64,000 nucleotides of DNA, taken from assembly GCA_947477745.1 (NCBI GenBank), contig CANJUF010000001.1, positions 1-64,000 on the forward strand. The letters are read 5' to 3'. The DNA is from Sphingomonadaceae bacterium (GTDB lineage: Bacteria > Pseudomonadota > Alphaproteobacteria > Sphingomonadales > Sphingomonadaceae). The position numbers and the translations under genes are program-made. Numbering within the stretch: the stretch's first letter is position 1; each line of letters begins with the position of its first letter. The notes under the pieces were generated by a model. That model did no database searches. It was not told where the DNA came from and saw only the letters and a list, made by a program, of their open reading frames with translations. Positions 1-64,000 of this stretch are shown here, piece by piece.

Positions 1-79
1 TCCTGGCCACATGGCCAGTCTTCTCAGCATGGCGCAGCACTTAGAGCTTGCGCTGAATATCGCGGTCTTCCTTGGTCAT
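1..79 (-). pseudogene. IS481-like transposase, N-terminal remnant with in-frame stop
   Basis: Read leftward from an ATG at 79-77, preceded by an AGGAGG ribosome site at 89-94, the frame gives MTKEDRDIQRKL, then a TAA at 43-41, then VLRHAEKTGHVAR up to the window edge. The joined peptide resembles the start of IS481-family transposases, in which a basic helix precedes the helix-turn-helix. The stop interrupts the first helix, so the copy is probably dead unless a later start is used. The rest lies outside the window. The roughly 230 bases between it and the next gene stop hold no gene I can support. Family assignment rests on memory of the N-terminal pattern only. Confidence 0.5.
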
Positions 80-324
80 TGGATCCATCCTCCTGGCTGC
101 CAGTCAGCAGCATGAAAGATGTCCCGCAAGTCCGTACAGTCCTACAGGCGGACAACTTCCTGATTCCCGCCACGACTTCGTGATGGAAGGCGATGCGCTT
201 GACCTGCTGTTCGCGCAGCTTCGCACGATCGCCAATGGGCCTGGTGAGGACAAATCCTTATCGGCTGCGGCCTGACCGCTTCCTTCGCTTTGAGGTTTGG
301 AGTGCTGGCGCTCTTGGTAAAGAT

Positions 325-2031
325 TCACGTTCCTGCGCCAGCGACCTCCACGCCCGCGCTTAGGCTGCTACCATCGAGCACGAAGCCGGGGTATCCTTGC
401 GCCGTAATGGCCTCGCAGCGCTCGACGTAGTCTCCGAAACCGATGTAGCACAAGAATGTCGGCGACTTGCCCTCGACATTCGCGCCCCAATACCAGTTCG
501 CGCCCTTGGTATAGATGCTCGCCTCGCCGAGCTGGTTGACGCGCTGCACCCAGCTTTCCTGGGCTTCGCTGTCGACGTCGATTGTGCGCACGGCTTTGCT
601 GCATAGGTAATCGATCAGATCTGCGATCCAGCCAACCTGATATTCGTTGGCAACCAGCACATTGGCGAGCGCGGACGGACTTTGCGGGCCGGACACGATG
701 AACAGGTTGGGAAATCCCCGGACCATCACGCCAAGATAGGAACGCGGTCCGCCTGACCATGCCTCCTTCAGGCTCGCGCCGCCTCGCCCCCGAATGTCGA
801 TCCGGTCCAATGAACCGGTGAGCGCATCGTAGCCGGTCGCGCAGACGATCACGTCCACTTCGTATTCCCCCTTGGCAGTACGCACGCCTCTGGAGGTGAA
901 CGCCTCGATCGGATCGGCCTTGACGTCGATTAGTTCCACCTCGGGCCGGTTGAACATCGCGTAGTAGCCCGAATCGAGGATCAGCCGCTTGCTGCCGTAA
1001 TACTGGCGAGGGGTGAGCAGGCGCGCAGTCTCGGGATCATCGACGATCGAGGCGATCTTGCGTTCGAGGAAATCGTTGGCGAGCGCGCTGGCGCGTTCGT
1101 CGGTCAGCAGGTCGTTGAAGGCGCGGTGGAAGGCGGTGCCGCCGTAGTTCCACGCACGCTCGAAAGCGGCGTCGCGCTCTTCCGCGCTGACATCCAGCGC
1201 CGATTCCTCGCCGGTGACAATCACTTCGTCCGATGGCAGGGTACGCCAGCTCATTCCGGCAGGAGTCATCAGCCAGGAGAGCCGCAAATGCGCGTACTGC
1301 GCCTTGACCGCTTCCTGCTCGCCCTCGTGCATCGGACGGTTGGCGGCGGGCACGATATGGTGCGCGGTGCGCTGCATCACGTAAAGATTCGCAGCGGTCT
1401 TGCCGATCTCGGTCGCGGCCTGGACCCCCGACGAGCCGGTGCCGATCACCGCCACCCGCTTTCCGGTGAAATCGACCGGGCGGTGCGGCCAGCGTCCGGT
1501 GTGATAGATCTCACCCCCGAAGCGGTCCTGCCCGGGCCATGACGGAATATAGGGAGTGGAAAGCGGCCCGGTCGCCATGATCAGGTAACGCACTTCATAA
1601 CGGTCGCCCCGGTCGGTTTCGACCCTCCAGCGCGCGCTCCCCTCATCCCAGTGCGCCTTGATCACCCGCGTGCCGAAGCGCATGTCCTTCGCAATGTCGA
1701 AACGCTCGACCACGTGGTCGATGTAGGCGCGGATCTCGCCTTGGAGCGCAAACCGCTCGGTCCAGTTCCATTCCTGCGAAAGCTCGTCCGAAAAGGACAG
1801 CGCATATTGCAGGCTTTCGACGTCGCAGCGCGCGCCGGGATAGGCGTTCCAGTACCACACGCCGCCGGGGCCATCGGCGGCTTCGATCAGCCGGACCGAA
1901 TGGCCGCGTTCGTCGCGCAGCCGGTAAAGCGCAGCGAGCCCGGCAAAACCTGCGCCGACGATGAGCGCATCCAGCGTCGCGGATTCCGGTGCGCGGCCGC
2001 CGCTGACGGAGCCCTCGTCCTGCCTGTCCAT
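325..2031 (-). CDS. Flavin-containing (Baeyer-Villiger type) monooxygenase
   Basis: 568 residues, the usual size of cyclohexanone monooxygenase-like enzymes, which use FAD and NADPH to insert oxygen next to a ketone or to hydroxylate. The FAD Rossmann motif GAGFAG is at about 26-31. The Baeyer-Villiger fingerprint FxGxxxHxxxWP is intact (FGGEIYHTGRWP), and a second dinucleotide motif GTGSSG follows it. It starts 63 bases after acr3 on the same strand, so it may be read with the arsenic genes. A flavin monooxygenase called ArsO is known from some ars clusters, but it is shorter. Equally, it may belong to the catabolic region nearby. Family is sure; substrate is unknown. Confidence 0.88.
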   Translation of the reverse strand: MDRQDEGSVSGGRAPESATLDALIVGAGFAGLAALYRLRDERGHSVRLIEAADGPGGVWYWNAYPGARCDVESLQYALSFSDELSQEWNWTERFALQGEIRAYIDHVVERFDIAKDMRFGTRVIKAHWDEGSARWRVETDRGDRYEVRYLIMATGPLSTPYIPSWPGQDRFGGEIYHTGRWPHRPVDFTGKRVAVIGTGSSGVQAATEIGKTAANLYVMQRTAHHIVPAANRPMHEGEQEAVKAQYAHLRLSWLMTPAGMSWRTLPSDEVIVTGEESALDVSAEERDAAFERAWNYGGTAFHRAFNDLLTDERASALANDFLERKIASIVDDPETARLLTPRQYYGSKRLILDSGYYAMFNRPEVELIDVKADPIEAFTSRGVRTAKGEYEVDVIVCATGYDALTGSLDRIDIRGRGGASLKEAWSGGPRSYLGVMVRGFPNLFIVSGPQSPSALANVLVANEYQVGWIADLIDYLCSKAVRTIDVDSEAQESWVQRVNQLGEASIYTKGANWYWGANVEGKSPTFLCYIGFGDYVERCEAITAQGYPGFVLDGSSLSAGVEVAGAGT

Positions 2032-2094
2032 GCCATCCTCTCCCGCCGATTCGCTTCGACCCGTCGGTTCGCGGGCGCAAGCACTGGTAGCCTC

Positions 2095-3159
2095 TCAGCC
2101 CGCCTCCGCAAACCAATGGCGTTTGAACCACAAGGCAAGATTGACCAGCAGGATCAGCACCGGAACCTCGACCAGCGGGCCGATCACCGCCGCAAAGGCA
2201 ACTGGCGATGCGAGGCCAAAGGCGGCGATGGCAACCGCGATGGCAAGTTCGAAATTGTTCGATGCGGCAGTGAACGAAAGCGAAGTCGTGCGCGCATAGT
2301 TCACGCCCAAGGCCCGCCCGGCCGCGAAGGCGAGCACGAACATCGCCGCGAAGAATATCACCAGCGGCAAGGCAATGCGCAGCGCGTCGAATGGCAGGGC
2401 AAGGATCTCCCCGCCCTTCAGGCTGAACATGGCAACGATCGTGAACAGCAGAGCGGCCAAGGTGATCGGGCAGATCGCGGGCAGGAACCGGCTCTCGTAC
2501 CATTCGGCCCCGCGCGCGCGGACCAGAGTGCGGCGAACGAGGAACCCGGCAAGGAACGGCACGCCCAGGTAGGTCAGTACCGCCCTGGCCACCGTGCCGA
2601 AATCGATGTCCACGACCTGCGTGCCAAGCCCGAACATCGGCGGCAGCACGGTGAGGTAGAACCAGGCGTAAGGCACGTAAAAGACGATCTGGAACAGCGA
2701 ATTGAAGGCAACCAGCCCGGTCACGTACTCGGGGCTGCCCTTCGCCAACTGGTTCCAAACCAGCACCATGGCGATGCAAGGCGCGATGCCGATCAGGATC
2801 AGTCCGGTGAAATAGTCCGGCTTGTCGGGCAGCAGCAGCGCGGCCAGCGCGAACATGAACAGCGGGGCGACGATCCAGCACAGCACGAAGGAAAGCGCCA
2901 GCACCTTGCCGTCGCGGAACACCTCGCCCAGTTCCTCGTAGCGAACCTTGGCGAGCGGCGGGAACATCATCAGGATCAGGCCCACCGCGATGGGCACGCT
3001 GGTCGAGCCCACCGACATCGCATCGAGCGCCCTAGGCACGGCCGGCGCGAGCGAGCCCAGCGCGATGCCCAGCGCCATCGCCGCGAAAATCCACAGCGTC
3101 AGATACCGGTCGAGGAACGAAAGCCGCGCGCGCGGCTCTTCAAGCGCAAGTGTAGCCAT
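2095..3159 (-). CDS. acr3: Acr3-type arsenite efflux permease
   Basis: 354 residues from the ATG at 3159; an upstream in-frame ATG at 3249 would run through the preceding gene and is rejected. The protein is almost wholly hydrophobic with about ten membrane segments, as in the Acr3 (BART superfamily) carriers that expel arsenite from the cytoplasm. The conserved thiolate cysteine lies in [12 protein letters not shown] (Cys128) and the conserved acidic residue of the last helices in GPLVEVP (about Glu331). The start codon follows the arsI stop by two bases, so the two are translationally linked. No arsA or arsC is seen beside it. Confidence 0.92.
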
Positions 3160-3161
3160 CG

Positions 3162-3581
3162 TCAGGCGCCCTGCTCTTGTTGCAGGTCCGCAAAGTCCGG
3201 GCTCTCGCCGTAGACCGTGCTGTCGCCGTGCGTGAGGAATGCCTCCCACACGACCCCGTCGGGATCGGCGATCCAGCTCTTTTCCGACTTGGCGTAGCAG
3301 CAGGTGGTCTCGCCTTCTTCAAGCACGGGAGCGCCCGCCGCCTTGAGGCGGCCGTAAACCTCGGCAAGTTCGCTGCCGTCATCGACCTGCAGGCCAAGGT
3401 GCTCCACGCCCTTTTCGGCCCCGCACTTTTGCGAGACCGCAAAGTTGACACGCGGATCGTCGAGCATCCATTTGGCGTAGTCGGGCTTGGTCACGCTCGG
3501 CGCGGTGCCGAACAGGCCTGAATAGAAAGCGATCGAGGCATCGAGGTCGGCGACCCCGACATGAACGTGAAAGCGTTTCAT
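3162..3581 (-). CDS. arsI: ArsI/CadI-family VOC protein, probable C-As lyase
   Basis: 139 residues starting at the ATG at 3581, which overlaps the arsR stop by four bases (ATGA). The single glyoxalase-fold domain carries His5, His61 and Glu113 as likely Fe(II) ligands and a vicinal cysteine pair, Cys94-Cys95, in [11 protein letters not shown]. That pair binds trivalent organoarsenicals in characterised ArsI enzymes, which split methylarsenite or degraded roxarsone into arsenite. Coupling to an arsenite exporter fits this role: the product would be pumped out. CadI, a cadmium-induced relative, shares the fold and cysteines, so the exact substrate needs a test. Confidence 0.85.
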
Positions 3582-3922
3582 GCGACATCCTTTGCTTCGG
3601 AAATTTGAGGGGTGCAGGACGGCGCAGGCACACATGCCTCGCCGCCGCAGCAGTTTTCCATGAGATAGGCCATCAACCCGCCCATCGCGGCGTAATCGGC
3701 CGAATAGACGATCGAGCGGCTATGGCGCCGCTGCGTCACCAGTCCGGCATTGGCGAGCTGCGCGAGATGAAAGCTCATCGAGGAGGCGGGGACCGCCAAG
3801 GCCTGCGCCAAAGCGCCCGCCGGCATTCCTTCCGGCCCGGCCTGCACCAGCAGCCTGAAGGCCGCGAGACGATGTACCTGCGCCAGCGCCGCCAGGGCGC
3901 GGATGACCAAATCAGATTGCAT
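3578..3922 (-). CDS. arsR: ArsR-family metalloregulatory repressor
   Basis: 114 residues with a winged helix-turn-helix (about 15-75; recognition region PASSMSFHLAQLANAGLV) and a cysteine-rich tail: Cys91-Cys92, Cys97 and Cys103 in MENCCGGEAC. Three close C-terminal cysteines are the As(III) site of the Acidithiobacillus-type ArsR proteins, different from the E. coli alpha-3 helix site. It heads the leftward unit arsR-arsI-acr3, and its stop overlaps the arsI start. The near-perfect palindrome just upstream is very probably its own operator, giving derepression by arsenite. Confidence in family is high; in metal, good from context. Confidence 0.92.
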   Translation of the reverse strand: MQSDLVIRALAALAQVHRLAAFRLLVQAGPEGMPAGALAQALAVPASSMSFHLAQLANAGLVTQRRHSRSIVYSADYAAMGGLMAYLMENCCGGEACVPAPSCTPQISEAKDVA

Positions 3923-3930
3923 CGCTAGTA

Positions 3931-3962
3931 TTCCACATTTCTATATTTATAGAAATATGGAA
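3931..3962. promoter_or_regulatory. ArsR operator palindrome
   Basis: Two 15-base arms, TTCCACATTTCTATA (3931-3945) and TATAGAAATATGGAA (3948-3962), pair at 14 of 15 positions around a 2-base centre. The palindrome lies 9 to 40 bases upstream of the arsR start. It is much more AT-rich than its surroundings. Position and symmetry fit a dimeric ArsR repressor site. Confidence 0.75.
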
Positions 3963-3974
3963 CGTGATTTCGAT

Positions 3975-3980
3975 TGTCAA
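3975..3980 (-). promoter_or_regulatory. Candidate -35 box of the ars promoter
   Basis: Leftward TTGACA at 3980-3975, a perfect sigma-70 -35 hexamer. A weak -10 (TATTTC, 3957-3952) lies 17 bases on, inside the operator, so bound repressor would block polymerase. The -35 overlaps the stop codon of the preceding gene (3977-3979). The -10 match is poor. Confidence 0.4.
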
Positions 3981-5065
3981 GCGTGAAGCGCGCCTCCGGG
4001 AATCTCGGACGAAGGCCAGCGGTATGCGCCGAATATTCGGGGCACGACGACGCCGGGATTTGCCGCCAGCACATAAGGGATCGCCCGCACCGCCGTCATG
4101 GCGACGGCTATGTGCCCGCCCGCGCTGCCTTCGTAGTCCTCGGGCGAGCCGTTCTCGATCACAAGGTCGAGCTTCATACTGGGCACGCCCTCGATTATCA
4201 CGCGCACCAGGAAATGGCCGTCGAGCGTGAAGCCCCAGTCGGGAATGTCGTTCGCCGCCGTCCAGTATTCCTCGCAGACGAGGCGCGGCTGGCCCTCCAC
4301 GAATGCCGTCCAGCGCATGATCTGACCGACCACGCTGCCCGCCGGCAGCACGCCGCAGGCAACCAGCGTATCGTGGTCGACCGCCGCGACCCGCACGTCG
4401 GATTCGATCCGGTCGACCGTCACGCCGAGCTGGTCCGCCGCGGCGGCCAGCGCCTGCTCGTATTGCACCGACACCGCCCGGAACATCGGCGATTGCGCCG
4501 AGATTTCCTCGGGCTGCTTGCCCATGCCCATCAGCGAGACGAGCATGGCCTCTTCCCTGATGCGCGAGCAATCGACCAGTTCCTGCACGGTAATCTTGTC
4601 GACCCGCTGCGACAGCGCGGTGAGGCTCACCGCCAGCCGCTCCAGCATGAAGCCGGGATGCTCTCCCGCCGCATGAAAGCGCGCGCCGGACTTGGCGCAG
4701 GCCGCCTCGATCCGGGCCTTCACCGCTGGATCGTAGGTAGCGAGGTGATTGTAAGTCGTGGTGGTGATCACGCTCTTGCCCGTTTCGAGCAGCGCGACAA
4801 TGTCATCGGTGTTGGAGTTCTCGGCAAAGCCCTTGCTCGCGGCGTGGAGCACAATGTCCGCTTCAAGGCCGAGGATCGCGGCCTTGTCAGTGGTGGCGAG
4901 CACGCCGACCGGCTCGCGCCCGGCAAGCATGCCCGCGTCCTGTCCCGCCTTGTCCGCGCTGTAAACGAACAGGCCGGCCAGCTCGTAACCGGGGGTATCG
5001 AGCACGGCGCGAAGCTGCGGCAGCCCGACAGCGCCGGTCGCCCACTGGATGATCCTGATCGTCAT
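3977..5065 (-). CDS. DapB-like NAD(P)-dependent amine dehydrogenase family protein
   Basis: 362 residues. The N-terminal Rossmann start IIQWATGAVGLPQLRAV and the dihydrodipicolinate reductase-like layout match the family that includes 2,4-diaminopentanoate dehydrogenase and many uncharacterised oxidoreductases. The middle (VITTTTYNHL, then FHAAGEHPGFMLERL) is typical of that family. It lies upstream of arsR on the same strand, but arsR has its own promoter-like region, so co-transcription is uncertain. It may act on a CoA-pathway or amine intermediate of the nearby catabolic genes. The substrate cannot be read from the sequence. Confidence 0.75.
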   Translation of the reverse strand: MTIRIIQWATGAVGLPQLRAVLDTPGYELAGLFVYSADKAGQDAGMLAGREPVGVLATTDKAAILGLEADIVLHAASKGFAENSNTDDIVALLETGKSVITTTTYNHLATYDPAVKARIEAACAKSGARFHAAGEHPGFMLERLAVSLTALSQRVDKITVQELVDCSRIREEAMLVSLMGMGKQPEEISAQSPMFRAVSVQYEQALAAAADQLGVTVDRIESDVRVAAVDHDTLVACGVLPAGSVVGQIMRWTAFVEGQPRLVCEEYWTAANDIPDWGFTLDGHFLVRVIIEGVPSMKLDLVIENGSPEDYEGSAGGHIAVAMTAVRAIPYVLAANPGVVVPRIFGAYRWPSSEIPGGALHA

Positions 5066-5143
5066 TGTCCGGCCTGATAGCGCAGGCAGAGGCCAAGGCC
5101 CATCCCCGGTGCAAGCCAGGATCGGCCGCCGGTTATAAGTTCG

Positions 5144-5500
5144 TCAGCTCATCACTTCGTAGAATTGCGCGCGGATGCCCTTCACCGCCCTGACGCGGAA
5201 ATCCACATGCTGCGAAGCCAGATCGGCGTTGAGCACATCGACCGGCGCCAGCTCGCGGCCCTCGCGCATGGCAGCGGGCGCATCGGGGTGTGCTCCGACA
5301 TAGCGCCGTGTTGCCGCGATCACGGCAGCCTCTCGCTTCTGCCCGAGCGATCCCTGTCCGAGTGTAGCGAATTGCGCATGCGCCGCCGTCGGACGGATCT
5401 GGTGAGCAACCGGGCTCTGGCTGAACATCACATGCGCACCAAGCGCTGGTAAGGCCAGCCAGGCAAGAGCGGCAGGAACAAGGAGAAGCTTCTTGGACAT
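5144..5500 (-). CDS. Small secreted protein of unknown function
   Basis: 118 residues from the ATG at 5500. MSKKLLLVPAALAWLALPALGAH is a clear signal peptide (basic start, leucine/alanine core), so the mature protein of about 95 residues should be periplasmic or secreted. The rest is rich in Ala, Arg and His, with no cysteine and no motif I recognise. An upstream in-frame ATG at 5524 would put six residues before the signal and is less likely. It stands alone between two unrelated genes. Confidence 0.6.
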   Translation of the reverse strand: MSKKLLLVPAALAWLALPALGAHVMFSQSPVAHQIRPTAAHAQFATLGQGSLGQKREAAVIAATRRYVGAHPDAPAAMREGRELAPVDVLNADLASQHVDFRVRAVKGIRAQFYEVMS

Positions 5501-5535
5501 GGAGAGCGCCCTTAACGACAACATTTCAATCAGGG

Positions 5536-5565
5536 AAGATTAAATATGCAATATTAGCATGTAAA
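5536..5565 (-). promoter_or_regulatory. Possible promoter of the small secreted protein
   Basis: An AT-rich island in otherwise GC-rich DNA. Leftward, TTTACA (5565-5560) could be a -35 and TTTAAT (5544-5539, 15-base spacer) or TAATCT (5542-5537, 17-base spacer) a -10. A short inverted repeat ATGC/GCAT (5546-5549 and 5557-5560) lies between. Neither combination is a strong match. Confidence 0.3.
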
Positions 5566-5671
5566 GTCCGAAGTGTGATTGCGCATCGGGCGCTGCCCGG
5601 CACGTTTACGCATTGTTGACAAGCCCTGCGTATCGTCCCTGATCTGGGAATTGACTTGGCTGGGGTGCTCG

Positions 5672-6136
5672 ATGGACGACGATCGCTACCGAAGGCGCTC
5701 GGAAATCAGGCTGCGGTGTCCGTGCCGGACGCTCGACGGCATTCCGATCGAGATCGAACTGCTCGACTTGTCCGAGCGCGCCTGCCTTGCGCGCAGCGTC
5801 GGCTTTCCGCTTCATTTCGGGCAGGCACTGCGACTGTTCCCCGAGGGTTGCGACGAATTCACCGCCACCGTCCGGCGCAGCAAGGATGAGATTTGCGGGA
5901 TCGAGTTCGACAAGGAACTGCCGCTTCCGGTGTTCGAACGGATGCGCTGCTATGTTCCGCCACCGGAGGAAAGCGCCGATGCGGCCTCACGCGCTCAGGA
6001 GACCGCGATAGCCGCCAAGGAAGCCGCGCTGAAGATGCTCGACCCGGAGCCTGTGAAGGTGGTTGAATCCCAGCCCTACGGCTCGCTGCTCAGCACTGGC
6101 CGAAAGCCAAGCGCCAAGAAAATGGCGATTTCCTGA
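5672..6136 (+). CDS. PilZ-domain protein (degenerate c-di-GMP motif)
   Basis: 154 residues from the ATG at 5672 (MDDDRYRRRSEIRL). The RxxxR half of the PilZ c-di-GMP site is present (RSEIR). The second half, normally (D/N)xSxxG, reads DLSERAC and lacks the glycine. The domain covers about residues 5-95; the tail is Ala/Glu/Lys rich and probably disordered. A longer in-frame start at 5579 exists, but the extra residues do not look like PilZ. It stands alone, convergent with the next gene at a 3-base gap. Whether it still binds c-di-GMP is open. Confidence 0.75.
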   Translation: MDDDRYRRRSEIRLRCPCRTLDGIPIEIELLDLSERACLARSVGFPLHFGQALRLFPEGCDEFTATVRRSKDEICGIEFDKELPLPVFERMRCYVPPPEESADAASRAQETAIAAKEAALKMLDPEPVKVVESQPYGSLLSTGRKPSAKKMAIS

Positions 6137-6139
6137 ACT

Positions 6140-8230
6140 TCAGCCACCACTCCAGATCGCCAGCGCGTCGAGCGCTTCGATCTCCGTGCCTGCGACCCTG
6201 AGCGGATTGACCTCGAGCGCGGCAAGGTCCGGCCCGAGCGCGGCGGCGGCATCGCCGATCGCGACGATCGCGCGGGCCAATGCGTCCATGTCGGCAGGCG
6301 GGCTTCCGCGAAATCCCTGAAGCAGCTTGGCGCTCTTCAGCGAGAGCACCATGTCGTGCGCCTCGGCCTCGTCGATCGGCAGGAGCCGGGTCTGGCTGTC
6401 TCCCAGCACTTCGGTAAGCACGCCGCCCGCGCCCACGGTAATCGCCAGCCCCCATTCGGGATCGTTCGACACACCGACGATCAGTTCGGTGCCGCCGCTT
6501 CGCATTGGCGCGATCAGCACACCCTCAATTCGAGCGGTGGCGTCATAAACGCGGGCCGAAGCAACGATGGCCTCAAAGGCGTCGGCGGCATCGGCAGGAT
6601 CGACTCCGAGCTTCACTCCGCCTGCCTCGGTCTTGTGGGCAATATCGGGCGAGGCGATCTTGCAGGCGACCGGCCCGCCCAGTGCTAACGCCGCTTCGCT
6701 GGCTTCCGAGGCGCTGGTGACCAGCCGCGCCGGGATCACCGGAACGCCATGCTTGTCTAGGAAGGCGAGCGTTTCGCGCTCTCCAACCGGGCGCTCGCCG
6801 GTTGGTTCGGGCAAGGCGCGCTGCACCATCGGCCGGGCAAGCGCTTTCGACCAGTTCTGCAGGTTGGCAAGCGCGCGCACCGTGATCAGCAAGCCCGGCA
6901 TCGGCAGCTCAACGCCGAACCGCCCCAACAGCTCAAGCTGCTCTGCCGAGCGCGTCTGCATGCAGAAATCGACGATGATCGCGGGATGGTTTGCCGCGTG
7001 AAAGCCTGCTGTGATCGCCTCGATCGTGCTGGTCAGCGTCGCCAGTTCGGTATCGACATTGGGCAGCGGCTGCGAAACGATGACCAGACCGGTGTTTGCA
7101 TCTCGCGCCAGGATCGGGATCACTTCCTGCCATAACTCGGGCTGCTGGACGAGCACCCCGGTCGTATCGAGCGGATTGAGCGTCGATGCGAACGAAGGCA
7201 ACACTTTCGCCAGCGCCTCCTGCGTCTCGGGCGCATAGGGAACCACGTCGAGGCCGTATTCGTGCGCCAGATCGGCAAGCAGCGCGCAGGCTCCGCCCGA
7301 AATCGAGCACAGCGCAATGCGCGGCGGATCGATCGGGCCGGTGGTGCCGAGCAAGTTGGCCGTGGCGATCACTTCCTCGAGCGAGGAACAGCGGATGACG
7401 CCGGTCTTGCGGCACATCGCATCGAACACGCCGTCATCGCCGATCAGCGAACCGGTATGCGCCTTGGCAATCGCGCCCGAAACTTCGGAGCGGCCCAGCT
7501 TGAGCAGCACAATCGGCTTCCGGAGGTCGCGCGCCCGCGACGCAGCTGCCATGAACCGGGCATGATCGCGGATGCCTTCGGAATATATGCAGATCGCGCC
7601 GACAGCCTCGTCCTCGACGAGATATTCGAGCAGATCGGTGATCGAAAGCCCTGCCTCGTTGCCGGTCGCACCCATGAAGGCGATGCCGATGCCGTTGATA
7701 TGGGCAACCTTGCCCATCTCGTTCACCAGCGCACCCGATTGCGAGACGATCGCGAGCCGCCCCTTGCGCACAGGCTTGCGCGACTTGATAGACGTCATCA
7801 CGCTGCCGTGGGCAAGATTGGCAAAACCCATCGAATTGGGCCCGAGAAAGCGGATGCCAAGTTCGCGCGCGGTGCGGGCGACCTCCTCCTGCATCGCCGC
7901 GCCTTCCTCTCCCGCCTCGGCGAAGCCCGAGCTGAGGATCACCGCATTGCGGATTCCCGCCTTGGCGCAGTCGTGCAGCGCTTCGACCACGGCGGCGGCC
8001 GGAACATAGACAAACGCCGCGTCGACCTTTTCGGGAATCTCGGTGCAGCTTGTGTAGCCGGGAAAGCCGTGCGCTTCCTTGCCGCCGCGATTGACCGCGT
8101 AAAGCTTGCCGGTGTGGCCGAACAGATCGAAGCAGGCGGCGACCATCTGGCTCCAGGCCGAACGATCCGATGCGCCGACCAGCGCGATGTTGCGCGGCGT
8201 AAAGAAGGCGGCAAGGTCGCTGCCGGCCAC
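6140..8230 (-). CDS. Acyl-CoA synthetase, NDP-forming (acetate-CoA ligase family)
   Basis: 696 residues. The start is taken as GTG at 8230, one base after the stop of the crotonase gene; the open frame continues further back only as its shadow. Domain order is CoA-binding Rossmann (TPRNIALVGASDRS, about 11-110), succinyl-CoA ligase-like domains with the phospho-histidine loop (KAHTGSLIGDDG), and a C-terminal ATP-grasp domain (about 470-690). Such enzymes make or break an acyl-CoA with ATP or ADP. Coupling to an enoyl-CoA hydratase points to activation of an organic acid, or recovery of ATP from a CoA product, in the catabolic pathway. Confidence 0.88.
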   Translation of the reverse strand: MAGSDLAAFFTPRNIALVGASDRSAWSQMVAACFDLFGHTGKLYAVNRGGKEAHGFPGYTSCTEIPEKVDAAFVYVPAAAVVEALHDCAKAGIRNAVILSSGFAEAGEEGAAMQEEVARTARELGIRFLGPNSMGFANLAHGSVMTSIKSRKPVRKGRLAIVSQSGALVNEMGKVAHINGIGIAFMGATGNEAGLSITDLLEYLVEDEAVGAICIYSEGIRDHARFMAAASRARDLRKPIVLLKLGRSEVSGAIAKAHTGSLIGDDGVFDAMCRKTGVIRCSSLEEVIATANLLGTTGPIDPPRIALCSISGGACALLADLAHEYGLDVVPYAPETQEALAKVLPSFASTLNPLDTTGVLVQQPELWQEVIPILARDANTGLVIVSQPLPNVDTELATLTSTIEAITAGFHAANHPAIIVDFCMQTRSAEQLELLGRFGVELPMPGLLITVRALANLQNWSKALARPMVQRALPEPTGERPVGERETLAFLDKHGVPVIPARLVTSASEASEAALALGGPVACKIASPDIAHKTEAGGVKLGVDPADAADAFEAIVASARVYDATARIEGVLIAPMRSGGTELIVGVSNDPEWGLAITVGAGGVLTEVLGDSQTRLLPIDEAEAHDMVLSLKSAKLLQGFRGSPPADMDALARAIVAIGDAAAALGPDLAALEVNPLRVAGTEIEALDALAIWSGG

Positions 8231-8231
8231 T

Positions 8232-9008
8232 TCAGCGGCCCTTCCAGACCGGCGCGCGCTTTTCGACAAAAGCCAGCGGACCCTCCTGCCAGTCTTCGGT
8301 GCCGCGCAAGCTGGCGATCGCCGCGTCGCCCGCGCGCATGCCGTCTTCGTCAGAAAGGTCGATAGCCTGCTTGGCGAGCGCCAGCCCGCCCTGCACCGCC
8401 AGCGGCGCATTGACCGCGATGGCGCGGGCAAGCGCCAGCGCGCCCTCGATATGCTGTCCGGTGGGCACGACGCGGTTGAGCAGGCCGATCTCATAAGCGC
8501 GCGCAGCCGTGATCGGATCGCCGGTGACGATGATCTCGGTGGCGACATTGCGCGGAATGACCTTGGCAAGCCGGCTGACCCCGCCGGCGCCCGCGAGCAG
8601 GCCGCGCTTCGACTCGGGCAGGCCGAACTTCGCTTCCTCGCCGGCCACGATCATGTCGCAGGCGAGCGCAATTTCCATGCCGCCCGCCAATGCCTGTCCG
8701 CCAATCGCCGCGATCCACGGCTTGCGCCGTTTGGCCTCTACAAATCCGCCGAAGCCGAAGCCATCGACGTACAGCTCCAGGCCGCGCCCTTCGGACACTG
8801 CCTTCAGGTCGGCCCCGGCGCAGAATACCTCTCCGCCCGACGAGCACAGCACGACAATCCGCACTGCGTCGTCGGCTTCGCTGCGACGAACCGCATCGGC
8901 CATGCCCTGCGCAACTTCGACATTGACGGCATTGCGCTTTTCCGGCCGGTCGATGGTGACCTTGGCGATCCAATCCTCGACGATTTCATACCGCACTGTT
9001 TCGGACAT
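8232..9008 (-). CDS. Enoyl-CoA hydratase/isomerase family protein
   Basis: 258 residues, standard for the crotonase family. The ATG at 9008 has a GAGGGAAG site; an ATG at 9026 is also in frame but less well placed. Oxyanion-hole stretches AGADLKA and GGQALAGGMEIALACDM are intact, and a catalytic glutamate follows in FGLPESKRGLL. It hydrates or isomerises an unsaturated acyl-CoA. It is first in a leftward two-gene unit with the NDP-forming acyl-CoA synthetase and divergent from the SDR at 9121, with 112 bases between them. The exact acyl group is unknown. Confidence 0.9.
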   Translation of the reverse strand: MSETVRYEIVEDWIAKVTIDRPEKRNAVNVEVAQGMADAVRRSEADDAVRIVVLCSSGGEVFCAGADLKAVSEGRGLELYVDGFGFGGFVEAKRRKPWIAAIGGQALAGGMEIALACDMIVAGEEAKFGLPESKRGLLAGAGGVSRLAKVIPRNVATEIIVTGDPITAARAYEIGLLNRVVPTGQHIEGALALARAIAVNAPLAVQGGLALAKQAIDLSDEDGMRAGDAAIASLRGTEDWQEGPLAFVEKRAPVWKGR

Positions 9009-9037
9009 GCTGCTTCCCTCTTGCATGGTTCAATTGG

Positions 9038-9060
9038 TTAGACGTATCGCTGACGCCTAA
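9038..9060. promoter_or_regulatory. Inverted repeat in divergent promoter region
   Basis: TTAGACGT (9038-9045) and ACGCCTAA (9053-9060) pair at 7 of 8 positions across a 7-base spacer, between the divergent crotonase (start 9008) and SDR (start 9121). It has the size of a dimeric regulator site. The linked IclR gene is one candidate binder, but the sequence differs from the 14-bp palindromes further on. Confidence 0.4.
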
Positions 9061-9120
9061 TGCATTATGCGCCATGTGCAAGAACGCACGGCGGGACGCA
9101 ACTTGGAGAGGGCGAGGCAC

Positions 9121-9921
9121 ATGGTTCAGAAAAGCGCAGGCAAAGTGGCAGTCGTGACCGGAGCGGCCGGCGGCATTGGCCAGGCCATCGTCAGGCGGCT
9201 GGCGGAAGACGGATTCCGCGTGCTCGCCTCCGACCTGCGCGAAGGACCGGCGAGCGAACTGGCGCAGGAACTTGGCGGGCTGTTCCAGGCCGCCGACGTC
9301 ACCAGCGAGGAACAGGTCGCCGCGCTGGTCGAACGCGCGGTCAAGGACTGCGGCAGGATCGATGCGATCGTCAACAACGCCGCGCAGGCAGGCGCGCTCG
9401 GCCCGATTACCGACATTACTGCCGAGGACTGGAAGAGGACGGTCGATATCGTGCTCAACTCGTGCTTTTACGGGGTCAAGCACGCGGCGCGCGCGATGAT
9501 CGAGGCCGGGACCGGCGGTGCGATCCTGATGACGACTAGCATTTCGGGCCAGCGTGCGGTCGGCGGTCATCCCTATATCGCCGCAAAGCACGGGCTTACT
9601 GGCCTGATCCGCGCTTCGGCGAACGATCTTGCCCAGCACCGCATCCGCGTGAACGGGGTCGCGCCGGGCTATACGCTGACGCCGATGACCGAGAAGATGT
9701 TCGGCGGCGAAGAAGCGGCGCGTCAGGTTCTGGCGAGCCGCGCTCCGCTGGGCATGGTGATAGAAGGGCGCGATATCGCCGAAGCCTTCGGCTATCTCGC
9801 CAGCGACGCAGCGCGCGCCGTCACCGGCCAGAACATCATCGTCGATGCCGGCTTCATGGAAGCGCAAAGCCGCTCGATCTCATTCCAGCGCGATCCGGAT
9901 TATCTCGACCACACGCGCTAG
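9121..9921 (+). CDS. SDR-family oxidoreductase
   Basis: 266 residues from the ATG at 9121, which follows a GGAGAGGG site; the in-frame ATG at 9067 is discounted. Classical short-chain dehydrogenase features: TGAAGGIG cofactor loop near residue 15, NNAA, a catalytic serine in TTSISGQ, and YIAAK for the Tyr-Lys pair, ending in GQNIIVDAGF. It oxidises or reduces an alcohol/ketone with NAD(P). It is followed at 78 bases by the IclR regulator on the same strand, and both probably belong to the divergent control region at 9.0-9.1 kb. Confidence 0.88.
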   Translation: MVQKSAGKVAVVTGAAGGIGQAIVRRLAEDGFRVLASDLREGPASELAQELGGLFQAADVTSEEQVAALVERAVKDCGRIDAIVNNAAQAGALGPITDITAEDWKRTVDIVLNSCFYGVKHAARAMIEAGTGGAILMTTSISGQRAVGGHPYIAAKHGLTGLIRASANDLAQHRIRVNGVAPGYTLTPMTEKMFGGEEAARQVLASRAPLGMVIEGRDIAEAFGYLASDAARAVTGQNIIVDAGFMEAQSRSISFQRDPDYLDHTR

Positions 9922-9957
9922 GCCAGTGCCTGTTGCCGCGCGCCGCGGCTTGGTCCA

Positions 9958-9978
9958 TGTTCTCTGCAGGAGAGAACA
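9958..9978. promoter_or_regulatory. Perfect inverted repeat upstream of iclR-type gene
   Basis: TGTTCTCT (9958-9965) and AGAGAACA (9971-9978) are perfect 8-base arms around GCAGG. The repeat ends 21 bases before the GTG start of the regulator. No T-run follows, so an operator, perhaps autoregulatory, is more likely than a terminator of the SDR gene. Confidence 0.5.
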
Positions 9979-9999
9979 CAAGATGAGGACCAATCCGGC

Positions 10000-10803
10000 G
10001 TGAGCATTATCGTGCCCCGCCCCGGCAGCGGCGGCCATCTGGCGGTGCGCGTCAAGCGACCGGCAGAACGGCGAAGCTCATCGCGTTCGGCGACCCGCGC
10101 GCTCGACGTGCTCGAACTGTTCGGCAGGGTTCACCGTCCGTTGCGCGCAATCGAGATTTCGCGCTCGCTTGACATGCACAGCTCGACAACCAACCAGTTG
10201 CTCAAGACCATGGTGGATTCGGCGCATCTGGTGTTCGACGCGCGCGCCAAGACCTACCTGCCCTCGCCGCGGCTCGCCGAATTCAGCGCCTGGATCGTCG
10301 AGAGCTACGGCGCCGACGGACGGCTGCGCAAGCTTATCGAGGAATTGCACCAGCAAACGGGGCTGGTGGTGACGGTGACCACGCCCAACGACCTGTTCAT
10401 GCAGATCGTCGATGCCGAAATTCCGACCGTGCCCGGCGACGTGCGCATGCCCGAGCGCGGGCTCCAGGTGTCGATCATCGGATCGGCGATCGGCAGCGCC
10501 TATCTCGCCACTCTCGACGACGAGGCCGTGCTGCGGCTCGCGCACCGCGCGCGGATCGACGAAAGCGACCTGCAGCCGCTGGTCGAGATGGCGCACCGCA
10601 TCCGCGAGGAAGGCTTCGCGGTGGGTCCGGCAGCGATGGACGGAGGCATGGGCTCGATGGCCATGGCGCTGCCCGCGCAAGGACTGCGCGTACCAGCCGT
10701 GGTCGGGCTTGCCGGTCCGATGACGGTGATCCGCAAGCGTCACGACGAATTCGCGGGCCTGTTGCGCGAAGGCATCGCGCGCTGGTTCGGGCAGGCACAA
10801 TAA
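10000..10803 (+). CDS. IclR-family transcriptional regulator
   Basis: 267 residues starting with GTG at 10000. An N-terminal winged helix-turn-helix (about 30-90; ATRALDVLELFG, then LDMHSSTTNQLLKTM) is followed by the IclR effector domain (about 105-265). An ATG at 9983 opens a six-codon frame (MRTNPA) whose TGA overlaps this GTG, which may couple or dampen translation. It is the only regulator in the 6-30 kb catabolic region, so it is the natural candidate for the palindromes at 9.96, 13.11 and 14.99 kb. The effector is unknown. Confidence 0.85.
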   Translation: MSIIVPRPGSGGHLAVRVKRPAERRSSSRSATRALDVLELFGRVHRPLRAIEISRSLDMHSSTTNQLLKTMVDSAHLVFDARAKTYLPSPRLAEFSAWIVESYGADGRLRKLIEELHQQTGLVVTVTTPNDLFMQIVDAEIPTVPGDVRMPERGLQVSIIGSAIGSAYLATLDDEAVLRLAHRARIDESDLQPLVEMAHRIREEGFAVGPAAMDGGMGSMAMALPAQGLRVPAVVGLAGPMTVIRKRHDEFAGLLREGIARWFGQAQ

Positions 10804-10810
10804 GACCTTC

Positions 10811-10958
10811 TCACCCTTCCCCTTTAGGGGAGGGGCAGTGAGACTTGCGACCCCGGACCTGTTCCGGGGACGCTAGTCGCAGCGGGGTGGGCAGGATGTC
10901 GCACTTAAGAAAGCCCAAACAGAACCCACCCCCATCCCCTCCCGCAAGCGGGAGGGGA
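10811..10958. repeat. Intergenic repeat with three stem-loops (REP-like)
   Basis: Between the convergent iclR-type and SDR genes lie three stem-loops: one built on CCCCTTTAGGGG near 10820-10830; CCCCGGA/TCCGGGG (10851-10857, 10863-10869); and TCCCCTCCCGC/GCGGGAGGGGA (10935-10945, 10948-10958), perfect over 11 pairs. Elements with the last hairpin are, from memory, widespread between genes of sphingomonads. No T-run follows, so it is a repeat that might also slow convergent transcription. Confidence 0.6.
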
Positions 10959-10965
10959 ATAATCG

Positions 10966-11802
10966 TCAGTTATCAACCCCCATGGTCCCGCCGACAGGGA
11001 TCCGGCTCATGGTTTCCATCATGCCCGGCCAGCCATTCGCAGTATAGCCGCCGTCGACCGCCAGCACCTGCCCGGTGACGAAGGACGACAGGTCCGACAT
11101 GAAGAAACAGACCGCCTTGGCAATCTCGAGGGTCTTGCCCCGGCGCTGCATCGGCACATGCGCGTTCATGTTCTGCTCGGAAGCAGGATCGTTCTCGGGA
11201 ATACGCGGGGTAATGATCGAGCCGGGGGCGACGATATTCACCCGGATGCCCCTGCCCGCCCATTCGACCGACATGGTCTTGGCGAGATGGATCAGCCCAG
11301 CCTTGGCCGCGCCGTAGGAGGCGTGAACCGCCGAGCCGCGAATACCATCGATCGATGCCAGCGCGCAGATATTCGCCTTGCCGCCGCGCGCGATCACCCG
11401 CTTGGCGAATTCTCGCGCCGCCCAGAAGAAATACCTTAGGTTGCGCTGGTGATCGAGGTCCCAGATTTCGGTGGTCATGTCGGTGATCTGCGCCCAGCCG
11501 GCCATGCCGATGATGCAGACCATGCCGTCAAGCGGGCCGAACTCGGTATCGGCCTTCTCGATCGCGGCGACCAGTTCTGCCTCGACCAGCACGTCGCAGC
11601 TAAGCGCATAGGACGAGACGCCTCGCGCCTCGAGGTCCTTGGCGACCTTCTGCGCCCGGTCGAGCTCGAGGTCGAGGATCGCGACATTGGCTCCGAATGT
11701 GGCGAGGACATGGGCGGTTGCCTCGCCGTTGCCCTGCCCGCCGCCGACGATCAGGACACGCTTGCCCTTCAGGTCCATCAATTGATCGATAGTAAGGTCC
11801 AT
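10966..11802 (-). CDS. SDR-family oxidoreductase
   Basis: 278 residues. The cofactor loop reads GGGQGNGE, an unusual variant of TGxxxGxG in which the middle residues are polar. The catalytic Tyr-Lys pair is in YGAAK, the serine in LASIDGIRG, and the C-terminus has GQVLAVDGGY. An NAD(P)-dependent alcohol or ketone dehydrogenase is expected. It is second in a leftward unit, four bases after the LLM gene, so it probably acts on that enzyme's product. The substrate is unknown. Confidence 0.86.
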   Translation of the reverse strand: MDLTIDQLMDLKGKRVLIVGGGQGNGEATAHVLATFGANVAILDLELDRAQKVAKDLEARGVSSYALSCDVLVEAELVAAIEKADTEFGPLDGMVCIIGMAGWAQITDMTTEIWDLDHQRNLRYFFWAAREFAKRVIARGGKANICALASIDGIRGSAVHASYGAAKAGLIHLAKTMSVEWAGRGIRVNIVAPGSIITPRIPENDPASEQNMNAHVPMQRRGKTLEIAKAVCFFMSDLSSFVTGQVLAVDGGYTANGWPGMMETMSRIPVGGTMGVDN

Positions 11803-11806
11803 CTAT

Positions 11807-13018
11807 TCATCCTCCCACAGGGGCTTCGGGCGTCTTTGCCCAGTTCTTTCCGGTAATCGATTTCTCGGCCTGCCTGATCCCGGCGGTCAGGCTGTTGGCG
11901 ACCCCGTTCTTGCCCATCTTCTGGAGCTCAGGGATCACATAGGTGCCAAGCAACTCGATCGACTTCATCACCGCGCTGTGCGGCAGGTAGCCGAAGTTGA
12001 TATAGCACAGCACCTGATCGACGCCGATTTCATCATAACGCGCGAGCTTCTGCAGGCATTCATCTGGAGTGCCGACTATGACCATGTCCTCGCGGTCGAA
12101 CATGGTGACGTCGAACTCGCCCTTGCGCTGTGCTTCAAGCACCGGGAAGGCCGCCTTCTGCTGCTCTTCTGAAAGATGCGCCATTTCCCACTTTAGGTGG
12201 AACTCGGCGAGACCCTTGTACCACCACCACATCGATTCCCACACCCGATCGGTCTCAAAGCTGTCACGGCTCTCGGCGCAGTGGACCAGTGTGTAGACGC
12301 CAACCTTGTTGGTATGCACGCTGGTAAGCGGCACGGCGGTTTCCTGCGCCTTGTGGTAGGCGTCGATGATCTCCTTGAGCCGGGTGAGCGGCTGCATGAT
12401 CGAGAAGCACAGGAGACCGCAACCGTTCTCCCCCGCCATGACCGCGCTCGATTCAGAAGACGCCGCCATCCACGCCGGGGGATGCGGATACTGGTAAGGC
12501 TTGGGCAGTATCATGCGCGGCGGGAACTTGAGGTATTCGGAGTCCTCCGAATAGACTTCCTGCTCCCACATGCCGACAACGGTGCGCGCCGCAGCCTTCA
12601 TCTTTTCCTTGCTGTTGGGAATATCGACTCCGAATGCGAGCTGTTCCATCGGTGTCGAGCGGCCCATCCCCCAGATCGCCCTGCCCCTAGACAACACGTC
12701 GACCGTAGCCACTTTCTCGGCAACGCGGGCGGGATGGATGAACTCATGCGGCATCAGGACAACGCCGAAGCCCAGCTTGATGCGTTCGGTGATCTGCGAA
12801 AGTGCACCAAGCACAACGTCGTTGCACGGCATGTGCGAGCGGTTTTCACGGAAGTGGTGCTCGACCAGCCAGACGGCCTCGAAGCCCATCTTGTCGGCCA
12901 GGCAGATCTGCGCGATCGAATCGGGATAGATTTTTCGCTCGGCCTCGCGCTGTCCCCAGGGGTGTTCCCCGGCCCACGGCTGCGGGCAGTCGAATTCGTA
13001 AAGCAGGCCTAGTTCCAT
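11807..13018 (-). CDS. LLM-class flavin-dependent monooxygenase
   Basis: 403 residues with the bacterial luciferase-like TIM barrel: an N-terminal MELGLLYEFD strand, the LVEHHF motif near residue 52, RIKLGFGVVLMPHEFIHPARVAEKVATVDVLS, and the long C-terminal insertions of alkane/nitrilotriacetate-type monooxygenases. It would use FMNH2 or F420H2, with reductant from elsewhere. It leads the leftward unit with the SDR, and a perfect 14-bp palindrome lies 93 bases upstream of its start. Family is certain; substrate unknown. Confidence 0.86.
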   Translation of the reverse strand: MELGLLYEFDCPQPWAGEHPWGQREAERKIYPDSIAQICLADKMGFEAVWLVEHHFRENRSHMPCNDVVLGALSQITERIKLGFGVVLMPHEFIHPARVAEKVATVDVLSRGRAIWGMGRSTPMEQLAFGVDIPNSKEKMKAAARTVVGMWEQEVYSEDSEYLKFPPRMILPKPYQYPHPPAWMAASSESSAVMAGENGCGLLCFSIMQPLTRLKEIIDAYHKAQETAVPLTSVHTNKVGVYTLVHCAESRDSFETDRVWESMWWWYKGLAEFHLKWEMAHLSEEQQKAAFPVLEAQRKGEFDVTMFDREDMVIVGTPDECLQKLARYDEIGVDQVLCYINFGYLPHSAVMKSIELLGTYVIPELQKMGKNGVANSLTAGIRQAEKSITGKNWAKTPEAPVGG

Positions 13019-13110
13019 GTCAGGATCCTCTCAGCTTTTTAGCTCTCTCTCGCCAAGCCTATTCCGCGCCTTGAGCGTGCGGCAAGCATTGCTCCGCACC
13101 GGCGCATTTT

Positions 13111-13124
13111 TCCGTAATTACGGA
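13111..13124. promoter_or_regulatory. Perfect 14-bp palindrome, candidate regulator site
   Basis: TCCGTAATTACGGA is a perfect palindrome upstream of the leftward LLM gene; it overlaps the stop codon of the cupin gene (13118-13120). A near copy, TCCGTAAATATGGA, lies at 14987-15000. IclR-type operators often have this 6-2-6 form; the binder is inferred. Confidence 0.55.
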
Positions 13125-13717
13125 TTTCGTTTGGTTGCGCCAGGCACCGGAATGAAGCCCACCGGCTGCGGCTCCTCAGCCCACACTGCCGCGTGCGCCT
13201 TGCGCGTCTCGGCGATCCGGTCCCAGTAGGTATTGCTCTTCGAGCGGAAGTTGGTGTCGTAGTCCTCGCTATTGCGAAACTCGATGAACTCGACGCCTTC
13301 GTCCAGCGGCGTGACCGTGTAGGGCGCGCCGGCCGGGATCATCACCCCGTCGCCCTTGCCCAGCACCTTGGTGCCCACCTTCATCGAGCCGCCGACGATC
13401 AGATAATAGCAGTCGGCATCGTGCGAGTGCAGCGGCAGCGGGTAGCCGCTCTTGAACCAGGCATAGGAGACATGCATCGTCTCGCTGCTGAACAGCACCA
13501 TCGCCGCCGCGCCGGGCGGACCGCTGTCCTCGCGCATCTGCTGGAGGCCACGCAGCGTTGCCGGGTGGAGCATCGTTGCCGGATCGGCAAAGCCCCGTGG
13601 CTTCCTCGGCTTCATCGGCTCGGCATCGGCGGCGCGGGTGATGACGAAACCGCCCGCGCGCCCTTCTTCGCGGATCATCTCCGCGTTTTCTGCATCCAGC
13701 GCAGCCTCGCCCGCCAC
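13118..13717 (-). CDS. Cupin-domain protein
   Basis: 199 residues if the GTG at 13717 is used; this lies 5 bases after the stop of the amidohydrolase gene, and the frame further upstream is only that gene's shadow. The core cupin motif is visible: PLPLHSHDADCYYLIVGGSMKVG gives the HxH..E-like metal site (with Asp/Tyr in place of the usual Glu region), followed by GDGVMIPAGAPYTVTPL. Cupins of this kind serve as small dioxygenases, isomerases or binding proteins. It is coupled to the amidohydrolase and resembles, in role, the cupin at 16838. Function is not assigned. Confidence 0.75.
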   Translation of the reverse strand: MAGEAALDAENAEMIREEGRAGGFVITRAADAEPMKPRKPRGFADPATMLHPATLRGLQQMREDSGPPGAAAMVLFSSETMHVSYAWFKSGYPLPLHSHDADCYYLIVGGSMKVGTKVLGKGDGVMIPAGAPYTVTPLDEGVEFIEFRNSEDYDTNFRSKSNTYWDRIAETRKAHAAVWAEEPQPVGFIPVPGATKRNP

Positions 13718-13722
13718 TGCGA

Positions 13723-14856
13723 TCAGTCCAGCCCGTAGAAACGTCGCGCGTTGTCCCGCACGATCGGCGTGATCTCGTCTTCGGGCACGCCTGCGAACTG
13801 GAAGTCCTTGTAAGCCTGCGATTCGGGCCAGGTCGTCTCCGAATGAGGATAGTCGGTCGACCACATCATGTTCTTGCCGCCCGGCAGGTTGCGGTTGCGG
13901 ATGCCTTCGCGGTCGCGGATGAAGGAAGTGTAGATGTTGCGGTCGAAATATTCGCTCGGCCTCAAGTCAAGCTTGAGGTTCAGCCAGTGCGACTGGGTGT
14001 CCATGATGCCGTCCATGTATTCGGCGACGAACGCTACCCAGCCCGAGCCGCTTTCGATCGAACCATAGCGCAGCTCCGGGAAGCGGTCGAACACGCCGCC
14101 AAACAGCATGATCGCAATAGGCTCGGCCATGGTCAGCTTGCTCATCACCAGATGCGGCATGAATTTCATCATGCCCGGCCGGGCGACGCGCGCGCCAAGA
14201 TGAATGGTGACCGCAAGATTGTGATCGACGCAGGTTTTCCAGAACGGATCGAAATGCGGATCATCGTATTGCAGCTTGCCTTCGGGATCGCCGGTCAAGG
14301 CCAGCACCTGCGCGCCGAAGCCGCCACCCACGATCGGGCCGGACTGCGGAAAGGCGGGAATGTTGACCGCACGGTGACCGCGCTTTGCGGCATCCTTGGC
14401 CATGCGGATCGATTCGTTGACGTCTTGCATCGGCAGATAGGCCGCGCCGACCAGTCGGCCCGGCGCGTAGGAGCAGAAATCAGCGAGCCAGTTGTTGTAG
14501 GCCTCGAAGCTGGCGAGATAGAGCTCGTTGTCGGCAGTGCCCAGCGGCCCGCCGCCATACATCACCGCCGTCTCGACGCCGTCCTTGTCCATGTCCTCGA
14601 GCCGCTTCGCCGGTTCCCAGTTGCCCGGCAGCAGCAGGTCCATCGTGCCTTCGGTCTTGAATTTCTTGCCCTGTCCCGAGGTCGCCGATTGCACGTTGAT
14701 CGGCTTGCGGGTGCCCTCGAACTCCATGAAGTCGGTCTTGTCGCCCGGGCCGCCAGCGACGAACTTGGGCCCGCGACCGGCAAATTTCTTGGGCAGATAT
14801 TCATCCCAGAAGGTCGGGATGGGGTTCACATGCGCATCGGCATCGACCAGTTGCAT
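13723..14856 (-). CDS. Amidohydrolase-2 family metal-dependent hydrolase/decarboxylase
   Basis: 377 residues from the ATG at 14856 (AGGAG site). An N-terminal DADAHV replaces the usual HxH metal strand, His residues follow in TIHLGAR, and the family-typical WSTDYPHSETTWP carries the conserved Asp. PF04909 members include ACMS decarboxylase, gamma-resorcylate decarboxylase and lactone hydrolases. It heads a leftward pair with the cupin and faces the deacylase at 15087 across a promoter region holding two palindromes. A distant relative lies at 17395. Confidence 0.8.
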   Translation of the reverse strand: MQLVDADAHVNPIPTFWDEYLPKKFAGRGPKFVAGGPGDKTDFMEFEGTRKPINVQSATSGQGKKFKTEGTMDLLLPGNWEPAKRLEDMDKDGVETAVMYGGGPLGTADNELYLASFEAYNNWLADFCSYAPGRLVGAAYLPMQDVNESIRMAKDAAKRGHRAVNIPAFPQSGPIVGGGFGAQVLALTGDPEGKLQYDDPHFDPFWKTCVDHNLAVTIHLGARVARPGMMKFMPHLVMSKLTMAEPIAIMLFGGVFDRFPELRYGSIESGSGWVAFVAEYMDGIMDTQSHWLNLKLDLRPSEYFDRNIYTSFIRDREGIRNRNLPGGKNMMWSTDYPHSETTWPESQAYKDFQFAGVPEDEITPIVRDNARRFYGLD

Positions 14857-14953
14857 GGCTGTTGCTCCTTTCGAGATCCTCACGTTCCGCAGTGTCGCGC
14901 GCATAGCGCAATCGGGCGGTACAGGGACGGGAGGCTCTGCTTTCGCGCCGTGT

Positions 14954-14974
14954 GAGTCAACACGTCCGTGACTC
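14954..14974. promoter_or_regulatory. Inverted repeat GAGTCA-N9-TGACTC
   Basis: Perfect 6-base arms (14954-14959, 14969-14974) around 9 bases in the divergent promoter region between the amidohydrolase (14856) and deacylase (15087). It sits 12 bases from the 14987 palindrome. It could be a second regulator site; a chance match is possible. Confidence 0.35.
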
Positions 14975-14986
14975 TGCCTTGCATGT

Positions 14987-15000
14987 TCCGTAAATATGGA
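14987..15000. promoter_or_regulatory. Near-palindrome matching the 13111 site
   Basis: TCCGTAAATATGGA differs from TCCGTAATTACGGA (13111-13124) at two positions and retains TCCG(T)A/TA(T)GGA symmetry. It lies between divergent starts 14856 and 15087, placed to control both units. Recurrence in two promoter regions of one cluster supports a shared regulator. Confidence 0.55.
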
Positions 15001-15086
15001 TTGCGCGAATGCGGATCATTGACGCTTCCGATTCGGCAGCACGCCGATAGCTTTCGCGGAAACGACAATCAAAGGCGGGATGAGCG

Positions 15087-16805
15087 ATGGAATACGACCT
15101 GATCGTGCGCGGCGGCACCGTCGTCGATGGAACCGGCCTTCCCCGGCGACGCATCGATGTCGGCATCAAGGACGGCAAGGTCGCGCGCATGGCGCGGCTC
15201 GACGGCGACACCGCCAAGGAAGAGATCGACGCCACCGGCAGGATCGTCGCCCCCGGCATCGTCGATGCGCACACCCATTACGATCCGCAGATCACTTTCG
15301 ATCCCTATGCGACGATGTCGTGCTTCCACGGCGTGACCACGGTGCTGGCCGGCAACTGCGGGTTTTCCGCAGCCCCGGTGCGCGCGGCCGACCGCGACTA
15401 CATCAAGAACATTTTCGCCCGCGTCGAGGACATGGACCCGATCGCGCTTAACGGCGTGCGCTTCGACAAGTTCGAGACTTTCGATGAGTTCCTGACCGTA
15501 CTGCGCGGAAATCTTGGCATAAATTTCGCCTGTTACGTCGGCCATTCCAACGTGCGCCGCTGGGTGATGGGCGAAGTGGCGTGGCAGCGCGCGGCGACTG
15601 ACGAGGAGATCGCGCAAATGTGCGAGATCGTCTCGGCAGCCATGCGCGCCGGCGCGGCAGGCTTCTCGACCTCGCTGCTCGGCACTCACCTCGACATGCA
15701 GAACCGCCCGGTGCCATCGCGCCTCGCCAGCCGCGAGGAACTGCTCGCGCTGGCCGAAGCGGCGGGCAAGGCGGGCAGCGGCTCGATCTGCTTCCTGCCC
15801 GAAGGCACCATCCGCGGCCAATCGAGCGAGGATCACGACATGATCGTCGCGCTCGCCAAGGTGAGCGGCATGCCCGTGGTCGTCCAGGGTCTTGGCGGCA
15901 AGAGCAAGATCGACGTGCCCGGATCGGGCTGGGAAGCGGCCAAGGAGCGACTCGACGAGGCGCAGGAGGCCGGCACCCCGTTCTATTCGATGCTGATCGC
16001 CCGTCCGTTCGACCGCCAGGTGGCCTTCGACGAGACGAACCACCACTGGCAGGCCTGCGGTCTGTGGCACACGATGACGCGCATGCCGATCGAGGAGCGG
16101 CGCGCGCTTCTGCAAGATCCCAAGGCGCGCGAGGAAATGCGTTTCGGGATCGAGAATCCGAACACCGATCCGTCCAAGGGGACGATCATCCCGCCGCCGC
16201 AGTGGCCGGTGGTTTTCGTCGAAAGTTCGCCCTCGCTTCCCGAGGACAAGCACCAGAACCGCTCGATAGCGCAGCTTGCCGAGGAAGCGGGCAAGGCCCC
16301 GGGCGATTTCGCGCTCGACCTTGCCCTGGCCGACGATTTCGCCACCAAACTGCGCTGGCGCATGACGGGGCCGGAATGGGACGCCTCGGTCGCCGCGACG
16401 ATGACCGATCCTCGCATGCTGATCGGCACCTCGGACGGCGGCGCGCATCTGGCCAAGGACGATCAGGCTGACTGGTCGAGCTATTTCCTCGGCGTCTGGG
16501 TGCGCGAGCGCAAGGTCGTCTCGCTGGAAGAAGGCGTGCGCCAGATCACGCAGGTTCCCGCCGGGATCCTCGGCTTCCACGATCGCGGGACGCTTCGGGT
16601 TGGCGGATGGGCCGATATCATGGTGTTCGACGAGGACGAGATTGGCCCGCTCCGGAAGGATTTCGTGCGCGATCTTCCCGGCGGCGTCGGGCGCTACAAG
16701 GCTTACGGCAAGGGCGTTTACGCCACCGTGGTCAATGGCCAGCCGATCGTGCTCGATGGCGAACTCACCGGCAGGCTGCCCGGCGTGGTGGTCACCCCGG
16801 CCTGA
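15087..16805 (+). CDS. N-acyl-D-amino-acid deacylase-type amidohydrolase
   Basis: 572 residues. Metal-site motifs of the urease superfamily: AHTHYD (His62, His64) after the APGIVD turn, GHSNVRR, and GTSDGGAHL near the C-terminus for the catalytic Asp. Length and order match D-aminoacylase/dihydroorotase-like enzymes, which hydrolyse N-acyl or cyclic amide bonds. It leads the rightward unit deacylase-cupin-amidohydrolase-acyl-CoA ligase. A divergent paralogue is at 24044-25792. The presence of two implies that amide or lactam cleavage matters in this pathway, but D-amino acid activity itself is not proven. Confidence 0.85.
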   Translation: MEYDLIVRGGTVVDGTGLPRRRIDVGIKDGKVARMARLDGDTAKEEIDATGRIVAPGIVDAHTHYDPQITFDPYATMSCFHGVTTVLAGNCGFSAAPVRAADRDYIKNIFARVEDMDPIALNGVRFDKFETFDEFLTVLRGNLGINFACYVGHSNVRRWVMGEVAWQRAATDEEIAQMCEIVSAAMRAGAAGFSTSLLGTHLDMQNRPVPSRLASREELLALAEAAGKAGSGSICFLPEGTIRGQSSEDHDMIVALAKVSGMPVVVQGLGGKSKIDVPGSGWEAAKERLDEAQEAGTPFYSMLIARPFDRQVAFDETNHHWQACGLWHTMTRMPIEERRALLQDPKAREEMRFGIENPNTDPSKGTIIPPPQWPVVFVESSPSLPEDKHQNRSIAQLAEEAGKAPGDFALDLALADDFATKLRWRMTGPEWDASVAATMTDPRMLIGTSDGGAHLAKDDQADWSSYFLGVWVRERKVVSLEEGVRQITQVPAGILGFHDRGTLRVGGWADIMVFDEDEIGPLRKDFVRDLPGGVGRYKAYGKGVYATVVNGQPIVLDGELTGRLPGVVVTPA

Positions 16806-16837
16806 CTAATGGCCGGGAACAGAGGAGAACACCGAGC

Positions 16838-17317
16838 ATGAGCGGCAAAATGGACGTTCCGGGCCCGCGTTTCCGGCACATGGACGGCGAAGACTGGCGC
16901 GAGGTCCGCGCCCAGACGCACGGCGACAAGCGCGTTTCCGTCTGGGAAAAGTGGCTCGAGGTCAGCCCCAAATGCATGACGCTGGTGGGCCGCTACGAGC
17001 CCGGCATGATCGTCCACAAGCACGGGCACAACAGCCATCACGTCATCTATGTGATGAGCGGTTCGATGATGTGCGGCGACCAGCTGTGCACGCCGGGAAT
17101 GCACATCACCCTCGATGAAGGTTCGGCGCTCGGGCCTCTGGTCGCCGGCCCCGAAGGCGTCGAGATGTTCGAGGTGTGGTTCGGCGATCCGCGTTCGTGG
17201 GCGGCCGATCCGGAGGGCTTCGACGCCCTGCTCGCGGAAAAAGGCATCACCAAGCTGCCTCACCCGCCGATCGATTTTCCCGAATGGATGAAGGAAGCGC
17301 AGAACGCGAAAAATTGA
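16838..17317 (+). CDS. Cupin-domain protein
   Basis: 159 residues from the ATG at 16838, with an AGAGGAG site 9 bases before. The cupin strand reads IVHKHGHNSHHVIYVMSGSMMCG, offering several His ligands, then CTPGMHITLDEGSALGPLVAGPEG. A metal is likely. It lies 32 bases after the deacylase and 77 before the next amidohydrolase. Like the cupin at 13118 it is paired with an amidohydrolase-2 enzyme, which suggests parallel roles. No reaction can be assigned. Confidence 0.8.
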   Translation: MSGKMDVPGPRFRHMDGEDWREVRAQTHGDKRVSVWEKWLEVSPKCMTLVGRYEPGMIVHKHGHNSHHVIYVMSGSMMCGDQLCTPGMHITLDEGSALGPLVAGPEGVEMFEVWFGDPRSWAADPEGFDALLAEKGITKLPHPPIDFPEWMKEAQNAKN

Positions 17318-17394
17318 CTCTGCCGGGCGACTGACCGCAATGTCCCTGCAGATGGAATGAGGCAGACAGACAACACTTCAAGAGGATGGAGACG

Positions 17395-18654
17395 ATGACC
17401 CAAACCTATTCCGACGAGCCTTATATCTGCATCACCGCAGATTCGCATGCCGGGGCGAACCACGCGACCTACCGCGAATATCTCGATCCCAAGTACCGCG
17501 ATCAGTTCGACGAGTTCCGCTCGGGCCGCAAGAGCGGCATGATGGCCTTGCAGTCGAAGAAGCACAAGAACTGGGAAACCGAGGTTCGCCTTGCCGATCT
17601 CGATGCTGACGGCACCTGCGGCGAGATCATCTTTCCCAACACCGTGCCGCCGTTCTATCCGGCCGCCTTCCACCTCTCGCCGCCGCCCAAGCCCGAAGTC
17701 TACGAATTGCAACTGGCGGGCGCACAGGCCCACAACCGCTGGCTGAAGGACTTCTGCGACGAAGCGCCCGAGCGGCGGGCGGGCATTGCACTGATGCACC
17801 TCAACGATATCGACGATGCGATCAAGACGGTCGAATGGGTGGCGAAGAACAATCTTCGCGGCGGCGTGCTGCTGCCATCGCCGCCCGACGACATGTGGAA
17901 CGTGGTTCCTCCGCTCATGAGCCGCGAATACGACCGGCTCTGGGCTGCGATCCAGGACCATGACATCACCGTGAACCAGCACTCCGGCGGCGGCGCGCCC
18001 GACTACGGCAAGCACCCGGGTTCGATGGCGCTATGGTTCAACGAGATGATGTTCTTCTCGCAGCGCAATTTCAAAAGCCTGATCTGGGGCGGCGTGTTCG
18101 AGCGTTTCCCCAAGCTGCGCTTCATCGTCACCGAGGCCGGCTGCGACTGGGTGCTGCCGGTGCTTGAAGGCATGGACGGCATCTGGCGCTCGATGAAGCA
18201 CGGCAACGCCGGCGAACTGCACTTCGACGATGCCGACGTCCTGCCCGAATCCCCCAGCTTCTATGCCAAGCGCAACTGCTATTACGGGGCGAGTTTCCCT
18301 GGCCGCAACGAGATCGACGGGCGCTATGAACTGGGCGTCGAACATGTGCTGTGGGGCAGCGACTATCCGCACCTCGAAGGCACCTATCCGGATTCGCGCA
18401 TGGCGATGCGGGTGGCGTTCCACGACCTGCCCGAGGACGAGGTTCGCGCCATGCTCGGCGGTAACGCGGCCAAGCTCTACAATTTCGACATGGAAGCGCT
18501 CATGCCGCTGGCGGCCAAGCTGGCTGTGATGCCCAAGGACGTGGCCAAGCCGGTGACCGCCGACGAGATCCCCGAAGATGCGCGCGCGCCGTTGCTGCTC
18601 AAGACCCGCCGGGAATTGCGCGGCGAGGCGTATGAGGTGGTCGGTCTGCACTGA
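17395..18654 (+). CDS. Amidohydrolase-2 family metal-dependent hydrolase
   Basis: 419 residues. Start taken at the ATG at 17395, nine bases after AAGAGG; the ATG at 17386 sits directly on that site. ITADSHAG gives the N-terminal metal strand, NQHSGGG a central His, and WGSDYPHLEGTYPDSR the conserved Asp and signature near the C-terminus. Distantly related to 13723-14856, but about 40 residues longer, with a C-terminal extension of about 50 residues. It lies 26 bases before the acyl-CoA ligase, so cleavage may yield the acid that is then activated. Confidence 0.82.
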   Translation: MTQTYSDEPYICITADSHAGANHATYREYLDPKYRDQFDEFRSGRKSGMMALQSKKHKNWETEVRLADLDADGTCGEIIFPNTVPPFYPAAFHLSPPPKPEVYELQLAGAQAHNRWLKDFCDEAPERRAGIALMHLNDIDDAIKTVEWVAKNNLRGGVLLPSPPDDMWNVVPPLMSREYDRLWAAIQDHDITVNQHSGGGAPDYGKHPGSMALWFNEMMFFSQRNFKSLIWGGVFERFPKLRFIVTEAGCDWVLPVLEGMDGIWRSMKHGNAGELHFDDADVLPESPSFYAKRNCYYGASFPGRNEIDGRYELGVEHVLWGSDYPHLEGTYPDSRMAMRVAFHDLPEDEVRAMLGGNAAKLYNFDMEALMPLAAKLAVMPKDVAKPVTADEIPEDARAPLLLKTRRELRGEAYEVVGLH

Positions 18655-18680
18655 TCCGGCAACCGGGTCCGGGGCAGACC

Positions 18681-20162
18681 ATGGCTGAAATGCTGCTGGG
18701 CGACTTGCCCGAAGCCCAGGCGGCTCGCCTTGGCGCGGACAGGTGGGCCATCCGGCACGGCGAGGACGTGCTCACCTGGGGCGCTCTCGCCGACCGGGTG
18801 CGCCGCCGCGCGCATGCCTTGGCGTCTGCCGGGATCGGCTTGGGTGACCGGGTCGTGCTCGCCCTGCCTAACTGCAATGCCCTTTTCGAGCTGACCTTTG
18901 CGCTGTGGAAGCTGGGTGCAACCCCGACCATGGTTTCGGCCAGGCTGCCGAGGGCCGAACTGGAATCGATCCTCGAGCTTGCCGAGCCTCGTGCGGTGAT
19001 TGCCGCCGATCCCGCCTTGCGCGAGGCGCTTGGCGCACTGCCTCCCGAGTTCGGCAGCGACCACCCTGACGGGTCCCCGCTCGAAACCCGGCTCTCACCG
19101 TGCTGGAAAGTGATGACCTCGGGAGGCTCGACCGGCAGGCCCAAGCTGATCGTCGATCATGGCCCGGCGAAACTGGACGGGGCGGTGTTCAACCAGCTGG
19201 GCATTCCGGACGACGGCGTTCTGCTCAACGCGGGTCCGCTCTATCACAACTTCCCCTTCGCCACCGCGCACATCGGCCTGCTGAAGGGCTGTTCGGTCGT
19301 CGGCATGGAGAAGTTCGACGCCGAGCTGTTCCTCAATCTGGTCGAGCGATACCGCGCGCAGTGGGTGACACTGGTGCCGACGACGATGAACCGGGTGGCC
19401 CGGCTGCCGCGACCGGTGCTGGATAGCCGCGACGTTTCCTCGCTCGAAGCCGTGTGGCACACGGCGGCGCCGATGCCGCCTTCGCTCAAGCAGTTCTGGA
19501 TGGACTGGCTCGGCGCGGAGCGCATCTGGGAAATTTACGGCGGCTCGGAAGGCTTTGCGACGACGCAAATCAGCGGAACCGACTGGCTGACGCATCGCGG
19601 CTCGGTGGGCAAATGTGTCGGCGGCGAAATCCTCGTCCGCAGCGAAAACGGCGAAGCCCTGCCCCCCGGCGAAGTGGGCGAGGTTTACATGCGCCGCAAT
19701 GGCGTCTCGCCCGACCAATCGACCTATCACTATGTCGGGGCGCAATCGCGGCGACTGCCCGACGGGTTCGAAAGCTTCGGCGATTTCGGTTGGGTGGACG
19801 AAGAGGGGTTCCTCTACATCGCCGACCGCCGCACCGACCTGATCCTGTCGGGCGGGCGCAATGTCTATCCAGCCGAAGTGGAATCGGCGCTGCTCGGGCA
19901 CGAAAGGGTTGCAGAAGCAATCGTGATCGGCTTGCCCGACGCGGATCTTGGCGCCCGCGTCCATGCCATTGTCAGGCTCGAACAAGGCGCTGCGGCAAGC
20001 GCTGCAGATTTGATCGATTTCGCGCGGGAGCAACTGGTCGCCTACAAGCTGCCGCGAACGATCGAGTTCACTGCGGAGCCGCTTCGCGACGAAATGGGCA
20101 AGGCAAGGCGCAGCCGCCTGCGCGAGGAGCGCATAGCCGCGATGGAGCAGCCGTCAGGCTAA
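18681..20162 (+). CDS. AMP-forming acyl-CoA ligase
   Basis: 493 residues. The adenylate-forming P-loop TSGGSTGRPK is at 146-155, YGGSEG is the A5 motif, GDFGWVDEEGFLYIADRRTDLILSGGRN the A7-A8 hinge, and EMGKARR carries the catalytic lysine (about 476). The order resembles bile-acid/aromatic acid CoA ligases. It converts a carboxylic acid to an acyl-CoA with ATP. It ends the rightward unit, and its stop overlaps by 4 bases the stop of the convergent S9 peptidase gene. Confidence 0.9.
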   Translation: MAEMLLGDLPEAQAARLGADRWAIRHGEDVLTWGALADRVRRRAHALASAGIGLGDRVVLALPNCNALFELTFALWKLGATPTMVSARLPRAELESILELAEPRAVIAADPALREALGALPPEFGSDHPDGSPLETRLSPCWKVMTSGGSTGRPKLIVDHGPAKLDGAVFNQLGIPDDGVLLNAGPLYHNFPFATAHIGLLKGCSVVGMEKFDAELFLNLVERYRAQWVTLVPTTMNRVARLPRPVLDSRDVSSLEAVWHTAAPMPPSLKQFWMDWLGAERIWEIYGGSEGFATTQISGTDWLTHRGSVGKCVGGEILVRSENGEALPPGEVGEVYMRRNGVSPDQSTYHYVGAQSRRLPDGFESFGDFGWVDEEGFLYIADRRTDLILSGGRNVYPAEVESALLGHERVAEAIVIGLPDADLGARVHAIVRLEQGAAASAADLIDFAREQLVAYKLPRTIEFTAEPLRDEMGKARRSRLREERIAAMEQPSG

Positions 20163-22099
20163 TTCGCAGGGTTGTGCTTCTGGACGAAGCGCATCGCTTC
20201 CTCCAGCATCTGCTTGCGGGTCGCAGCCTTCGAGAGCCAGTGATCCTCTTCGCTCAGCGTGACCAGCTCGAACGGTTTCCCCGCGGCTGCGAGCGCCTCC
20301 GCCATCCGGGTGGACTGGTTGTAGGCCACCACCGTATCGTCCTTGCCATGGATCAGCAGGATTGGCGCATCGGCACTTTGCGCATGTCGGCGCGGAGACA
20401 CTTCGGCAAATTTCGATCTGTCTCCCAAGGCTTCGAGATAGTTGCGGCGAGCCATCTTGTTCATGCCGCTCTCGGTGTAGTCCAGCCAGTACATGTCCTG
20501 GAGATCGCTTACAGGCGCGACGGCCACCGCGCAGCGGTAAAGCGCGCGCTGCAGGGTGACCCCAGCAAGAGCGGCATAACCTCCGTAGCTAGCGCCCATG
20601 ATGCAGGCGCGCGTGGGATCTGCAATGCCGCGCTTCACGAGTTCGGCCAGCCCGTCCGAAATGTCAGTTTGCATCTTGCGTCCCCACTGACCGTCGCCGG
20701 CCATGCGAAACGCCATGTCGCGATTGGTGGAGCCGCGAAAGTTGGGCTGGGACACCGCATAGCCGCGCGAGGCGAAAGCCTGTGCCCACCAATTGAAGGT
20801 TTCGACGTCATGCGACGACGGCCCGCCATGCGGCAGCATGATCACCGGCAGGTTCTTGGCCGCGATGCCCGGCGGCAGGGTCAGGATGCCGTCAAGGGCA
20901 AGACCGTCGCCTGCCATGTATTCCACGGTGGACACAGGGCCGACCATATCTGGATGGATCAGCGGCCTTTCGTATCCGATGGGGTCCGCACGCGAGTGCG
21001 TCATGTCGATGGAGTAATAGGTACCGCTTTCGCGGTTGCCGCGCGTCAGGACGATGAACTTGCTGTAATCGGGGGTGGAATCGACGATCGTGGCGTCGAG
21101 CTTGGGAAAGGCGCGGTAAACCGCGCTGAAAATCTTTTGCAGGCGCGGATCGAACAGGACCGGCTTGGTCTTTCCGCCGTCGAACGCGAGATAGCCGAGC
21201 AGGGTGGAATCGGTCTGGCTTATCAACAGGGCATCGGGCGTGGCATTCGCCATCGGTTCGCTCGCCGGACCGCCCGCGAGCGGCACCTCGAACCACCGGG
21301 TCATACCTGCCTGGCTGTCGGCCAGGCTGTACAGCGCGGTATCGCCCGTCCGTCCGAACGAGATCAGGCCGACGTTGCCCATCGGATCGGCGCCGCGCGC
21401 GATCTCTCTGCCCGCCTTGTTGCGGAGCGACCAGGCCCCGCTCTCCGCAAGGTCGAATGTAGCAACGACATTGCCCTGCGTATCGACCAACCAGTCGCGC
21501 GATTGGTTCTCCTTTGCCGCGTCGCCGACCTCCCTGACCTGATTGCTCTCCAGATCGACCGCGTAAAGGAAGGGCCTACCGTGATCGAACTCCCAGCCGG
21601 TCCGGTCCGGGCTCCGCTTGTATTTGATGCCGGCGTAGAAGCCTTTCCAGCGCCCCTCGATCTTGCGCAGGCCATAGCTACCGAACACGGCCTTGCTGAG
21701 CCAGGGCGTATCGGCGAACACGTAATTGCGCTGTTTCGTCGTCAGATTGAGCGCGATCGTGCTGAACAATTCGGCCTTTCTCGCCGTAAATCCCTGCGGA
21801 AGATCGTAGGAGTCGCTCTTTTCAAGGACGATGATGTCGTCGCCCACCCAATCGAGCCTGCGAACCTTCATATCCAGGATCGGCGTGACCGAAATCAGCG
21901 CGCCGTTCTCTGTGACAAGCAGTTTCCTGTCTTGCTTGATGCGGCTGACTGCGGCGATGCGCTTGCCGTCGTGCGAGATCGCCACGCTTTCCACGCTCGG
22001 CAGATCGCCATAGGCGCTCAGCGGGGCAGGCTCGGCCGCGAACGAGGGTGTCGACAGGGCAAGCAAGGCAATAGTGAGCCCGGCCACTCTCGTCCTCAT
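20159..22099 (-). CDS. S9-family (prolyl oligopeptidase-like) serine peptidase, exported
   Basis: 646 residues from the ATG at 22099 (GGAG site). A signal peptide, MRTRVAGLTIALLALSTPSF, is followed by a beta-propeller-like half (about 25-380) and an alpha/beta-hydrolase domain. The catalytic serine is in GASYGGY (about 502), Asp in GKDDTVV (about 586) and His in EEDHWLS (about 620). Periplasmic action on short peptides or amides or esters is expected. It is last in the leftward unit deacylase-TauD-amidohydrolase-peptidase, 28 bases after the amidohydrolase. Confidence 0.88.
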   Translation of the reverse strand: MRTRVAGLTIALLALSTPSFAAEPAPLSAYGDLPSVESVAISHDGKRIAAVSRIKQDRKLLVTENGALISVTPILDMKVRRLDWVGDDIIVLEKSDSYDLPQGFTARKAELFSTIALNLTTKQRNYVFADTPWLSKAVFGSYGLRKIEGRWKGFYAGIKYKRSPDRTGWEFDHGRPFLYAVDLESNQVREVGDAAKENQSRDWLVDTQGNVVATFDLAESGAWSLRNKAGREIARGADPMGNVGLISFGRTGDTALYSLADSQAGMTRWFEVPLAGGPASEPMANATPDALLISQTDSTLLGYLAFDGGKTKPVLFDPRLQKIFSAVYRAFPKLDATIVDSTPDYSKFIVLTRGNRESGTYYSIDMTHSRADPIGYERPLIHPDMVGPVSTVEYMAGDGLALDGILTLPPGIAAKNLPVIMLPHGGPSSHDVETFNWWAQAFASRGYAVSQPNFRGSTNRDMAFRMAGDGQWGRKMQTDISDGLAELVKRGIADPTRACIMGASYGGYAALAGVTLQRALYRCAVAVAPVSDLQDMYWLDYTESGMNKMARRNYLEALGDRSKFAEVSPRRHAQSADAPILLIHGKDDTVVAYNQSTRMAEALAAAGKPFELVTLSEEDHWLSKAATRKQMLEEAMRFVQKHNPAN

Positions 22100-22127
22100 T
22101 CTTCGCTCTCCGCCCGTCTTCGTACAG

Positions 22128-23171
22128 CTATTCGATATCCAAGCCGTAGAACCGCGAAGCCGTCTGTGCAAACAGGTCCGCCTTTTCGTCCGCAGATGTA
22201 TTGGCGCAGACCCGCTTGAACGCATTCCACAGTGCGGAATAGCTGCCCGAGCCGCCGTCGGTCGGGTAATTGCTCTCGAACATGCAGCGGCGCGCGCCGA
22301 ACGCCTCGATCGCGGTCTCGAACCATGGCCGCCATTCGCGGGCGAGTTGTTCGGACGATGCGGGAGGGTCCTTCCGGAACGAGGGAAAGCCGTTGATTGG
22401 CATGCCCAGCCCGCCGAGCTTGATGAACACGTTCTCGCACGTGGCGAGCCCGGCGATATTCGCCTTCCACCTCGCGAACACCTCCTCGCGCCGCCCTGAG
22501 TAATGTCCGACGCCCAGCGGCGCGCCGGTGTGATCGAGCACGATCGGCTGATCGGGGAAGGCGCGCGCCAGTTCGGCCAGCTGAGGTATTTGCGGCTCCA
22601 GCAGCCATGCATCGTAGGTAAGGCCAAGATCGCCCAGCACCGCGAACCCCTCGCGGAATTTCGGCTCAGCCATCAGCGCCGGGTTGCCGTGCGCAAACAT
22701 CGGCACATGCGGATCGTGAGTGAGGTGGTTGCGAATGCCCTTGAAGCGCCCTCCCCCCGCCGCGATCTGTGCTTCGAGCACGTCGCGCACCGCGCCGCCC
22801 AGCATCAGTTCGGCATAGCCGACGATCCCGGTGCAGGCGCGCATCGGCCCAAAGCGTCCGCTGGCGTACATCGCCGCAACGCCGTTTGCGAATTCGACCT
22901 CGCCTACCACCCGCATTGGGTCTGCCGGATCGGCGCGGTACATCGATCCGCACTCGGCATAGACCGTGGCGATCACGTTATGGCCCTTGGTCAGGTCCTC
23001 GTGCAGTTCATCGAACAGGTAGCGCGGGATCTCGCGGCGGACATGGTTGAACGGATTCTCGTCGCCTTGCCTTGACGCCGTATCGGCAGGCGTTTCCAGC
23101 CACAGATGATGGTGCGGATCGACGATCGGCAGATCGGGTTCGAGCGCAGGCTCGGGCGGCAGTTTCGCCAT
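22128..23171 (-). CDS. Amidohydrolase family protein (PF04909-type)
   Basis: 347 residues. VDPHHHLW gives the N-terminal His pair, VLDHTGAP a further His, and FESNYPTDGG sits where the catalytic Asp usually lies (here with Asn-Tyr, Asp following). The layout is that of lactonase-like amidohydrolases such as 2-pyrone-4,6-dicarboxylate or fuconolactone hydrolases. Starts one base after the stop of the TauD-type gene, so translation is coupled. It may hydrolyse a lactone or ester made by that oxygenase, which is inference. Confidence 0.82.
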   Translation of the reverse strand: MAKLPPEPALEPDLPIVDPHHHLWLETPADTASRQGDENPFNHVRREIPRYLFDELHEDLTKGHNVIATVYAECGSMYRADPADPMRVVGEVEFANGVAAMYASGRFGPMRACTGIVGYAELMLGGAVRDVLEAQIAAGGGRFKGIRNHLTHDPHVPMFAHGNPALMAEPKFREGFAVLGDLGLTYDAWLLEPQIPQLAELARAFPDQPIVLDHTGAPLGVGHYSGRREEVFARWKANIAGLATCENVFIKLGGLGMPINGFPSFRKDPPASSEQLAREWRPWFETAIEAFGARRCMFESNYPTDGGSGSYSALWNAFKRVCANTSADEKADLFAQTASRFYGLDIE

Positions 23172-23172
23172 G

Positions 23173-24051
23173 TCAGAGCGAGGTCCCCGGCCACGGCTCG
23201 GTATCGAGCACGGTGACGCGCTGGAGGTGGCGGAAGTGGCCGGGGTAGTCGAACGCGGCGTAATGCTGAGTGGAGCGGTTGTCCCACATCACGACCGTGT
23301 TCTCCTGCCACGAGACGCGGCACTGGTTCTCGGGAACCCGCGCGCGGTCCGAGAGCAGCTTGATCAGCGCATAGCTTTCGTCGCGCGGCAGGCCCTTTAT
23401 CGCATGGGTGTAGGACTGGCTGACGTAGAGCACCTTCTCGCCGGTCTCGCGATGCGTCTGCACCAAGGGATAGGTCTTGGGCGGATACTTCTGCATGAAC
23501 TTGGCGATCAGTTCCTCGGTGACATTGGCGTTGTGCAGCACGATGCCGAGGTCGAAGCGGTGGATGCCCTGCATGCCCTCGATGGCCACCTTGAGCCACG
23601 GCGAGAGCCGATGGTAAGCCGCCGTCATATCGGCGATGATCGTGTCGCCGCCGATGCCGGGGCACTTCTTCATCAGCGCGATGGCGCCCGCCACCGGCGG
23701 GTTGGCATAGGGCACGTCCTGGTGGAAGAATGCCTCGCTTTCGGAATTGTCCGATCCGTCGCGCTTGATCACCAGCAGTTCGGGCCATTCCTGCTCGGAT
23801 CCGGACGGACGCGGCAGCGCATCGAGCGGGCCGAAATATCTGCCGAAACGGACATGCTGTTCCTCGCTCAAGGGCTGGTCGCGGAACAGAAGCACCTTGC
23901 GCCTCAGCCACAGCGAACGCAGAAATGCGACGGTTTCAGTGTCCAGTTCGGTGCACAGGTCCAGCCCCGCCACCTCGGTGCCGATGGTGGGTTGCAGATG
24001 AGTGAGCGTGACGCCCTGCGGCAGGTCGAGGCCGGTCAGAGCGTCAGGCAT
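23173..24051 (-). CDS. TauD/TfdA-family 2-oxoglutarate-dependent dioxygenase
   Basis: 292 residues from the ATG at 24051, eight bases after AAGGA; it overlaps the deacylase stop by 8 bases. The Fe(II) triad is present: His110 and Asp112 in FFHQDVPY, His263 in RSTQHYAAF, with Arg residues for 2-oxoglutarate just after (GHFRHLQRVT). Typical reactions are hydroxylation and oxidative release of sulfite or glyoxylate from sulfonates or aryloxyalkanoates. Cluster genes give no sign of sulfur use. An ATG at 24060 is an alternative start. Confidence 0.88.
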   Translation of the reverse strand: MPDALTGLDLPQGVTLTHLQPTIGTEVAGLDLCTELDTETVAFLRSLWLRRKVLLFRDQPLSEEQHVRFGRYFGPLDALPRPSGSEQEWPELLVIKRDGSDNSESEAFFHQDVPYANPPVAGAIALMKKCPGIGGDTIIADMTAAYHRLSPWLKVAIEGMQGIHRFDLGIVLHNANVTEELIAKFMQKYPPKTYPLVQTHRETGEKVLYVSQSYTHAIKGLPRDESYALIKLLSDRARVPENQCRVSWQENTVVMWDNRSTQHYAAFDYPGHFRHLQRVTVLDTEPWPGTSL

Positions 24052-25792
24052 GATCTGCATCCTTGCTGTCCGCCGGGATTGGCACAGTGCGCGTCGCCTC
24101 GCCGGGCTTGAGGATCGCGCCGGGTGTCGCCCCGGTCCATGTCCCATTGCGGATGATCTCGGTGCCGCCGACAATCACCCGCTCGATGCCTTTGGCATCC
24201 GCGTAAAGGCGCGCACCGCCGCCGGGCAGGTCTTCGCGCATGTAGGTCTCGCCCACGCCGATGCTGTCGGGATCGAACAGCACCAGATCGGCATGCCAGC
24301 CCTCGGCGATCCGGCCCCGGTCCTTGAGCCCCATGAATGTCGCGGGCTTGAGCGTCACCTGATGCACCGCCTCTTCCAGGCTCACCGCGCCGTGCTGCCT
24401 TGCGCCCGAGCCGATCAGTTCGGTGGTGATCGCGAAAGTATCGATCATGTCGAGATGCGCGCCCGCGTCGCTGCCGCCGACCACGGTGCGCTCGTCGAGC
24501 CACAGCTTGGCGCGTTCGGGGAAGGCCTCGTCCTTGTCGGCCTTGTATCCGGGCATGAACACGGTCCTGAGATCGTCGGTGAGCGCAATGGCGACGAACA
24601 TGTCGAAGGCCTCGCGGCCCTGCTCGGCGGCAATCTCGTCCACCAGCCGCCCTTCGTAGGCCCGGTTCGCCTGCGAATGCACCGAGGCGACCTTCATCGC
24701 GCCGAAGTTGCCCATACTGGCCATAATCCCGGACATCGAGGCCGCGCCCGCTTTCAGCCTCTCGCGCCAAGCCGGATCGAGCAATGCCGCCTTGCGTTCC
24801 TCGATCGGCAATTTGAACAGCGCGCCCCATTCGGGCATCGAGTTCAGCAAGGTGCCGGTGATGAAGTTGACCCGCGTGCGCGGCGTCTGCGGCAGGGTCA
24901 GGCCCACCACCCGCGCGCCCCTGGCCGCCGCGTGATCGCTGGCGCCAAGCTGCATATCCACCCTCTCGTACTCTTCGGGCGTGAGCTGCGACAGGCTCAT
25001 CAGGTTCCAGTTGACTGGTCGTCGCGCCGCCAGCGACACATCGGTGAGGATCTCGTAAGTCTCGGGCGTGAAGTTGAGGCTGGGCGGCGCGATCTCGGCG
25101 ATTGTGCCCTCGAACTCGGGCAGCACGGCAAAGAGCTGCAGGATCTCGTCCATGCTGGCGTGGCGCGAGGGGACCGGATCGGCATTGCCGTCAAAATGGG
25201 TCTCCGAAAGGCTGGTCGAAAAGCCGAGCGCGCCTTGCGAAATCGCCTCGCGCAGCAAGGCCTTCATCGTGTCGACCTCGGCCTGCGTGGCCTCGCTGCC
25301 CACCGCGCGCGTCCCCATCACCTTGCGGCGCAGCGCCGAATGGCCGCACAGGAACCCGGCGTTGATCGCCAGCTTGCCCTCAAGCTTGCCGAGATAGTCG
25401 CCGAAGCTCTCCCAATCCCACGGCACGCCTGCTTCCAGTGATTCCAGCGGCATGCCCTCGACTCGCGCGAGCATCGGCATCAGGTAAGGCGCGGTCTCCG
25501 GCGTGAGCGGCGCAATCGAAAAGCCGCAGAAGCCGCCGAACACCGTGGTGACGCCGTGGAACGATGACGGGCTCAGCGTTGGATCCCACAGCGCCTGCGC
25601 ATCGTAATGGGTGTGCACGTCGAGAAAGCCCGGCGAGACGATCAGGCCCGAAGCGTCGATCACCTCGCGCGCGTCCTGATGCCCGGCAGATACCCCCGAG
25701 ATGCGCCCGCCAGTGACATAGACATTGGCCGCAAACCGCACCGATCCCGTCCCGTCGATGACAGTGCCGCCGGTGATCGCCAGATCGTGCAT
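24044..25792 (-). CDS. N-acyl-D-amino-acid deacylase-type amidohydrolase
   Basis: 582 residues from the ATG at 25792, close behind a GGAGGGA site; ATGs at 25804 and 25837 are in frame but less well placed. VHTHYD (His60, His62) follows SPGFLD, GHSALRR and VGGSDAGAHLD supply further metal and catalytic residues. It is a divergent paralogue of 15087-16805. First gene of a four-gene leftward unit, facing the CoA transferases at 25920 across 127 bases. Confidence 0.85.
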   Translation of the reverse strand: MHDLAITGGTVIDGTGSVRFAANVYVTGGRISGVSAGHQDAREVIDASGLIVSPGFLDVHTHYDAQALWDPTLSPSSFHGVTTVFGGFCGFSIAPLTPETAPYLMPMLARVEGMPLESLEAGVPWDWESFGDYLGKLEGKLAINAGFLCGHSALRRKVMGTRAVGSEATQAEVDTMKALLREAISQGALGFSTSLSETHFDGNADPVPSRHASMDEILQLFAVLPEFEGTIAEIAPPSLNFTPETYEILTDVSLAARRPVNWNLMSLSQLTPEEYERVDMQLGASDHAAARGARVVGLTLPQTPRTRVNFITGTLLNSMPEWGALFKLPIEERKAALLDPAWRERLKAGAASMSGIMASMGNFGAMKVASVHSQANRAYEGRLVDEIAAEQGREAFDMFVAIALTDDLRTVFMPGYKADKDEAFPERAKLWLDERTVVGGSDAGAHLDMIDTFAITTELIGSGARQHGAVSLEEAVHQVTLKPATFMGLKDRGRIAEGWHADLVLFDPDSIGVGETYMREDLPGGGARLYADAKGIERVIVGGTEIIRNGTWTGATPGAILKPGEATRTVPIPADSKDADHA

Positions 25793-25919
25793 CGCTCCCT
25801 CCATTACAGGAGTGCCACCATTCCAGATGCACGGCACCCGCTCAAGGCGATTCCGCTAATTCAATTGGGTTGCGGATTTGACCGAACCTTCGCAATGTCC
25901 AACGCGAGGAGAAATTCAG

Positions 25920-27179
25920 ATGCCCCGAGGCCCCGTTTCCGTCCCCGACCGCGTACCCCATGCCAACGAAGGCAAGGCTGCGCTCACCGGCATTCGCGTA
26001 GTCGATTTCAGCCGGATGCTGTCAGGCCCATTCGGCACGCAGATCCTCGGCGATCTTGGCGCGGAGATCATCAAGGTCGAGGATCCGGGCAAGGGCGACG
26101 ATACCCGCATTGCCCCCGCCAATCCGGCGCTGGGCGGCGAGAGCTACTTCTACCTGTCGATCAACCGCAACAAGAAGAGCGTCGCGGTCGACATGCGCAG
26201 CGAGGAAGGGCGCGCTGTGGTGCTCGATCTGATCGGGACGGCGGATGTTCTGGTCGAGAATTTCACCACCAAGGTGATGAAGCGCTTCGGCCTCGACTAT
26301 GCGAGCATCAAGGACCGCTTTCCGCGCCTGATCTATTGCTCGATCTCGGGCTACGGGCGGATAGGCAGCCATGCCGATGCGGCGGGCTTCGATTCGGTCG
26401 TGGCGGCGGAGGCTGGCGTTCACTGGCTCAATTCGCTGCCGAACTCGAAGCCGGTGCTCGGCGCAGTGCCCTATACCGACACCACTGCGGGCATGAACGC
26501 CGCCATCGGCATTCTTGCCGCACTCCACGCCCGCAATGCCAGCGGCAGGGGCCAGCATGTTGACATCGCCATGTACGACACCGCGCTGGCTAACCTTTCC
26601 TACAAGGGCTACGAATACCTCGCCTCTGGCAGCGACCCCATGCTGACCCCGCGCCAGAACTCCGGCCCGCGCGGCGAATTCGACACTGCCGACGGGTCGA
26701 TCGTCATCACCACGCACAACGACAAGGCCTTCGGAAACCTGGCGCGGGCCTGCGGCCATCCCGAATGGATCGAGGACGAGCGGTTTTCGAGCTTCATGGG
26801 CCGGATGCGGAACGGCGAGGCGCTGCTCGAGCTGTTCCGCCCGGTGATCGCCAGCCAGACCAGCGCCTATTGGTCGGAGAAATTCAAAGCGGTCGCGATC
26901 CCTTGCGGCATAGTGCGCTCGCCCGGCGAGGCGCTGACCTGCGACTACACGCAGGAGATGAACCTTGTGCATGCCCTGCCTCACCCGACAGCGGGCACGG
27001 TGCCTTCGATCGCGCATCCCTATCGGCTGAGCGAAACGCCGGGCAATGCCCCGGTCGCCGCGCCTTTGCTGGGCCAGCACACCGGTGAGGTTCTGGCCGA
27101 ACTGCTCGGCTATGACGAGGTCAGGATCGCGGCGCTGGCGAGCTCGGGCTCCATCGCCTTGCGGGAAACAGGCGAATGA
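25920..27179 (+). CDS. Family III CoA transferase (CaiB/BaiF)
   Basis: 419 residues from the ATG at 25920 with a GAGGAG site; an upstream frame start at 25878 lacks one. Family features: VVDFSRMLSGPFGTQILGDLGAEIIKVE near the N-terminus, DVLVENFTTKVMKRFGLD, and AGFDSVVAAEAG holding the likely catalytic Asp. Such enzymes move CoA from one acid to another without ATP. Its TGA overlaps the next start (ATGA), so two CoA transferase-like proteins are made together; a heterodimer or sequential roles are possible. Confidence 0.88.
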   Translation: MPRGPVSVPDRVPHANEGKAALTGIRVVDFSRMLSGPFGTQILGDLGAEIIKVEDPGKGDDTRIAPANPALGGESYFYLSINRNKKSVAVDMRSEEGRAVVLDLIGTADVLVENFTTKVMKRFGLDYASIKDRFPRLIYCSISGYGRIGSHADAAGFDSVVAAEAGVHWLNSLPNSKPVLGAVPYTDTTAGMNAAIGILAALHARNASGRGQHVDIAMYDTALANLSYKGYEYLASGSDPMLTPRQNSGPRGEFDTADGSIVITTHNDKAFGNLARACGHPEWIEDERFSSFMGRMRNGEALLELFRPVIASQTSAYWSEKFKAVAIPCGIVRSPGEALTCDYTQEMNLVHALPHPTAGTVPSIAHPYRLSETPGNAPVAAPLLGQHTGEVLAELLGYDEVRIAALASSGSIALRETGE

Positions 27180-28276
27180 GCGGGCCGCTCACCGGGATCA
27201 AGATCGTCGAGATGCCGGCGGTCGGTCCGCTGCCGCTCGCCTGCAACACGCTGGCCGAAATGGGCGCGACGATCGTCCGCATCGATCGCCCCGCCGGTCC
27301 TGACCGCAAGAACCCCGGCGGGATGCATCAAGGCAATCGGCCCACCCTCGTGCTCGATCTCAAGCAGGAGGGCGCGAGCGAGGTCGTGATCGATCTCGTG
27401 CGCGGTGCCGACGTGCTGCTCGAAGGCTACCGGCCCGGCGTGATGGAGCGGCTCGGCCTTGGCCCGGAGGTCTGCACGGCCGCCAACCCGCGGCTGATCT
27501 ACGGACGGATGACCGGATGGGGCCAGACCGGCCCCTCGGCGAAAGCGCCGGGGCACGATCTCAACTATCTCGCGCTCACCGGCCTGCTTTCGGCGATGGG
27601 CACTAGGGACGAGCCGGTGTTTCCCTTGAACCTGATGGGCGATTTTGCGGGCGGCACCATGCTGTGCCTCACCGGCGTGCTCGCCGCGCTGCTGGAAACT
27701 GGACGCTCGGGCAAGGGACAGGTGCTCGACATCGCGATGATCGACGGGATCAACCTGATCGGCTCGATGGTCCACGAAATGTACGCCATGGGCGCGTGGA
27801 AGCCAGAGCGCCGCTCGAACATGCTCGATGGGGCAGCGCCGTTCTACCGGCTGTACCGGTGCAAGGACGGCAAGTGGCTGGCCTTGGGTTCGACCGAGAT
27901 CAAGTTCCGCAAGACCATCGGCGATGCGCTGGGTTTCGAAGAATTCGGCACGGTGGCCTCGTCCGATCCGGCAAACTGGGAATGGATGGGCGCGCGACTG
28001 GCGGCCATCTTCGCCGAGGACACCCGCGACGGCTGGATGGAGCGGCTGAAGGACGTCGAAACCTGCCTCACCCCGGTGCTGGATCTGGCAGAAGCGCCCT
28101 CACACCCGCATTTCGCGGCGCGCGAGGCCTTCCGTCCCAAGCTGCAAGGCGCGGTGCCCAATCCCGCACCGCGTTTCTCGCGCACGCCCGCAGAGCCGCG
28201 CGAATCGCCGGGACTGGAAGAAACGCTGGCGGCGTTCGGGATGTCGTCCGACCAGATCGACGCCTTACCGCGCTGA
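27176..28276 (+). CDS. CoA transferase family protein, alpha-methylacyl-CoA racemase-like
   Basis: 366 residues. It has His127 in GHDLNYLALTG and Asp156 in NLMGDFAGG, the acid/base pair of alpha-methylacyl-CoA racemase, so epimerisation of a 2-methylacyl-CoA is more likely than CoA transfer. Racemases set up branched chains for beta-oxidation, which would fit a terpenoid- or sterol-like side chain. It overlaps the preceding CoA transferase by four bases and converges with the SDR gene, overlapping it by 12 bases. Confidence 0.85.
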   Translation: MSGPLTGIKIVEMPAVGPLPLACNTLAEMGATIVRIDRPAGPDRKNPGGMHQGNRPTLVLDLKQEGASEVVIDLVRGADVLLEGYRPGVMERLGLGPEVCTAANPRLIYGRMTGWGQTGPSAKAPGHDLNYLALTGLLSAMGTRDEPVFPLNLMGDFAGGTMLCLTGVLAALLETGRSGKGQVLDIAMIDGINLIGSMVHEMYAMGAWKPERRSNMLDGAAPFYRLYRCKDGKWLALGSTEIKFRKTIGDALGFEEFGTVASSDPANWEWMGARLAAIFAEDTRDGWMERLKDVETCLTPVLDLAEAPSHPHFAAREAFRPKLQGAVPNPAPRFSRTPAEPRESPGLEETLAAFGMSSDQIDALPR

Positions 28277-29047
28277 CATATCGGGCGCACCGCGCAGCTC
28301 GTTGCCTCCATCGACCGCAAAACTCTGCCCGGTGGTCCACGATCCTTCCGGTCCGACCAGAAAGCGGATCGCCTGCGCAACTTCCTCGGGCTCGCCGGCG
28401 CGGCCCAGCGGAATGCGCACGGTGAAGCGCTTCATCATTTCCGGATTGGAAAACAGGCCCGGCGTCGCTCCCGTCCGCGTCAAGCCGGGCCTGACCGCAT
28501 TGAAGCGGTGACCAAGATGACCCAGTTCGTGAGCGGCGGCGCGCACCAGATGATCGAGCGCCGCCTTGCCCGCGCAATATCCGGGCATCCCGTCAAAGGG
28601 GATGGCTGCTGCGGTCGAGGAGATGAAGGCGAAGGCGCCGTCACGCTCGATGCGCCCGATGCCTTCGCGGATCGCGATATAGGCCGAGCGCACATTGTAG
28701 GCGACGGTGTCCATGAAAGCATCGGCGTCGGTATCGGCAAATCCGCGCGAGCGGCTTCCGCCGACGGTCGCAACGACGATGCTGAAGCGTTGCTGTCCCG
28801 ATGCGGCGAGGTCCATTGCCGCGCCGACATCGGCCTCGCTCATCGCATCGCCGGCGAATGTCTGGACCGACGCCCCGGGATAGGCGGTCAGCAGCTCTGC
28901 CTTTGCGGCCTCAAGCGATTGTGCGGTGCGGCCCATCAGCGTCACCGCCGCGCCGTCGCGGACCAGCAGCATGGCGCAGGCAAGGCCAAAGCCGCCCGCT
29001 CCGCCGGTGACGAGCGCGGATTGTCCGTCAAGCGTGCGCGTGGTCAT
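28265..29047 (-). CDS. SDR-family oxidoreductase
   Basis: 260 residues from the ATG at 29047, with GGGAGGG a few bases before; the longer frame to 29281 is a shadow. Cofactor loop TGGAGGFG, catalytic serine in ISSTAAAI, and YCAGK for the Tyr-Lys pair; WTTGQSFAVDGG near the end. A 3-hydroxyacyl-CoA dehydrogenase-like step is one possibility. The gene stands alone, its 3' end overlapping the racemase-like gene and its 5' end facing the VOC gene. Confidence 0.85.
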   Translation of the reverse strand: MTTRTLDGQSALVTGGAGGFGLACAMLLVRDGAAVTLMGRTAQSLEAAKAELLTAYPGASVQTFAGDAMSEADVGAAMDLAASGQQRFSIVVATVGGSRSRGFADTDADAFMDTVAYNVRSAYIAIREGIGRIERDGAFAFISSTAAAIPFDGMPGYCAGKAALDHLVRAAAHELGHLGHRFNAVRPGLTRTGATPGLFSNPEMMKRFTVRIPLGRAGEPEEVAQAIRFLVGPEGSWTTGQSFAVDGGNELRGAPDMSAR

Positions 29048-29138
29048 GATCTGGCATCCCTCCCGATTTGAATTTACTGCACTGGTTGGCAGTGACATGT
29101 TCGAATGTCCACGAGAGAGCGACCGGGAGAGCGCCGCG

Positions 29139-30014
29139 ATGAAGATACTGGGATTGAACCGGGTGGAGCTGCTTGTCAGCGATCCGGACGCAGCGCAGGC
29201 GACATTCGAGCTGCTGTTCAACGGAGGTCGTTTTGCGGGCGATAGCGCCGTGCACGGCCGCCCGCAGGACTGCCGGGTCAATTACCCGCACGGCCTCGAA
29301 CTGGTGCACCCGATGGATTCCCGGTTCCTGCCGGGGCAGCTGCTCGAAGCAAAGGGCGAGCACATCTTTTGCGTGGTCTGGGACGTCGACAGCATCGATG
29401 CTGCGCGCGATCATGTCCTCTCCAGCGGGTTCGGGATCCGCTACGAGGGAGACTATTCTGCCAAGCCCGAGGTCGAGGTCCACAAGCAATTGGTGGTCGA
29501 GCCCGGCAATACGCATGGAATGATGGTGATCTTCCAGGAGCGCCGCCTCAAGGCTGGCGAGAGCGAACCCCGGGTCACGAAGCCGGGGCTCGAAGTGCTC
29601 GGCCTGCAACGCGCCGAACTGCTGGTTTCAGACGCAGACGCCGCCGAAGCAACATACCGCAAGCTGTTCGCCGGACAGCTCGATTTCGAGCGTGACATCG
29701 ATGCCGCCAGCAGGCCGCTCGATTGCCGGGTCGACTGGAATCTGGGCCTCGAACTCGTCCACCCGACGAACGGCGAGGACAAGATCGGCAGGCTGCTCGC
29801 CGACAAGGGCGAGCATGTCTTCACCGTGGTGTGGGACGTAAACGATTTCGAACTGGCGCGCGCGCATGTGCTGGCGAACGGGTTCGAAATTCAGTGGGAG
29901 CACGATTTCGGCGCGCATGGCCCGCTGGCGATTCACAAGCAAATGGTGATCCGCCCGTCTAACACGCATGGCCTGCAGGTGATCTTTCAGGAAAGGAAGA
30001 TGCTCGCCGCCTAA
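29139..30014 (+). CDS. Two-module VOC (glyoxalase/dioxygenase superfamily) protein
   Basis: 291 residues from the ATG at 29139. It is a clear internal duplication: residues about 1-135 and 150-290 align, each with RxELLVSDxDAAxAT, DCRVxxxxGLELVHP, EHxFxVVWDV and NTHGxxVIFQER. The place of the usual first metal His is Glu in both halves (VELLV, AELLV), so metal binding differs from typical extradiol enzymes, or is lost. Methylmalonyl-CoA epimerase-like and dioxygenase roles are both open. Likely controlled from the region shared with the divergent SDR. Confidence 0.75.
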   Translation: MKILGLNRVELLVSDPDAAQATFELLFNGGRFAGDSAVHGRPQDCRVNYPHGLELVHPMDSRFLPGQLLEAKGEHIFCVVWDVDSIDAARDHVLSSGFGIRYEGDYSAKPEVEVHKQLVVEPGNTHGMMVIFQERRLKAGESEPRVTKPGLEVLGLQRAELLVSDADAAEATYRKLFAGQLDFERDIDAASRPLDCRVDWNLGLELVHPTNGEDKIGRLLADKGEHVFTVVWDVNDFELARAHVLANGFEIQWEHDFGAHGPLAIHKQMVIRPSNTHGLQVIFQERKMLAA

Positions 30015-30068
30015 GCAACAAGCGCGCGCCGGACTACCCGAACCTGGGAAATACCGGCGCGCAGCCAG

Positions 30069-30614
30069 TCAGGCCGAGACCTTGAGCTTTGCCTTCAACG
30101 CCTCGAGCAGCTTTTCGGGCGACGTGGCGCCGTAAGGGTCCTCGTCCGCGCCGACATCGTTGATGCCGGGCTCTTCGAACCATTCGGTCACGCGATTGTC
30201 ATCGACGACCATCGCATAGCGCCAGCTGCGCATGCCGAACCCGAGATGATCCTTGTTGATCAGCATGCCCATTCGCCGGGTGAACGCACCCGAGCCGTCG
30301 GGCAGCAGCTTGATGTTCTTCAGGCCGAGGTGCTGGCTCCACTGGTACATGACGAAAGCATCGTTGACCGCGACGCAGTAAACCTCGTCGATACCAAGGT
30401 CGCGAAACTCGTCGTAAAGGCGGTCGAAATTCGGGCACTGCTCGTTGCTGCAGGTCGGGGTAAACGCGCCGGGCAGCGAAAAGACGACGACCTTCTTGCC
30501 GCGAAATTCATCGCGGACCTTGAGGTCTTGCCAGCGGAACGGGTTGGGTCCGCCGATGCTCTCGTCGCGGACACGGGTTTTCAGAGTGACGTCGGGAATG
30601 GTTCGGCCGATCAT
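30069..30614 (-). CDS. Peroxiredoxin (Prx5 subfamily)
   Basis: 181 residues from the ATG at 30614. The peroxidatic site PGAFTPTC is at 48-55 (Cys55), in the Prx5 form of PxxxTxxC, with a second Cys60 in SNEQCP. Prx5 proteins reduce hydrogen peroxide and alkyl peroxides with glutathione or glutaredoxin/thioredoxin. A C-terminal extension (about 160-181) is longer than in the shortest members and has no glutaredoxin domain. The 128 bases upstream hold inverted repeats that may respond to oxidative stress. Confidence 0.88.
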   Translation of the reverse strand: MIGRTIPDVTLKTRVRDESIGGPNPFRWQDLKVRDEFRGKKVVVFSLPGAFTPTCSNEQCPNFDRLYDEFRDLGIDEVYCVAVNDAFVMYQWSQHLGLKNIKLLPDGSGAFTRRMGMLINKDHLGFGMRSWRYAMVVDDNRVTEWFEEPGINDVGADEDPYGATSPEKLLEALKAKLKVSA

Positions 30615-30664
30615 GATGCGGGTGCTCCTGTGTGCTGTTGCTGCAACGGCACGTAGGCGCAGAC

Positions 30665-30704
30665 GTTTCATCGATCAAAACGATTGAAACGGATTTTGTG
30701 ATCG
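30665..30704. promoter_or_regulatory. Inverted repeats upstream of peroxiredoxin
   Basis: GTTTCA (30665-30670) pairs with TGAAAC (30685-30690), and CGATCA (30672-30677) with TGATCG (30699-30704). Both lie 50-90 bases before the peroxiredoxin start in AT-richer DNA. They do not match the OxyR consensus. Function unknown. Confidence 0.3.
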
Positions 30705-30742
30705 GTTTTACCGCTGAAAGTGAGCGCGAGACCGGGCGCGCT

Positions 30743-31627
30743 TTATCCCATCGCGTCGGCAATCCTGTGAACCTGATCGAGGCCCGAGCCGGTCGGAATT
30801 AGCTGTACCTCGTCGGCGCCGGTATCCTCGATGCGGCGGAGCATGTCCTTGAGATCCTGCGCCGAGCCGGCAAATCCGGCAGAGGCCGCAATCGCGTCGC
30901 GCGCCGCCGGATCAACCCAGGTGAAGTAGCGCTTGAGGTGCGTATCGAGCTGCGCACGTCCGCCATCTTCATCGAGCGCAAACCAGAACGACGTGCCGAG
31001 ATGCGGCGCAGGCCTGCCAGCTTCCGCCCAGGCCTTGCGCGCCATATCGAAAGTCGCAGAGATTTCCTGGGGGTCGGGGCCGAAGCTCATCCCGCACAGC
31101 CCGTCCGACCAGTGCGATGCCAGGGCAATCGACTTGGGACCCATGGCTCCGGCCAGTAGCTTCGGGCCGCCCTGCTGCACCGGAGGCGGTCCGACCCGCC
31201 GGTCTGCCATGTCCACGATCGCTTCGCCCGCCCACACGCGGCGCATGGTCTCCACCCGGTGCCCGAGATCGGAGTTCTTGTGCGTGGCGAAATCGGCGCC
31301 CGCAGCCTTATAGTCTTCCTCGCGCCCGCCAATGCCAAGGCCGACCGTCAGCCGACCGCTGCAGAGCATGTCGGCAGTGGCGATCTGCTTGGCGAGCATC
31401 ACCGGATTGTGAAGCTGGGCGACAAAAATGGTCGTGACGATCTCGACCCGCTGGGTCCAGGCAGCGGCGGCGCCGAGCATTACCGCCGCATCGGGATTGT
31501 CGAAAATGATGCGTTCACCGAAGGCGAGCGACTGATAAGCGCCTTGGTCGATGGCCTCCACCCAGGAACGCAGCAGTTCGCGGTTGAGGTCCGGCTCCAT
31601 GACCGGAAGGGTCATTCCAAGTTTCAT
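30743..31627 (-). CDS. LLM-class flavin/F420-dependent oxidoreductase
   Basis: 294 residues from the ATG at 31627 with an AGAGG site. Luciferase-like barrel: MKLGMTLPVMEPDL, AFGERIIF, RVEIVTTIFVAQLHNPVMLAKQIATADMLCSGRLTVGLGIGGREEDYKAAG, then GPKLLAGAMGPKSIALA. The last is common in actinobacterial-type F420 enzymes. It stands between the peroxiredoxin and mltG, at the boundary of accessory and core genes. Substrate unknown. Confidence 0.82.
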   Translation of the reverse strand: MKLGMTLPVMEPDLNRELLRSWVEAIDQGAYQSLAFGERIIFDNPDAAVMLGAAAAWTQRVEIVTTIFVAQLHNPVMLAKQIATADMLCSGRLTVGLGIGGREEDYKAAGADFATHKNSDLGHRVETMRRVWAGEAIVDMADRRVGPPPVQQGGPKLLAGAMGPKSIALASHWSDGLCGMSFGPDPQEISATFDMARKAWAEAGRPAPHLGTSFWFALDEDGGRAQLDTHLKRYFTWVDPAARDAIAASAGFAGSAQDLKDMLRRIEDTGADEVQLIPTGSGLDQVHRIADAMG

Positions 31628-31655
31628 CGCCAAATCCTCTCTCTGCGTGTTCTCG

Positions 31656-32630
31656 TCACATTTCGCCGCGCGCGCGGCGGATCGCAAACCACTTTTCAAC
31701 CGCGGCGTTGTGCTGTTCCAGCGTTTCCGAAAACTGGTGCCCGCCGCTCCCGTCAGCCACCATGTAGAGCGCGCCGGTTCTGGCCGGATTGAGCACCGCC
31801 TCGATCGACGCCTTGCCCGGATTGGTGATCGGCCCCTTCGGCAGCCCGGTCATGGTATAGGTATTGTAGCCGTTCACCGCCTGGATTTCGGACTGGCGAA
31901 TACGGCGGCCCAGCGGCTTGCCTTGCGTGATCGGATAGATGATCGTGGGATCGGCCTGGAGCAGCATCCCCTTGCGCACGCGATTGGAATAGAGCCCGGC
32001 TACCATCCGCCGCTCTGACGGCTTGCCGGTTTCCTTTTCGACGATCGAGGCGAGCACCACGGCCTCCTGCGCGGTCTTGACCACGCTGCCCGGCGCCCGC
32101 TTGGCCCAGGCTTCGGCCAGGGTGGTGCTCATCGCGGTCTGCATCCGCCGCAGCACCGCCTCGCGGGTCTCGCCGCGTTCGAAATCGTAGCTATTGGGCA
32201 GGACCGAGCCTTCGGCAGGAATCGGAATGTCGCCGGTCAATTGCGGCTGCGCCATCAGCCGTTCGCGTACCATAATCGACGGCATGCCTTCAGGGATCGT
32301 GACCAGCCGGCGGATAACGTCGTCGCTCTGGATGATCGACAGCACGCGCGATGCGCTAGCACCGGCGGGGATCAGGAACTCGCCCGCCTTGATCGGCGAG
32401 CCTCCGCCGAACAGCCGCGCGCGCAGCGAGAACGAGCCGGCGGAGGAGATTATCCCCTCCTTCTCCAGCCTTTGCGCCACCGCGCCCAGGCTGTCGCCAG
32501 TCGAGACGACGAAAGTGCGGTCCTTCTCGAGCGGCCCCGAACCGAACCAGCCGCCAAACAGGAACAGGGCCGCGGCCAGCAAGGCCAGCGCCGCGAGCCC
32601 GGCCGCAATCGCCTTGCGGCGCTGGGTCAT
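31656..32630 (-). CDS. mltG: Endolytic murein transglycosylase MltG
   Basis: 324 residues from the ATG at 32630, which overlaps the fabF stop by four bases. One N-terminal membrane anchor (about 8-28), a LysM-like subdomain (about 38-85) and the YceG catalytic domain with the signature SIVEKETG (198-202 contains the catalytic Glu). It cuts nascent glycan strands at the inner membrane and limits strand length. The order acpP-fabF-mltG is common in alphaproteobacteria. Confidence 0.94.
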   Translation of the reverse strand: MTQRRKAIAAGLAALALLAAALFLFGGWFGSGPLEKDRTFVVSTGDSLGAVAQRLEKEGIISSAGSFSLRARLFGGGSPIKAGEFLIPAGASASRVLSIIQSDDVIRRLVTIPEGMPSIMVRERLMAQPQLTGDIPIPAEGSVLPNSYDFERGETREAVLRRMQTAMSTTLAEAWAKRAPGSVVKTAQEAVVLASIVEKETGKPSERRMVAGLYSNRVRKGMLLQADPTIIYPITQGKPLGRRIRQSEIQAVNGYNTYTMTGLPKGPITNPGKASIEAVLNPARTGALYMVADGSGGHQFSETLEQHNAAVEKWFAIRRARGEM

Positions 32631-33892
32631 GCCTCGATCTTGCGCATCACGAGGCTTGCGTTGGTGCCGCCGAAGCCGAAGCTGTTGTTGAGCACGGCCT
32701 CGACCTTGCGCTCCTTGGCCTTCCACGGAACCAGATCGACCCCCGCGCAGCCATCGCTCGGGTTATCGAGATTGAGCGTCGGCGGAACGATCTGGTCGCG
32801 CAGCGCCAGCATGCAGAAGATCGATTCGACCGCACCCGCGCCGCCCAGCAGATGACCGATGGCGGACTTGGTGCTGCTCATCGAAACGGTGGAGATCGCA
32901 TCGCCGAACAGGCGGCGCACCGCGCCCAGTTCGAGCTCGTCGCCCATCGGGGTCGAGGTGCCGTGAGCGTTGATATAGTCAATGTCGGATGGCGTCATGC
33001 CCGCCTTCTTGAGCGCCATCTGCATCGCGCGGAATGCGCCCGAACCTTCGGGGTGCGGCGCGGTGACGTGATAGGCGTCGCCCGAGAGGCCGTAGCCGAC
33101 CACTTCGGCATAGATCTTCGCGCCGCGCGCCTTGGCATGCTCATATTCCTCGAGCACGACCACGCCCGCGCCCTCACCCATGACAAAGCCGTCGCGGGCC
33201 TGATCGTAGGGACGGCTGGCGCGCTGCGGCTCGTCGTTGAAGGCGGTGGAGAGAGCGCGCGCCTGGGCAAACCCGGCGATCCCGATCGGGCAGATCGTGC
33301 CTTCGGCCCCGCCCGCGAGCATCACGTCGGCATCGTCGTCCCGGATCATCCGCGCCGCATCGCCGATCGAATGCGCGCCGGTCGAGCAGGCGGTGACGAC
33401 TGCGTGGTTCGGCCCCATCAGCCCGTACTTGATCGAAACCTGGCCCGAAATCAGGTTGATCAGCCGCCCGTGGACGAAGTGCGGGGAAACCCGGCTCGGT
33501 CCCTTTTCGTGCAGGACCAGCGATTCGCTCTCGATGCCGGGAAGGCCGCCGATGCCCGAGCCGATCGAGCAGCCCGCGCGCAGGCGGTCCTCCTCGCTCA
33601 TTTCGGTGAGGCCTGCGTCTTCGAGCGCCTGGCCTGCCGCATCGATACCGTAGATGATGAACGGATCGACCTGACGCTGGACCTTGTGATCGACCCGCTG
33701 GTTGGGATCGAAGCCCCATTCATGGTCGGCAGGCTTCACCTCGCAGGCGATCCGGCATTTCTGGTCGGAGGCATCGAAGCGCGTGATCGGCCCCGCACCG
33801 GACTTGCCGGCGATCAGGTTGCGCCAAGTCGTCTCGACGTCAGCGCCAAGGGGAGTGACAAGACCGAGACCGGTTACGACTACGCGGCGCAT
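32627..33892 (-). CDS. fabF: Beta-ketoacyl-ACP synthase II
   Basis: 421 residues. The catalytic triad Cys169 (TACSTG), His310 (NAHGTSTP) and His347 (GHLLGG), and Lys342, are all present; NNSFGFGGTNASLV closes the protein. It elongates acyl-ACP by decarboxylative condensation with malonyl-ACP. Lies downstream of acpP with a 178-base gap that holds a repeat, and is translationally coupled to mltG. Confidence 0.96.
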   Translation of the reverse strand: MRRVVVTGLGLVTPLGADVETTWRNLIAGKSGAGPITRFDASDQKCRIACEVKPADHEWGFDPNQRVDHKVQRQVDPFIIYGIDAAGQALEDAGLTEMSEEDRLRAGCSIGSGIGGLPGIESESLVLHEKGPSRVSPHFVHGRLINLISGQVSIKYGLMGPNHAVVTACSTGAHSIGDAARMIRDDDADVMLAGGAEGTICPIGIAGFAQARALSTAFNDEPQRASRPYDQARDGFVMGEGAGVVVLEEYEHAKARGAKIYAEVVGYGLSGDAYHVTAPHPEGSGAFRAMQMALKKAGMTPSDIDYINAHGTSTPMGDELELGAVRRLFGDAISTVSMSSTKSAIGHLLGGAGAVESIFCMLALRDQIVPPTLNLDNPSDGCAGVDLVPWKAKERKVEAVLNNSFGFGGTNASLVMRKIEA

Positions 33893-33929
33893 GCAGTTCT
33901 CCGAATAAGCAACAGGCCCAGACCCTTTC

Positions 33930-34046
33930 GGGCTGAGCCTGTCGAAACCCAGTCCCTCACATCGCGCATGGCGGCGGGAAAGGACAGCCCCCCTGGGCTG
34001 GCCGGAATGGCCGGCCGTGCAGGGCTGGCGTCGACAAGCTCAGGGC
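33930..34046. repeat. Inverted pair of sphingomonad intergenic repeat
   Basis: GGGCTGAGCCTGTCGA (33930-33945) and TCGACAAGCTCAGGGC (34031-34046) pair at 13 of 16 positions and bracket about 85 bases with inner GC-rich hairpins. Copies of the TCGACAAGCTCAGGG word are, from memory, frequent between genes of Sphingomonadales. It separates acpP from fabF. Confidence 0.6.
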
Positions 34047-34070
34047 CAAAGGGATATGCGAGGTCGGACC

Positions 34071-34307
34071 CTAGCCCTTGTTCTCGTCGATGTATTTGAT
34101 CGCGTCGTTGACGGTGCTGATCTTCTCGGCGGCGTCGTCGGGGATTTCCACGCCGAACTCTTCCTCGAAAGCCATGACCAGCTCGACGATGTCGAGGCTG
34201 TCTGCGCCAAGATCATCGATGAAGCTGGCATCCTCGGTCACCTTGTCGGCTTCCGCGCCCAGATGCTCGACGACGATCTTCTTTACCCGCTCTGCGGTAT
34301 CGCTCAT
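34071..34307 (-). CDS. acpP: Acyl carrier protein
   Basis: 78 residues, highly acidic. The phosphopantetheine site is Ser37 in GADSLD, after the DDL box. It carries the growing acyl chain in fatty acid synthesis in the cytoplasm. It is followed on the same strand by fabF. Confidence 0.97.
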
Positions 34308-34395
34308 GTTTCAGCCCCTTCTCAACGGCTATTGGAAATCGAGGGTTGCCCTAGTCGCCCATGCGGGCGCTGGCAAGCCGCTGCGCCCTGTGCGC

Positions 34396-36180
34396 TCACT
34401 GTTTTTGCGGCTCGACGACCCGCAGGCTAAGTTCGCGAAGCTGCTTGGCGGTTACTGCGGAGGGCGCGCCCATCATCAGGTCTTCGGCCTTCTGGTTCAT
34501 GGGGAAAACAACAACTTCGCGCAGGTTCGGTTCCTCGGCGATGAGCATGACGATGCGGTCCACGCCCGGCGCGGAACCGCCGTGGGGAGGCGCGCCGAAT
34601 TTGAAGGCATTGATCATGCCGGAGAAGTTGGCATCGACCTCGTCCTGCGAATAGCCCGCGATCTCGAAGGCCTTGTACATGATCTCGGGCCGGTGGTTCC
34701 GGATCGCGCCCGACGACAGCTCCACGCCGTTGCAAACGATGTCGTATTGCCACGCCTTGATATCGAGCGGGTCCATCGTCTCCAGCGCTTCCAGCTCGCC
34801 CTGCGGCATCGAGAACGGATTGTGGCTGAAGTCGATTTTCTTGGCCTCGTCGTCGTATTCGAACATCGGGAAATCGACCACCCAGCAGAACTTGAAGCAG
34901 CCCTGCTCGATCAGGCCCAGCTCTTCGCCCACGCGGCTGCGTGCGGCGCCTGCCAGCTTGGCTGCATCGCCTTCCTTGCCCGCCGCGAAAAACAGGCCGT
35001 CATCCGGCCCGAGGCCAAGCTCGGCGTAGATCTTTTCCATGTTCTCGGGGCCGTGGTTCTTGGCGATCGGACCGCCGAATTCGCCGGCCTTGCGCGTGAC
35101 ATAACCGAGGCCCGCAAAGCCTTCCGATCGCGCCCAGTCGTTCATGTCGTCGAAGAACTTGCGGCTCTTGTCGGCGGTCGCGGGCGCGGGGATCGCGCGG
35201 ACTTTGCCGCCGCCACCGACGATCTTCTCGAACAGGCCGAAGCCCGAGGACGTAAAATGCGCGGTGACATCGGAAATCACCAAGGGATTGCGCAGGTCGG
35301 GCTTGTCCGAACCGTATTTCAGCATGGCTTCGGCAAAGGGTATGCGCGGATACTGGCCCGCAGGCGTCACGCTTTTGCCTTGCGAGAATTCCTCGAACAC
35401 GCCCGACAGCACCGGCTCGATCGCATTGAACACATCGTCCTGCGTGACGAAGCTCATCTCGAAGTCGAGCTGGTAGAACTCGCCTGGGGAGCGATCGGCA
35501 CGCGCATCCTCGTCGCGGAAACACGGCGCAATCTGGAAATAGCGGTCGAAACCGGCGACCATCAGCAGCTGCTTGAACATCTGCGGAGCCTGCGGCAGCG
35601 CATAGAACTTGCCGGGATGGACACGGCTGGGCACCAGATAGTCGCGCGCGCCCTCGGGCGAACTCGCGGTCAGGATCGGGGTCTGGATTTCCATGAAGCC
35701 CTGATCGGTCATCCGGCGGCGCAGCGATGAAATCACCTTGCTGCGCAGCACCATGTTGGCGTGCACGCTCTCGCGCCGCAGATCGAGAAAGCGGTACTTG
35801 AGGCGGATATCCTCGGGGTATTCCTGCTCTCCGGCGACCGGCATCGGCAGCTCGTCAGCCCGCGACTGCACTGTCGCGCCGCGCGCGTAGACCTCGATCT
35901 CGCCGGTGCCGAGGTTGGGATTGACTGTCGCGGCGCTGCGCGCCTTCACCTCGCCGTCGATGGTGACGACGCTCTCGACCCGCAGGGAATCGAGCAGCTT
36001 GAGGGCCGGGCTGTCCTCGTCGGCAACGATCTGGGTGATGCCGTAATGATCGCGCAGATCGACAAACAGCACGCCGCCATGATCGCGCTTGCGGTGAACC
36101 CAGCCTGACAGGCGGACGGTCTGGCCAACTTCGCCGGCGCTCAGGGCGGCGCAAGTGTGGCTGCGATACGGATGGGTCAT
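34396..36180 (-). CDS. aspS: Aspartyl-tRNA synthetase (likely non-discriminating)
   Basis: 594 residues from the ATG at 36180; the frame to 36291 is not supported. N-terminal OB-fold (about 1-110), class II core with motif 2 [10 protein letters not shown], the bacterial GAD insertion (about 290-420), and motif 3 near APGVDR. In RKRDHGG the His (about 34) aligns, by memory, with His31 of the Pseudomonas non-discriminating enzyme, where Leu marks the strict one. If so it also charges tRNA-Asn, and GatCAB would be needed. Discrimination is inference; enzyme identity is sure. Confidence 0.95.
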
Positions 36181-36338
36181 GTGCAAATCACCGGGGTTTC
36201 GGGCTGTTGTCGATAAGTGGCGTGCCCCTAGGGCCTGTATGGGCCCCGCACAAGCCTTGCAGGGTTTTGCCGCAGCGTAACCGCTGGTCAACCTTTGTCG
36301 GCTAAGGTCCAGAATGCAGCACTACCGGAGTTTGGCCC

Positions 36339-37943
36339 TTGCCTGAGGAAATCATCATCGACGGAATGGAAGAGCACGCCTTCCGCCGCTCGATCGAGAT
36401 CATGCTTAGGAACGGCCGCGCCGACGAGGCGGTCGAACAGCTACGCAAGCTGCTCCCCGAATGCGCGGGTGAAGGCAAGACCCTGCCCGCCCGGCTGCTC
36501 GAACTGAGCCCCGAACAGATCAATCTCGGCGGCTGGGACCGGCTTACCGCGAGGGTCGAGGAATATTCGCGCCCGACGATTCCGATCACCGCGATCGGCA
36601 TCGGCATCGGCGATCCCGAAGATCTGGGTCTCGAACCCGACGCCAAGGGCAATCTCAAGCCGCCGCTCGCCACCAGCTATTATCCCGACGCGACCTTTCC
36701 CTTTTCGGAAACCGACCGCGCCGACCTGCTCGAGGGATACTCCTCGTTCGGCTGCGAATGGCAAGGCGACCACGACCGGATCGACGACACCTTGTCGATC
36801 GAAGGGATCGACGATCTCTACGGCGCGATCATCCGGCTTGAGAACGAAGTCGCCGCAAGCGAGCGCCCCGACCCCGAGCTGATCCGTGCGGGCGCAATCG
36901 GCGCGTGCTATCTGGGCGTCATGGTCTGGCAGGCGGCGCGGCGCGCGGTGATCGAACTGGGCCTGCCGCGCCCGATGGCGATCCTGCTGGTCAATTCCGA
37001 CGCCTATCCGTTTTTCGATGCGCCAGTGATGACCTGCGACGAATATCTCGACGATGGCGCATTGCAGGTGGTCGAGCACCAGAGCGCGCCTAGCTACGAC
37101 GATGTCGAGGCCGAAGAAGCCGAAGCCGGGTCGCTGCTCGATATTGCCGGGATTGGCGCGCATCGCGCGTCGGCCAAGAAGATGGCGCTCGTGCTCGATG
37201 GCGACGATGCGCATAACCCGCTCGGCATGGCCGACGATCTGGTCGCCCAGGCCGCGTTCGAGCCGGATTCGGTGGATATCTCGCGCTTCCTTCCCGACGC
37301 CTCGGAATTCCGCAACGAGCCGGATTTAGAGCCGGAGTTAGAGTTCGAACCCGAACTGGAGGCCGTCCAGGAATTCGAGGCGGCGCCGGAAACCGAACCC
37401 GAAGCTGAACCCGAGCCTGAATCTGAAATCGTCGCGCAGATAGAAGATCCTGTTGACGACGCCGCCAGAGACGAGGCGCTTGCGGACCTGTTCGACGAAC
37501 CCGAATTTCCCGTCGAAACCATGCCTGCCGAGGAACCGGCCGCAGATGCCGAAGATGCCGCGCTGGCAGACGCGCAGATCGACGAGCCTGCTGTATCGCT
37601 CGAAGTCCTGCGCCGCGAACTCGGCGAAGAGCACTCACCCGCGCCTGCGGCATGGCAGCCGCCCGCCTGGGCGACCAAATTGCCCGATCCGCCTGCAGCC
37701 GCTCCCCGGCCCGATGCCGACAAGCGCGAGCACGGCGACACGGCGATGCCCTGGCATGACCACGCGGCCGACCTGCCCTTCGGTCGAACTGCGAGGCCCA
37801 GCTTGCCGTCACATGCACCGGCGACCCATTCGATCCGCGCGAGGATACGCACCTCACAAGTCAAAGAGGCTCCCGAGCGCGTCAATCCCGGTCTGCTGGC
37901 CCGTTTCGCCGCCTGGTTGGGCAAATTGCTCACGCGCCGTTGA
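36339..37943 (+). CDS. Conserved-looking acidic protein of unknown function
   Basis: 534 residues if the TTG at 36339 (GGAG eight bases before) is the start; ATG at 36366 is the alternative. Residues about 1-270 look folded, with short hydrophobic segments (GAIGACYLGVMVWQAARRAVIELG). Residues about 320-470 are a Glu/Pro/Ala-rich low-complexity linker (EPELEFEPELEAV), followed by a basic tail ending in FAAWLGKLLTRR, a likely amphipathic helix. No domain recognised. It is 34 bases before rnd and probably shares its promoter. A role at the membrane or as a scaffold is only a guess. Confidence 0.75.
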   Translation: MPEEIIIDGMEEHAFRRSIEIMLRNGRADEAVEQLRKLLPECAGEGKTLPARLLELSPEQINLGGWDRLTARVEEYSRPTIPITAIGIGIGDPEDLGLEPDAKGNLKPPLATSYYPDATFPFSETDRADLLEGYSSFGCEWQGDHDRIDDTLSIEGIDDLYGAIIRLENEVAASERPDPELIRAGAIGACYLGVMVWQAARRAVIELGLPRPMAILLVNSDAYPFFDAPVMTCDEYLDDGALQVVEHQSAPSYDDVEAEEAEAGSLLDIAGIGAHRASAKKMALVLDGDDAHNPLGMADDLVAQAAFEPDSVDISRFLPDASEFRNEPDLEPELEFEPELEAVQEFEAAPETEPEAEPEPESEIVAQIEDPVDDAARDEALADLFDEPEFPVETMPAEEPAADAEDAALADAQIDEPAVSLEVLRRELGEEHSPAPAAWQPPAWATKLPDPPAAAPRPDADKREHGDTAMPWHDHAADLPFGRTARPSLPSHAPATHSIRARIRTSQVKEAPERVNPGLLARFAAWLGKLLTRR

Positions 37944-37977
37944 AGTGCAGGCGGGTTAGGCGTAACGCGCCTGTCTT

Positions 37978-39174
37978 ATGAAGATTCACCCGCTGATTAC
38001 CTCCAGCGACGAGCTGGCGGCTTTGTGCTCCCGCCTGTCGCGCTCGCAATTCGTCGCGGTCGATACCGAATTCATGCGCGAGAACACCTACTATCCCGAG
38101 CTTTGCCTGGTGCAGGTCGCCGACGAGAACGAGGCGGCGGCAATTGATCCGCTCGCCCAGGGGCTCGACATGACCCCGCTGCTTGAATTGCTCACCAACA
38201 ACGAGGACGTGCTCAAGGTCTTCCACGCGGGCGGGCAGGACGTTGAGATCATCTTCAATTTCACTGGCCGCACCCCGCATCCGATCTTCGATACGCAGAT
38301 CGCGATGATGGCGATCAGCCAGTCGGAACAGATCGGCTATTCCAACCTCGTCGAATCTTGGCTGGGCAAGGTGATCGACAAGGGCGCGCGGTTTACCGAC
38401 TGGTCGCGCCGACCGCTGACCGAGCGGCAGATCGAATATGCCATCGGTGACGTCACTTACCTTGCGGATATTTTCCCCCGTATCCTGAAAAAGCTGGTCA
38501 AGACCGGCCGAGGCGAATGGCTTGACGCCGAGATGGAAAAGCTGGCCGATCCCGAAAATTACCGCAACGATCCCACGCTGTCCTGGCGGCGGATCAAGGC
38601 GGCGGGCCGCAACCCGGCGATGCTCGGGCGGCTCAAGGCGCTGGCCGAGTGGCGCGAGCTCGAAGCGCAGGACAAGGACATCCCGCGCGGGCGTATCGTC
38701 CGCGACGAGACGCTGGCCGACATCGCCAGCCATCCGCCCAAGGACCAGGCCGATCTCGCCAAGGTGCGCGGCTTGTCACAGGGCTGGAAGGACAACGAAA
38801 TCGGCAGGCGCCTGATGGAGACGCTGGCCAGGTCCAGGCCGCTCGCCGACGAGGAACTGCCGCCGCGCACCGCGCGCGGCGCGCCGCTGGGCAAGGAAGG
38901 CGCGCTGGTCGCCGACCTGCTCAAGCTCTTGCTGAAAATCCGCGCGCGCGAGATCGACGTTGCCGCCCGGCTGCTGGCGCGCAGCGAAGAGCTTGAACAG
39001 CTCGCCGCCGGAGTGCGCAAGGGCTTGCCGATGCTCGAGGGCTGGCGTTTCGATCAGTTCGGCCACGACGCGCTCGACCTCGTCGAAGGCAAGCTGGCCT
39101 TCGCCGTGGTGGGCGGCAAGCTGAAGATGACGCATGTTGACGATGTGGTTGACGCGGTCTCCGACGCATCGTGA
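37978..39174 (+). CDS. rnd: Ribonuclease D
   Basis: 398 residues. DEDDy exonuclease domain: Asp29 and Glu31 (VDTEF), Asp88 (GGQDVEI), Tyr154 and Asp158 (EYAIGDVTYL). Two HRDC-like helical regions follow (about 210-290 and 300-385). It trims tRNA and other stable RNA 3' ends. Follows the acidic protein by 34 bases and precedes oxyR by 22, suggesting one rightward unit. Confidence 0.95.
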   Translation: MKIHPLITSSDELAALCSRLSRSQFVAVDTEFMRENTYYPELCLVQVADENEAAAIDPLAQGLDMTPLLELLTNNEDVLKVFHAGGQDVEIIFNFTGRTPHPIFDTQIAMMAISQSEQIGYSNLVESWLGKVIDKGARFTDWSRRPLTERQIEYAIGDVTYLADIFPRILKKLVKTGRGEWLDAEMEKLADPENYRNDPTLSWRRIKAAGRNPAMLGRLKALAEWRELEAQDKDIPRGRIVRDETLADIASHPPKDQADLAKVRGLSQGWKDNEIGRRLMETLARSRPLADEELPPRTARGAPLGKEGALVADLLKLLLKIRAREIDVAARLLARSEELEQLAAGVRKGLPMLEGWRFDQFGHDALDLVEGKLAFAVVGGKLKMTHVDDVVDAVSDAS

Positions 39175-39196
39175 TCGATCGGAACCCTGATCGGCA

Positions 39197-40111
39197 ATGA
39201 CCGTCTACCAGCCCACACTCAAGCAGCTCCAGTATCTCGTCTCACTGCACGAGCACGGCCATTTCGGCCGCGCGGCGGAGGCCTGCTACGTCTCGCAGTC
39301 GACCCTGTCGGCGGGTCTGCGCGATCTCGAGGTCCTGCTTGGCGTGACCTTGGTCGAGCGCACCAAGCGCGCAGTGCGCTTCACCCCGCTGGGCAATGCG
39401 GTGGTCGACCGCGCGCACCGCATCCTGCGCGAAACCGAGCAGTTGTCCGATCTTGTCCAGTCGGCGGGCCAGCCGCTTTCGGGCGAGGTGCGGATGAGCG
39501 TCATCCCCACCATCGCACCGTTCCTCTTGCCCAAGATGCTGCCGCGGTTGCGGCGCGAGCGGCCCAACCTCAAGCTGTTCCTGCGCGAGGAGACCAGCGC
39601 GCAGGCGATGGAATCGCTCCATCACGGGCGCGCCGACTGCGTGCTGCTTGCCCTGCCCTATCCCACCGGCGAAGTGGAAAAGGAGACGATCGAACTCGAC
39701 GCCTTCTTCGTCGCCTTTCCCAAGGAATTCTTCTCGGGCAAGGATTGGCCGCGCGATCCGCCCGCCGAAGTTCTGCCCTCGCTGATCGACGAGAACCGGC
39801 TGCTGCTCCTGGAAGACGGGCATTGCCTCAAGGACCATGCGCTTGCCGCCTGCAACCGGCCCGAACTGCGCGCCAGCGCGGCGATGATCGGCACCAGCCT
39901 GCACACTCTGGTGCAAATGGTCGACAATGGACTTGGCCTGACGATGCTTCCCGAAATGGCGCTTGATGCAGGCATCCTCAACGGCACAAACGTGGTCGCA
40001 CGACCGCTCAAATCGGATAACGCCAACCGCGAGATCTCGCTGGTCTGGCGCAGGAACAGCCCGCGCGGCGACGAATTCCGCCTGCTGGCGGAGGAACTGC
40101 GCACGGGGTAA
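39197..40111 (+). CDS. oxyR: LysR-type regulator, hydrogen peroxide sensor OxyR
   Basis: 304 residues. N-terminal helix-turn-helix (about 7-65; LKQLQYLVSLHEHGHFGRAAEACYVSQS region), linker helix, and the LysR sensor domain. Cys210 and Cys219, in EDGHC and ALAAC, have the nine-residue spacing of the OxyR disulfide pair (Cys199-Cys208 in E. coli). No catalase or ahpC gene lies beside it in this window; the peroxiredoxin at 30 kb and sodC at 61 kb are possible targets but show no clear OxyR box. Confidence 0.9.
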   Translation: MTVYQPTLKQLQYLVSLHEHGHFGRAAEACYVSQSTLSAGLRDLEVLLGVTLVERTKRAVRFTPLGNAVVDRAHRILRETEQLSDLVQSAGQPLSGEVRMSVIPTIAPFLLPKMLPRLRRERPNLKLFLREETSAQAMESLHHGRADCVLLALPYPTGEVEKETIELDAFFVAFPKEFFSGKDWPRDPPAEVLPSLIDENRLLLLEDGHCLKDHALAACNRPELRASAAMIGTSLHTLVQMVDNGLGLTMLPEMALDAGILNGTNVVARPLKSDNANREISLVWRRNSPRGDEFRLLAEELRTG

Positions 40112-40134
40112 AAAATGCTCAGGAGAGGAACGCC

Positions 40135-40986
40135 ATGACTTACCAGCCGCCCAACGACCTATCGGGAACCGCCGCCATTGTTTCCGGCGCGAGCCGCGGG
40201 ATCGGGCGCATCTATGCCCTGGCGCTGGCGAGGGCGGGCGCGAAAGTGCTGGCGACCGCGCGCACCGTGGAGGGCGATCCGCAGGTCATCGGCTCGCTTG
40301 CCGAACTGGTGGCGACTGCCAAGGCCGAAGGCATCGATATATCGGCCTGCAAGGTCGACATGATGGACAAGGCGACGATTGCGGCTGCGGTGGCGACCTG
40401 CGTTGAGCGATACGGACGGCTCGACGCGCTGGTCAACAACGCCGTCTGGGGTGTCACGAGCAAGTTCCCCGCGCTCGGCATCAGCGACGAGGAGTGGGAA
40501 AATTCGTTCCGCATCAACGTGCTTGGCAATTACCATTTCATGGAAGCCGCCATGCCGTACCTGAAGCAGGACGGCGGCGGCGCGATCGTCAATCTCACCA
40601 CGCTCGGCGCCCGGCCCTCGAAGCAGGGCGCAAAAGCGCACGGCTTCCCGACTTATGCCGTCACCAAGGCCGCGCTCGAGCGCCTCACGACTTATTGCGG
40701 CGTCGAGTTCGCTCAGGACGGCGTCGCGGTGAACGCGATCAGCCCCGGCCACGCCGAATATTACATGCGGGACGGCCGCCAGCCCGACATCGATTACTGG
40801 GGCTCGCCGATGGTCCATCTTGCCGCCCAGCGGCCGCCGGAAGGATTCTCCGGAGAAGTGGTCCACACCTATGAGTATGGCACGCGGTGGGGTCCGGAAT
40901 TCACCCAGCCGCCGCAGCGCGACGAACGCCTGATCAAGATGCTGGAATATGCAGACGAACCGTTCGGCTATTACCGACAGCGGTAA
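40135..40986 (+). CDS. SDR-family oxidoreductase
   Basis: 283 residues. Cofactor loop SGASRGIG, NNAVWG, catalytic serine at NLTTLG (Thr in the usual place), and YAVTK for the Tyr-Lys pair. The long C-terminus (about 215-283) with many Tyr and Pro is not typical of the smallest SDRs. 23 bases after oxyR on the same strand; whether co-regulated is unclear. Ends right at a palindromic repeat. Substrate unknown. Confidence 0.82.
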   Translation: MTYQPPNDLSGTAAIVSGASRGIGRIYALALARAGAKVLATARTVEGDPQVIGSLAELVATAKAEGIDISACKVDMMDKATIAAAVATCVERYGRLDALVNNAVWGVTSKFPALGISDEEWENSFRINVLGNYHFMEAAMPYLKQDGGGAIVNLTTLGARPSKQGAKAHGFPTYAVTKAALERLTTYCGVEFAQDGVAVNAISPGHAEYYMRDGRQPDIDYWGSPMVHLAAQRPPEGFSGEVVHTYEYGTRWGPEFTQPPQRDERLIKMLEYADEPFGYYRQR

Positions 40987-40987
40987 A

Positions 40988-41033
40988 GCATCGCGCGAAA
41001 AAGTGGGAACCGGTTTTTCGCAGAAAGCGATGC
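40988..41033. repeat. Alphaproteobacterial palindromic intergenic repeat
   Basis: Outer arms GCATCGC/GCGATGC (40988-40994, 41027-41033) and inner arms GCGAAAAA/TTTTTCGC (40995-41002, 41014-41021) frame a GTGGGAACCGG loop with a 5-base bulge. The core AAAAGTGGGAACCGGTTTTT is, from memory, a very common repeat in alphaproteobacteria. It lies between convergent SDR genes and might terminate both. Confidence 0.7.
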
Positions 41034-41045
41034 GACAACAGTGGT

Positions 41046-41879
41046 CTAATCAGTCGGCATCAGGCCATGCTCGCGGCATAGCTCCTTGGCCTGCATGCTT
41101 TTGCCGTTAAGCGCATCGGCCTCGGGGGCAGTGGCGAGCCAGAAGGCAGCTTCGGCGGTGAAATCCGGCGATTCCCAGACCAGCGCATCATAGCCCGGCC
41201 GCGCCATTTCCTTGGCGATGCGCTCGGTCAAGGTTGCGCCCGGCTCGAGGTTGAAGGCGCGCAGGCCGCGGTCGGCATATTCCTTCGACAGCACGCCAGC
41301 GATGGAGTGGCCCGCTGCCTTGGACATCGCGTAGGAGATGCCCCAGCCGCCCTTCTCGACATTGGCGAAGGGGCGTCGGTAAGCGGCATTGCTGGTGACA
41401 TAGATCACCGTTCCGCCGCCCTGCTCGAGCATGGCGGGCAGGAACACCTGATTGAGCACGAACGGCGCGATGCCATTGGCCCTGACGTGACGTTCGAGGA
41501 TCTCGACGGGCGTATCGAGCGTGAAGTCCTTGAGGCCCGGCCCGACATAGCGTCCGTTGTGAACCACGAGGTCGATCCTGCCCCATTCCTCCAGCGTGCG
41601 CCGGGCCGCGGCCTCCAGCGATGCGAAATCGAGGAGGTCAGCCCGACGGATTAGCGCGCGCCTGCCCAATGTTTCGATCTCGCGCGCCGTCGTCGTGAGG
41701 CTGCCCGGCAGCGGGGAGGTGTCCGAGCGGCCCATGCTGGAGGAATGCTCGCGCTCTTCGCCTTCTTGAAGCGAGCGGGCGGTGATCGCCACGTCATAGC
41801 CGCCGCGCGCAAGCCGAAGCGCGATCGCCTTGCCGATCCCCCGGCTGGCACCGGTCACGAAGGCTGTCTTTTCGGCCAT
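41046..41879 (-). CDS. SDR-family oxidoreductase
   Basis: 277 residues. TGASRGIG loop at about 9-16, HNGRYVG in place of NNAG, serine in VTSNAAY and YAMSK for the Tyr-Lys pair. An insertion after the second strand (about 38-64, Glu/Ser-rich) is longer than usual. Converges with the SDR at 40135 across the palindromic repeat. It is followed upstream by pgsA, 22 bases away on the same strand, so the two may be co-transcribed with pgsA first. Confidence 0.82.
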   Translation of the reverse strand: MAEKTAFVTGASRGIGKAIALRLARGGYDVAITARSLQEGEEREHSSSMGRSDTSPLPGSLTTTAREIETLGRRALIRRADLLDFASLEAAARRTLEEWGRIDLVVHNGRYVGPGLKDFTLDTPVEILERHVRANGIAPFVLNQVFLPAMLEQGGGTVIYVTSNAAYRRPFANVEKGGWGISYAMSKAAGHSIAGVLSKEYADRGLRAFNLEPGATLTERIAKEMARPGYDALVWESPDFTAEAAFWLATAPEADALNGKSMQAKELCREHGLMPTD

Positions 41880-41901
41880 CGGCTCCCCCCTGCTTGGCTA
41901 A

Positions 41902-42495
41902 TCAATCCATGTGCTTCAGGCCGACCCTGAGGTAATCCCATCCCGTGATAAGCGTCAGGATTGCGGCAGCCCACAGCGTCGTCAGGCCGACAGTATGCGG
42001 AAGGTTGATCGTGTAGCCCTGGATCGAAACGACCCACCAGGGCGTCGCCTTGCCCAGGATCAGCGCCCCCAGCGAGATCATCTGGAAAGCGGTCTTCCAC
42101 TTGGCGAGCTGCGAAACCGGCATCGAAACGCGAAGCGGCGCGAGAAATTCGCGCAGGCCAGACACCGCGATCTCGCGCACCAGGATGATGAGGCCGGCGA
42201 TGACATGGGCATCGCCCACATAGGGGCCGCGCAGCACGCCTTGCGCGGTCAGCACGAGGATGACGGCAGCGACCATGATCTTGTCGGCGATCGGATCGAG
42301 AAATATGCCGAGCCGGGAAACTGCGCCGCGCGCGCGGGCGAGATAGCCGTCGAAATAGTCAGTCACGCCCATCAGGCAGTAAATCACGAAGGCAATGCCG
42401 TAGCCCAGTTCCCATCCCGGCCACCACAGGAACAGCGCCAGCAGGGGCACGGTCACGATCCGCGACAGGGTCAGAAGGTTAGGCAGGGTCAGCAT
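41902..42495 (-). CDS. pgsA: CDP-diacylglycerol-glycerol-3-phosphate 3-phosphatidyltransferase
   Basis: 197 residues from the ATG at 42495. The CDP-alcohol phosphotransferase signature DGx2ARx8Gx3Dx3D is exact (Asp49-Gly50, Ala53-Arg54, Gly63, Asp67, Asp71), and four to six membrane helices follow. It makes phosphatidylglycerol phosphate in the inner membrane. The next gene, divergent, is a lysophospholipid transporter-like protein, a lipid-related pairing. Confidence 0.92.
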   Translation of the reverse strand: MLTLPNLLTLSRIVTVPLLALFLWWPGWELGYGIAFVIYCLMGVTDYFDGYLARARGAVSRLGIFLDPIADKIMVAAVILVLTAQGVLRGPYVGDAHVIAGLIILVREIAVSGLREFLAPLRVSMPVSQLAKWKTAFQMISLGALILGKATPWWVVSIQGYTINLPHTVGLTTLWAAAILTLITGWDYLRVGLKHMD

Positions 42496-42599
42496 CGTGC
42501 AAGCGCCATAGCCGCGAACCTGCCCGGGAAAAAGATGCGCACGTCTTTTACCCTTCATCCTTAGCAGCTAAGGCTGCGCGCCAGAGAGGATAGCCGCGA

Positions 42600-43913
42600 A
42601 TGACCACATCGACCGCACTGCTAAAATCGCGGCGTTTCCTGCCCCTGTTCGTCACCCAATTGCTCGGCGCGTTCAACGACAACCTGTTCAAGAACGCGAT
42701 GGTGCTCTTCGTAGTCTACTCGGTTTACAATTCCGAGACAGAGGAAGCGCGGTTCAGCGCCATCGCATCGGCGGTCTTCGTGATCCCGTTCTTCCTGCTT
42801 TCGGCGCTGGCCGGGCAGCTTGCCGACATGCGAGACAAGGCGAGGATCATCCGCGTGGTCAAGCTGTGCGAGATCGGCATCATGTTGGTTGGCGGCGCGG
42901 GGCTGGCGCTGGCTTGGGAAGGCGTCGCGGTCGAGAAACTGGCAATTCCGCTTATGCTGCTCGCGCTGTTCGCGATGGGCGTGCACTCGACATTCTTCGG
43001 CCCGATCAAATATGCGATCCTGCCGCAGCATCTGGAACGCGACAAGGTGCTGGCGGGCACCGGCCTGGTCGAGGCGGGAACCTATATCGCGATCCTGGCA
43101 GGCACGATCCTGGCCGGATGGATTTCGGTCGTTCATTCGGCGGCCTGTGTCATCGTGCTGGCAGTGCTCGGCTACCTGACCGGGCGGCAGGTGCCGCCCG
43201 CACCGCCGCAGGACACGCCAGAACCGCTTGACTACAACGTGATACGCTCGTCGTGGACGGTGGTGCGGCGCACCATGGACGACAACCGCGTGTTCCTTGC
43301 GATCCTGGCGATCAGCTTCTTCTGGACCATCGGCGCGATCCTGTTCATCCAGTTCCCGCCGCTTGCCAAGAACGTGCTGTCCGCCAGCAAGGAGGTGGCA
43401 AGCCTGTTTCTGGTGATGTTCTCGGTCGGCGTCGCGATCGGATCGATTGCGATCAACGCGCTGCTCAAGGGCACGGTTTCGGCGCGCTATTCGCCCGCTT
43501 CGGTGATCGCGATGGCCGTGTTCATCGTGCTGTTCCAGATCCTGTGCCGGGTGTGGAGCCAGCAGACCGGCCCCGAACTGATGGATGTTTCCACCTTCAT
43601 CAGCCATCCGCTGGCGGACTTGCTGCTCTTGATGCTGCTGCTGATCGCGGTGGCCGGCGGCATGTTCGTGGTCCCGCTTTATGCGTTCCTGACCACCTTC
43701 GTCGATAAGTCGCAGACCGCGCGCACGATCGCGGCCAACAACATCGTCAATTCGGGCGCGATGGTGATCGGCTCGCTTATCGCGGTGGGACTGTCGGCGA
43801 TGGGCGTCCCGATAATCGAGCAGCTATTGCTGGTGGCGCTGATGTGCCTGGGGGCAGCCTGGCTGGGGAGGCTGCTGTGGCAGGCAGAGCAGGCGGCAGC
43901 CGCACCCGCCTGA
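42600..43913 (+). CDS. MFS transporter, LplT-like (lysophospholipid) family
   Basis: 437 residues, twelve predicted membrane segments. The start RRFLPLFVTQLLGAFNDNLFKN and FFGPIKYAILPQHL match the LplT/Aas transporter half, which flips lysophospholipid across the inner membrane for re-acylation. No fused or adjacent acyltransferase is present here, so the acylating partner must be elsewhere or the substrate differs. 104 bases from the divergent pgsA. Confidence 0.85.
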   Translation: MTTSTALLKSRRFLPLFVTQLLGAFNDNLFKNAMVLFVVYSVYNSETEEARFSAIASAVFVIPFFLLSALAGQLADMRDKARIIRVVKLCEIGIMLVGGAGLALAWEGVAVEKLAIPLMLLALFAMGVHSTFFGPIKYAILPQHLERDKVLAGTGLVEAGTYIAILAGTILAGWISVVHSAACVIVLAVLGYLTGRQVPPAPPQDTPEPLDYNVIRSSWTVVRRTMDDNRVFLAILAISFFWTIGAILFIQFPPLAKNVLSASKEVASLFLVMFSVGVAIGSIAINALLKGTVSARYSPASVIAMAVFIVLFQILCRVWSQQTGPELMDVSTFISHPLADLLLLMLLLIAVAGGMFVVPLYAFLTTFVDKSQTARTIAANNIVNSGAMVIGSLIAVGLSAMGVPIIEQLLLVALMCLGAAWLGRLLWQAEQAAAAPA

Positions 43914-43918
43914 AATGT

Positions 43919-44110
43919 TCAGCCGATAAATAGCGATACGGCGACGAAGGTCGCGGTAAAGGCGGCCGCGAAATCGCGCACGTCGCTGATCGTCAACCGA
44001 TGCCAACCGGTTTGCTGGCGCGGCATGGCCACTGCAACGGGCAGGCTGGCGCGAAAAGGATGGCGGGCGGCCTCGTTGGTCAGGACGAGCGAACGACGTT
44101 TTCTGATCAT
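43919..44110 (-). CDS. Small membrane protein of unknown function
   Basis: 63 residues. The N-terminal half is polar and basic (RKRRS, RHPFRAS) and the C-terminal half has one hydrophobic helix, FAAAFTATFVAVSLFIG, ending the protein at its membrane span. Such tail-anchored small proteins are common in sphingomonads. No partner is evident. It converges with the LplT-like gene at a 5-base gap; spacing and codon pattern support a real gene, but the call is moderate. Confidence 0.5.
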   Translation of the reverse strand: MIRKRRSLVLTNEAARHPFRASLPVAVAMPRQQTGWHRLTISDVRDFAAAFTATFVAVSLFIG

Positions 44111-44210
44111 GGCCCGGCGTTAAGCCGCTGTTTACCCTCGCGCCACGCCCAAGACCGCGGTTTCCCGATGCGGGACAGCGCGCGCGCCAATCCTTTTCGC
44201 CGGCAGCGGA

Positions 44211-44633
44211 TCAGACCGCCTTCTTCTTCGAAAGCTCGAGGATGTAATTCCATTCCTCGGGCGTCACTGCCGCCACCGAAAGCCGCGAAAGCGTGAGCAG
44301 CTCGGTCGCCGCAAGCGCCGGGTCAGCCTTGATCTCCTTGAGAGTCACCGGGCGCTTGAGCTTGCGCACCGGCTTGACCTTCACCGCCGCCCAGGTGCCC
44401 GTCGTATCGGTCGGATCGGCGAGGCCCGCCTTGCTGATCCGCACTACGCCGACAATCTCCTTGCCCACGTTGGAGTGGTAAAAAAACGCCTCGTCGCCCT
44501 GCTTCATCGCGGCAAGGTTATTGCGTGCGCGGTAATTGCGCACGCCGTCCCAGGTGCCCTCGCCTTCCGCGACAAGATCGTCCCAGCCGTAGGCGTCAGG
44601 CTCGCTCTTCATTAGCCAGTAGCTCTTGCTCAT
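44211..44633 (-). CDS. EVE-domain protein (PUA-like)
   Basis: 140 residues from the ATG at 44633. SYWLMKSEPDAYGWDDLV opens the EVE fold, with WDGVRNYRARNNLAAMKQGDEAFFYHSN as the characteristic central part. EVE domains recognise modified bases in DNA or RNA. Stand-alone versions are widespread with unclear physiology; some accompany restriction systems, but no such gene is nearby. Faces the 2OG oxygenase at 44699. Confidence 0.88.
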   Translation of the reverse strand: MSKSYWLMKSEPDAYGWDDLVAEGEGTWDGVRNYRARNNLAAMKQGDEAFFYHSNVGKEIVGVVRISKAGLADPTDTTGTWAAVKVKPVRKLKRPVTLKEIKADPALAATELLTLSRLSVAAVTPEEWNYILELSKKKAV

Positions 44634-44698
44634 CGATCGCCTTTGCCTGATGATTGCTTGTCCCGCTCCCATAACGACCTTGCCCGAAGGCCGCCACC

Positions 44699-45634
44699 AT
44701 GACCCAGGCCGCTATCCCCGTTCTCAGCCTTGACGACGCGCCGGAACGCCTTGCCGGCGATCTGGACGCAAGTTTCCGCGAGCATGGTTTCGCCGTGGTG
44801 CGCGGCCACGGCATCGATGCCGCGCTGATCGCGCGCGGCTGGCAGCTTTGCCGCGAATTCTTCGCGCTGCCCGAGGCGGAAAAGCGCCGCTATTTCATTG
44901 CCGGCGGCGGCGGCGCGCGCGGCTACACACCGTTCGGCACGGAGATCGCGAAGGACGCATTGGTCCACGATCTCAAGGAATTCTGGCACGTCGGCCGCGA
45001 TTTGCCGCCAAGCCACTCCCTTGCTGGTTCGATGCCTCCCAATGTCTGGCCCGAACATCCACCCGAATTTCACGAGGTTTTCGCCAAACTCTATGCCGAA
45101 TTCGACCGGGTGGGCGATCTGCTGCTGCAGCGCATTGCCGCCGGATTGGGACTGCAAGCCGACTGGTTCGAGCATGCTTGCCGCGACGGCAACTCGGTGC
45201 TGCGCCTCGCGCATTATCGGCCGCTGTCAGGCGATCCGGCAGGCGCGCTGCGCGCCGGTCCGCACGAGGACATCAACCTCATCACCCTTTTGCTCGGCGC
45301 CGAGGAGGCGGGGCTCGAACTGCTCGGCAAGGACGGCGCATGGCACGGCGTCAATCCGCCCGAGGGCGCGCTGGTCGTCAACATCGGGGACATGCTGCAG
45401 CGGCTGACCAATCACGCGCTGCCATCGACAACGCACCGGGTGCGCAACCCGCAAGGCGAGCGCGCGCGCTACAGCCGCTACTCGATGCCGTTCTTTGTAC
45501 ACCTGCGCAGCGATTTCACGATCCGCACCCTGCCCGGCTGCATCGACGCGCAGCATCCCGATCGCTATCCCCAGCCGGTTACCGCAGACGAATTCCTGCA
45601 GGAACGCCTGCGCGAAATCGGGCTGGTAACCTGA
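44699..45634 (+). CDS. 2OG-Fe(II) oxygenase, isopenicillin N synthase family
   Basis: 311 residues. N-terminal DIOX_N region (about 6-120; FAVVRGHGID) and a jelly roll with HED at about 196-198, the distal His in TTHRV and RYS for 2-oxoglutarate. Ethylene-forming and gibberellin-type oxygenases share this form, and bacterial homologues mostly have no known substrate. The gene stands alone. Its start lies 66 bases from that of the EVE gene. Confidence 0.88.
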   Translation: MTQAAIPVLSLDDAPERLAGDLDASFREHGFAVVRGHGIDAALIARGWQLCREFFALPEAEKRRYFIAGGGGARGYTPFGTEIAKDALVHDLKEFWHVGRDLPPSHSLAGSMPPNVWPEHPPEFHEVFAKLYAEFDRVGDLLLQRIAAGLGLQADWFEHACRDGNSVLRLAHYRPLSGDPAGALRAGPHEDINLITLLLGAEEAGLELLGKDGAWHGVNPPEGALVVNIGDMLQRLTNHALPSTTHRVRNPQGERARYSRYSMPFFVHLRSDFTIRTLPGCIDAQHPDRYPQPVTADEFLQERLREIGLVT

Positions 45635-45736
45635 CCCGACCTGTTAACCTCAAATAAAGTTTCCCTAGGCGATTTAACGCAATCTTCACGACGAGTGGCG
45701 CAAACCGGCGGCAGACAAAAGGGGGCCTGACCGCCG

Positions 45737-47428
45737 ATGAAAGCGCCAGCACCAGACGCGCAAAATTCGCGCAACGGGGGACGGGTCCGCGCGGCGGAAC
45801 GCGATATCCTCGCACTCGGCATCGCCGCTGCAGCTATCATCATGTTCGTGGGGACCGGCAGCGCCGTCGTGCCGTCGGTGATCCGCGCCTTCGCCGGCTA
45901 CGGCATCGGTCCCGACAGTGCGCTGGTCAATGCGCTGGTGCTCAACGTCGCGCTCATCATCTTCGGCTGGCGGCGCTACAATGAACTGTCGAGCGAAGTG
46001 GCCGAACGCCGCCGCGCCGAGCAGCAGGCACGCACGCTCGCCGAAACCGACCCGCTCACCGGAACGCTCAATCGCCGCAGCTTCGGACTTGCGCTGCATG
46101 ACCTTATCGCGAATTCCGATCAGGGATCGAGCAATGCCGCGATCATGATGATCGATCTCGACAACTTCAAGCAGGTGAACGACCGCAGGGGCCACGGCAT
46201 CGGCGATCTCATCCTGGTGGAATGCGCGCAGCGGATTGCCGCCGCCGTGCCAACCGGCGCGCTGGTCTCGCGGGTCGGCGGCGATGAATTCGCCTGCGCG
46301 ATGAGCTTCGATCCTGCCAGGCCCGAAGCGATCGACACGGTCGCCGCCAGCTTGGTCGAGGCGATCAGCCAGCCAATCGCGGTGCAAGGCTTCAAGGTCG
46401 AGATCACGGCTTCGATCGGCATTACCCGCGCCGACGTGCTTTGCCATGCGCAGGACGGACAGATCGACGCGCAGCACATGCTCGATATGGCCGACGTGGC
46501 GATGTATCACGCCAAGCGGCAGGGACGAAACAGCTACTTCTGGTTCGAGGAATTCATGGCCGACGAATTGCGCTTTCGCGAGCGTATCGAGGCCGGCATG
46601 CGCAGCGGGCTCGAAAAGGGCGAGTTCGTGCCCTATTACGAGCGCCAGATCGACGTCGCGACCGGCCAGTTGACCGGGTTCGAGATGCTCGCCCGCTGGG
46701 ATTCGCCCGAATTCGGCCTGGTGCTGCCCGATCTGTTCATTCCCATCGCCGAAGAAGTGGGCCTCATCACCGAACTGTCGGAACAGCTCATCGCCGCCGC
46801 GCTGGAAGACGCGCGCCAGTGGGCGCCGCACCTGACGCTCGCGGTAAATATCTCGCCGGTGCAGCTTCGCGATCAGTGGTTCTCGCAGCGCCTACTCAAG
46901 TTGCTCGTCTCGGCCAATTTCCCGCCCGGCCGCCTCGAAATCGAGATTACCGAAAGCTGCGTGCACGAGGACATCGTCCAGGTCTGTTCACTGATCGCCA
47001 GCCTGCGCAATCAGGGCGTGCGAGTCAGCCTCGACGATTTCGGCACCGGCTTCAATTCGCTCGGCCAGCTTAGCCAGCTCAACTTCGATCGCATCAAGAT
47101 CGACCGCAGCTTCGTGAGCGACATCGACCGCAGCGAAGACAACGCCGCCATCGTCGAATCGATCGCCATGCTGGGCAAGGGCCTGGGCCTGCCGATCACC
47201 GCCGAAGGAATCGAATCGCACGCCGTGCTCGAGCAGCTTCGCGGCTACGGCGAACTGCGCGGCCAAGGCTATCTCTACGGCAAGCCCAGCTCGGCAAGCG
47301 ATACGCGGGCGTGGCTGGACGAACTGGGCCTGCTTGGAACGGCTGGCGATGCCGACATCGGCAAGGACCAGCCGCAGATTGCCGATCAACCGCAAGGCGG
47401 CGACACGCAGCGCGCCGCGCAAGGCTAG
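45737..47428 (+). CDS. Membrane GGDEF-EAL protein (c-di-GMP turnover)
   Basis: 563 residues. Two membrane helices (about 23-43 and 61-79), a short coiled coil, GGDEF domain with intact GGDEF at 181-185, then EAL domain. The GGDEF half has no RxxD inhibition site (ALVSR lies there). The EAL motif itself is EML (316-318), but the other residues (NIS, EITES, DDFGTG, KIDRSF, AEGIE) are conserved, so phosphodiesterase activity is plausible. Two PilZ proteins in this window are possible readers of the signal. Confidence 0.92.
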   Translation: MKAPAPDAQNSRNGGRVRAAERDILALGIAAAAIIMFVGTGSAVVPSVIRAFAGYGIGPDSALVNALVLNVALIIFGWRRYNELSSEVAERRRAEQQARTLAETDPLTGTLNRRSFGLALHDLIANSDQGSSNAAIMMIDLDNFKQVNDRRGHGIGDLILVECAQRIAAAVPTGALVSRVGGDEFACAMSFDPARPEAIDTVAASLVEAISQPIAVQGFKVEITASIGITRADVLCHAQDGQIDAQHMLDMADVAMYHAKRQGRNSYFWFEEFMADELRFRERIEAGMRSGLEKGEFVPYYERQIDVATGQLTGFEMLARWDSPEFGLVLPDLFIPIAEEVGLITELSEQLIAAALEDARQWAPHLTLAVNISPVQLRDQWFSQRLLKLLVSANFPPGRLEIEITESCVHEDIVQVCSLIASLRNQGVRVSLDDFGTGFNSLGQLSQLNFDRIKIDRSFVSDIDRSEDNAAIVESIAMLGKGLGLPITAEGIESHAVLEQLRGYGELRGQGYLYGKPSSASDTRAWLDELGLLGTAGDADIGKDQPQIADQPQGGDTQRAAQG

Positions 47429-47461
47429 ACGCGGCAGCCGCTAACACCTAGATCGCGGCCC

Positions 47462-48280
47462 ATGCGGATCGCGTTCACCAAGATGCACGGCCTGGGCAAC
47501 GATTTCGTCGTGCTCGACGGGCGCGCCGAGCTTATACCAGCGCTCACCAGCGCGCAGGCCGCAGCACTGGCCGATCGCCACACCGGCATCGGCTGCGATC
47601 AGTTGATCGTGCTGGAGCCATCACAGGCTGCCGATTTCCGCATGCGCATCTTCAATGCCGACGGCGGCGAGGTCGAGGCTTGCGGCAACGCCGCGCGCGC
47701 GGTCGGCCTGCTGCACGGGCGGCCCGCACGGATCGAGACATCGGGCGGATTGATCGCCACAAGTCCATCGGACAGCAGCGTGTCGGTCGACATGGGCGTG
47801 CCGCGCTTCGACTGGGAGCAGATCCCGCTCGCTTACCCGATGGATACGCACCCCATGCCGCTCGCTTGGGAAGAGCTCGTCCGCCCCATCGGCGTGAATG
47901 TCGGCAATCCGCACGCGGTGTTCTTCATCGACGATTGCGATGCAGTCGACCTCGCCCGGCTGGGTCCGATGATCGAGACCGACCCGGTCTTCCCCGAGCG
48001 GATCAACGTCAATGTGGCGACAGTGGTTGACCGCTCGCGCATCCGCCTGCGGGTATGGGAACGCGGCGCAGGCGAAACCCGTGCCTGCGGCACCGGGGCC
48101 TGCGCCACCACGGTCGCCGCGATCCGGCGCGGCCTTGCGGACAGCCCGGTCACGGTCGCCCTGCCCGGCGGCGCGCTGGTCATCGCCTGGGGCCAGGACG
48201 ACCGGATAGTCATGACCGGCCCTGCGGCCGAAAGCTTTCGCGGCTCTTTCGACCCCGCCGATTACGGCATCGCGCAATGA
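47462..48280 (+). CDS. dapF: Diaminopimelate epimerase
   Basis: 272 residues. The catalytic cysteine pair is Cys74 (EACGNAAR) and Cys209 (RACGTGAC). FTKMHGLGNDF opens the protein. It converts LL- to meso-diaminopimelate for lysine and peptidoglycan. First of the coupled run dapF-mtaB-ftsY-yciB; its TGA overlaps the mtaB start by four bases. Confidence 0.96.
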   Translation: MRIAFTKMHGLGNDFVVLDGRAELIPALTSAQAAALADRHTGIGCDQLIVLEPSQAADFRMRIFNADGGEVEACGNAARAVGLLHGRPARIETSGGLIATSPSDSSVSVDMGVPRFDWEQIPLAYPMDTHPMPLAWEELVRPIGVNVGNPHAVFFIDDCDAVDLARLGPMIETDPVFPERINVNVATVVDRSRIRLRVWERGAGETRACGTGACATTVAAIRRGLADSPVTVALPGGALVIAWGQDDRIVMTGPAAESFRGSFDPADYGIAQ

Positions 48281-49503
48281 GCGCGCAGGTGCTGTCGCTA
48301 GGGTGCAGGCTCAACCTTTCCGAATCTGAGGAAATGCGCGCGATGCTCGCGGGCGCGGACGATCTCGTCGTGGTCAACTCCTGCGCCGTGACCAGCGAAG
48401 CCGTGCGCCAGACCCGCCAGACCATCCGCCGCGCCCGCCGCGCCAACCCCCAGGCCCGGCTGCTCGTCACCGGATGCGCCGCCGAAGTCGAACGCGCGGC
48501 GATCACGGCGATGCCCGAGGTCGATGGCGTGGTCGCCAATGATGCGAAGCTCGACTGGCGCAGCTGGAACGTGAGTCCCTGCGAAGGCAGGGACCTGGCA
48601 CCGCAACCGCGAGACACTTCGAGGTCCCTGCCTTCGCAGGGACTCGCGAAGAATATGTACACCCGCGCATTCGTGCCGGTCCAGAACGGCTGCGACCATG
48701 CCTGCACCTTCTGTGTGATCCCGCAAGGGCGCGGCGCAAGCCGCTCGCTCGGCGTGGGCGAGGTGCTGCGCGAGGCGGAACGCCACCTGGCCAGCGGCGT
48801 TAGCGAGATTGTGCTTACCGGCGTCGATCTCACAAGCTGGGGCGCGGACCTGCCAGGTGCGCCAAGGCTCGGCGCGCTGTGCGAAGCGGTGCTGGCGGCC
48901 TTCCCGGCCCTGCCCCGCCTGCGGCTTTCCTCCATCGACGGGGCGGAACTCGACGATGCGCTGTTCGAATTGCTCGCGCACGAGCGGCGGATGATGCCGC
49001 ATGTCCACCTCTCGCTGCAATCGGGCGACGACATGATCCTAAAGCGTATGAAGCGGCGCCATACGCGCGGCGATGCCGTGCGGTTGGTCGGGCAGCTGCG
49101 CGCGCACCGCCCCGATCTCGGGCTGGGCGCGGACCTGATCGCCGGATTCCCGACCGAGGACGAGGCGATGCACGCCAGCAACCTTTCGATCATCGCCGAA
49201 CTCGGCGTGGTTCACGGCCACGTCTTTCCCTTCTCCCCGCGCCCCGGAACCCCCGCCGCAAGGATGCCGCAAGTCGGTCCCGCTGCGGTAAAGGCGCGCG
49301 CGGCGCAGCTTCGCGAAGCGGTGGCGCGTCAGCGGCAGGAATGGCTGGCCTCGATGCTGGGCAAGCCGCTCTCCGTGCTCGGCGAACGCGACGGCACCGG
49401 TCATGCAGAAAACTTCGCGCCGGTGTTCCTGCCCGATGATTGCGCAGCCGGCGAAGTGGTGACTATCATCCCCAGCCGGATCGCGGACGGAATGCTGGCA
49501 TGA
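48277..49503 (+). CDS. mtaB: tRNA t6A37 methylthiotransferase MtaB, with inserted palindromic element
   Basis: 408 residues from the ATG at 48277, overlapping dapF (ATGA). The N-terminal MTTase domain holds Cys10, Cys36 and Cys67 for one Fe-S cluster; the radical SAM CxxxCxxC is Cys139, Cys143 and Cys146 in CDHACTFC; a C-terminal TRAM-like end follows. Between the two domains, residues about 99-123, a 73-base palindromic element is read in frame, adding about 25 residues (SPCEGRDL to RSLPSQGL). It lies in the linker, so activity may be kept. The reaction adds a methylthio group to t6A37 of tRNA for ANN codons. Confidence 0.9.
   Translation: MSAQVLSLGCRLNLSESEEMRAMLAGADDLVVVNSCAVTSEAVRQTRQTIRRARRANPQARLLVTGCAAEVERAAITAMPEVDGVVANDAKLDWRSWNVSPCEGRDLAPQPRDTSRSLPSQGLAKNMYTRAFVPVQNGCDHACTFCVIPQGRGASRSLGVGEVLREAERHLASGVSEIVLTGVDLTSWGADLPGAPRLGALCEAVLAAFPALPRLRLSSIDGAELDDALFELLAHERRMMPHVHLSLQSGDDMILKRMKRRHTRGDAVRLVGQLRAHRPDLGLGADLIAGFPTEDEAMHASNLSIIAELGVVHGHVFPFSPRPGTPAARMPQVGPAAVKARAAQLREAVARQRQEWLASMLGKPLSVLGERDGTGHAENFAPVFLPDDCAAGEVVTIIPSRIADGMLA
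48573..48645. repeat. Palindromic element inserted in the mtaB coding sequence
   Basis: Perfect 24-base arms at 48573-48596 and 48622-48645 around a 25-base centre. Each arm is itself a hairpin: GTCCCTGC-GAAG-GCAGGGAC in the left, with its complement in the right. The element keeps the frame and encodes about 25 residues between the two MtaB Fe-S domains, as Rickettsia palindromic elements do. Confidence 0.85.
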
Positions 49504-50435
49504 GCGACCAAACCGGCACGGCAAGCTGGTCCGACCGGCTGTTCGGGGGCTTTCGCAAGACCTCCGAGCGGTTGACCGATAACCTGTCGGGCATCGTCGC
49601 CAAAACGCGCCTCACCGATGCGCAATTGGACGACATCGAGGACGCGCTGATCACCTCGGACCTCGGCCCGCGTGCAGCCTCGCGCATCCGCGAGCGGCTG
49701 GCCGACGAGCGATTCGACCGCGACGCCGATCACCGCGCGATCATGGAAGTGGTGGCGCGCGAGATCGCCGACATTCTGCGCCCCGTAGCCAAGCCGCTCG
49801 ACGTGGTCGCCTTTCCGCGTCCGCAGGTGATCCTGGTCATCGGGGTGAACGGTTCGGGCAAGACCACGACCATCGCCAAGCTCGCTCACTTGTTCCAGGA
49901 GCAGGACTATTCGGTGATGCTGGCCGCAGGCGACACCTTCCGCGCCGCCGCCATCGGCCAGCTTGCGGTCTGGGCCGATCGGATCGGCGTGCCGGTGATC
50001 AAGGGGCCGGAAGGGGGCGATCCGGCCAGCGTCGTCTTCGACGCAGTCAAGGCCGCAACCGATCAGGGCATCGATGCGCTGATCGTCGATACCGCCGGAC
50101 GGCTGCAGAACAAGCGCGAACTGATGGACGAGCTGGCCAAGATCCGCCGCGTCCTCGGCCGCATCAATCCCGAAGCGCCGCACGACGTTGTGCTGGTGCT
50201 CGATGCCACCAATGGCCAGAACGCGCTCGCCCAGATCGAGGTGTTCAAGGAAGTGGCGGGGGTCACCGGCCTCATCATGACCAAGCTCGACGGCACCGCG
50301 CGCGGCGGCGTGCTGGTCGCGGCGGCGGAGCAGTACGGCTTGCCGATTCATGCCATCGGCGTAGGCGAGACCATCGACGACCTGCGCCCCTTCGATCCCG
50401 ACCTGGTCGCGCGCGTCATAGCGGGAGTGGCGTGA
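49500..50435 (+). CDS. ftsY: Signal recognition particle receptor FtsY
   Basis: 311 residues. N domain helices (about 1-95) and the GTPase G domain with P-loop GVNGSGKTT (115-123), DTAGR and [10 protein letters not shown]. It lacks the long acidic A domain found in E. coli and starts almost at the NG core. It receives ribosome-bound SRP at the inner membrane. ATG overlaps the mtaB stop by four bases. Confidence 0.96.
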
Positions 50436-51091
50436 TGGCCGAAGACAGCAAACCTAAATCGGGCTGGATCAATCTTGCGGTCGATTACGGCCCGATCCTC
50501 GTGTTCTTCGCGGTTTATCGCTACTATTCGCCCGCCGACGATGCCGATGCGGTAGGCAGCGTGCTGGCCGTTGTCAGGTCCACCGCCGCCTTCGTGGTCG
50601 CCGCCGTGATCGCCTTGATCGTCTCCAAATGGAAGCTGGGCCACATCTCGCCGATGCTGTGGCTGTCAACAGGGCTGATCGTGTTCTTCGGCTCGCTGAC
50701 GGTGATCTTTCAGGATTCGTTCTGGATCCAGATCAAGCCGACCGTGATCTACCTGTTCTTCGGCCTGTCGCTGCTGATCGGCTGGCTGCGCAATGTGTCG
50801 CTGGTCAAGATGGTGTTCGGCTCCGCCTTCGAGGGGCTGACCGAGCGCGGCTGGCTGCTTCTGTCGCGCAACTGGGCGTTCTTCTTCTTGCTGCTCGCAG
50901 GCATGAACGAGGTGCTGCGTGCCATGTTCAACGAGGCGAACGGCCAGTTCGGTACCTGGATCACCGCCAAGCTGTGGGTGTTCCTGCCGCTCACCTTCCT
51001 GTTCACCTTCGCGCAGATCCCGATGCTGATGCGCAATGGCATGTCCGAGGACGAGGCCGAGGAAGCGCTGAGCGAGATTCCGCCCGAGTGA
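50435..51091 (+). CDS. yciB: YciB/septation protein A family membrane protein
   Basis: 218 residues; the ATG at 50435 shares one base with the ftsY stop. Six hydrophobic segments, and family stretches such as INLAVDYGPILVFF and FEGLTERGWLLLSRNWAFFF. YciB affects envelope shape and intracellular septation in enterics. Last gene of the run from dapF. Confidence 0.9.
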   Translation: MAEDSKPKSGWINLAVDYGPILVFFAVYRYYSPADDADAVGSVLAVVRSTAAFVVAAVIALIVSKWKLGHISPMLWLSTGLIVFFGSLTVIFQDSFWIQIKPTVIYLFFGLSLLIGWLRNVSLVKMVFGSAFEGLTERGWLLLSRNWAFFFLLLAGMNEVLRAMFNEANGQFGTWITAKLWVFLPLTFLFTFAQIPMLMRNGMSEDEAEEALSEIPPE

Positions 51092-51165
51092 AGGTCCCGC
51101 GAATTGCGTGCACAAACCGCAATCGCATGTGACAAGCGGGGATTTTGACGGCATAACCGGGGCTT

Positions 51166-51189
51166 CCTTTCCCTTCGAACGGGGAAAGG
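51166..51189. other. Stem-loop in yciB-PuuD-like intergenic region
   Basis: CCTTTCCC (51166-51173) and GGGAAAGG (51182-51189) are perfect arms with loop TTCGAACG. A second stem follows near 51194. No T-run follows, so either a weak terminator after yciB or structure in the next gene's leader, 46 bases from its start. Confidence 0.4.
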
Positions 51190-51234
51190 CCCTGCGGGAC
51201 AAGCCCGCGACCCGAATCTTGAGAGGGGGATGAA

Positions 51235-51828
51235 ATGGCAAAATTCTTCGGAAACCTGCATCTGGTGCTGGTGGTCGGATTGATCGCCGCGATCGTGGTG
51301 ATTGCAAGCTTTACCGGCTGGACCGGCACGGGCGCCAAGGCGGTGACGGACGACGTATTCCGCTGGCTTCACGCGTTCTTCGGTGTGCTGTGGATCGGCC
51401 TGCTCTATTACCTGAACTTCGTCCAGGTGCCGACCATGCCTTCGATCCCGGCCGAACAGACCGGCGCGATCAACAACCATATCGCACCCAAGGTGTTCTT
51501 CTTCTTCCGCTGGGCAGCGCTGATCACTGTGATCCTCGGCCTGCTTATCGCCTTCCACAACGGCTACGGCGCACAGGCGCTGACCTTCGGCGGCGAAGGC
51601 GCTGACGGAATCAACCTGATCGGCCTCGGCATGTGGCTGGCGCTGATCATGGCGTTCAACGTGTGGTTCATCATCTGGCCGGCACAGCGCAAGATCCTGA
51701 ACATCGTTCCGGGCGCAACCGACGAGGAAAAGGCCAAGCTGCGTCCGCGCGCTCTGGCCGCGAGCCGCACCAACCTGCTGCTCTCGCTGCCGATGCTTTA
51801 CTGCATGGTCAGCGCGAACCTGGGCTGA
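51235..51828 (+). CDS. PuuD-like (urate hydroxylase membrane domain family) protein
   Basis: 197 residues with four or five membrane helices. RWLHAFFGVLWIGLLYYLNFVQVPTMP and FFFFRWAALITVILGLL match the membrane part of PuuD (PF06181). The C-terminal cytochrome c domain of true PuuD is absent (no CxxCH). Purine genes are not seen nearby. Perhaps a quinone- or haem-linked membrane protein; function not assigned. Confidence 0.75.
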   Translation: MAKFFGNLHLVLVVGLIAAIVVIASFTGWTGTGAKAVTDDVFRWLHAFFGVLWIGLLYYLNFVQVPTMPSIPAEQTGAINNHIAPKVFFFFRWAALITVILGLLIAFHNGYGAQALTFGGEGADGINLIGLGMWLALIMAFNVWFIIWPAQRKILNIVPGATDEEKAKLRPRALAASRTNLLLSLPMLYCMVSANLG

Positions 51829-51884
51829 TTCAAGCCTGACTGCGGGGGCGTCGCAGTCGGCGGCTCCCCTCGCAGTCAGTTCAC

Positions 51885-52847
51885 CTAACCCCCGCGCAAT
51901 TCGGGCAGCAATTTGTCGCGGCAGAAGTCGATGAACCCGGCCTGGTCCTCGCCCATTCCGAGCAGGACCACGTGGACAAACCCGGCATCGACGAATTCGC
52001 GCACCGCCTTGAGGTGGGTCTCGGCGTCCGGCCCCGCTGACGTGTGTTCGGCCAAGTCCTCGATCTTCACGAATTTCGTCGCTGCCTCGAAGCCGGCAAC
52101 GCTCTTGAGTTCGCTGTTCACGTCCCAGCCCAGCGCGCCGAAGCTGAACCGTTCACGCGCCAGTTCAAGCCCGGCCTGTTCGCTTTCGGCCCAGGCGAGC
52201 GAACATTCGCCGTAAACCGCAGCCCCATCGCCGGCCTGCTCGCGGAACTTTGCGACAAGCTGTGCATCGGCATCGGTCGCCATCATCCCTGCATCGTGCG
52301 CTGCGGCCAGCGCGACCGAGTGTTCGCCGCTGACGCCGACAATCACGTCGATGTCGTTCTCCGGCGCGTCGTAGAGCTGCGCATGATCGACATCGAAATA
52401 GGCGCCGCTGTAATTGACGATCTTGCCCGACCATAGCTTGCGGCAGATTTCGATCGCCTCGCCAAGCATCTCGTGGCGCTGCGGGATCGGGGGCCAGGCG
52501 GCGCCAACGACATGCTCGTTAAGCCGCTCGCCTGCGCCGACGGCGAGGGTGAAGCGGCCGTCGCTCATCACTGCGATGGTGGCTGCAGCCTGCGCGATGA
52601 TGGCGGGATGATAGCGGATGATCGGGCAGGTCAGGCCGGTGCAGATGCCGATCTTGCTGGTCGCATGGGCGATCGCGCCCAGCACGCTCCAGGCGAACGG
52701 CGAATGGCCCTGCGATTCCAGCCACGGATGGAAATGATCCGAGATCGAGACGAAGTCGAACCCGGCCTGCTCGGCGCGGACGGCATTCTCGACCAGCGCC
52801 TTGGGTCCGTGTTCCTCGGTCATCAGCTTGTAGCCGAACTTGGTCAT
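51885..52847 (-). CDS. LLM-class F420-dependent oxidoreductase (Fgd-like)
   Basis: 320 residues from the ATG at 52847; the frame continues to 53639 only as a shadow of kup. MTKFGYKLMTEEHGPKAL, DHFHPWLESQGHSPF, and GAGERLNEHVVG match the F420-dependent glucose-6-phosphate dehydrogenase-like group. Whether the host makes F420 cannot be told here; some such proteins use FMN. Lies 92 bases after kup on the same strand. Confidence 0.85.
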   Translation of the reverse strand: MTKFGYKLMTEEHGPKALVENAVRAEQAGFDFVSISDHFHPWLESQGHSPFAWSVLGAIAHATSKIGICTGLTCPIIRYHPAIIAQAAATIAVMSDGRFTLAVGAGERLNEHVVGAAWPPIPQRHEMLGEAIEICRKLWSGKIVNYSGAYFDVDHAQLYDAPENDIDVIVGVSGEHSVALAAAHDAGMMATDADAQLVAKFREQAGDGAAVYGECSLAWAESEQAGLELARERFSFGALGWDVNSELKSVAGFEAATKFVKIEDLAEHTSAGPDAETHLKAVREFVDAGFVHVVLLGMGEDQAGFIDFCRDKLLPELRGG

Positions 52848-52939
52848 GCGCCGTGCTCCCGCGTCAGATGAAACGATGACACGGATAACGAGCGATGAGG
52901 CCGATGGTTCGCGGCAGGCCTGCGCCGAGGTTTGGAACG

Positions 52940-54883
52940 TCAGATTTCGACCTGGCTGCCCAGTTCGACCACGCGGTTGGTCGGCAGCCCGAAGAACTCC
53001 ATCGCGCTGGCGGCGTTGCGCATCATCCAGCTGAATAGCTTTTCGCGCCAGATCGCCATGCCGGGCTTGTCCGAGGCGAGCAGGGTCTGACGCGAAAGGA
53101 AGAAGCTGGTCTTCATCATCTCGAACGGCGCGCCGCACAGTTCGGTCCCCGACAGGGTTCCGGGAATGTCGGTCTCTTCCATGAAGCCGTATCGCATGGT
53201 CATGCGGAAGAAGCCCTCGCCCAGCGCGAAGACTTCGATGCGGTCCTGCTGCTCGACATAAGGCACGTCCTGAACGTCGATGGTGAGCACTACCACGCGC
53301 TCGTGCAGCACCTTGTTGTGCTTGATGTTGTGAAGCAGCGCGGAAGGCACCCCGACGTTGCTCGACGCCATGAAGATCGCGGTGCCCGGCACCCGCGCGG
53401 CGCTGCCATGCGCGCTCTTGGCGAAAACGTCGAGCGGCAGCGCTGATTCGGTCATCCGGTCGCGCATCAGCTGGCGGCCCTTGCCCCAGGTGGTCAGCAG
53501 CGTGAAAATTCCCATGCCCATCGCCAGCGGCACCCAGCCGCCATCGGGCACCTTGATGAGGTTCGCGCCGAGATAGGCCATGTCGACCACGATGAAGATC
53601 GCCACCAGAGGCATCGCCTTCCACACCGGCCAGTGCCACAGGCTGATGAGCACGGCGGCCAGCAGGATCGTATCGATGAACATCGCGCCGGTCACCGCGA
53701 TGCCGTAAGCGGCGGCGAGCTTGCTCGACGAGCCGAAGAACAGCACGAGGATGATGACCATGACCATCAGCCCCCAGTTGATCACCGGAATGTAGATCTG
53801 CCCCGCCGCCGAGGCGCTGGTGTGCTTGATCTGCATGCGCGGCAGGAAGCCGAGTTGCACTGCCTGCTGGGTGAGCGAGAAGGCGCCGGAGATCACCGCC
53901 TGGCTGGCGATGATAGTCGCAGCGAGCGCAAGGAAGATCACCGGGATGCGGACCACCTCGGGGATCATCAGGAAGAACGGATCCTTGATCACCTCTGCCG
54001 CCCCGGCAGGATCGAGCGAGAGCACCATCGCGCCTTGCCCCATGTAGTTGAGCATCAGGGCGGGCAGCACGAAAGCCATCCAGCTCACCCCGATCGGCTT
54101 GCGGCCGAAGTGGCCCATGTCGGCATAGAGCGCCTCGGCACCGGTCACCGCCAGCACGACCGAACCCATCGCCACGAAAGCGCGGAAACCGTCGGTAATG
54201 AAGAAGTTGACCGCGTTAAGCGGATTGATCGTCGCCAAAATGATCTGCGGCATCACCACCAGATGCATCACGCCCATCACCGCCAGGGCGAGGAAATAGA
54301 CCAGCATGATCGGCCCGAACAGGTTGCCCACCCGCGCCGTGCCGCGCGCCTGGATCGCGAACAGGCCGAACAGGATCGCCACGGCAATCGGAACAATCCA
54401 GTCCTTGAAGCCGGAATGGACGTATTGCAGGCCCTCGGTCGCCGAAAGCACCGACATGGCCGGGGTGATCATCGAATCGCCGTAGAACAGCGCCGTGGCG
54501 AACACGCCGAGCAGGATGAACGGTCCGGTCCACGAAGCGCCTTCGGACTTGCGGTTGATCAGCGCAAGCAGGGCAAGGCTGCCGCCCTCGCCCTTGTTGT
54601 CGGCCTTCATGATCGTCAGCACGTATTTGAACGTCACCACGATCATCATCGACCAGAACACCAGGCTCAGCACCCCGTGGATGTGAACCGGATCGACTTG
54701 AATGCCCGGCGCGCCGTGGTGCGAGGCGAAGGTTTCGCGAAAAGCATAGATCGGGCTGGTGCCGATGTCGCCGAAGACGATGCCAATCGCGCCCAGCGCC
54801 AGCTTGGCAAGGCCGCCATGATGCTGGTGCCCATGCTCTGGAATATGCGAGGCAAGCTCGTCCGAAGACAAAGTATCACTCAT
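52940..54883 (-). CDS. kup: Low-affinity potassium transporter Kup
   Basis: 647 residues with about twelve membrane helices and a C-terminal cytosolic region. [23 protein letters not shown] near the N-terminus is the Kup/HAK/KT signature, followed by [17 protein letters not shown]. It imports K+ with protons. It lies 80 bases downstream of ccmI on the same strand, but has its own leader. Confidence 0.96.
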
Positions 54884-54963
54884 TCGTGCGCCCCGTCACA
54901 GGCCGGACTCGCCGGCCGATAGTCGAGCCGCTTAGCAGCATGGCAAGGGGGCGGCAACGGGAG

Positions 54964-55611
54964 TCATCTGGCTGTCGTTTCTCTGGCTTGAGCGGCGATC
55001 AGCAGGTCGAGCCGCGCCAGCTGTTCGGCAAGCATTTCGCGCCACGGCGCCTTGTCCGGCGTGCGTGCGAGCAGGCCAGACCACAGGTCCCGCGCCTCGG
55101 CGAAGCGGCCCGACTGCGCCAACGCGAGGCCGAGGAAATAGGGCGGTCCTGGGCTCTTCGGCGCGGCCTGGGCGGCGCGGTCATAGGCATGGAGCGCAGC
55201 CGGGGTAAGCAAGCCGTCCGCATGAGCGACCAGCGCATTGCCTAGCGCCAGCCACGCCTGCGCGTTCCGGGGATTGTCGTCGAGCGCGCCGAGCAGCACC
55301 TTGGCGGCATCGGCGTGCTGGCCGTTCCGGGTCATGGCGTCGGCGATCACGATCCACTGGTTGTTGGGCGGAATGTCGCTTTCGTCGAGCAGGCCGCGCG
55401 CCTTGATCGAGAAAGCTGGATCGGCATCGGGTTGCGGCGCATAGATGCGCGGCGCTCCCACTTGGCCGGGCGAGCCTTGCACGCCGTAGCCGGCAAGGCC
55501 GAGCAGCAGCGTCGCACCCAGCATGGTCCACCCGCCGCGCGGCGCCTTGAGCCACAAGGCCAGCATGGCGAACGCCGCAAGCGCCAGCAGGCAGACCGCC
55601 AGCCAGGTCAT
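54964..55611 (-). CDS. ccmI: CcmI-like TPR protein of cytochrome c maturation
   Basis: 215 residues from the ATG at 55611, overlapping the ccmH stop by four bases. Two membrane helices (about 2-20 and 28-46) and a TPR region (about 80-185; AQAWLALGNALVAH, PPYFLGLALAQSGRFAEARDLW). It holds apocytochrome c for haem attachment. Much shorter than the longer CcmI proteins, with fewer TPR units. Confidence 0.8.
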   Translation of the reverse strand: MTWLAVCLLALAAFAMLALWLKAPRGGWTMLGATLLLGLAGYGVQGSPGQVGAPRIYAPQPDADPAFSIKARGLLDESDIPPNNQWIVIADAMTRNGQHADAAKVLLGALDDNPRNAQAWLALGNALVAHADGLLTPAALHAYDRAAQAAPKSPGPPYFLGLALAQSGRFAEARDLWSGLLARTPDKAPWREMLAEQLARLDLLIAAQARETTAR

Positions 55612-56018
55612 GCGCTGTCTCCCTTGCGCAAACGGCGGCGCAGCAGCAGCATGACCAGCGCGAGCAGGACCAGCGGCATCGCGAACAGCGGCCAGGTGAG
55701 GCTTGTCAGACGCGGTGTGTAACTCACATAGTCGCCGTAGCGCTCGATGAGCCAGCTTCGGATCGCTTCGGGATCTTCGCCCGCTGCAATCCGCTGGCGC
55801 ACCTGGCTGCGCATGTCTCCCGCCATCGGCGCGTCCGAATCGGCAATCGACTGGCTCTGGCACTTGAGGCAGCGCAGGGTTTCCATCAGCGCCTGCGCGC
55901 GCGCCTCCTGCGCCGGATCGTCGAGCTGGCGATAGGCCCAGGGCGCGGGTGGCATCGAATCCTGCGCAGCGGCGGGCGCGGCGAACCAGAGCGCCAGCAG
56001 GCATGCGAGCAACCTCAT
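55608..56018 (-). CDS. ccmH: Cytochrome c maturation thiol protein CcmH
   Basis: 136 residues. Signal peptide (about 1-19), the LRCLKCQSQSI motif (Cys50, Cys53) that reduces apocytochrome, and a C-terminal membrane helix (about 108-126). Its ATG overlaps the ccmG stop and its stop overlaps the ccmI start. Confidence 0.93.
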   Translation of the reverse strand: MRLLACLLALWFAAPAAAQDSMPPAPWAYRQLDDPAQEARAQALMETLRCLKCQSQSIADSDAPMAGDMRSQVRQRIAAGEDPEAIRSWLIERYGDYVSYTPRLTSLTWPLFAMPLVLLALVMLLLRRRLRKGDSA

Positions 56019-56575
56019 TGCGCCTCCTCCAGCTTTTCGCGGATCAGCGGCAGGTCTTCGGCGCGGATCACGCCGATATGCTGGTAACGGATCACGCCCT
56101 TGCCATCGATGACGAAACTTTCCGGCACGCCCGACGAACCCAGGGCAAGCTGTACCGCGCTGACGTCATCTTTGCCGATCCGCGCGAAAGGATTGCCGTT
56201 GCGCGCGAGGAACGCGGCGACATCCTCGCGGCGGTCGCGGATGGCAATCCCGTCAATGGCCACGCCTTCGCGGCGCAGGCTTTCAAGCTGCGGCGCTTCG
56301 ATCGCGCAGGGCACGCACCAGCTTGCGAAGATGTTGAGCAGGCGCGGCTTGCCCACCTTGAAATCGGCGGTGGCGAGGCCTGGCCGGTCGAACACCGCAG
56401 GCTCGAGAGCAAAAGCGGGAAGCGGTTTGCCCACCATCGCGCTTTCAACCTCGGTCGATCCGGGCCGGGTCAGGCCATGGATCACGAGGGCCAGGAAGCC
56501 CGCGAACAGGATCAGCGGCAACCACAAGGCCCACGGCGATGCGCGGCGCGGCTCGAGGGGAGGAGGCACGCTCAC
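56015..56575 (-). CDS. ccmG: Thiol:disulfide interchange protein CcmG/DsbE
   Basis: 186 residues from GTG at 56575, overlapping the ccmF stop (GTGA). One membrane anchor (about 15-35), thioredoxin fold with ASWCVPC (Cys87, Cys90) and the cis-proline region GVPESF. It keeps the haem-binding cysteines of apocytochrome c reduced in the periplasm. Confidence 0.92.
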   Translation of the reverse strand: MSVPPPLEPRRASPWALWLPLILFAGFLALVIHGLTRPGSTEVESAMVGKPLPAFALEPAVFDRPGLATADFKVGKPRLLNIFASWCVPCAIEAPQLESLRREGVAIDGIAIRDRREDVAAFLARNGNPFARIGKDDVSAVQLALGSSGVPESFVIDGKGVIRYQHIGVIRAEDLPLIREKLEEAQ

Positions 56576-58518
56576 CGGCCCGTATCCTCTCGCCGCATGA
56601 CGATGCGCCGCCGCGCAAAGCCGCGCCGCATGTCGAAGGCGACGCGGCTTGTCAGCGCCAGCAGGCCGCCCAGCGCGATCAGCAAGCCGCCCAGCCAGAT
56701 CAGCGTGACGAACGGCTTCCACCACAGCCGCAATTGCCAGCGCCCGCCCTCCGCCGCCTCGCCCAGCACGGCGTATAACTGGCCGAAACGGTGCGTGACC
56801 AAGGCAGCCTCCGAGGTCTGCTGCGGCGGCGACCAGAAGCTGCGCGCCTGCGGGCGCACCGCGACCGTCGCGGAGTCTTGATAGGATGCGGTCATATCGG
56901 CCTCAAGCGCGGTCCAGTTCGGCCCGGCCACCGGCTCGACGCCGCGAAGGACCACGCGCCAAGGTCCGACTACGACGCTCTCGCCTATGCGCACCGCGAC
57001 CAGCTTTTCGACCGAGAAGGCGCTTTCGCAGGCCATCCCCGCAAGCGCCACCGCGACCCCGAAATGGGCCACGACCATGCCCCATACCGCGAGCGGCGTG
57101 CGCCGCAGGTTACGGCCTTTCAGCGGCATCACGCTGGCGGCAGCAAGTCCGCCCGCCAGCACAAAGCCGATCAGCGCAAGCGTCCCGCCGCCGCCCAGCA
57201 GGACAAAGGCGAGCAGCGCAGCCATCATGGCCAGCGCGGCAATAATCAGCGGCCTCCCCAGGCGGCCCGCATTATCCTGCCGCCAGCGCAGCAACGGCCC
57301 CGCCATCAGGACAAGCGCCATGGGCACGAAGAACACCGCGCTCACGGGGTTGAAATAGGGCGGGCCGACGGAAACGCGGGTGTCGAACGCCTCGGTCACC
57401 AGCGGATAGAGCGTGCCGAACAGCACCACCCCAAGGATCGCGCTAAGCATCACGTTGTTGACCACCAGCGCGCCCTCGCGGCTGACGACCGAGAAGCGCT
57501 TGCCTTCCGAAATGCTCGCGGCGTTGAGCCCGAACAGCACCAGCGCGCCGCCGATGTAGATCGCCAGCAGCACGAGGATGAAGGCGCCGCGTTCGGGATC
57601 GACGGCAAAGGCATGAACCGAAGTAAGGATGCCCGAGCGCACGAGGAAGGTGCCGATCATCGACATCGAGAAGGCGACCACGCCCAGCATCACTGTCCAG
57701 GTGCGAAGCGCGTCGCGCGAGGCGAGCACGCTGACTGAATGCAGCAGCGCGGTCGCCGCCAGCCACGGCATCAAGGATGCATTTTCAACCGGGTCCCAGA
57801 ACCACCAGCCGCCCCACCCCAGTTCGTAATAAGCCCAGTAGGAACCCGCGGTGATGCCCAGCGTCAGGAATATCCACGCGCCCAATACCCATGGCCGCAT
57901 CGCTCTGGCGAACAGCGGCCCGACCTCGCGCGTGATCAGCGCGCCAACCGCAAAGCTGAAAGCCACCGACAAGCCGACATAGCCAAGGTAAAGCGTGGGC
58001 GGATGGAAGGCGAGGCCGATATCCTGAAGCAGCGGGTTGAGCCCCGCGCCCTCAGCCGCCGCCGGATCGAGCCGCGCAAAAGGGTTTGACGACATCAGCA
58101 AAAAGCCGTAGAATCCGAGGCTTACGAAGGCCTGCGCAGCCAGGGTCGCAAGCATGGTGCGCTCGGGCAGGCGGCGATCGATCAGCGCCACGAAGCCGCC
58201 CGCAAGGCCCATCACCGTCACCCACAGCAACATCGAGCCTTCATGATTGCCCCAGGCGCCCGCAATCTTGAACACCAGCGGCTTGGCTGAATGCGAATTG
58301 GTCGCGACCAGCAGGACCGAAAGATCGGTCCGCGCGAACAGGAGGATCAGCGCGGCGAATGACATCAACGCCAGCAGACCCTGCACCACCGCAGCCGGGC
58401 GGACCAGTCCGGCCATGTCCCCGCCCTTGCCGGCAACCGCCAGCGCGCCCGCCAGTAATTGCAGCGCGGCGAGCGAGGCGGCGAGCCACAGCGCGGCAAG
58501 GCCGAGTTCTGCGATCAT
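56572..58518 (-). CDS. ccmF: Haem lyase subunit CcmF
   Basis: 648 residues, about fifteen membrane helices. The WWD signature GWGGWWFWDPVENAS is intact, followed by conserved His regions. It joins haem to apocytochrome c with CcmH and CcmI. ATG overlaps the ccmE stop by four bases. Confidence 0.96.
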   Translation of the reverse strand: MIAELGLAALWLAASLAALQLLAGALAVAGKGGDMAGLVRPAAVVQGLLALMSFAALILLFARTDLSVLLVATNSHSAKPLVFKIAGAWGNHEGSMLLWVTVMGLAGGFVALIDRRLPERTMLATLAAQAFVSLGFYGFLLMSSNPFARLDPAAAEGAGLNPLLQDIGLAFHPPTLYLGYVGLSVAFSFAVGALITREVGPLFARAMRPWVLGAWIFLTLGITAGSYWAYYELGWGGWWFWDPVENASLMPWLAATALLHSVSVLASRDALRTWTVMLGVVAFSMSMIGTFLVRSGILTSVHAFAVDPERGAFILVLLAIYIGGALVLFGLNAASISEGKRFSVVSREGALVVNNVMLSAILGVVLFGTLYPLVTEAFDTRVSVGPPYFNPVSAVFFVPMALVLMAGPLLRWRQDNAGRLGRPLIIAALAMMAALLAFVLLGGGGTLALIGFVLAGGLAAASVMPLKGRNLRRTPLAVWGMVVAHFGVAVALAGMACESAFSVEKLVAVRIGESVVVGPWRVVLRGVEPVAGPNWTALEADMTASYQDSATVAVRPQARSFWSPPQQTSEAALVTHRFGQLYAVLGEAAEGGRWQLRLWWKPFVTLIWLGGLLIALGGLLALTSRVAFDMRRGFARRRIVMRREDTGR

Positions 58519-58970
58519 CGCGTTTCGCTCACCACCTGCCTGGCCTGATGCTGGTCCATGTCCTCGAGTTCGCGCGGGACATAGTTCTCATCGTGCTTGG
58601 CGAGCAGGTTGTCGGCGACGAAAGTGCCGTCCGCGCGCATCTTCCCTTCGGCGACCACGCCCGAGCCTTCGACGAACAGCGAGGGCGCGATCCCGGAAAA
58701 CCGCACCGGAACCCGCGCCTTGCCGTCTCCGACCACGAACATCAGCGTCACGCCGTCAGCCTGTGTCCTCAGCGAGCCTTTCTCGACCATTCCGCCCAGC
58801 CGCACTGCGCGGCCGGGCTCGGGCGGGCTCGCGACGATTTCGCTCGGCACGTAGAAGTAGCTCGCCTGATTGCGCAGCGCCCAGGCTGCAAGCAGGGCCG
58901 CCCCCGCCAGCACCGCCAGCGCGATCACCAGCAACACCAGCCTTTGATGCTTTGGCTTTATCGTGCTCAC
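58515..58970 (-). CDS. ccmE: Haem chaperone CcmE
   Basis: 151 residues from GTG at 58970, which overlaps the ccmD stop (GTGA). One N-terminal membrane anchor (about 10-31) and the OB-fold with the haem-binding His126 in the HDENY motif (HxxxY). It carries haem in the periplasm to CcmF. Confidence 0.95.
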   Translation of the reverse strand: MSTIKPKHQRLVLLVIALAVLAGAALLAAWALRNQASYFYVPSEIVASPPEPGRAVRLGGMVEKGSLRTQADGVTLMFVVGDGKARVPVRFSGIAPSLFVEGSGVVAEGKMRADGTFVADNLLAKHDENYVPRELEDMDQHQARQVVSETR

Positions 58971-59122
58971 AACTCGCGCGCCCGATCCTGCCTGGTCGCA
59001 TCGCGCCGCGCTTCGGCTCGGCGCATCGTCAGCCACGACCACGCTACCATGGCGAGCGTGCCGCCAATGCCGATCGCAAAGGCCGCGATGACGAAGTTCC
59101 AGGGATCGAGCGCCTCGCGCAT
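58967..59122 (-). CDS. ccmD: Haem exporter protein CcmD
   Basis: 51 residues; its ATG shares one base with the ccmC stop (TGATG). One membrane helix (about 8-30) and a basic tail (RRAEARRDATRQDRAREL). It stabilises the CcmABC complex and helps release CcmE. The frame extends far upstream as a shadow of ccmC. Confidence 0.88.
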   Translation of the reverse strand: MREALDPWNFVIAAFAIGIGGTLAMVAWSWLTMRRAEARRDATRQDRAREL

Positions 59123-59847
59123 CAGGCGGCCGCCATCGCCTTGCGCCGCAGCCGCGCCTCGGCTTGCTGGTCGGCCAGCAGCGCGCGCATCCGCGCCAGC
59201 ACCACGCCAGCGAAAATCAGCGAAGAACCCAAGGTAGCGGCGAGCAAGGGTACGAGGTAGCTCGCATCGATCGACGAGCCGCCCATGGTGATCGAAGGCG
59301 GCTGGTGAAGCGAGTTCCACCACACCACCGAGCGGTTGATGATCGGCACGTTGATCGCGCCCACGAGGCCGAAGATCGCCGCTACGCGGGCCCGGCCCTC
59401 GCCCTGCTTCGCGGCAGCGTCGGCCAAGGCGATATAGCCGAAATAGAGGAACAACAGCACCAGCATGCTGGTCAGCCGCCCGTCCCACACCCACCAGGTT
59501 CCCCAGGTGGGCCGCCCCCAGATCGATCCGGTGGCAAGACAGATCGCGGTGAACACCGCGCCCGGAACCGCCGCTGCGCGCGCCGCGATGCCCGCAAGTG
59601 GATGGCGCCAGGCCAGTTCGGCCAAGCTGGCCCCGGCAATGGTCATCCACCCCGCCATGCCCAGCCAGGCGGCCGGGACGTGAATGAACAGGATGCGCAC
59701 CGTTTCGCCCATCAGGTGATCGGGCGCGACTCGTGTCAGCCCCCAGCCAAGCGCCAGCCCCGCAAGCACCAGGCCCGACAGCAGAAAGGCAGGCGTCAGC
59801 CAGCGCGCAATGCGCAGGAAGCGGGCTGGGTTGGCCAGGCGGTGCAT
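59122..59847 (-). CDS. ccmC: Haem exporter/WWD protein CcmC
   Basis: 241 residues, six membrane helices. The WWD domain WGTWWVWDGRLTS is complete, with flanking periplasmic His (FIHVPAAW). It attaches haem to CcmE with CcmD. First ccm gene here: ccmA and ccmB are not next to it, since a dehydrogenase gene lies upstream 50 bases away. Confidence 0.95.
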   Translation of the reverse strand: MHRLANPARFLRIARWLTPAFLLSGLVLAGLALGWGLTRVAPDHLMGETVRILFIHVPAAWLGMAGWMTIAGASLAELAWRHPLAGIAARAAAVPGAVFTAICLATGSIWGRPTWGTWWVWDGRLTSMLVLLFLYFGYIALADAAAKQGEGRARVAAIFGLVGAINVPIINRSVVWWNSLHQPPSITMGGSSIDASYLVPLLAATLGSSLIFAGVVLARMRALLADQQAEARLRRKAMAAA

Positions 59848-59897
59848 GGTGGCTCCTCTAACGGGAGCGACCCGCGAAGCAAAGGCGCGAATTGTCG

Positions 59898-60965
59898 CTA
59901 ACCGCGACCGATCAACCGCTGTGCCATGGCATCGGCGACGCGCGACGGGGCGCTTCCCTCTGCGCGCGCGGTCTCCCAGATCCGGGCGAGCCTGCCCCGA
60001 ATAGCGTCGACCGCGGCATGGGTCTTGCCGATATCCAGAACGGTGCCATCACGCCGCGCGAGATATTCGTGCGTCACCGCAATGATCCCGCCCGCGTTGA
60101 TGACATAGTCGGGCGCATAGAGCACGCCGCGCCCGGCCAGGATATCACCGTGCTCGGCGCGGGCGAGCTGGTTGTTGGCCCCGCCCGCGACGACCGGCGC
60201 GCGAAGCCGTTCAATCCCTTCGTCATCGAGGATCGCGCCCAGCGCGCAGGGGCTGAACACGTCGCATTCGGTGTCCATGATCGCATCGGCTGGCACCGCG
60301 ACGCCGCCCAGCTCCGCCGCCAGCTTTGCCGCGCGCGCTTCGTCGACGTCGGCGAGCGTCAGCCGCGCACCTTCGGCGGCAAGATGCCGCGCCAGCCCGC
60401 CACCGACGCTGCCCGTGCCCTGCACGGCGACGTGGACGCCGGCCAGGCTGTCCTTGCCGAGACCGACCCGCACGGCTTCCTTCACGCCAAGGAATACGCC
60501 GCGCGAGGTATGCGGCCCCGGATCGCCGCCCTTGCCGCCCGCGCCTGCTGCAGGCAGACCGGTGACATAGCTGGTGCGCGCGGCAATCGCGGCCATGTCG
60601 GCTTCGGACATGCCGACGTCCTCTGCGGTGACATAGGCTCCGCGCAGCGCCTCGATCGCGTCGCCGAAGGCCGCCATCATCGCCGGGGTCTTGTCGCGCG
60701 CGGCATTGGCGAGGATCACCGCCTTGCCGCCGCCCATCGGCAGGCCGGCCATGGCGTTCTTGTAGCTCATCCCGCGCGACAGGCGCAGCGCGTCGCGCAT
60801 CGCCATGGCCGGATCGGGATAGTGCCAGAAGCGGGTGCCGCCCGCCCCGGGGCCGAGATGGCTGGAGTGGATCGCGACAATCGCGGTGAGGCCGCTGGCG
60901 CAGTCGTGGACGAGCTCCACACGTTCGTGCTCGTCAAAATCGGGGGTGGTCCAGAACGCGGTCAC
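59898..60965 (-). CDS. Glu/Leu/Phe/Val-type amino acid dehydrogenase
   Basis: 355 residues from GTG at 60965, with AGGA eight bases before; the frame continues upstream into the tRNA. The catalytic lysine is in GLPMGGGKAVI, and the Rossmann domain starts at VAVQGTGSVGGGLA. Length and motifs are those of leucine dehydrogenases, which deaminate branched-chain amino acids with NAD. Its start is only 45 bases from the 3' end of tRNA-His on the same strand, so it may be read through the tRNA. Confidence 0.9.
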   Translation of the reverse strand: MTAFWTTPDFDEHERVELVHDCASGLTAIVAIHSSHLGPGAGGTRFWHYPDPAMAMRDALRLSRGMSYKNAMAGLPMGGGKAVILANAARDKTPAMMAAFGDAIEALRGAYVTAEDVGMSEADMAAIAARTSYVTGLPAAGAGGKGGDPGPHTSRGVFLGVKEAVRVGLGKDSLAGVHVAVQGTGSVGGGLARHLAAEGARLTLADVDEARAAKLAAELGGVAVPADAIMDTECDVFSPCALGAILDDEGIERLRAPVVAGGANNQLARAEHGDILAGRGVLYAPDYVINAGGIIAVTHEYLARRDGTVLDIGKTHAAVDAIRGRLARIWETARAEGSAPSRVADAMAQRLIGRG

Positions 60966-61010
60966 GCGGCTCGTCCTTTCTGCTGGAACAGGCACGCATG
61001 ATAGCGAGAA

Positions 61011-61088
61011 TGGGGCGACCGATGGGGTTCGAACCCACGACCTCCGGTACCACAAACCGGCGCTCTAACCAACTGAGCTACGATCGCC
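61011..61088 (-). tRNA. tRNA-His(GTG)
   Basis: A full cloverleaf is readable leftward: extra G-1 at 61088, seven-pair acceptor stem with one G-U, D arm (GCTCAGTTGG), anticodon loop TTGTGGT with GTG at 61053-61051, T arm GTGGGTTCGAACCCC, discriminator C73 pairing with G-1, and an encoded CCA. The extra 5' G is the histidine identity mark. Confidence 0.97.
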
Positions 61089-61249
61089 ACACTGCCAGCG
61101 CGTGCTGAAAGACGCGCTGTTAGGCAACGCCAATCCCGCCCGCAAGCAGGGAGTGACGCGGGTGCGCGCTCTTGCACAGGAAGGCCGCATTGGGAAGCAA
61201 AATCGTGCCGGTACAGCCGCCTCGCGCAATTTCGTTTCACGGCGCTTTT

Positions 61250-61801
61250 TTACCGCGGTGCAGCGATCACCGCGCAGGCCAGGCGAGTCCCCGCCGCCCC
61301 GGAAGGCTGGGTGGCAAAGTCGTCCGCGCCGCCGTGGATTACCAGCGCCGAACCATTGGCATCGAACAGCGCGCCCGCGCCGGTCTCGCCCAGCGTGACG
61401 GCGTTGTTGAGAACCTGCGCCTGCAGTTTGCCATCGGCGGCAGCGAACAGGTTCGGCATGTCGCCGGCGTGATGGCCCTTGGCGTCGCGATAGCCGTGCG
61501 CCGTGCCGCCGGGAGCAAAGTGGCCGCCCGCAGAGGCGAAACCGCCCGCGGCATCGCACAGGCCCTTTTCGTGGACATGGAAGGCGTGCTCGCCTGCGGC
61601 GATTCCGCTCGCCGAAACCGAGATCAGCACGCCGGCGGGCGTCTGCTCGAGGGTCGCCGTGCCCAGTGTCTGGCCTTGCGCGCCGATCAGGGCGACGCTG
61701 ACCAAATCCGCGGCCTGCGCCGGTTGCGACGGCTGTGCGAGAGCACCCGCGCCCGCCAGAGAGGCAAGAATTCCCAAGGGAATGAGCATCGATTTCTTCA
61801 T
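61250..61801 (-). CDS. sodC: Periplasmic Cu/Zn superoxide dismutase
   Basis: 183 residues from the ATG at 61801. Signal peptide (about 1-30, MKKSMLIPLGILASLAGAG). All metal ligands are visible: His75, His77, bridging His94, His102, His111, Asp114 and His156; Cys82 and Cys176 can form the structural disulfide. It removes superoxide in the periplasm. The gene stands alone; 233 bases upstream show no clear signal. Confidence 0.93.
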   Translation of the reverse strand: MKKSMLIPLGILASLAGAGALAQPSQPAQAADLVSVALIGAQGQTLGTATLEQTPAGVLISVSASGIAAGEHAFHVHEKGLCDAAGGFASAGGHFAPGGTAHGYRDAKGHHAGDMPNLFAAADGKLQAQVLNNAVTLGETGAGALFDANGSALVIHGGADDFATQPSGAAGTRLACAVIAAPR

Positions 61802-62034
61802 GGCGGGAATCTCCTTGCTGCCAGCTTCGTATGCGAGAGTGTTTGCCCTGTTCCATGCAAAGACGCCACCGAACTGTCCAAGCCCCAGCTTGCGCGAGCA
61901 ACGAATGATCGCAGCAAGGCATGCCATGGTAAAGTTTCGCTAACTGCCCCTGTTAAGCATCGCGCGACACGCGCGGTTTACTCTTATCCGGCAGGACGAA
62001 CAGCACTGCCCGGGCGCACGACAAGGACAAAACC

Positions 62035-62388
62035 ATGACCGTCAAGCTGGCGCGGCTCGATAACATCCCCGAGATCGACAAATCGAGCGCGGCGCGCAAT
62101 CGCAGGCGCGAGCCACGCTTCGCGACCTGGTTCGACGCGCATATCGAGAATGCCCGGGGCGACAGCGCCAAGGTGCTGCTGGCCGAAGTATCGATGCATG
62201 GCTGCCGGATCCAGGCCGATCAGGCGTGGCTCAGGGTTGGCGGCTTCGTTGCGATCCGTATCGAGAACGGCGAGGCCTTGCCGGCGATCGTGCGCTGGGT
62301 GCGCGAAGGCGCGGCGGGCATGGAGTTCCTGCGTCCGATCCCGGCCGAATACAGCGAGTGGCACGACCTGATGGACGCGCCGTTCTGA
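62035..62388 (+). CDS. PilZ-domain protein
   Basis: 117 residues, a single short PilZ domain. RxxxR is present (RREPR) and the second motif reads EVSMHG, with Glu for Asp/Asn but Ser and Gly kept, so c-di-GMP binding is more likely than for the PilZ protein at 5672. Ends just before a strong bidirectional terminator shared with rpmE. Confidence 0.78.
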   Translation: MTVKLARLDNIPEIDKSSAARNRRREPRFATWFDAHIENARGDSAKVLLAEVSMHGCRIQADQAWLRVGGFVAIRIENGEALPAIVRWVREGAAGMEFLRPIPAEYSEWHDLMDAPF

Positions 62389-62405
62389 CACGGTGATCGC
62401 AAACG

Positions 62406-62437
62406 AAAAAAGGCGGCTCCGCAGAACCGCCTTTTTT
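62406..62437. terminator. Bidirectional rho-independent terminator
   Basis: GGCGG (62412-62416) pairs with CCGCC (62427-62431), with A6 before and T6 after. It sits between the PilZ gene and the convergent rpmE, and serves both strands. Confidence 0.9.
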
Positions 62438-62456
62438 CAGTCAACAGTCCAGAAGA

Positions 62457-62681
62457 TCACTTCTTGAGCGAAAGACCGCCGAAACGCTTGTTGAACTGGG
62501 CGACGCGGCCGCCTTCGCTCACGCGCTGATTGCCGCCGGTCCATGCCGGGTGCGAGGTCGGATCGATCTCGAGCACCAGCGTATCGCCTTCGCTGCCCCA
62601 GGTGGAGCGCGTCTGGAACGTGGTACCGTCGGTCATCTGCACAGTGATCATGTGGTAATCGGGGTGGGTATCGGCCTTCAT
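62457..62681 (-). CDS. rpmE: 50S ribosomal protein L31 (cysteine-free form)
   Basis: 74 residues from the ATG at 62681. [27 protein letters not shown] and [12 protein letters not shown] match L31, but no CxxC/C zinc ligands are present. Zinc-free L31 is usual in alphaproteobacteria. The frame to 62723 is not needed. Confidence 0.94.
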
Positions 62682-62770
62682 GTCGGTAACTCTCTGTCTG
62701 GCCGGTTCCGACCGGCCTGTCATCGGAAGCGGCGCGCATAGCGGCAGCGCCGGGATTTGTCCAGCAGGTC

Positions 62771-63241
62771 TCAGCCGTCCGCGATCATCGCGGTGAACTG
62801 CACGTCGCAGGTCGTCGCGCCATCGACCGAGGCTCGCCCAGCAACCTTGCAGACCCGTCCGCGAATCTGCGTGAACTTGGCTTCGAGATCGAGCAGCACA
62901 CCCGGCGTCACCGGCTTGCGGAACTTGGCCTGTTCGATCCCCATGAAATAGACGAGCTTGCCGGTTCCGGCCAATTCCAGCGTCTCGACCGCGAGGATAC
63001 CGGCGGCCTGCGCCAGCGCCTCGATCTGCAGAACGCCGGGCATGATCGGCGCGCCGGGGAAATGGCCCTGGAAGAACGGCTCGTTGAAGCTGACCGCCTT
63101 GACCGCGTGGATCCGCTCACCAAGATCAAGCGAAACCACCCGGTCGACGAGCAGCATCGGGTAGCGATGAGGCAGAGCGGCGAGGATCTTCGCCGTGTCA
63201 TAGACAAACGCGCCGTCTGACGCGGCCTTTTCCTCGCTCAT
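62771..63241 (-). CDS. fabZ: 3-hydroxyacyl-ACP dehydratase FabZ
   Basis: 156 residues, hotdog fold. Catalytic His60 in [11 protein letters not shown] and Glu74 in QIEALAQ. It dehydrates 3-hydroxyacyl-ACP in fatty acid elongation. It follows skp by 21 bases in the conserved bamA-skp-fabZ order. Confidence 0.96.
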
Positions 63242-63262
63242 CGCCCTGCCCCGTTCGCTGAC

Positions 63263-63952
63263 TTAGCGGCCGGCTGGCGGGGTCGTCGTCGTGGCAGCAG
63301 CAGCGGGCTGCTGACCGGCGGCAGCGGCCTGCTGGGCGCGGGCCTCGCGCAGTTCGCGCGGTTCCCAGCCGGTGGGCGGCACAAGCTGCGCCGAAGGCAG
63401 CAGCGTGTTGAGCTCGTTCAGGATGTCCTGGTTGAGGTTGTAGGCGTTGTTGTTGACCGCCAGCACCGCGTCAGGCCCGATCAGCAGGCTGATTTTCTTC
63501 TTGGCCATGGCGTTCTTGATCGCCTGGTCAAGCTTGTCCTGCACCTGCTCGGTGACGTAAGCGCGCGACATCGCGACCGGCGCGATCAGGTTCTGCAGTT
63601 CCTGCTGGCCCTGCTGCTGGATCTGCTGGATGGTCGCGGCCTGCTGGGCCAGCGCCTGCTGGTTCGCATTGGGCGCGGCGCGATCCTTCTCGAACTTTTC
63701 GGCAAGCGGCTTGAGCTGCGCTTCAAGCTGGTTGCGGCGCGCCTCGGCCCGGTCGATCTGCGGCTTGTAGGTAACGCCGCGCTGTTGGTCGGCGGTCTTG
63801 AAGGCGTTCGAATTGACCACCACCGCATCGAGATTGGCGATCGCGAGGCCCTGGATCAGGGTGCCGGTTGCGGATTGCGCCATGGCCGGCTGAACACCGG
63901 CCGTGCCGATCATGAGGGCAGCCGCCGCAGCGGATTTCAGGAAAATATTCAT
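63263..63952 (-). CDS. skp: OmpH/Skp-family periplasmic chaperone
   Basis: 229 residues. Signal peptide (about 1-25, cleavage near AMAQS), then long helical coiled-coil arms rich in Gln/Ala/Lys, and a Gln/Ala/Thr-rich low-complexity tail. Skp holds outer membrane proteins on the way to BamA. Its ATG shares one base with the bamA stop. Confidence 0.9.
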   Translation of the reverse strand: MNIFLKSAAAAALMIGTAGVQPAMAQSATGTLIQGLAIANLDAVVVNSNAFKTADQQRGVTYKPQIDRAEARRNQLEAQLKPLAEKFEKDRAAPNANQQALAQQAATIQQIQQQGQQELQNLIAPVAMSRAYVTEQVQDKLDQAIKNAMAKKKISLLIGPDAVLAVNNNAYNLNQDILNELNTLLPSAQLVPPTGWEPRELREARAQQAAAAGQQPAAAATTTTPPAGR

Positions 63953-64000
63953 CAGAACTGGGTTCCCACGTTGAAAGTGAAGGCCTTGGTATCGTCCCCC
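63952..64000 (-). CDS. bamA: BamA, C-terminal end only
   Basis: The last 15 codons before TGA at 63954 read GDDTKAFTFNVGTQF, ending in the phenylalanine-terminated beta-signal of BamA. The rest lies beyond the window. Assignment comes from the beta-signal and its place before skp and fabZ. Confidence 0.8.
   Translation of the reverse strand, partial: GDDTKAFTFNVGTQF

Follow-up and report, generated by a model that had tools for sequence, protein, structure and literature searches.

Two near-identical 14-bp palindromes in a catabolic gene cluster of a Sphingomonadaceae bacterium are very probably operators of one IclR-type protein that would control several scattered catabolic gene groups. 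The whole explanation, comprising IclR operators, an activator and effector-responsive control of several operons, is given a probability of about 80%. The window, that is the whole stretch of DNA analyzed, has a length of 64,000 nt (contig CANJUF010000001.1, positions 1 to 64,000) and belongs to a genome of 3.03 Mb in 63 contigs (G000). The sites, their conservation, the co-occurrence with IclR, the IclR-type core and the fixed TTG spacing were computed from this genome and its relatives.

Palindromes and genes in the window

The putative operators, the neighboring genes and the predicted promoter elements are located as follows:

10000..10803, + strand, IclR-family regulator of 267 aa, the proposed cognate factor (Pfam HTH_IclR and IclR_C)
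10966..11802, - strand, SDR oxidoreductase, gene 2 of the LLM unit (domain search)
11807..13018, - strand, LLM (luciferase-like) flavin monooxygenase (Pfam Bac_luciferase)
13057..13062, - strand, predicted -10 ATAGGC of the LLM promoter, with a 17-nt spacer
13080..13085, - strand, predicted -35 TTGCCG of the LLM promoter, 25 nt past operator 1
13111..13124, - strand, putative operator 1, TCCGTAATTACGGA, upstream of the LLM-SDR unit, conserved in locus L070 and genome G051
13118..13717, - strand, cupin-like gene with a putative start (listed ORF to 13864)
13723..14856, - strand, AH2a, Amidohydrolase-2 family (Pfam Amidohydro_2), with a putative start (listed ORF to 14904)
14955..14960, - strand, predicted -35 TTGACT of the AH2a promoter, 26 nt past operator 2
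14987..15000, no strand assigned, putative operator 2, TCCGTAAATATGGA, between the divergent AH2a and AH3
15026..15031, + strand, predicted -35 TTCCGA of the AH3 promoter, 25 nt past operator 2, not a TTG
15048..15053, + strand, predicted -10 TAGCTT of the AH3 promoter
15087..16805, + strand, AH3, amidohydrolase-3, D-aminoacylase-like (Pfam Amidohydro_3)
16838..17317, + strand, cupin-like gene 3' of AH3, probably in the AH3 operon
17386..18654, + strand, AH2b, Amidohydrolase-2 family, probably in the AH3 operon (domain search)
18681..20162, + strand, AMP-binding acyl-CoA synthetase, probably in the AH3 operon (domain search)

The earlier note had described near-identical palindromes at 13111-13124 and 14987-15000, upstream of the LLM-SDR unit and between the divergent amidohydrolase and deacylase units. 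Both are present there. Read directly from the window, operator 1 is a perfect 14-bp palindrome; operator 2 is imperfect, with two of seven pairs broken (G-T at 4/11 and A-A at the center), and differs from operator 1 at 2 of 14 positions. Operator 1 is flanked by the cupin-like gene, whose TAA stop codon it overlaps, and by the LLM-SDR unit, and these genes all run on the - strand. The operator begins 93 bp away from the start codon of LLM (13018, - strand). For operator 2, situated in the gap between the two divergent genes, the distance is 86 bp to the start of AH3 (15087) and 131 bp to the likely start of AH2a (14856). For both cupin-like genes no match in Pfam or NCBIfam was found, therefore their names were given by eye. 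A search of the LLM protein against plasmids resulted in no match at 1e-60.

Site 1 is also listed by a terminator scanner, which reports 13111-13124 as terminator-like on the + strand and would make it an intrinsic terminator or RNA hairpin. This reading deserves hardly any weight, as 2 such elements were found vs. 1.8 expected, the local genes are encoded on the - strand, where A and not T comes after the site, and the same motif occurs in divergent promoter regions.

Recurrence and conservation of the sites

Taken alone, the window statistics make a weak case for the palindromes: with up to three mismatches 2 matches were found vs. 0.76 expected, and 14 of 100 shuffles reach 2. In G000, the exact 14-mers recur once each, site 1 at C5:44639 and site 2 at C5:23351, both upstream of catabolic genes. 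Up to one mismatch 3 places were detected vs. 1 for the control, and for TNCGTAWWTACGNA at the same threshold the counts are 11 vs. 5 in G000 and 6 vs. 4 in G012. Frequent random occurrence, regarded in the earlier note as evidence against a regulon, was thus not observed for exact and one-mismatch sites, but at up to two mismatches the genome-wide count equals that of the reversed control (7 vs. 7). Six of these seven places are located upstream of catabolic genes and the seventh (C13) inside an ORF.

Among the 59 genomes of the genus, the own genome included, 16 sites with up to one mismatch were found vs. 7 for the control. Seven of them belong to G000, G012 and G051, which carry a close IclR homologue, two to G052 and seven to six other genomes (G031, G033, G034, G036, G055, and G056). 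The nine sites of the first four genomes all lie upstream of targets or target orthologues, whereas no target orthologue was found within the 3-kb loci around the other seven. In G055, one of the two sites is near a 55% homologue of the hydrolase neighboring the G000 SDR operon (L008 7227-8528), the other one near an SDR at 32% identity. With up to two mismatches the counts of sites and control are 8 vs. 1 in G012, 7 vs. 2 in G051, and 3 vs. 4 in G052; the other two-mismatch sites of these genomes were listed with their genes only and are excluded from the claims on orthologous sites.

In total, six conserved sites were identified, belonging to LLM-SDR, AH2a/AH3, an SDR operon, two BVMO-like flavoprotein units and a further amidohydrolase. 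The AH2a/AH3 site reads TCCGTAAATATGGA in G000, G012, G051 and L070 and TCCGTAATTACGCA in G052, and the LLM site TCCGTAATTACGGA in G000 and L070 and TCCGTAAATACGGA in G051. At the C5 SDR operon TCCGTAATTACGGA is found in G000 and G012, with one change each in G051 and G052. The C12 amidohydrolase has CCCGTAATTACGGA in G000 (C12:31844) and G012 and CCCGTAATTATGGA in G051, the C5 BVMO TCCGTAAATATGGA in G000 and G051 and TCCGTAAATACGCA in G012, and BVMO2 TCCGTAAATATGAA in G000:C40 (C40:4843) and G012:C14. In the alignments of five site groups, the palindromes appear as runs of mostly invariant columns amid changed sequence; in the AH2a/AH3 alignment the distant G052 sequence is not aligned site to site, and the BVMO2 pair says less because its flanks are also similar in both genomes. 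As a point against the proposed regulon, the close genomes share gene content.

Similarity of the palindromes by chance could be argued from the weak window statistics and the two-mismatch counts. Its probability is nevertheless considered negligible: exact recurrences, the excess at one mismatch, the TNCGTAWWTACGNA excess and the conservation at orthologous positions place the site pair above chance, as does the held-out matrix test described below. That the two palindromes represent real operators is accordingly a prediction close to certainty.

Several matches were left out of the regulon. G000:C13:51776, C5:92762, and C9:20605 lie inside called ORFs, although such labels are soft, since the simple gene caller drew ORFs over sites in L010, L070, L073, L074, L077, L082, and L098. 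G012:C1:23008 is situated beside another IclR gene, and the matching G000 locus has no site within three mismatches. G000:C3:136436 (TTCGTATATACGGA), which precedes a toxin-antitoxin-like pair (by eye), was omitted as well. In the same region (L099 8420-8450, G000:C3:136419-136449), GTATATAC is repeated just before a VapBC-like pair (8458-9119, by eye); these elements are perhaps a toxin-antitoxin operator mimicking the motif.

Proposed assignment to the IclR protein

The protein encoded at 10000-10803 contains an N-terminal HTH_IclR domain (35.5 bits, Pfam cut-off 22) and a C-terminal effector domain IclR_C (27.3 bits, cut-off 24). The HTH_IclR model detects 6 places above cut-off in G000, of which three look like full-length IclR genes; for the other two full-length genes no site within three mismatches is present in their 3-kb loci. 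The two best NCBIfam models for the window protein are the PcaR/PcaU/PobR and BhcR subfamilies. It belongs to neither, because the scores of about 35 bits (35.2 bits for TIGR02431, PcaR/PcaU/PobR, cut-off 284.75) compare with cut-offs of 285 and 350.

Homologues were found in 5 of the 59 genus genomes (E ≤ 1e-40) and in 2 of 298 family genomes (E ≤ 1e-50), the own genome being part of both counts, and those of G012 and G051 are 86-91% identical to the window protein. A scan of the genome collection resulted in 15 IclR loci with 51-91% identity, including MAGs labelled Caulobacteraceae and Rhodovastum as well as Sphingomonas solaris; the nearest records are Novosphingobium MAGs. Novosphingobium sp. 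JCM 18896, a cultured relative, carries IclR and LLM together with the site. Thirteen of the 15 loci contain an LLM gene, complete or truncated at the contig end, and in the remaining two (L068 and L071) the contig ends just past IclR. No LLM start is contained on the contigs of L068, L069, L071, and L072, and L076 duplicates L049. In G051, IclR and LLM are found on different contigs. The module is present twice in one genome, G036 (L050 and L051, whose sequences equal L080 and L081 of Novosphingobium chloroacetimidivorans), where the operator regions of both copies are near-identical.

For the held-out test, a weight matrix was trained on non-LLM sites only, taken from five operons in four close genomes. 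With this matrix a significant motif was detected upstream of 13 of the 13 LLM genes from genomes that also encode this IclR, including LLM homologues down to 50% identity. The p-values range from 0.002 to 0.032, with p ≤ 0.004 in 11 cases (500 shuffles each, floor 0.002), and the 13 regions are not independent: L050 and L051 belong to one genome, L073 and L074 are near-identical, and the window, L070 and L046 form one clade. The best matches upstream of the LLM start begin 96-122 bp from the ATG. For LLM genes in genomes lacking this IclR (G042, G253, and G345; p 0.23-0.85), none of three has the motif, an absence that is not independent since those genes sit inside operons; G253 has a 35% homologue. 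A second matrix includes the LLM sites in its training, so that their scores under it are high by construction, and loci without this IclR score up to 13.4, 8.9, and 6.4.

The gene content of eight distant loci was compared using queries from L078, L079, and L082. With overlapping shadow frames set aside, only IclR and LLM recur in all eight at ≥45% identity among the 14 best matches listed. An argument that the motif tracks IclR and not LLM was dropped, as the L077 IclR locus does carry an LLM gene (70% identity, 13755-12547, - strand, tblastn), preceded by tandem sites at -118 and -97. IclR and LLM are never apart in any IclR locus long enough to tell; therefore the choice of which one the motif tracks depends on its IclR-type shape and the three negative genes.

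This shape can be compared with the group-1 IclR motif GKTYCRYW3-4RYGRAMC (Suvorova and Gelfand 2021, PMC8222616), for which tandem sites 18-22 nt apart are reported; such tandems occur in many but not all groups. Both window sites match the inner core TYCRY-W4-RYGRA (letters read by eye), and tandem palindromes 20-22 bp apart, within the published distance, occur in L049, L077, L078, L079, and L080/L081; none were found in the window, L070, L073-L075, and L082. The outer GK...MC bases are mostly absent, with AA...AA in site 1 and GT on the left only in site 2, for which reason the sites are called group-1-like. From the even-length subgroup iv of the same source, CRA-W4-TYG, they differ by T before W4 (CRT). 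The printed site of PbaR from Sphingobium wenxiniae (AATAGAAAGTCTGC CGTACGGCTATTTTT), likewise a sphingomonad IclR protein and an activator of a 3-phenoxybenzoate catabolic cluster, also differs from the window sites (PMC8222616).

A different dimeric regulator, e.g., of the TetR or GntR type, might bind the palindrome, with IclR being merely the neighbor of LLM. This would agree with a gene in the C5:44639 cluster that by eye resembles TetR (L008 12471-13133), with G052 (57% complete), which has two conserved sites yet no IclR at E ≤ 1e-40, and with the inseparability of IclR and LLM in distant loci. Furthermore, the IclR gene has no site of its own: no site scoring ≥10 was found near it in the window or the scanned IclR loci, in contrast to the autoregulatory sites of group-1 systems. 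IclR proteins generally, though not universally, autoregulate. Such a regulator is nonetheless quite unlikely in view of the IclR-type core and tandem spacing, and IclR is the only non-LLM family recurring in all eight distant loci among the matches listed. Binding of the palindromes by the IclR protein at 10000-10803 is hence proposed as highly probable. The idea of the earlier note, one dimeric regulator and most simply this protein, is supported by the co-occurrence, the eight distant loci, the group-1 core and the tandem spacing.

Upstream of the IclR gene, a perfect inverted repeat, TGTTCTCT-GCAGG-AGAGAACA, was noted at 9958-9978 and 9983-10003; in close relatives (L044, L068-L070) both of its arms seem to have changed together. 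As a rival IclR operator, the repeat TGTTCTCTGCAGGAGAGAACA preceding this gene was rejected, since its letters are not kept in relatives. In addition, four of the five close genomes, judged by eye, have a mini-ORF of 5-6 codons whose terminal TGA shares bases with the GTG start codon of IclR, which suggests translational coupling.

Promoter geometry and content of the putative regulon

Seven of nine representative LLM promoters (window, L049, L075, L077, L078, L079, and G036) have a -35-like TTG exactly 25 nt past the promoter-proximal operator, the proximal site being used where two exist (L077, L078, L079, and G036). The exceptions are L073 (L074 is the same) with TTG at 15 and L082 at 24. 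The spacing was noticed by eye before the test was written; among 3,000 shuffled sets none reached 7 TTG at this offset, the best having 4. A smaller set of eight representatives has 6 at offset 25, and a wider one of 14 promoters without L077 has 7 at 25 and 11 within 24-27. For other G000 operons the -35-like offsets are 25 for AH3 (TTC) and BVMO2 (TTG), 26 for AH2a (TTG), 27 for the SDR and BVMO operons (TTG), and 15 for C12. The AH2a hexamer TTGACT is kept at the same offset in all four genomes compared (window, L070, G051, and G012). No match to the sigma-70 consensus was found within 12950-15120. For LLM, transcription is predicted to start about 32 nt ahead of the ATG. Assuming a 16-18-nt spacer, the operator center lies at about -67, and at -57 for the 15-nt offset, on the same helical face.

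Activators usually have their sites entirely upstream of a weak promoter (class-I geometry). As the sites occupy this position relative to weak predicted promoters, an effector-responsive IclR activator is favored, and the protein probably acts in this way. Judged from the sequence, an IclR dimer would bind the 14-bp site TCCGTAWWTAYGGA on one helix face, about 32 bp upstream of the -35 hexamer and centered near -67. It would sense a substrate or intermediate and activate several scattered catabolic operons together; physical binding, activating sign and effector are all predicted features of the model.

The same operator could instead serve a protein that is mainly a repressor, or dual, and is released by an inducer. 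E. coli IclR is such a repressor. Catabolic IclR proteins are described as typically repressors in PMC13273656, where PheR of Sphingobium sp. SHPJ-2, likewise a sphingomonad IclR protein on a degradation operon, serves as an example. The PheR footprint, however, covers the start site from +23 to -21 and has a GCAACG core (PMC13273656), whereas the sites described here lie 15-27 nt upstream of the predicted -35 instead of overlapping the promoter, and the promoters predicted there are of poor quality. Repression is considered unlikely compared with the proposed activation.

In the window, the putative targets comprise the LLM monooxygenase, an SDR, amidohydrolases, cupin-like genes and the acyl-CoA synthetase. 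Outside the window, an SDR with a SnoaL-like gene, another Amidohydro_2 and a second flavoprotein are added. The C5 flavoprotein is nearest to PtlE-type BVMO (679 bits, under the cut-off of 1100) and adjoined by a divergent FA_hydroxylase and a P450. The linking of otherwise unconnected genes into a regulon, as suggested in the earlier note, thereby extends to several operons in G000 that are conserved in relatives; the operons outside the window and the activator-like spacing had been missed there. As a guess, the target set would carry out the stepwise oxidation and the ring or amide opening of a cyclic compound. Targets may vary between lineages, since the gap between the AH2a/AH3 homologues near IclR in L077 lacks a site (best score 2.8).

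More tentatively, with somewhat less than an even chance, the protein may be a new IclR activator that controls a whole pathway for one cyclic compound through at least six unlinked operator sites (LLM, SDRs, two BVMO-like flavoproteins with P450, and several amidohydrolases). Its geometry (25 nt, sometimes one helical turn shorter) would have been kept across distant Alphaproteobacteria while the DNA in between diverged, and in the lineage of the window a tandem tetramer site would have turned into a single strong palindrome as the regulon grew. In the open-access literature, no description of the 14-mer or of an IclR regulon with LLM or BVMO was found; the regulon is newly outlined, and the kind of system is already familiar. 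The two palindromes become a defined, testable regulon, which allows enzymes from dispersed genomic locations to be studied as a single pathway. Co-regulation offers a handle on LLM, SDR, BVMO and amidohydrolase families, the substrates of which are difficult to deduce from sequence, and the conserved 25-nt operator-to-promoter spacing is a clean prediction of IclR activation.

Further candidate sites were observed. At L011 2767-2780 (G000:C9:2767), GCCGTATTTACGGA, a possible further regulon member, separates an enoyl-CoA hydratase-like gene from a divergently oriented flavoprotein-like one. In G025 (L049 7996-8009), the site TCCGTATATACGCA belongs to a separate SDR gene and lies 164 bp before its called start, therefore the putative regulon also spans two units there. 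A weak candidate, TTCGCATTTACGAA, is present in G012 (L103 6212-6225, G012:C12:20211), where an amidohydrolase-like gene probably starts a short distance downstream. Elsewhere in the window, the palindrome TCTATATTTATAGA (3940-3953) precedes, at a distance of 18 bp, a - strand gene called ArsR-like by eye (3578-3922); the palindrome is perhaps the own operator of this regulator.
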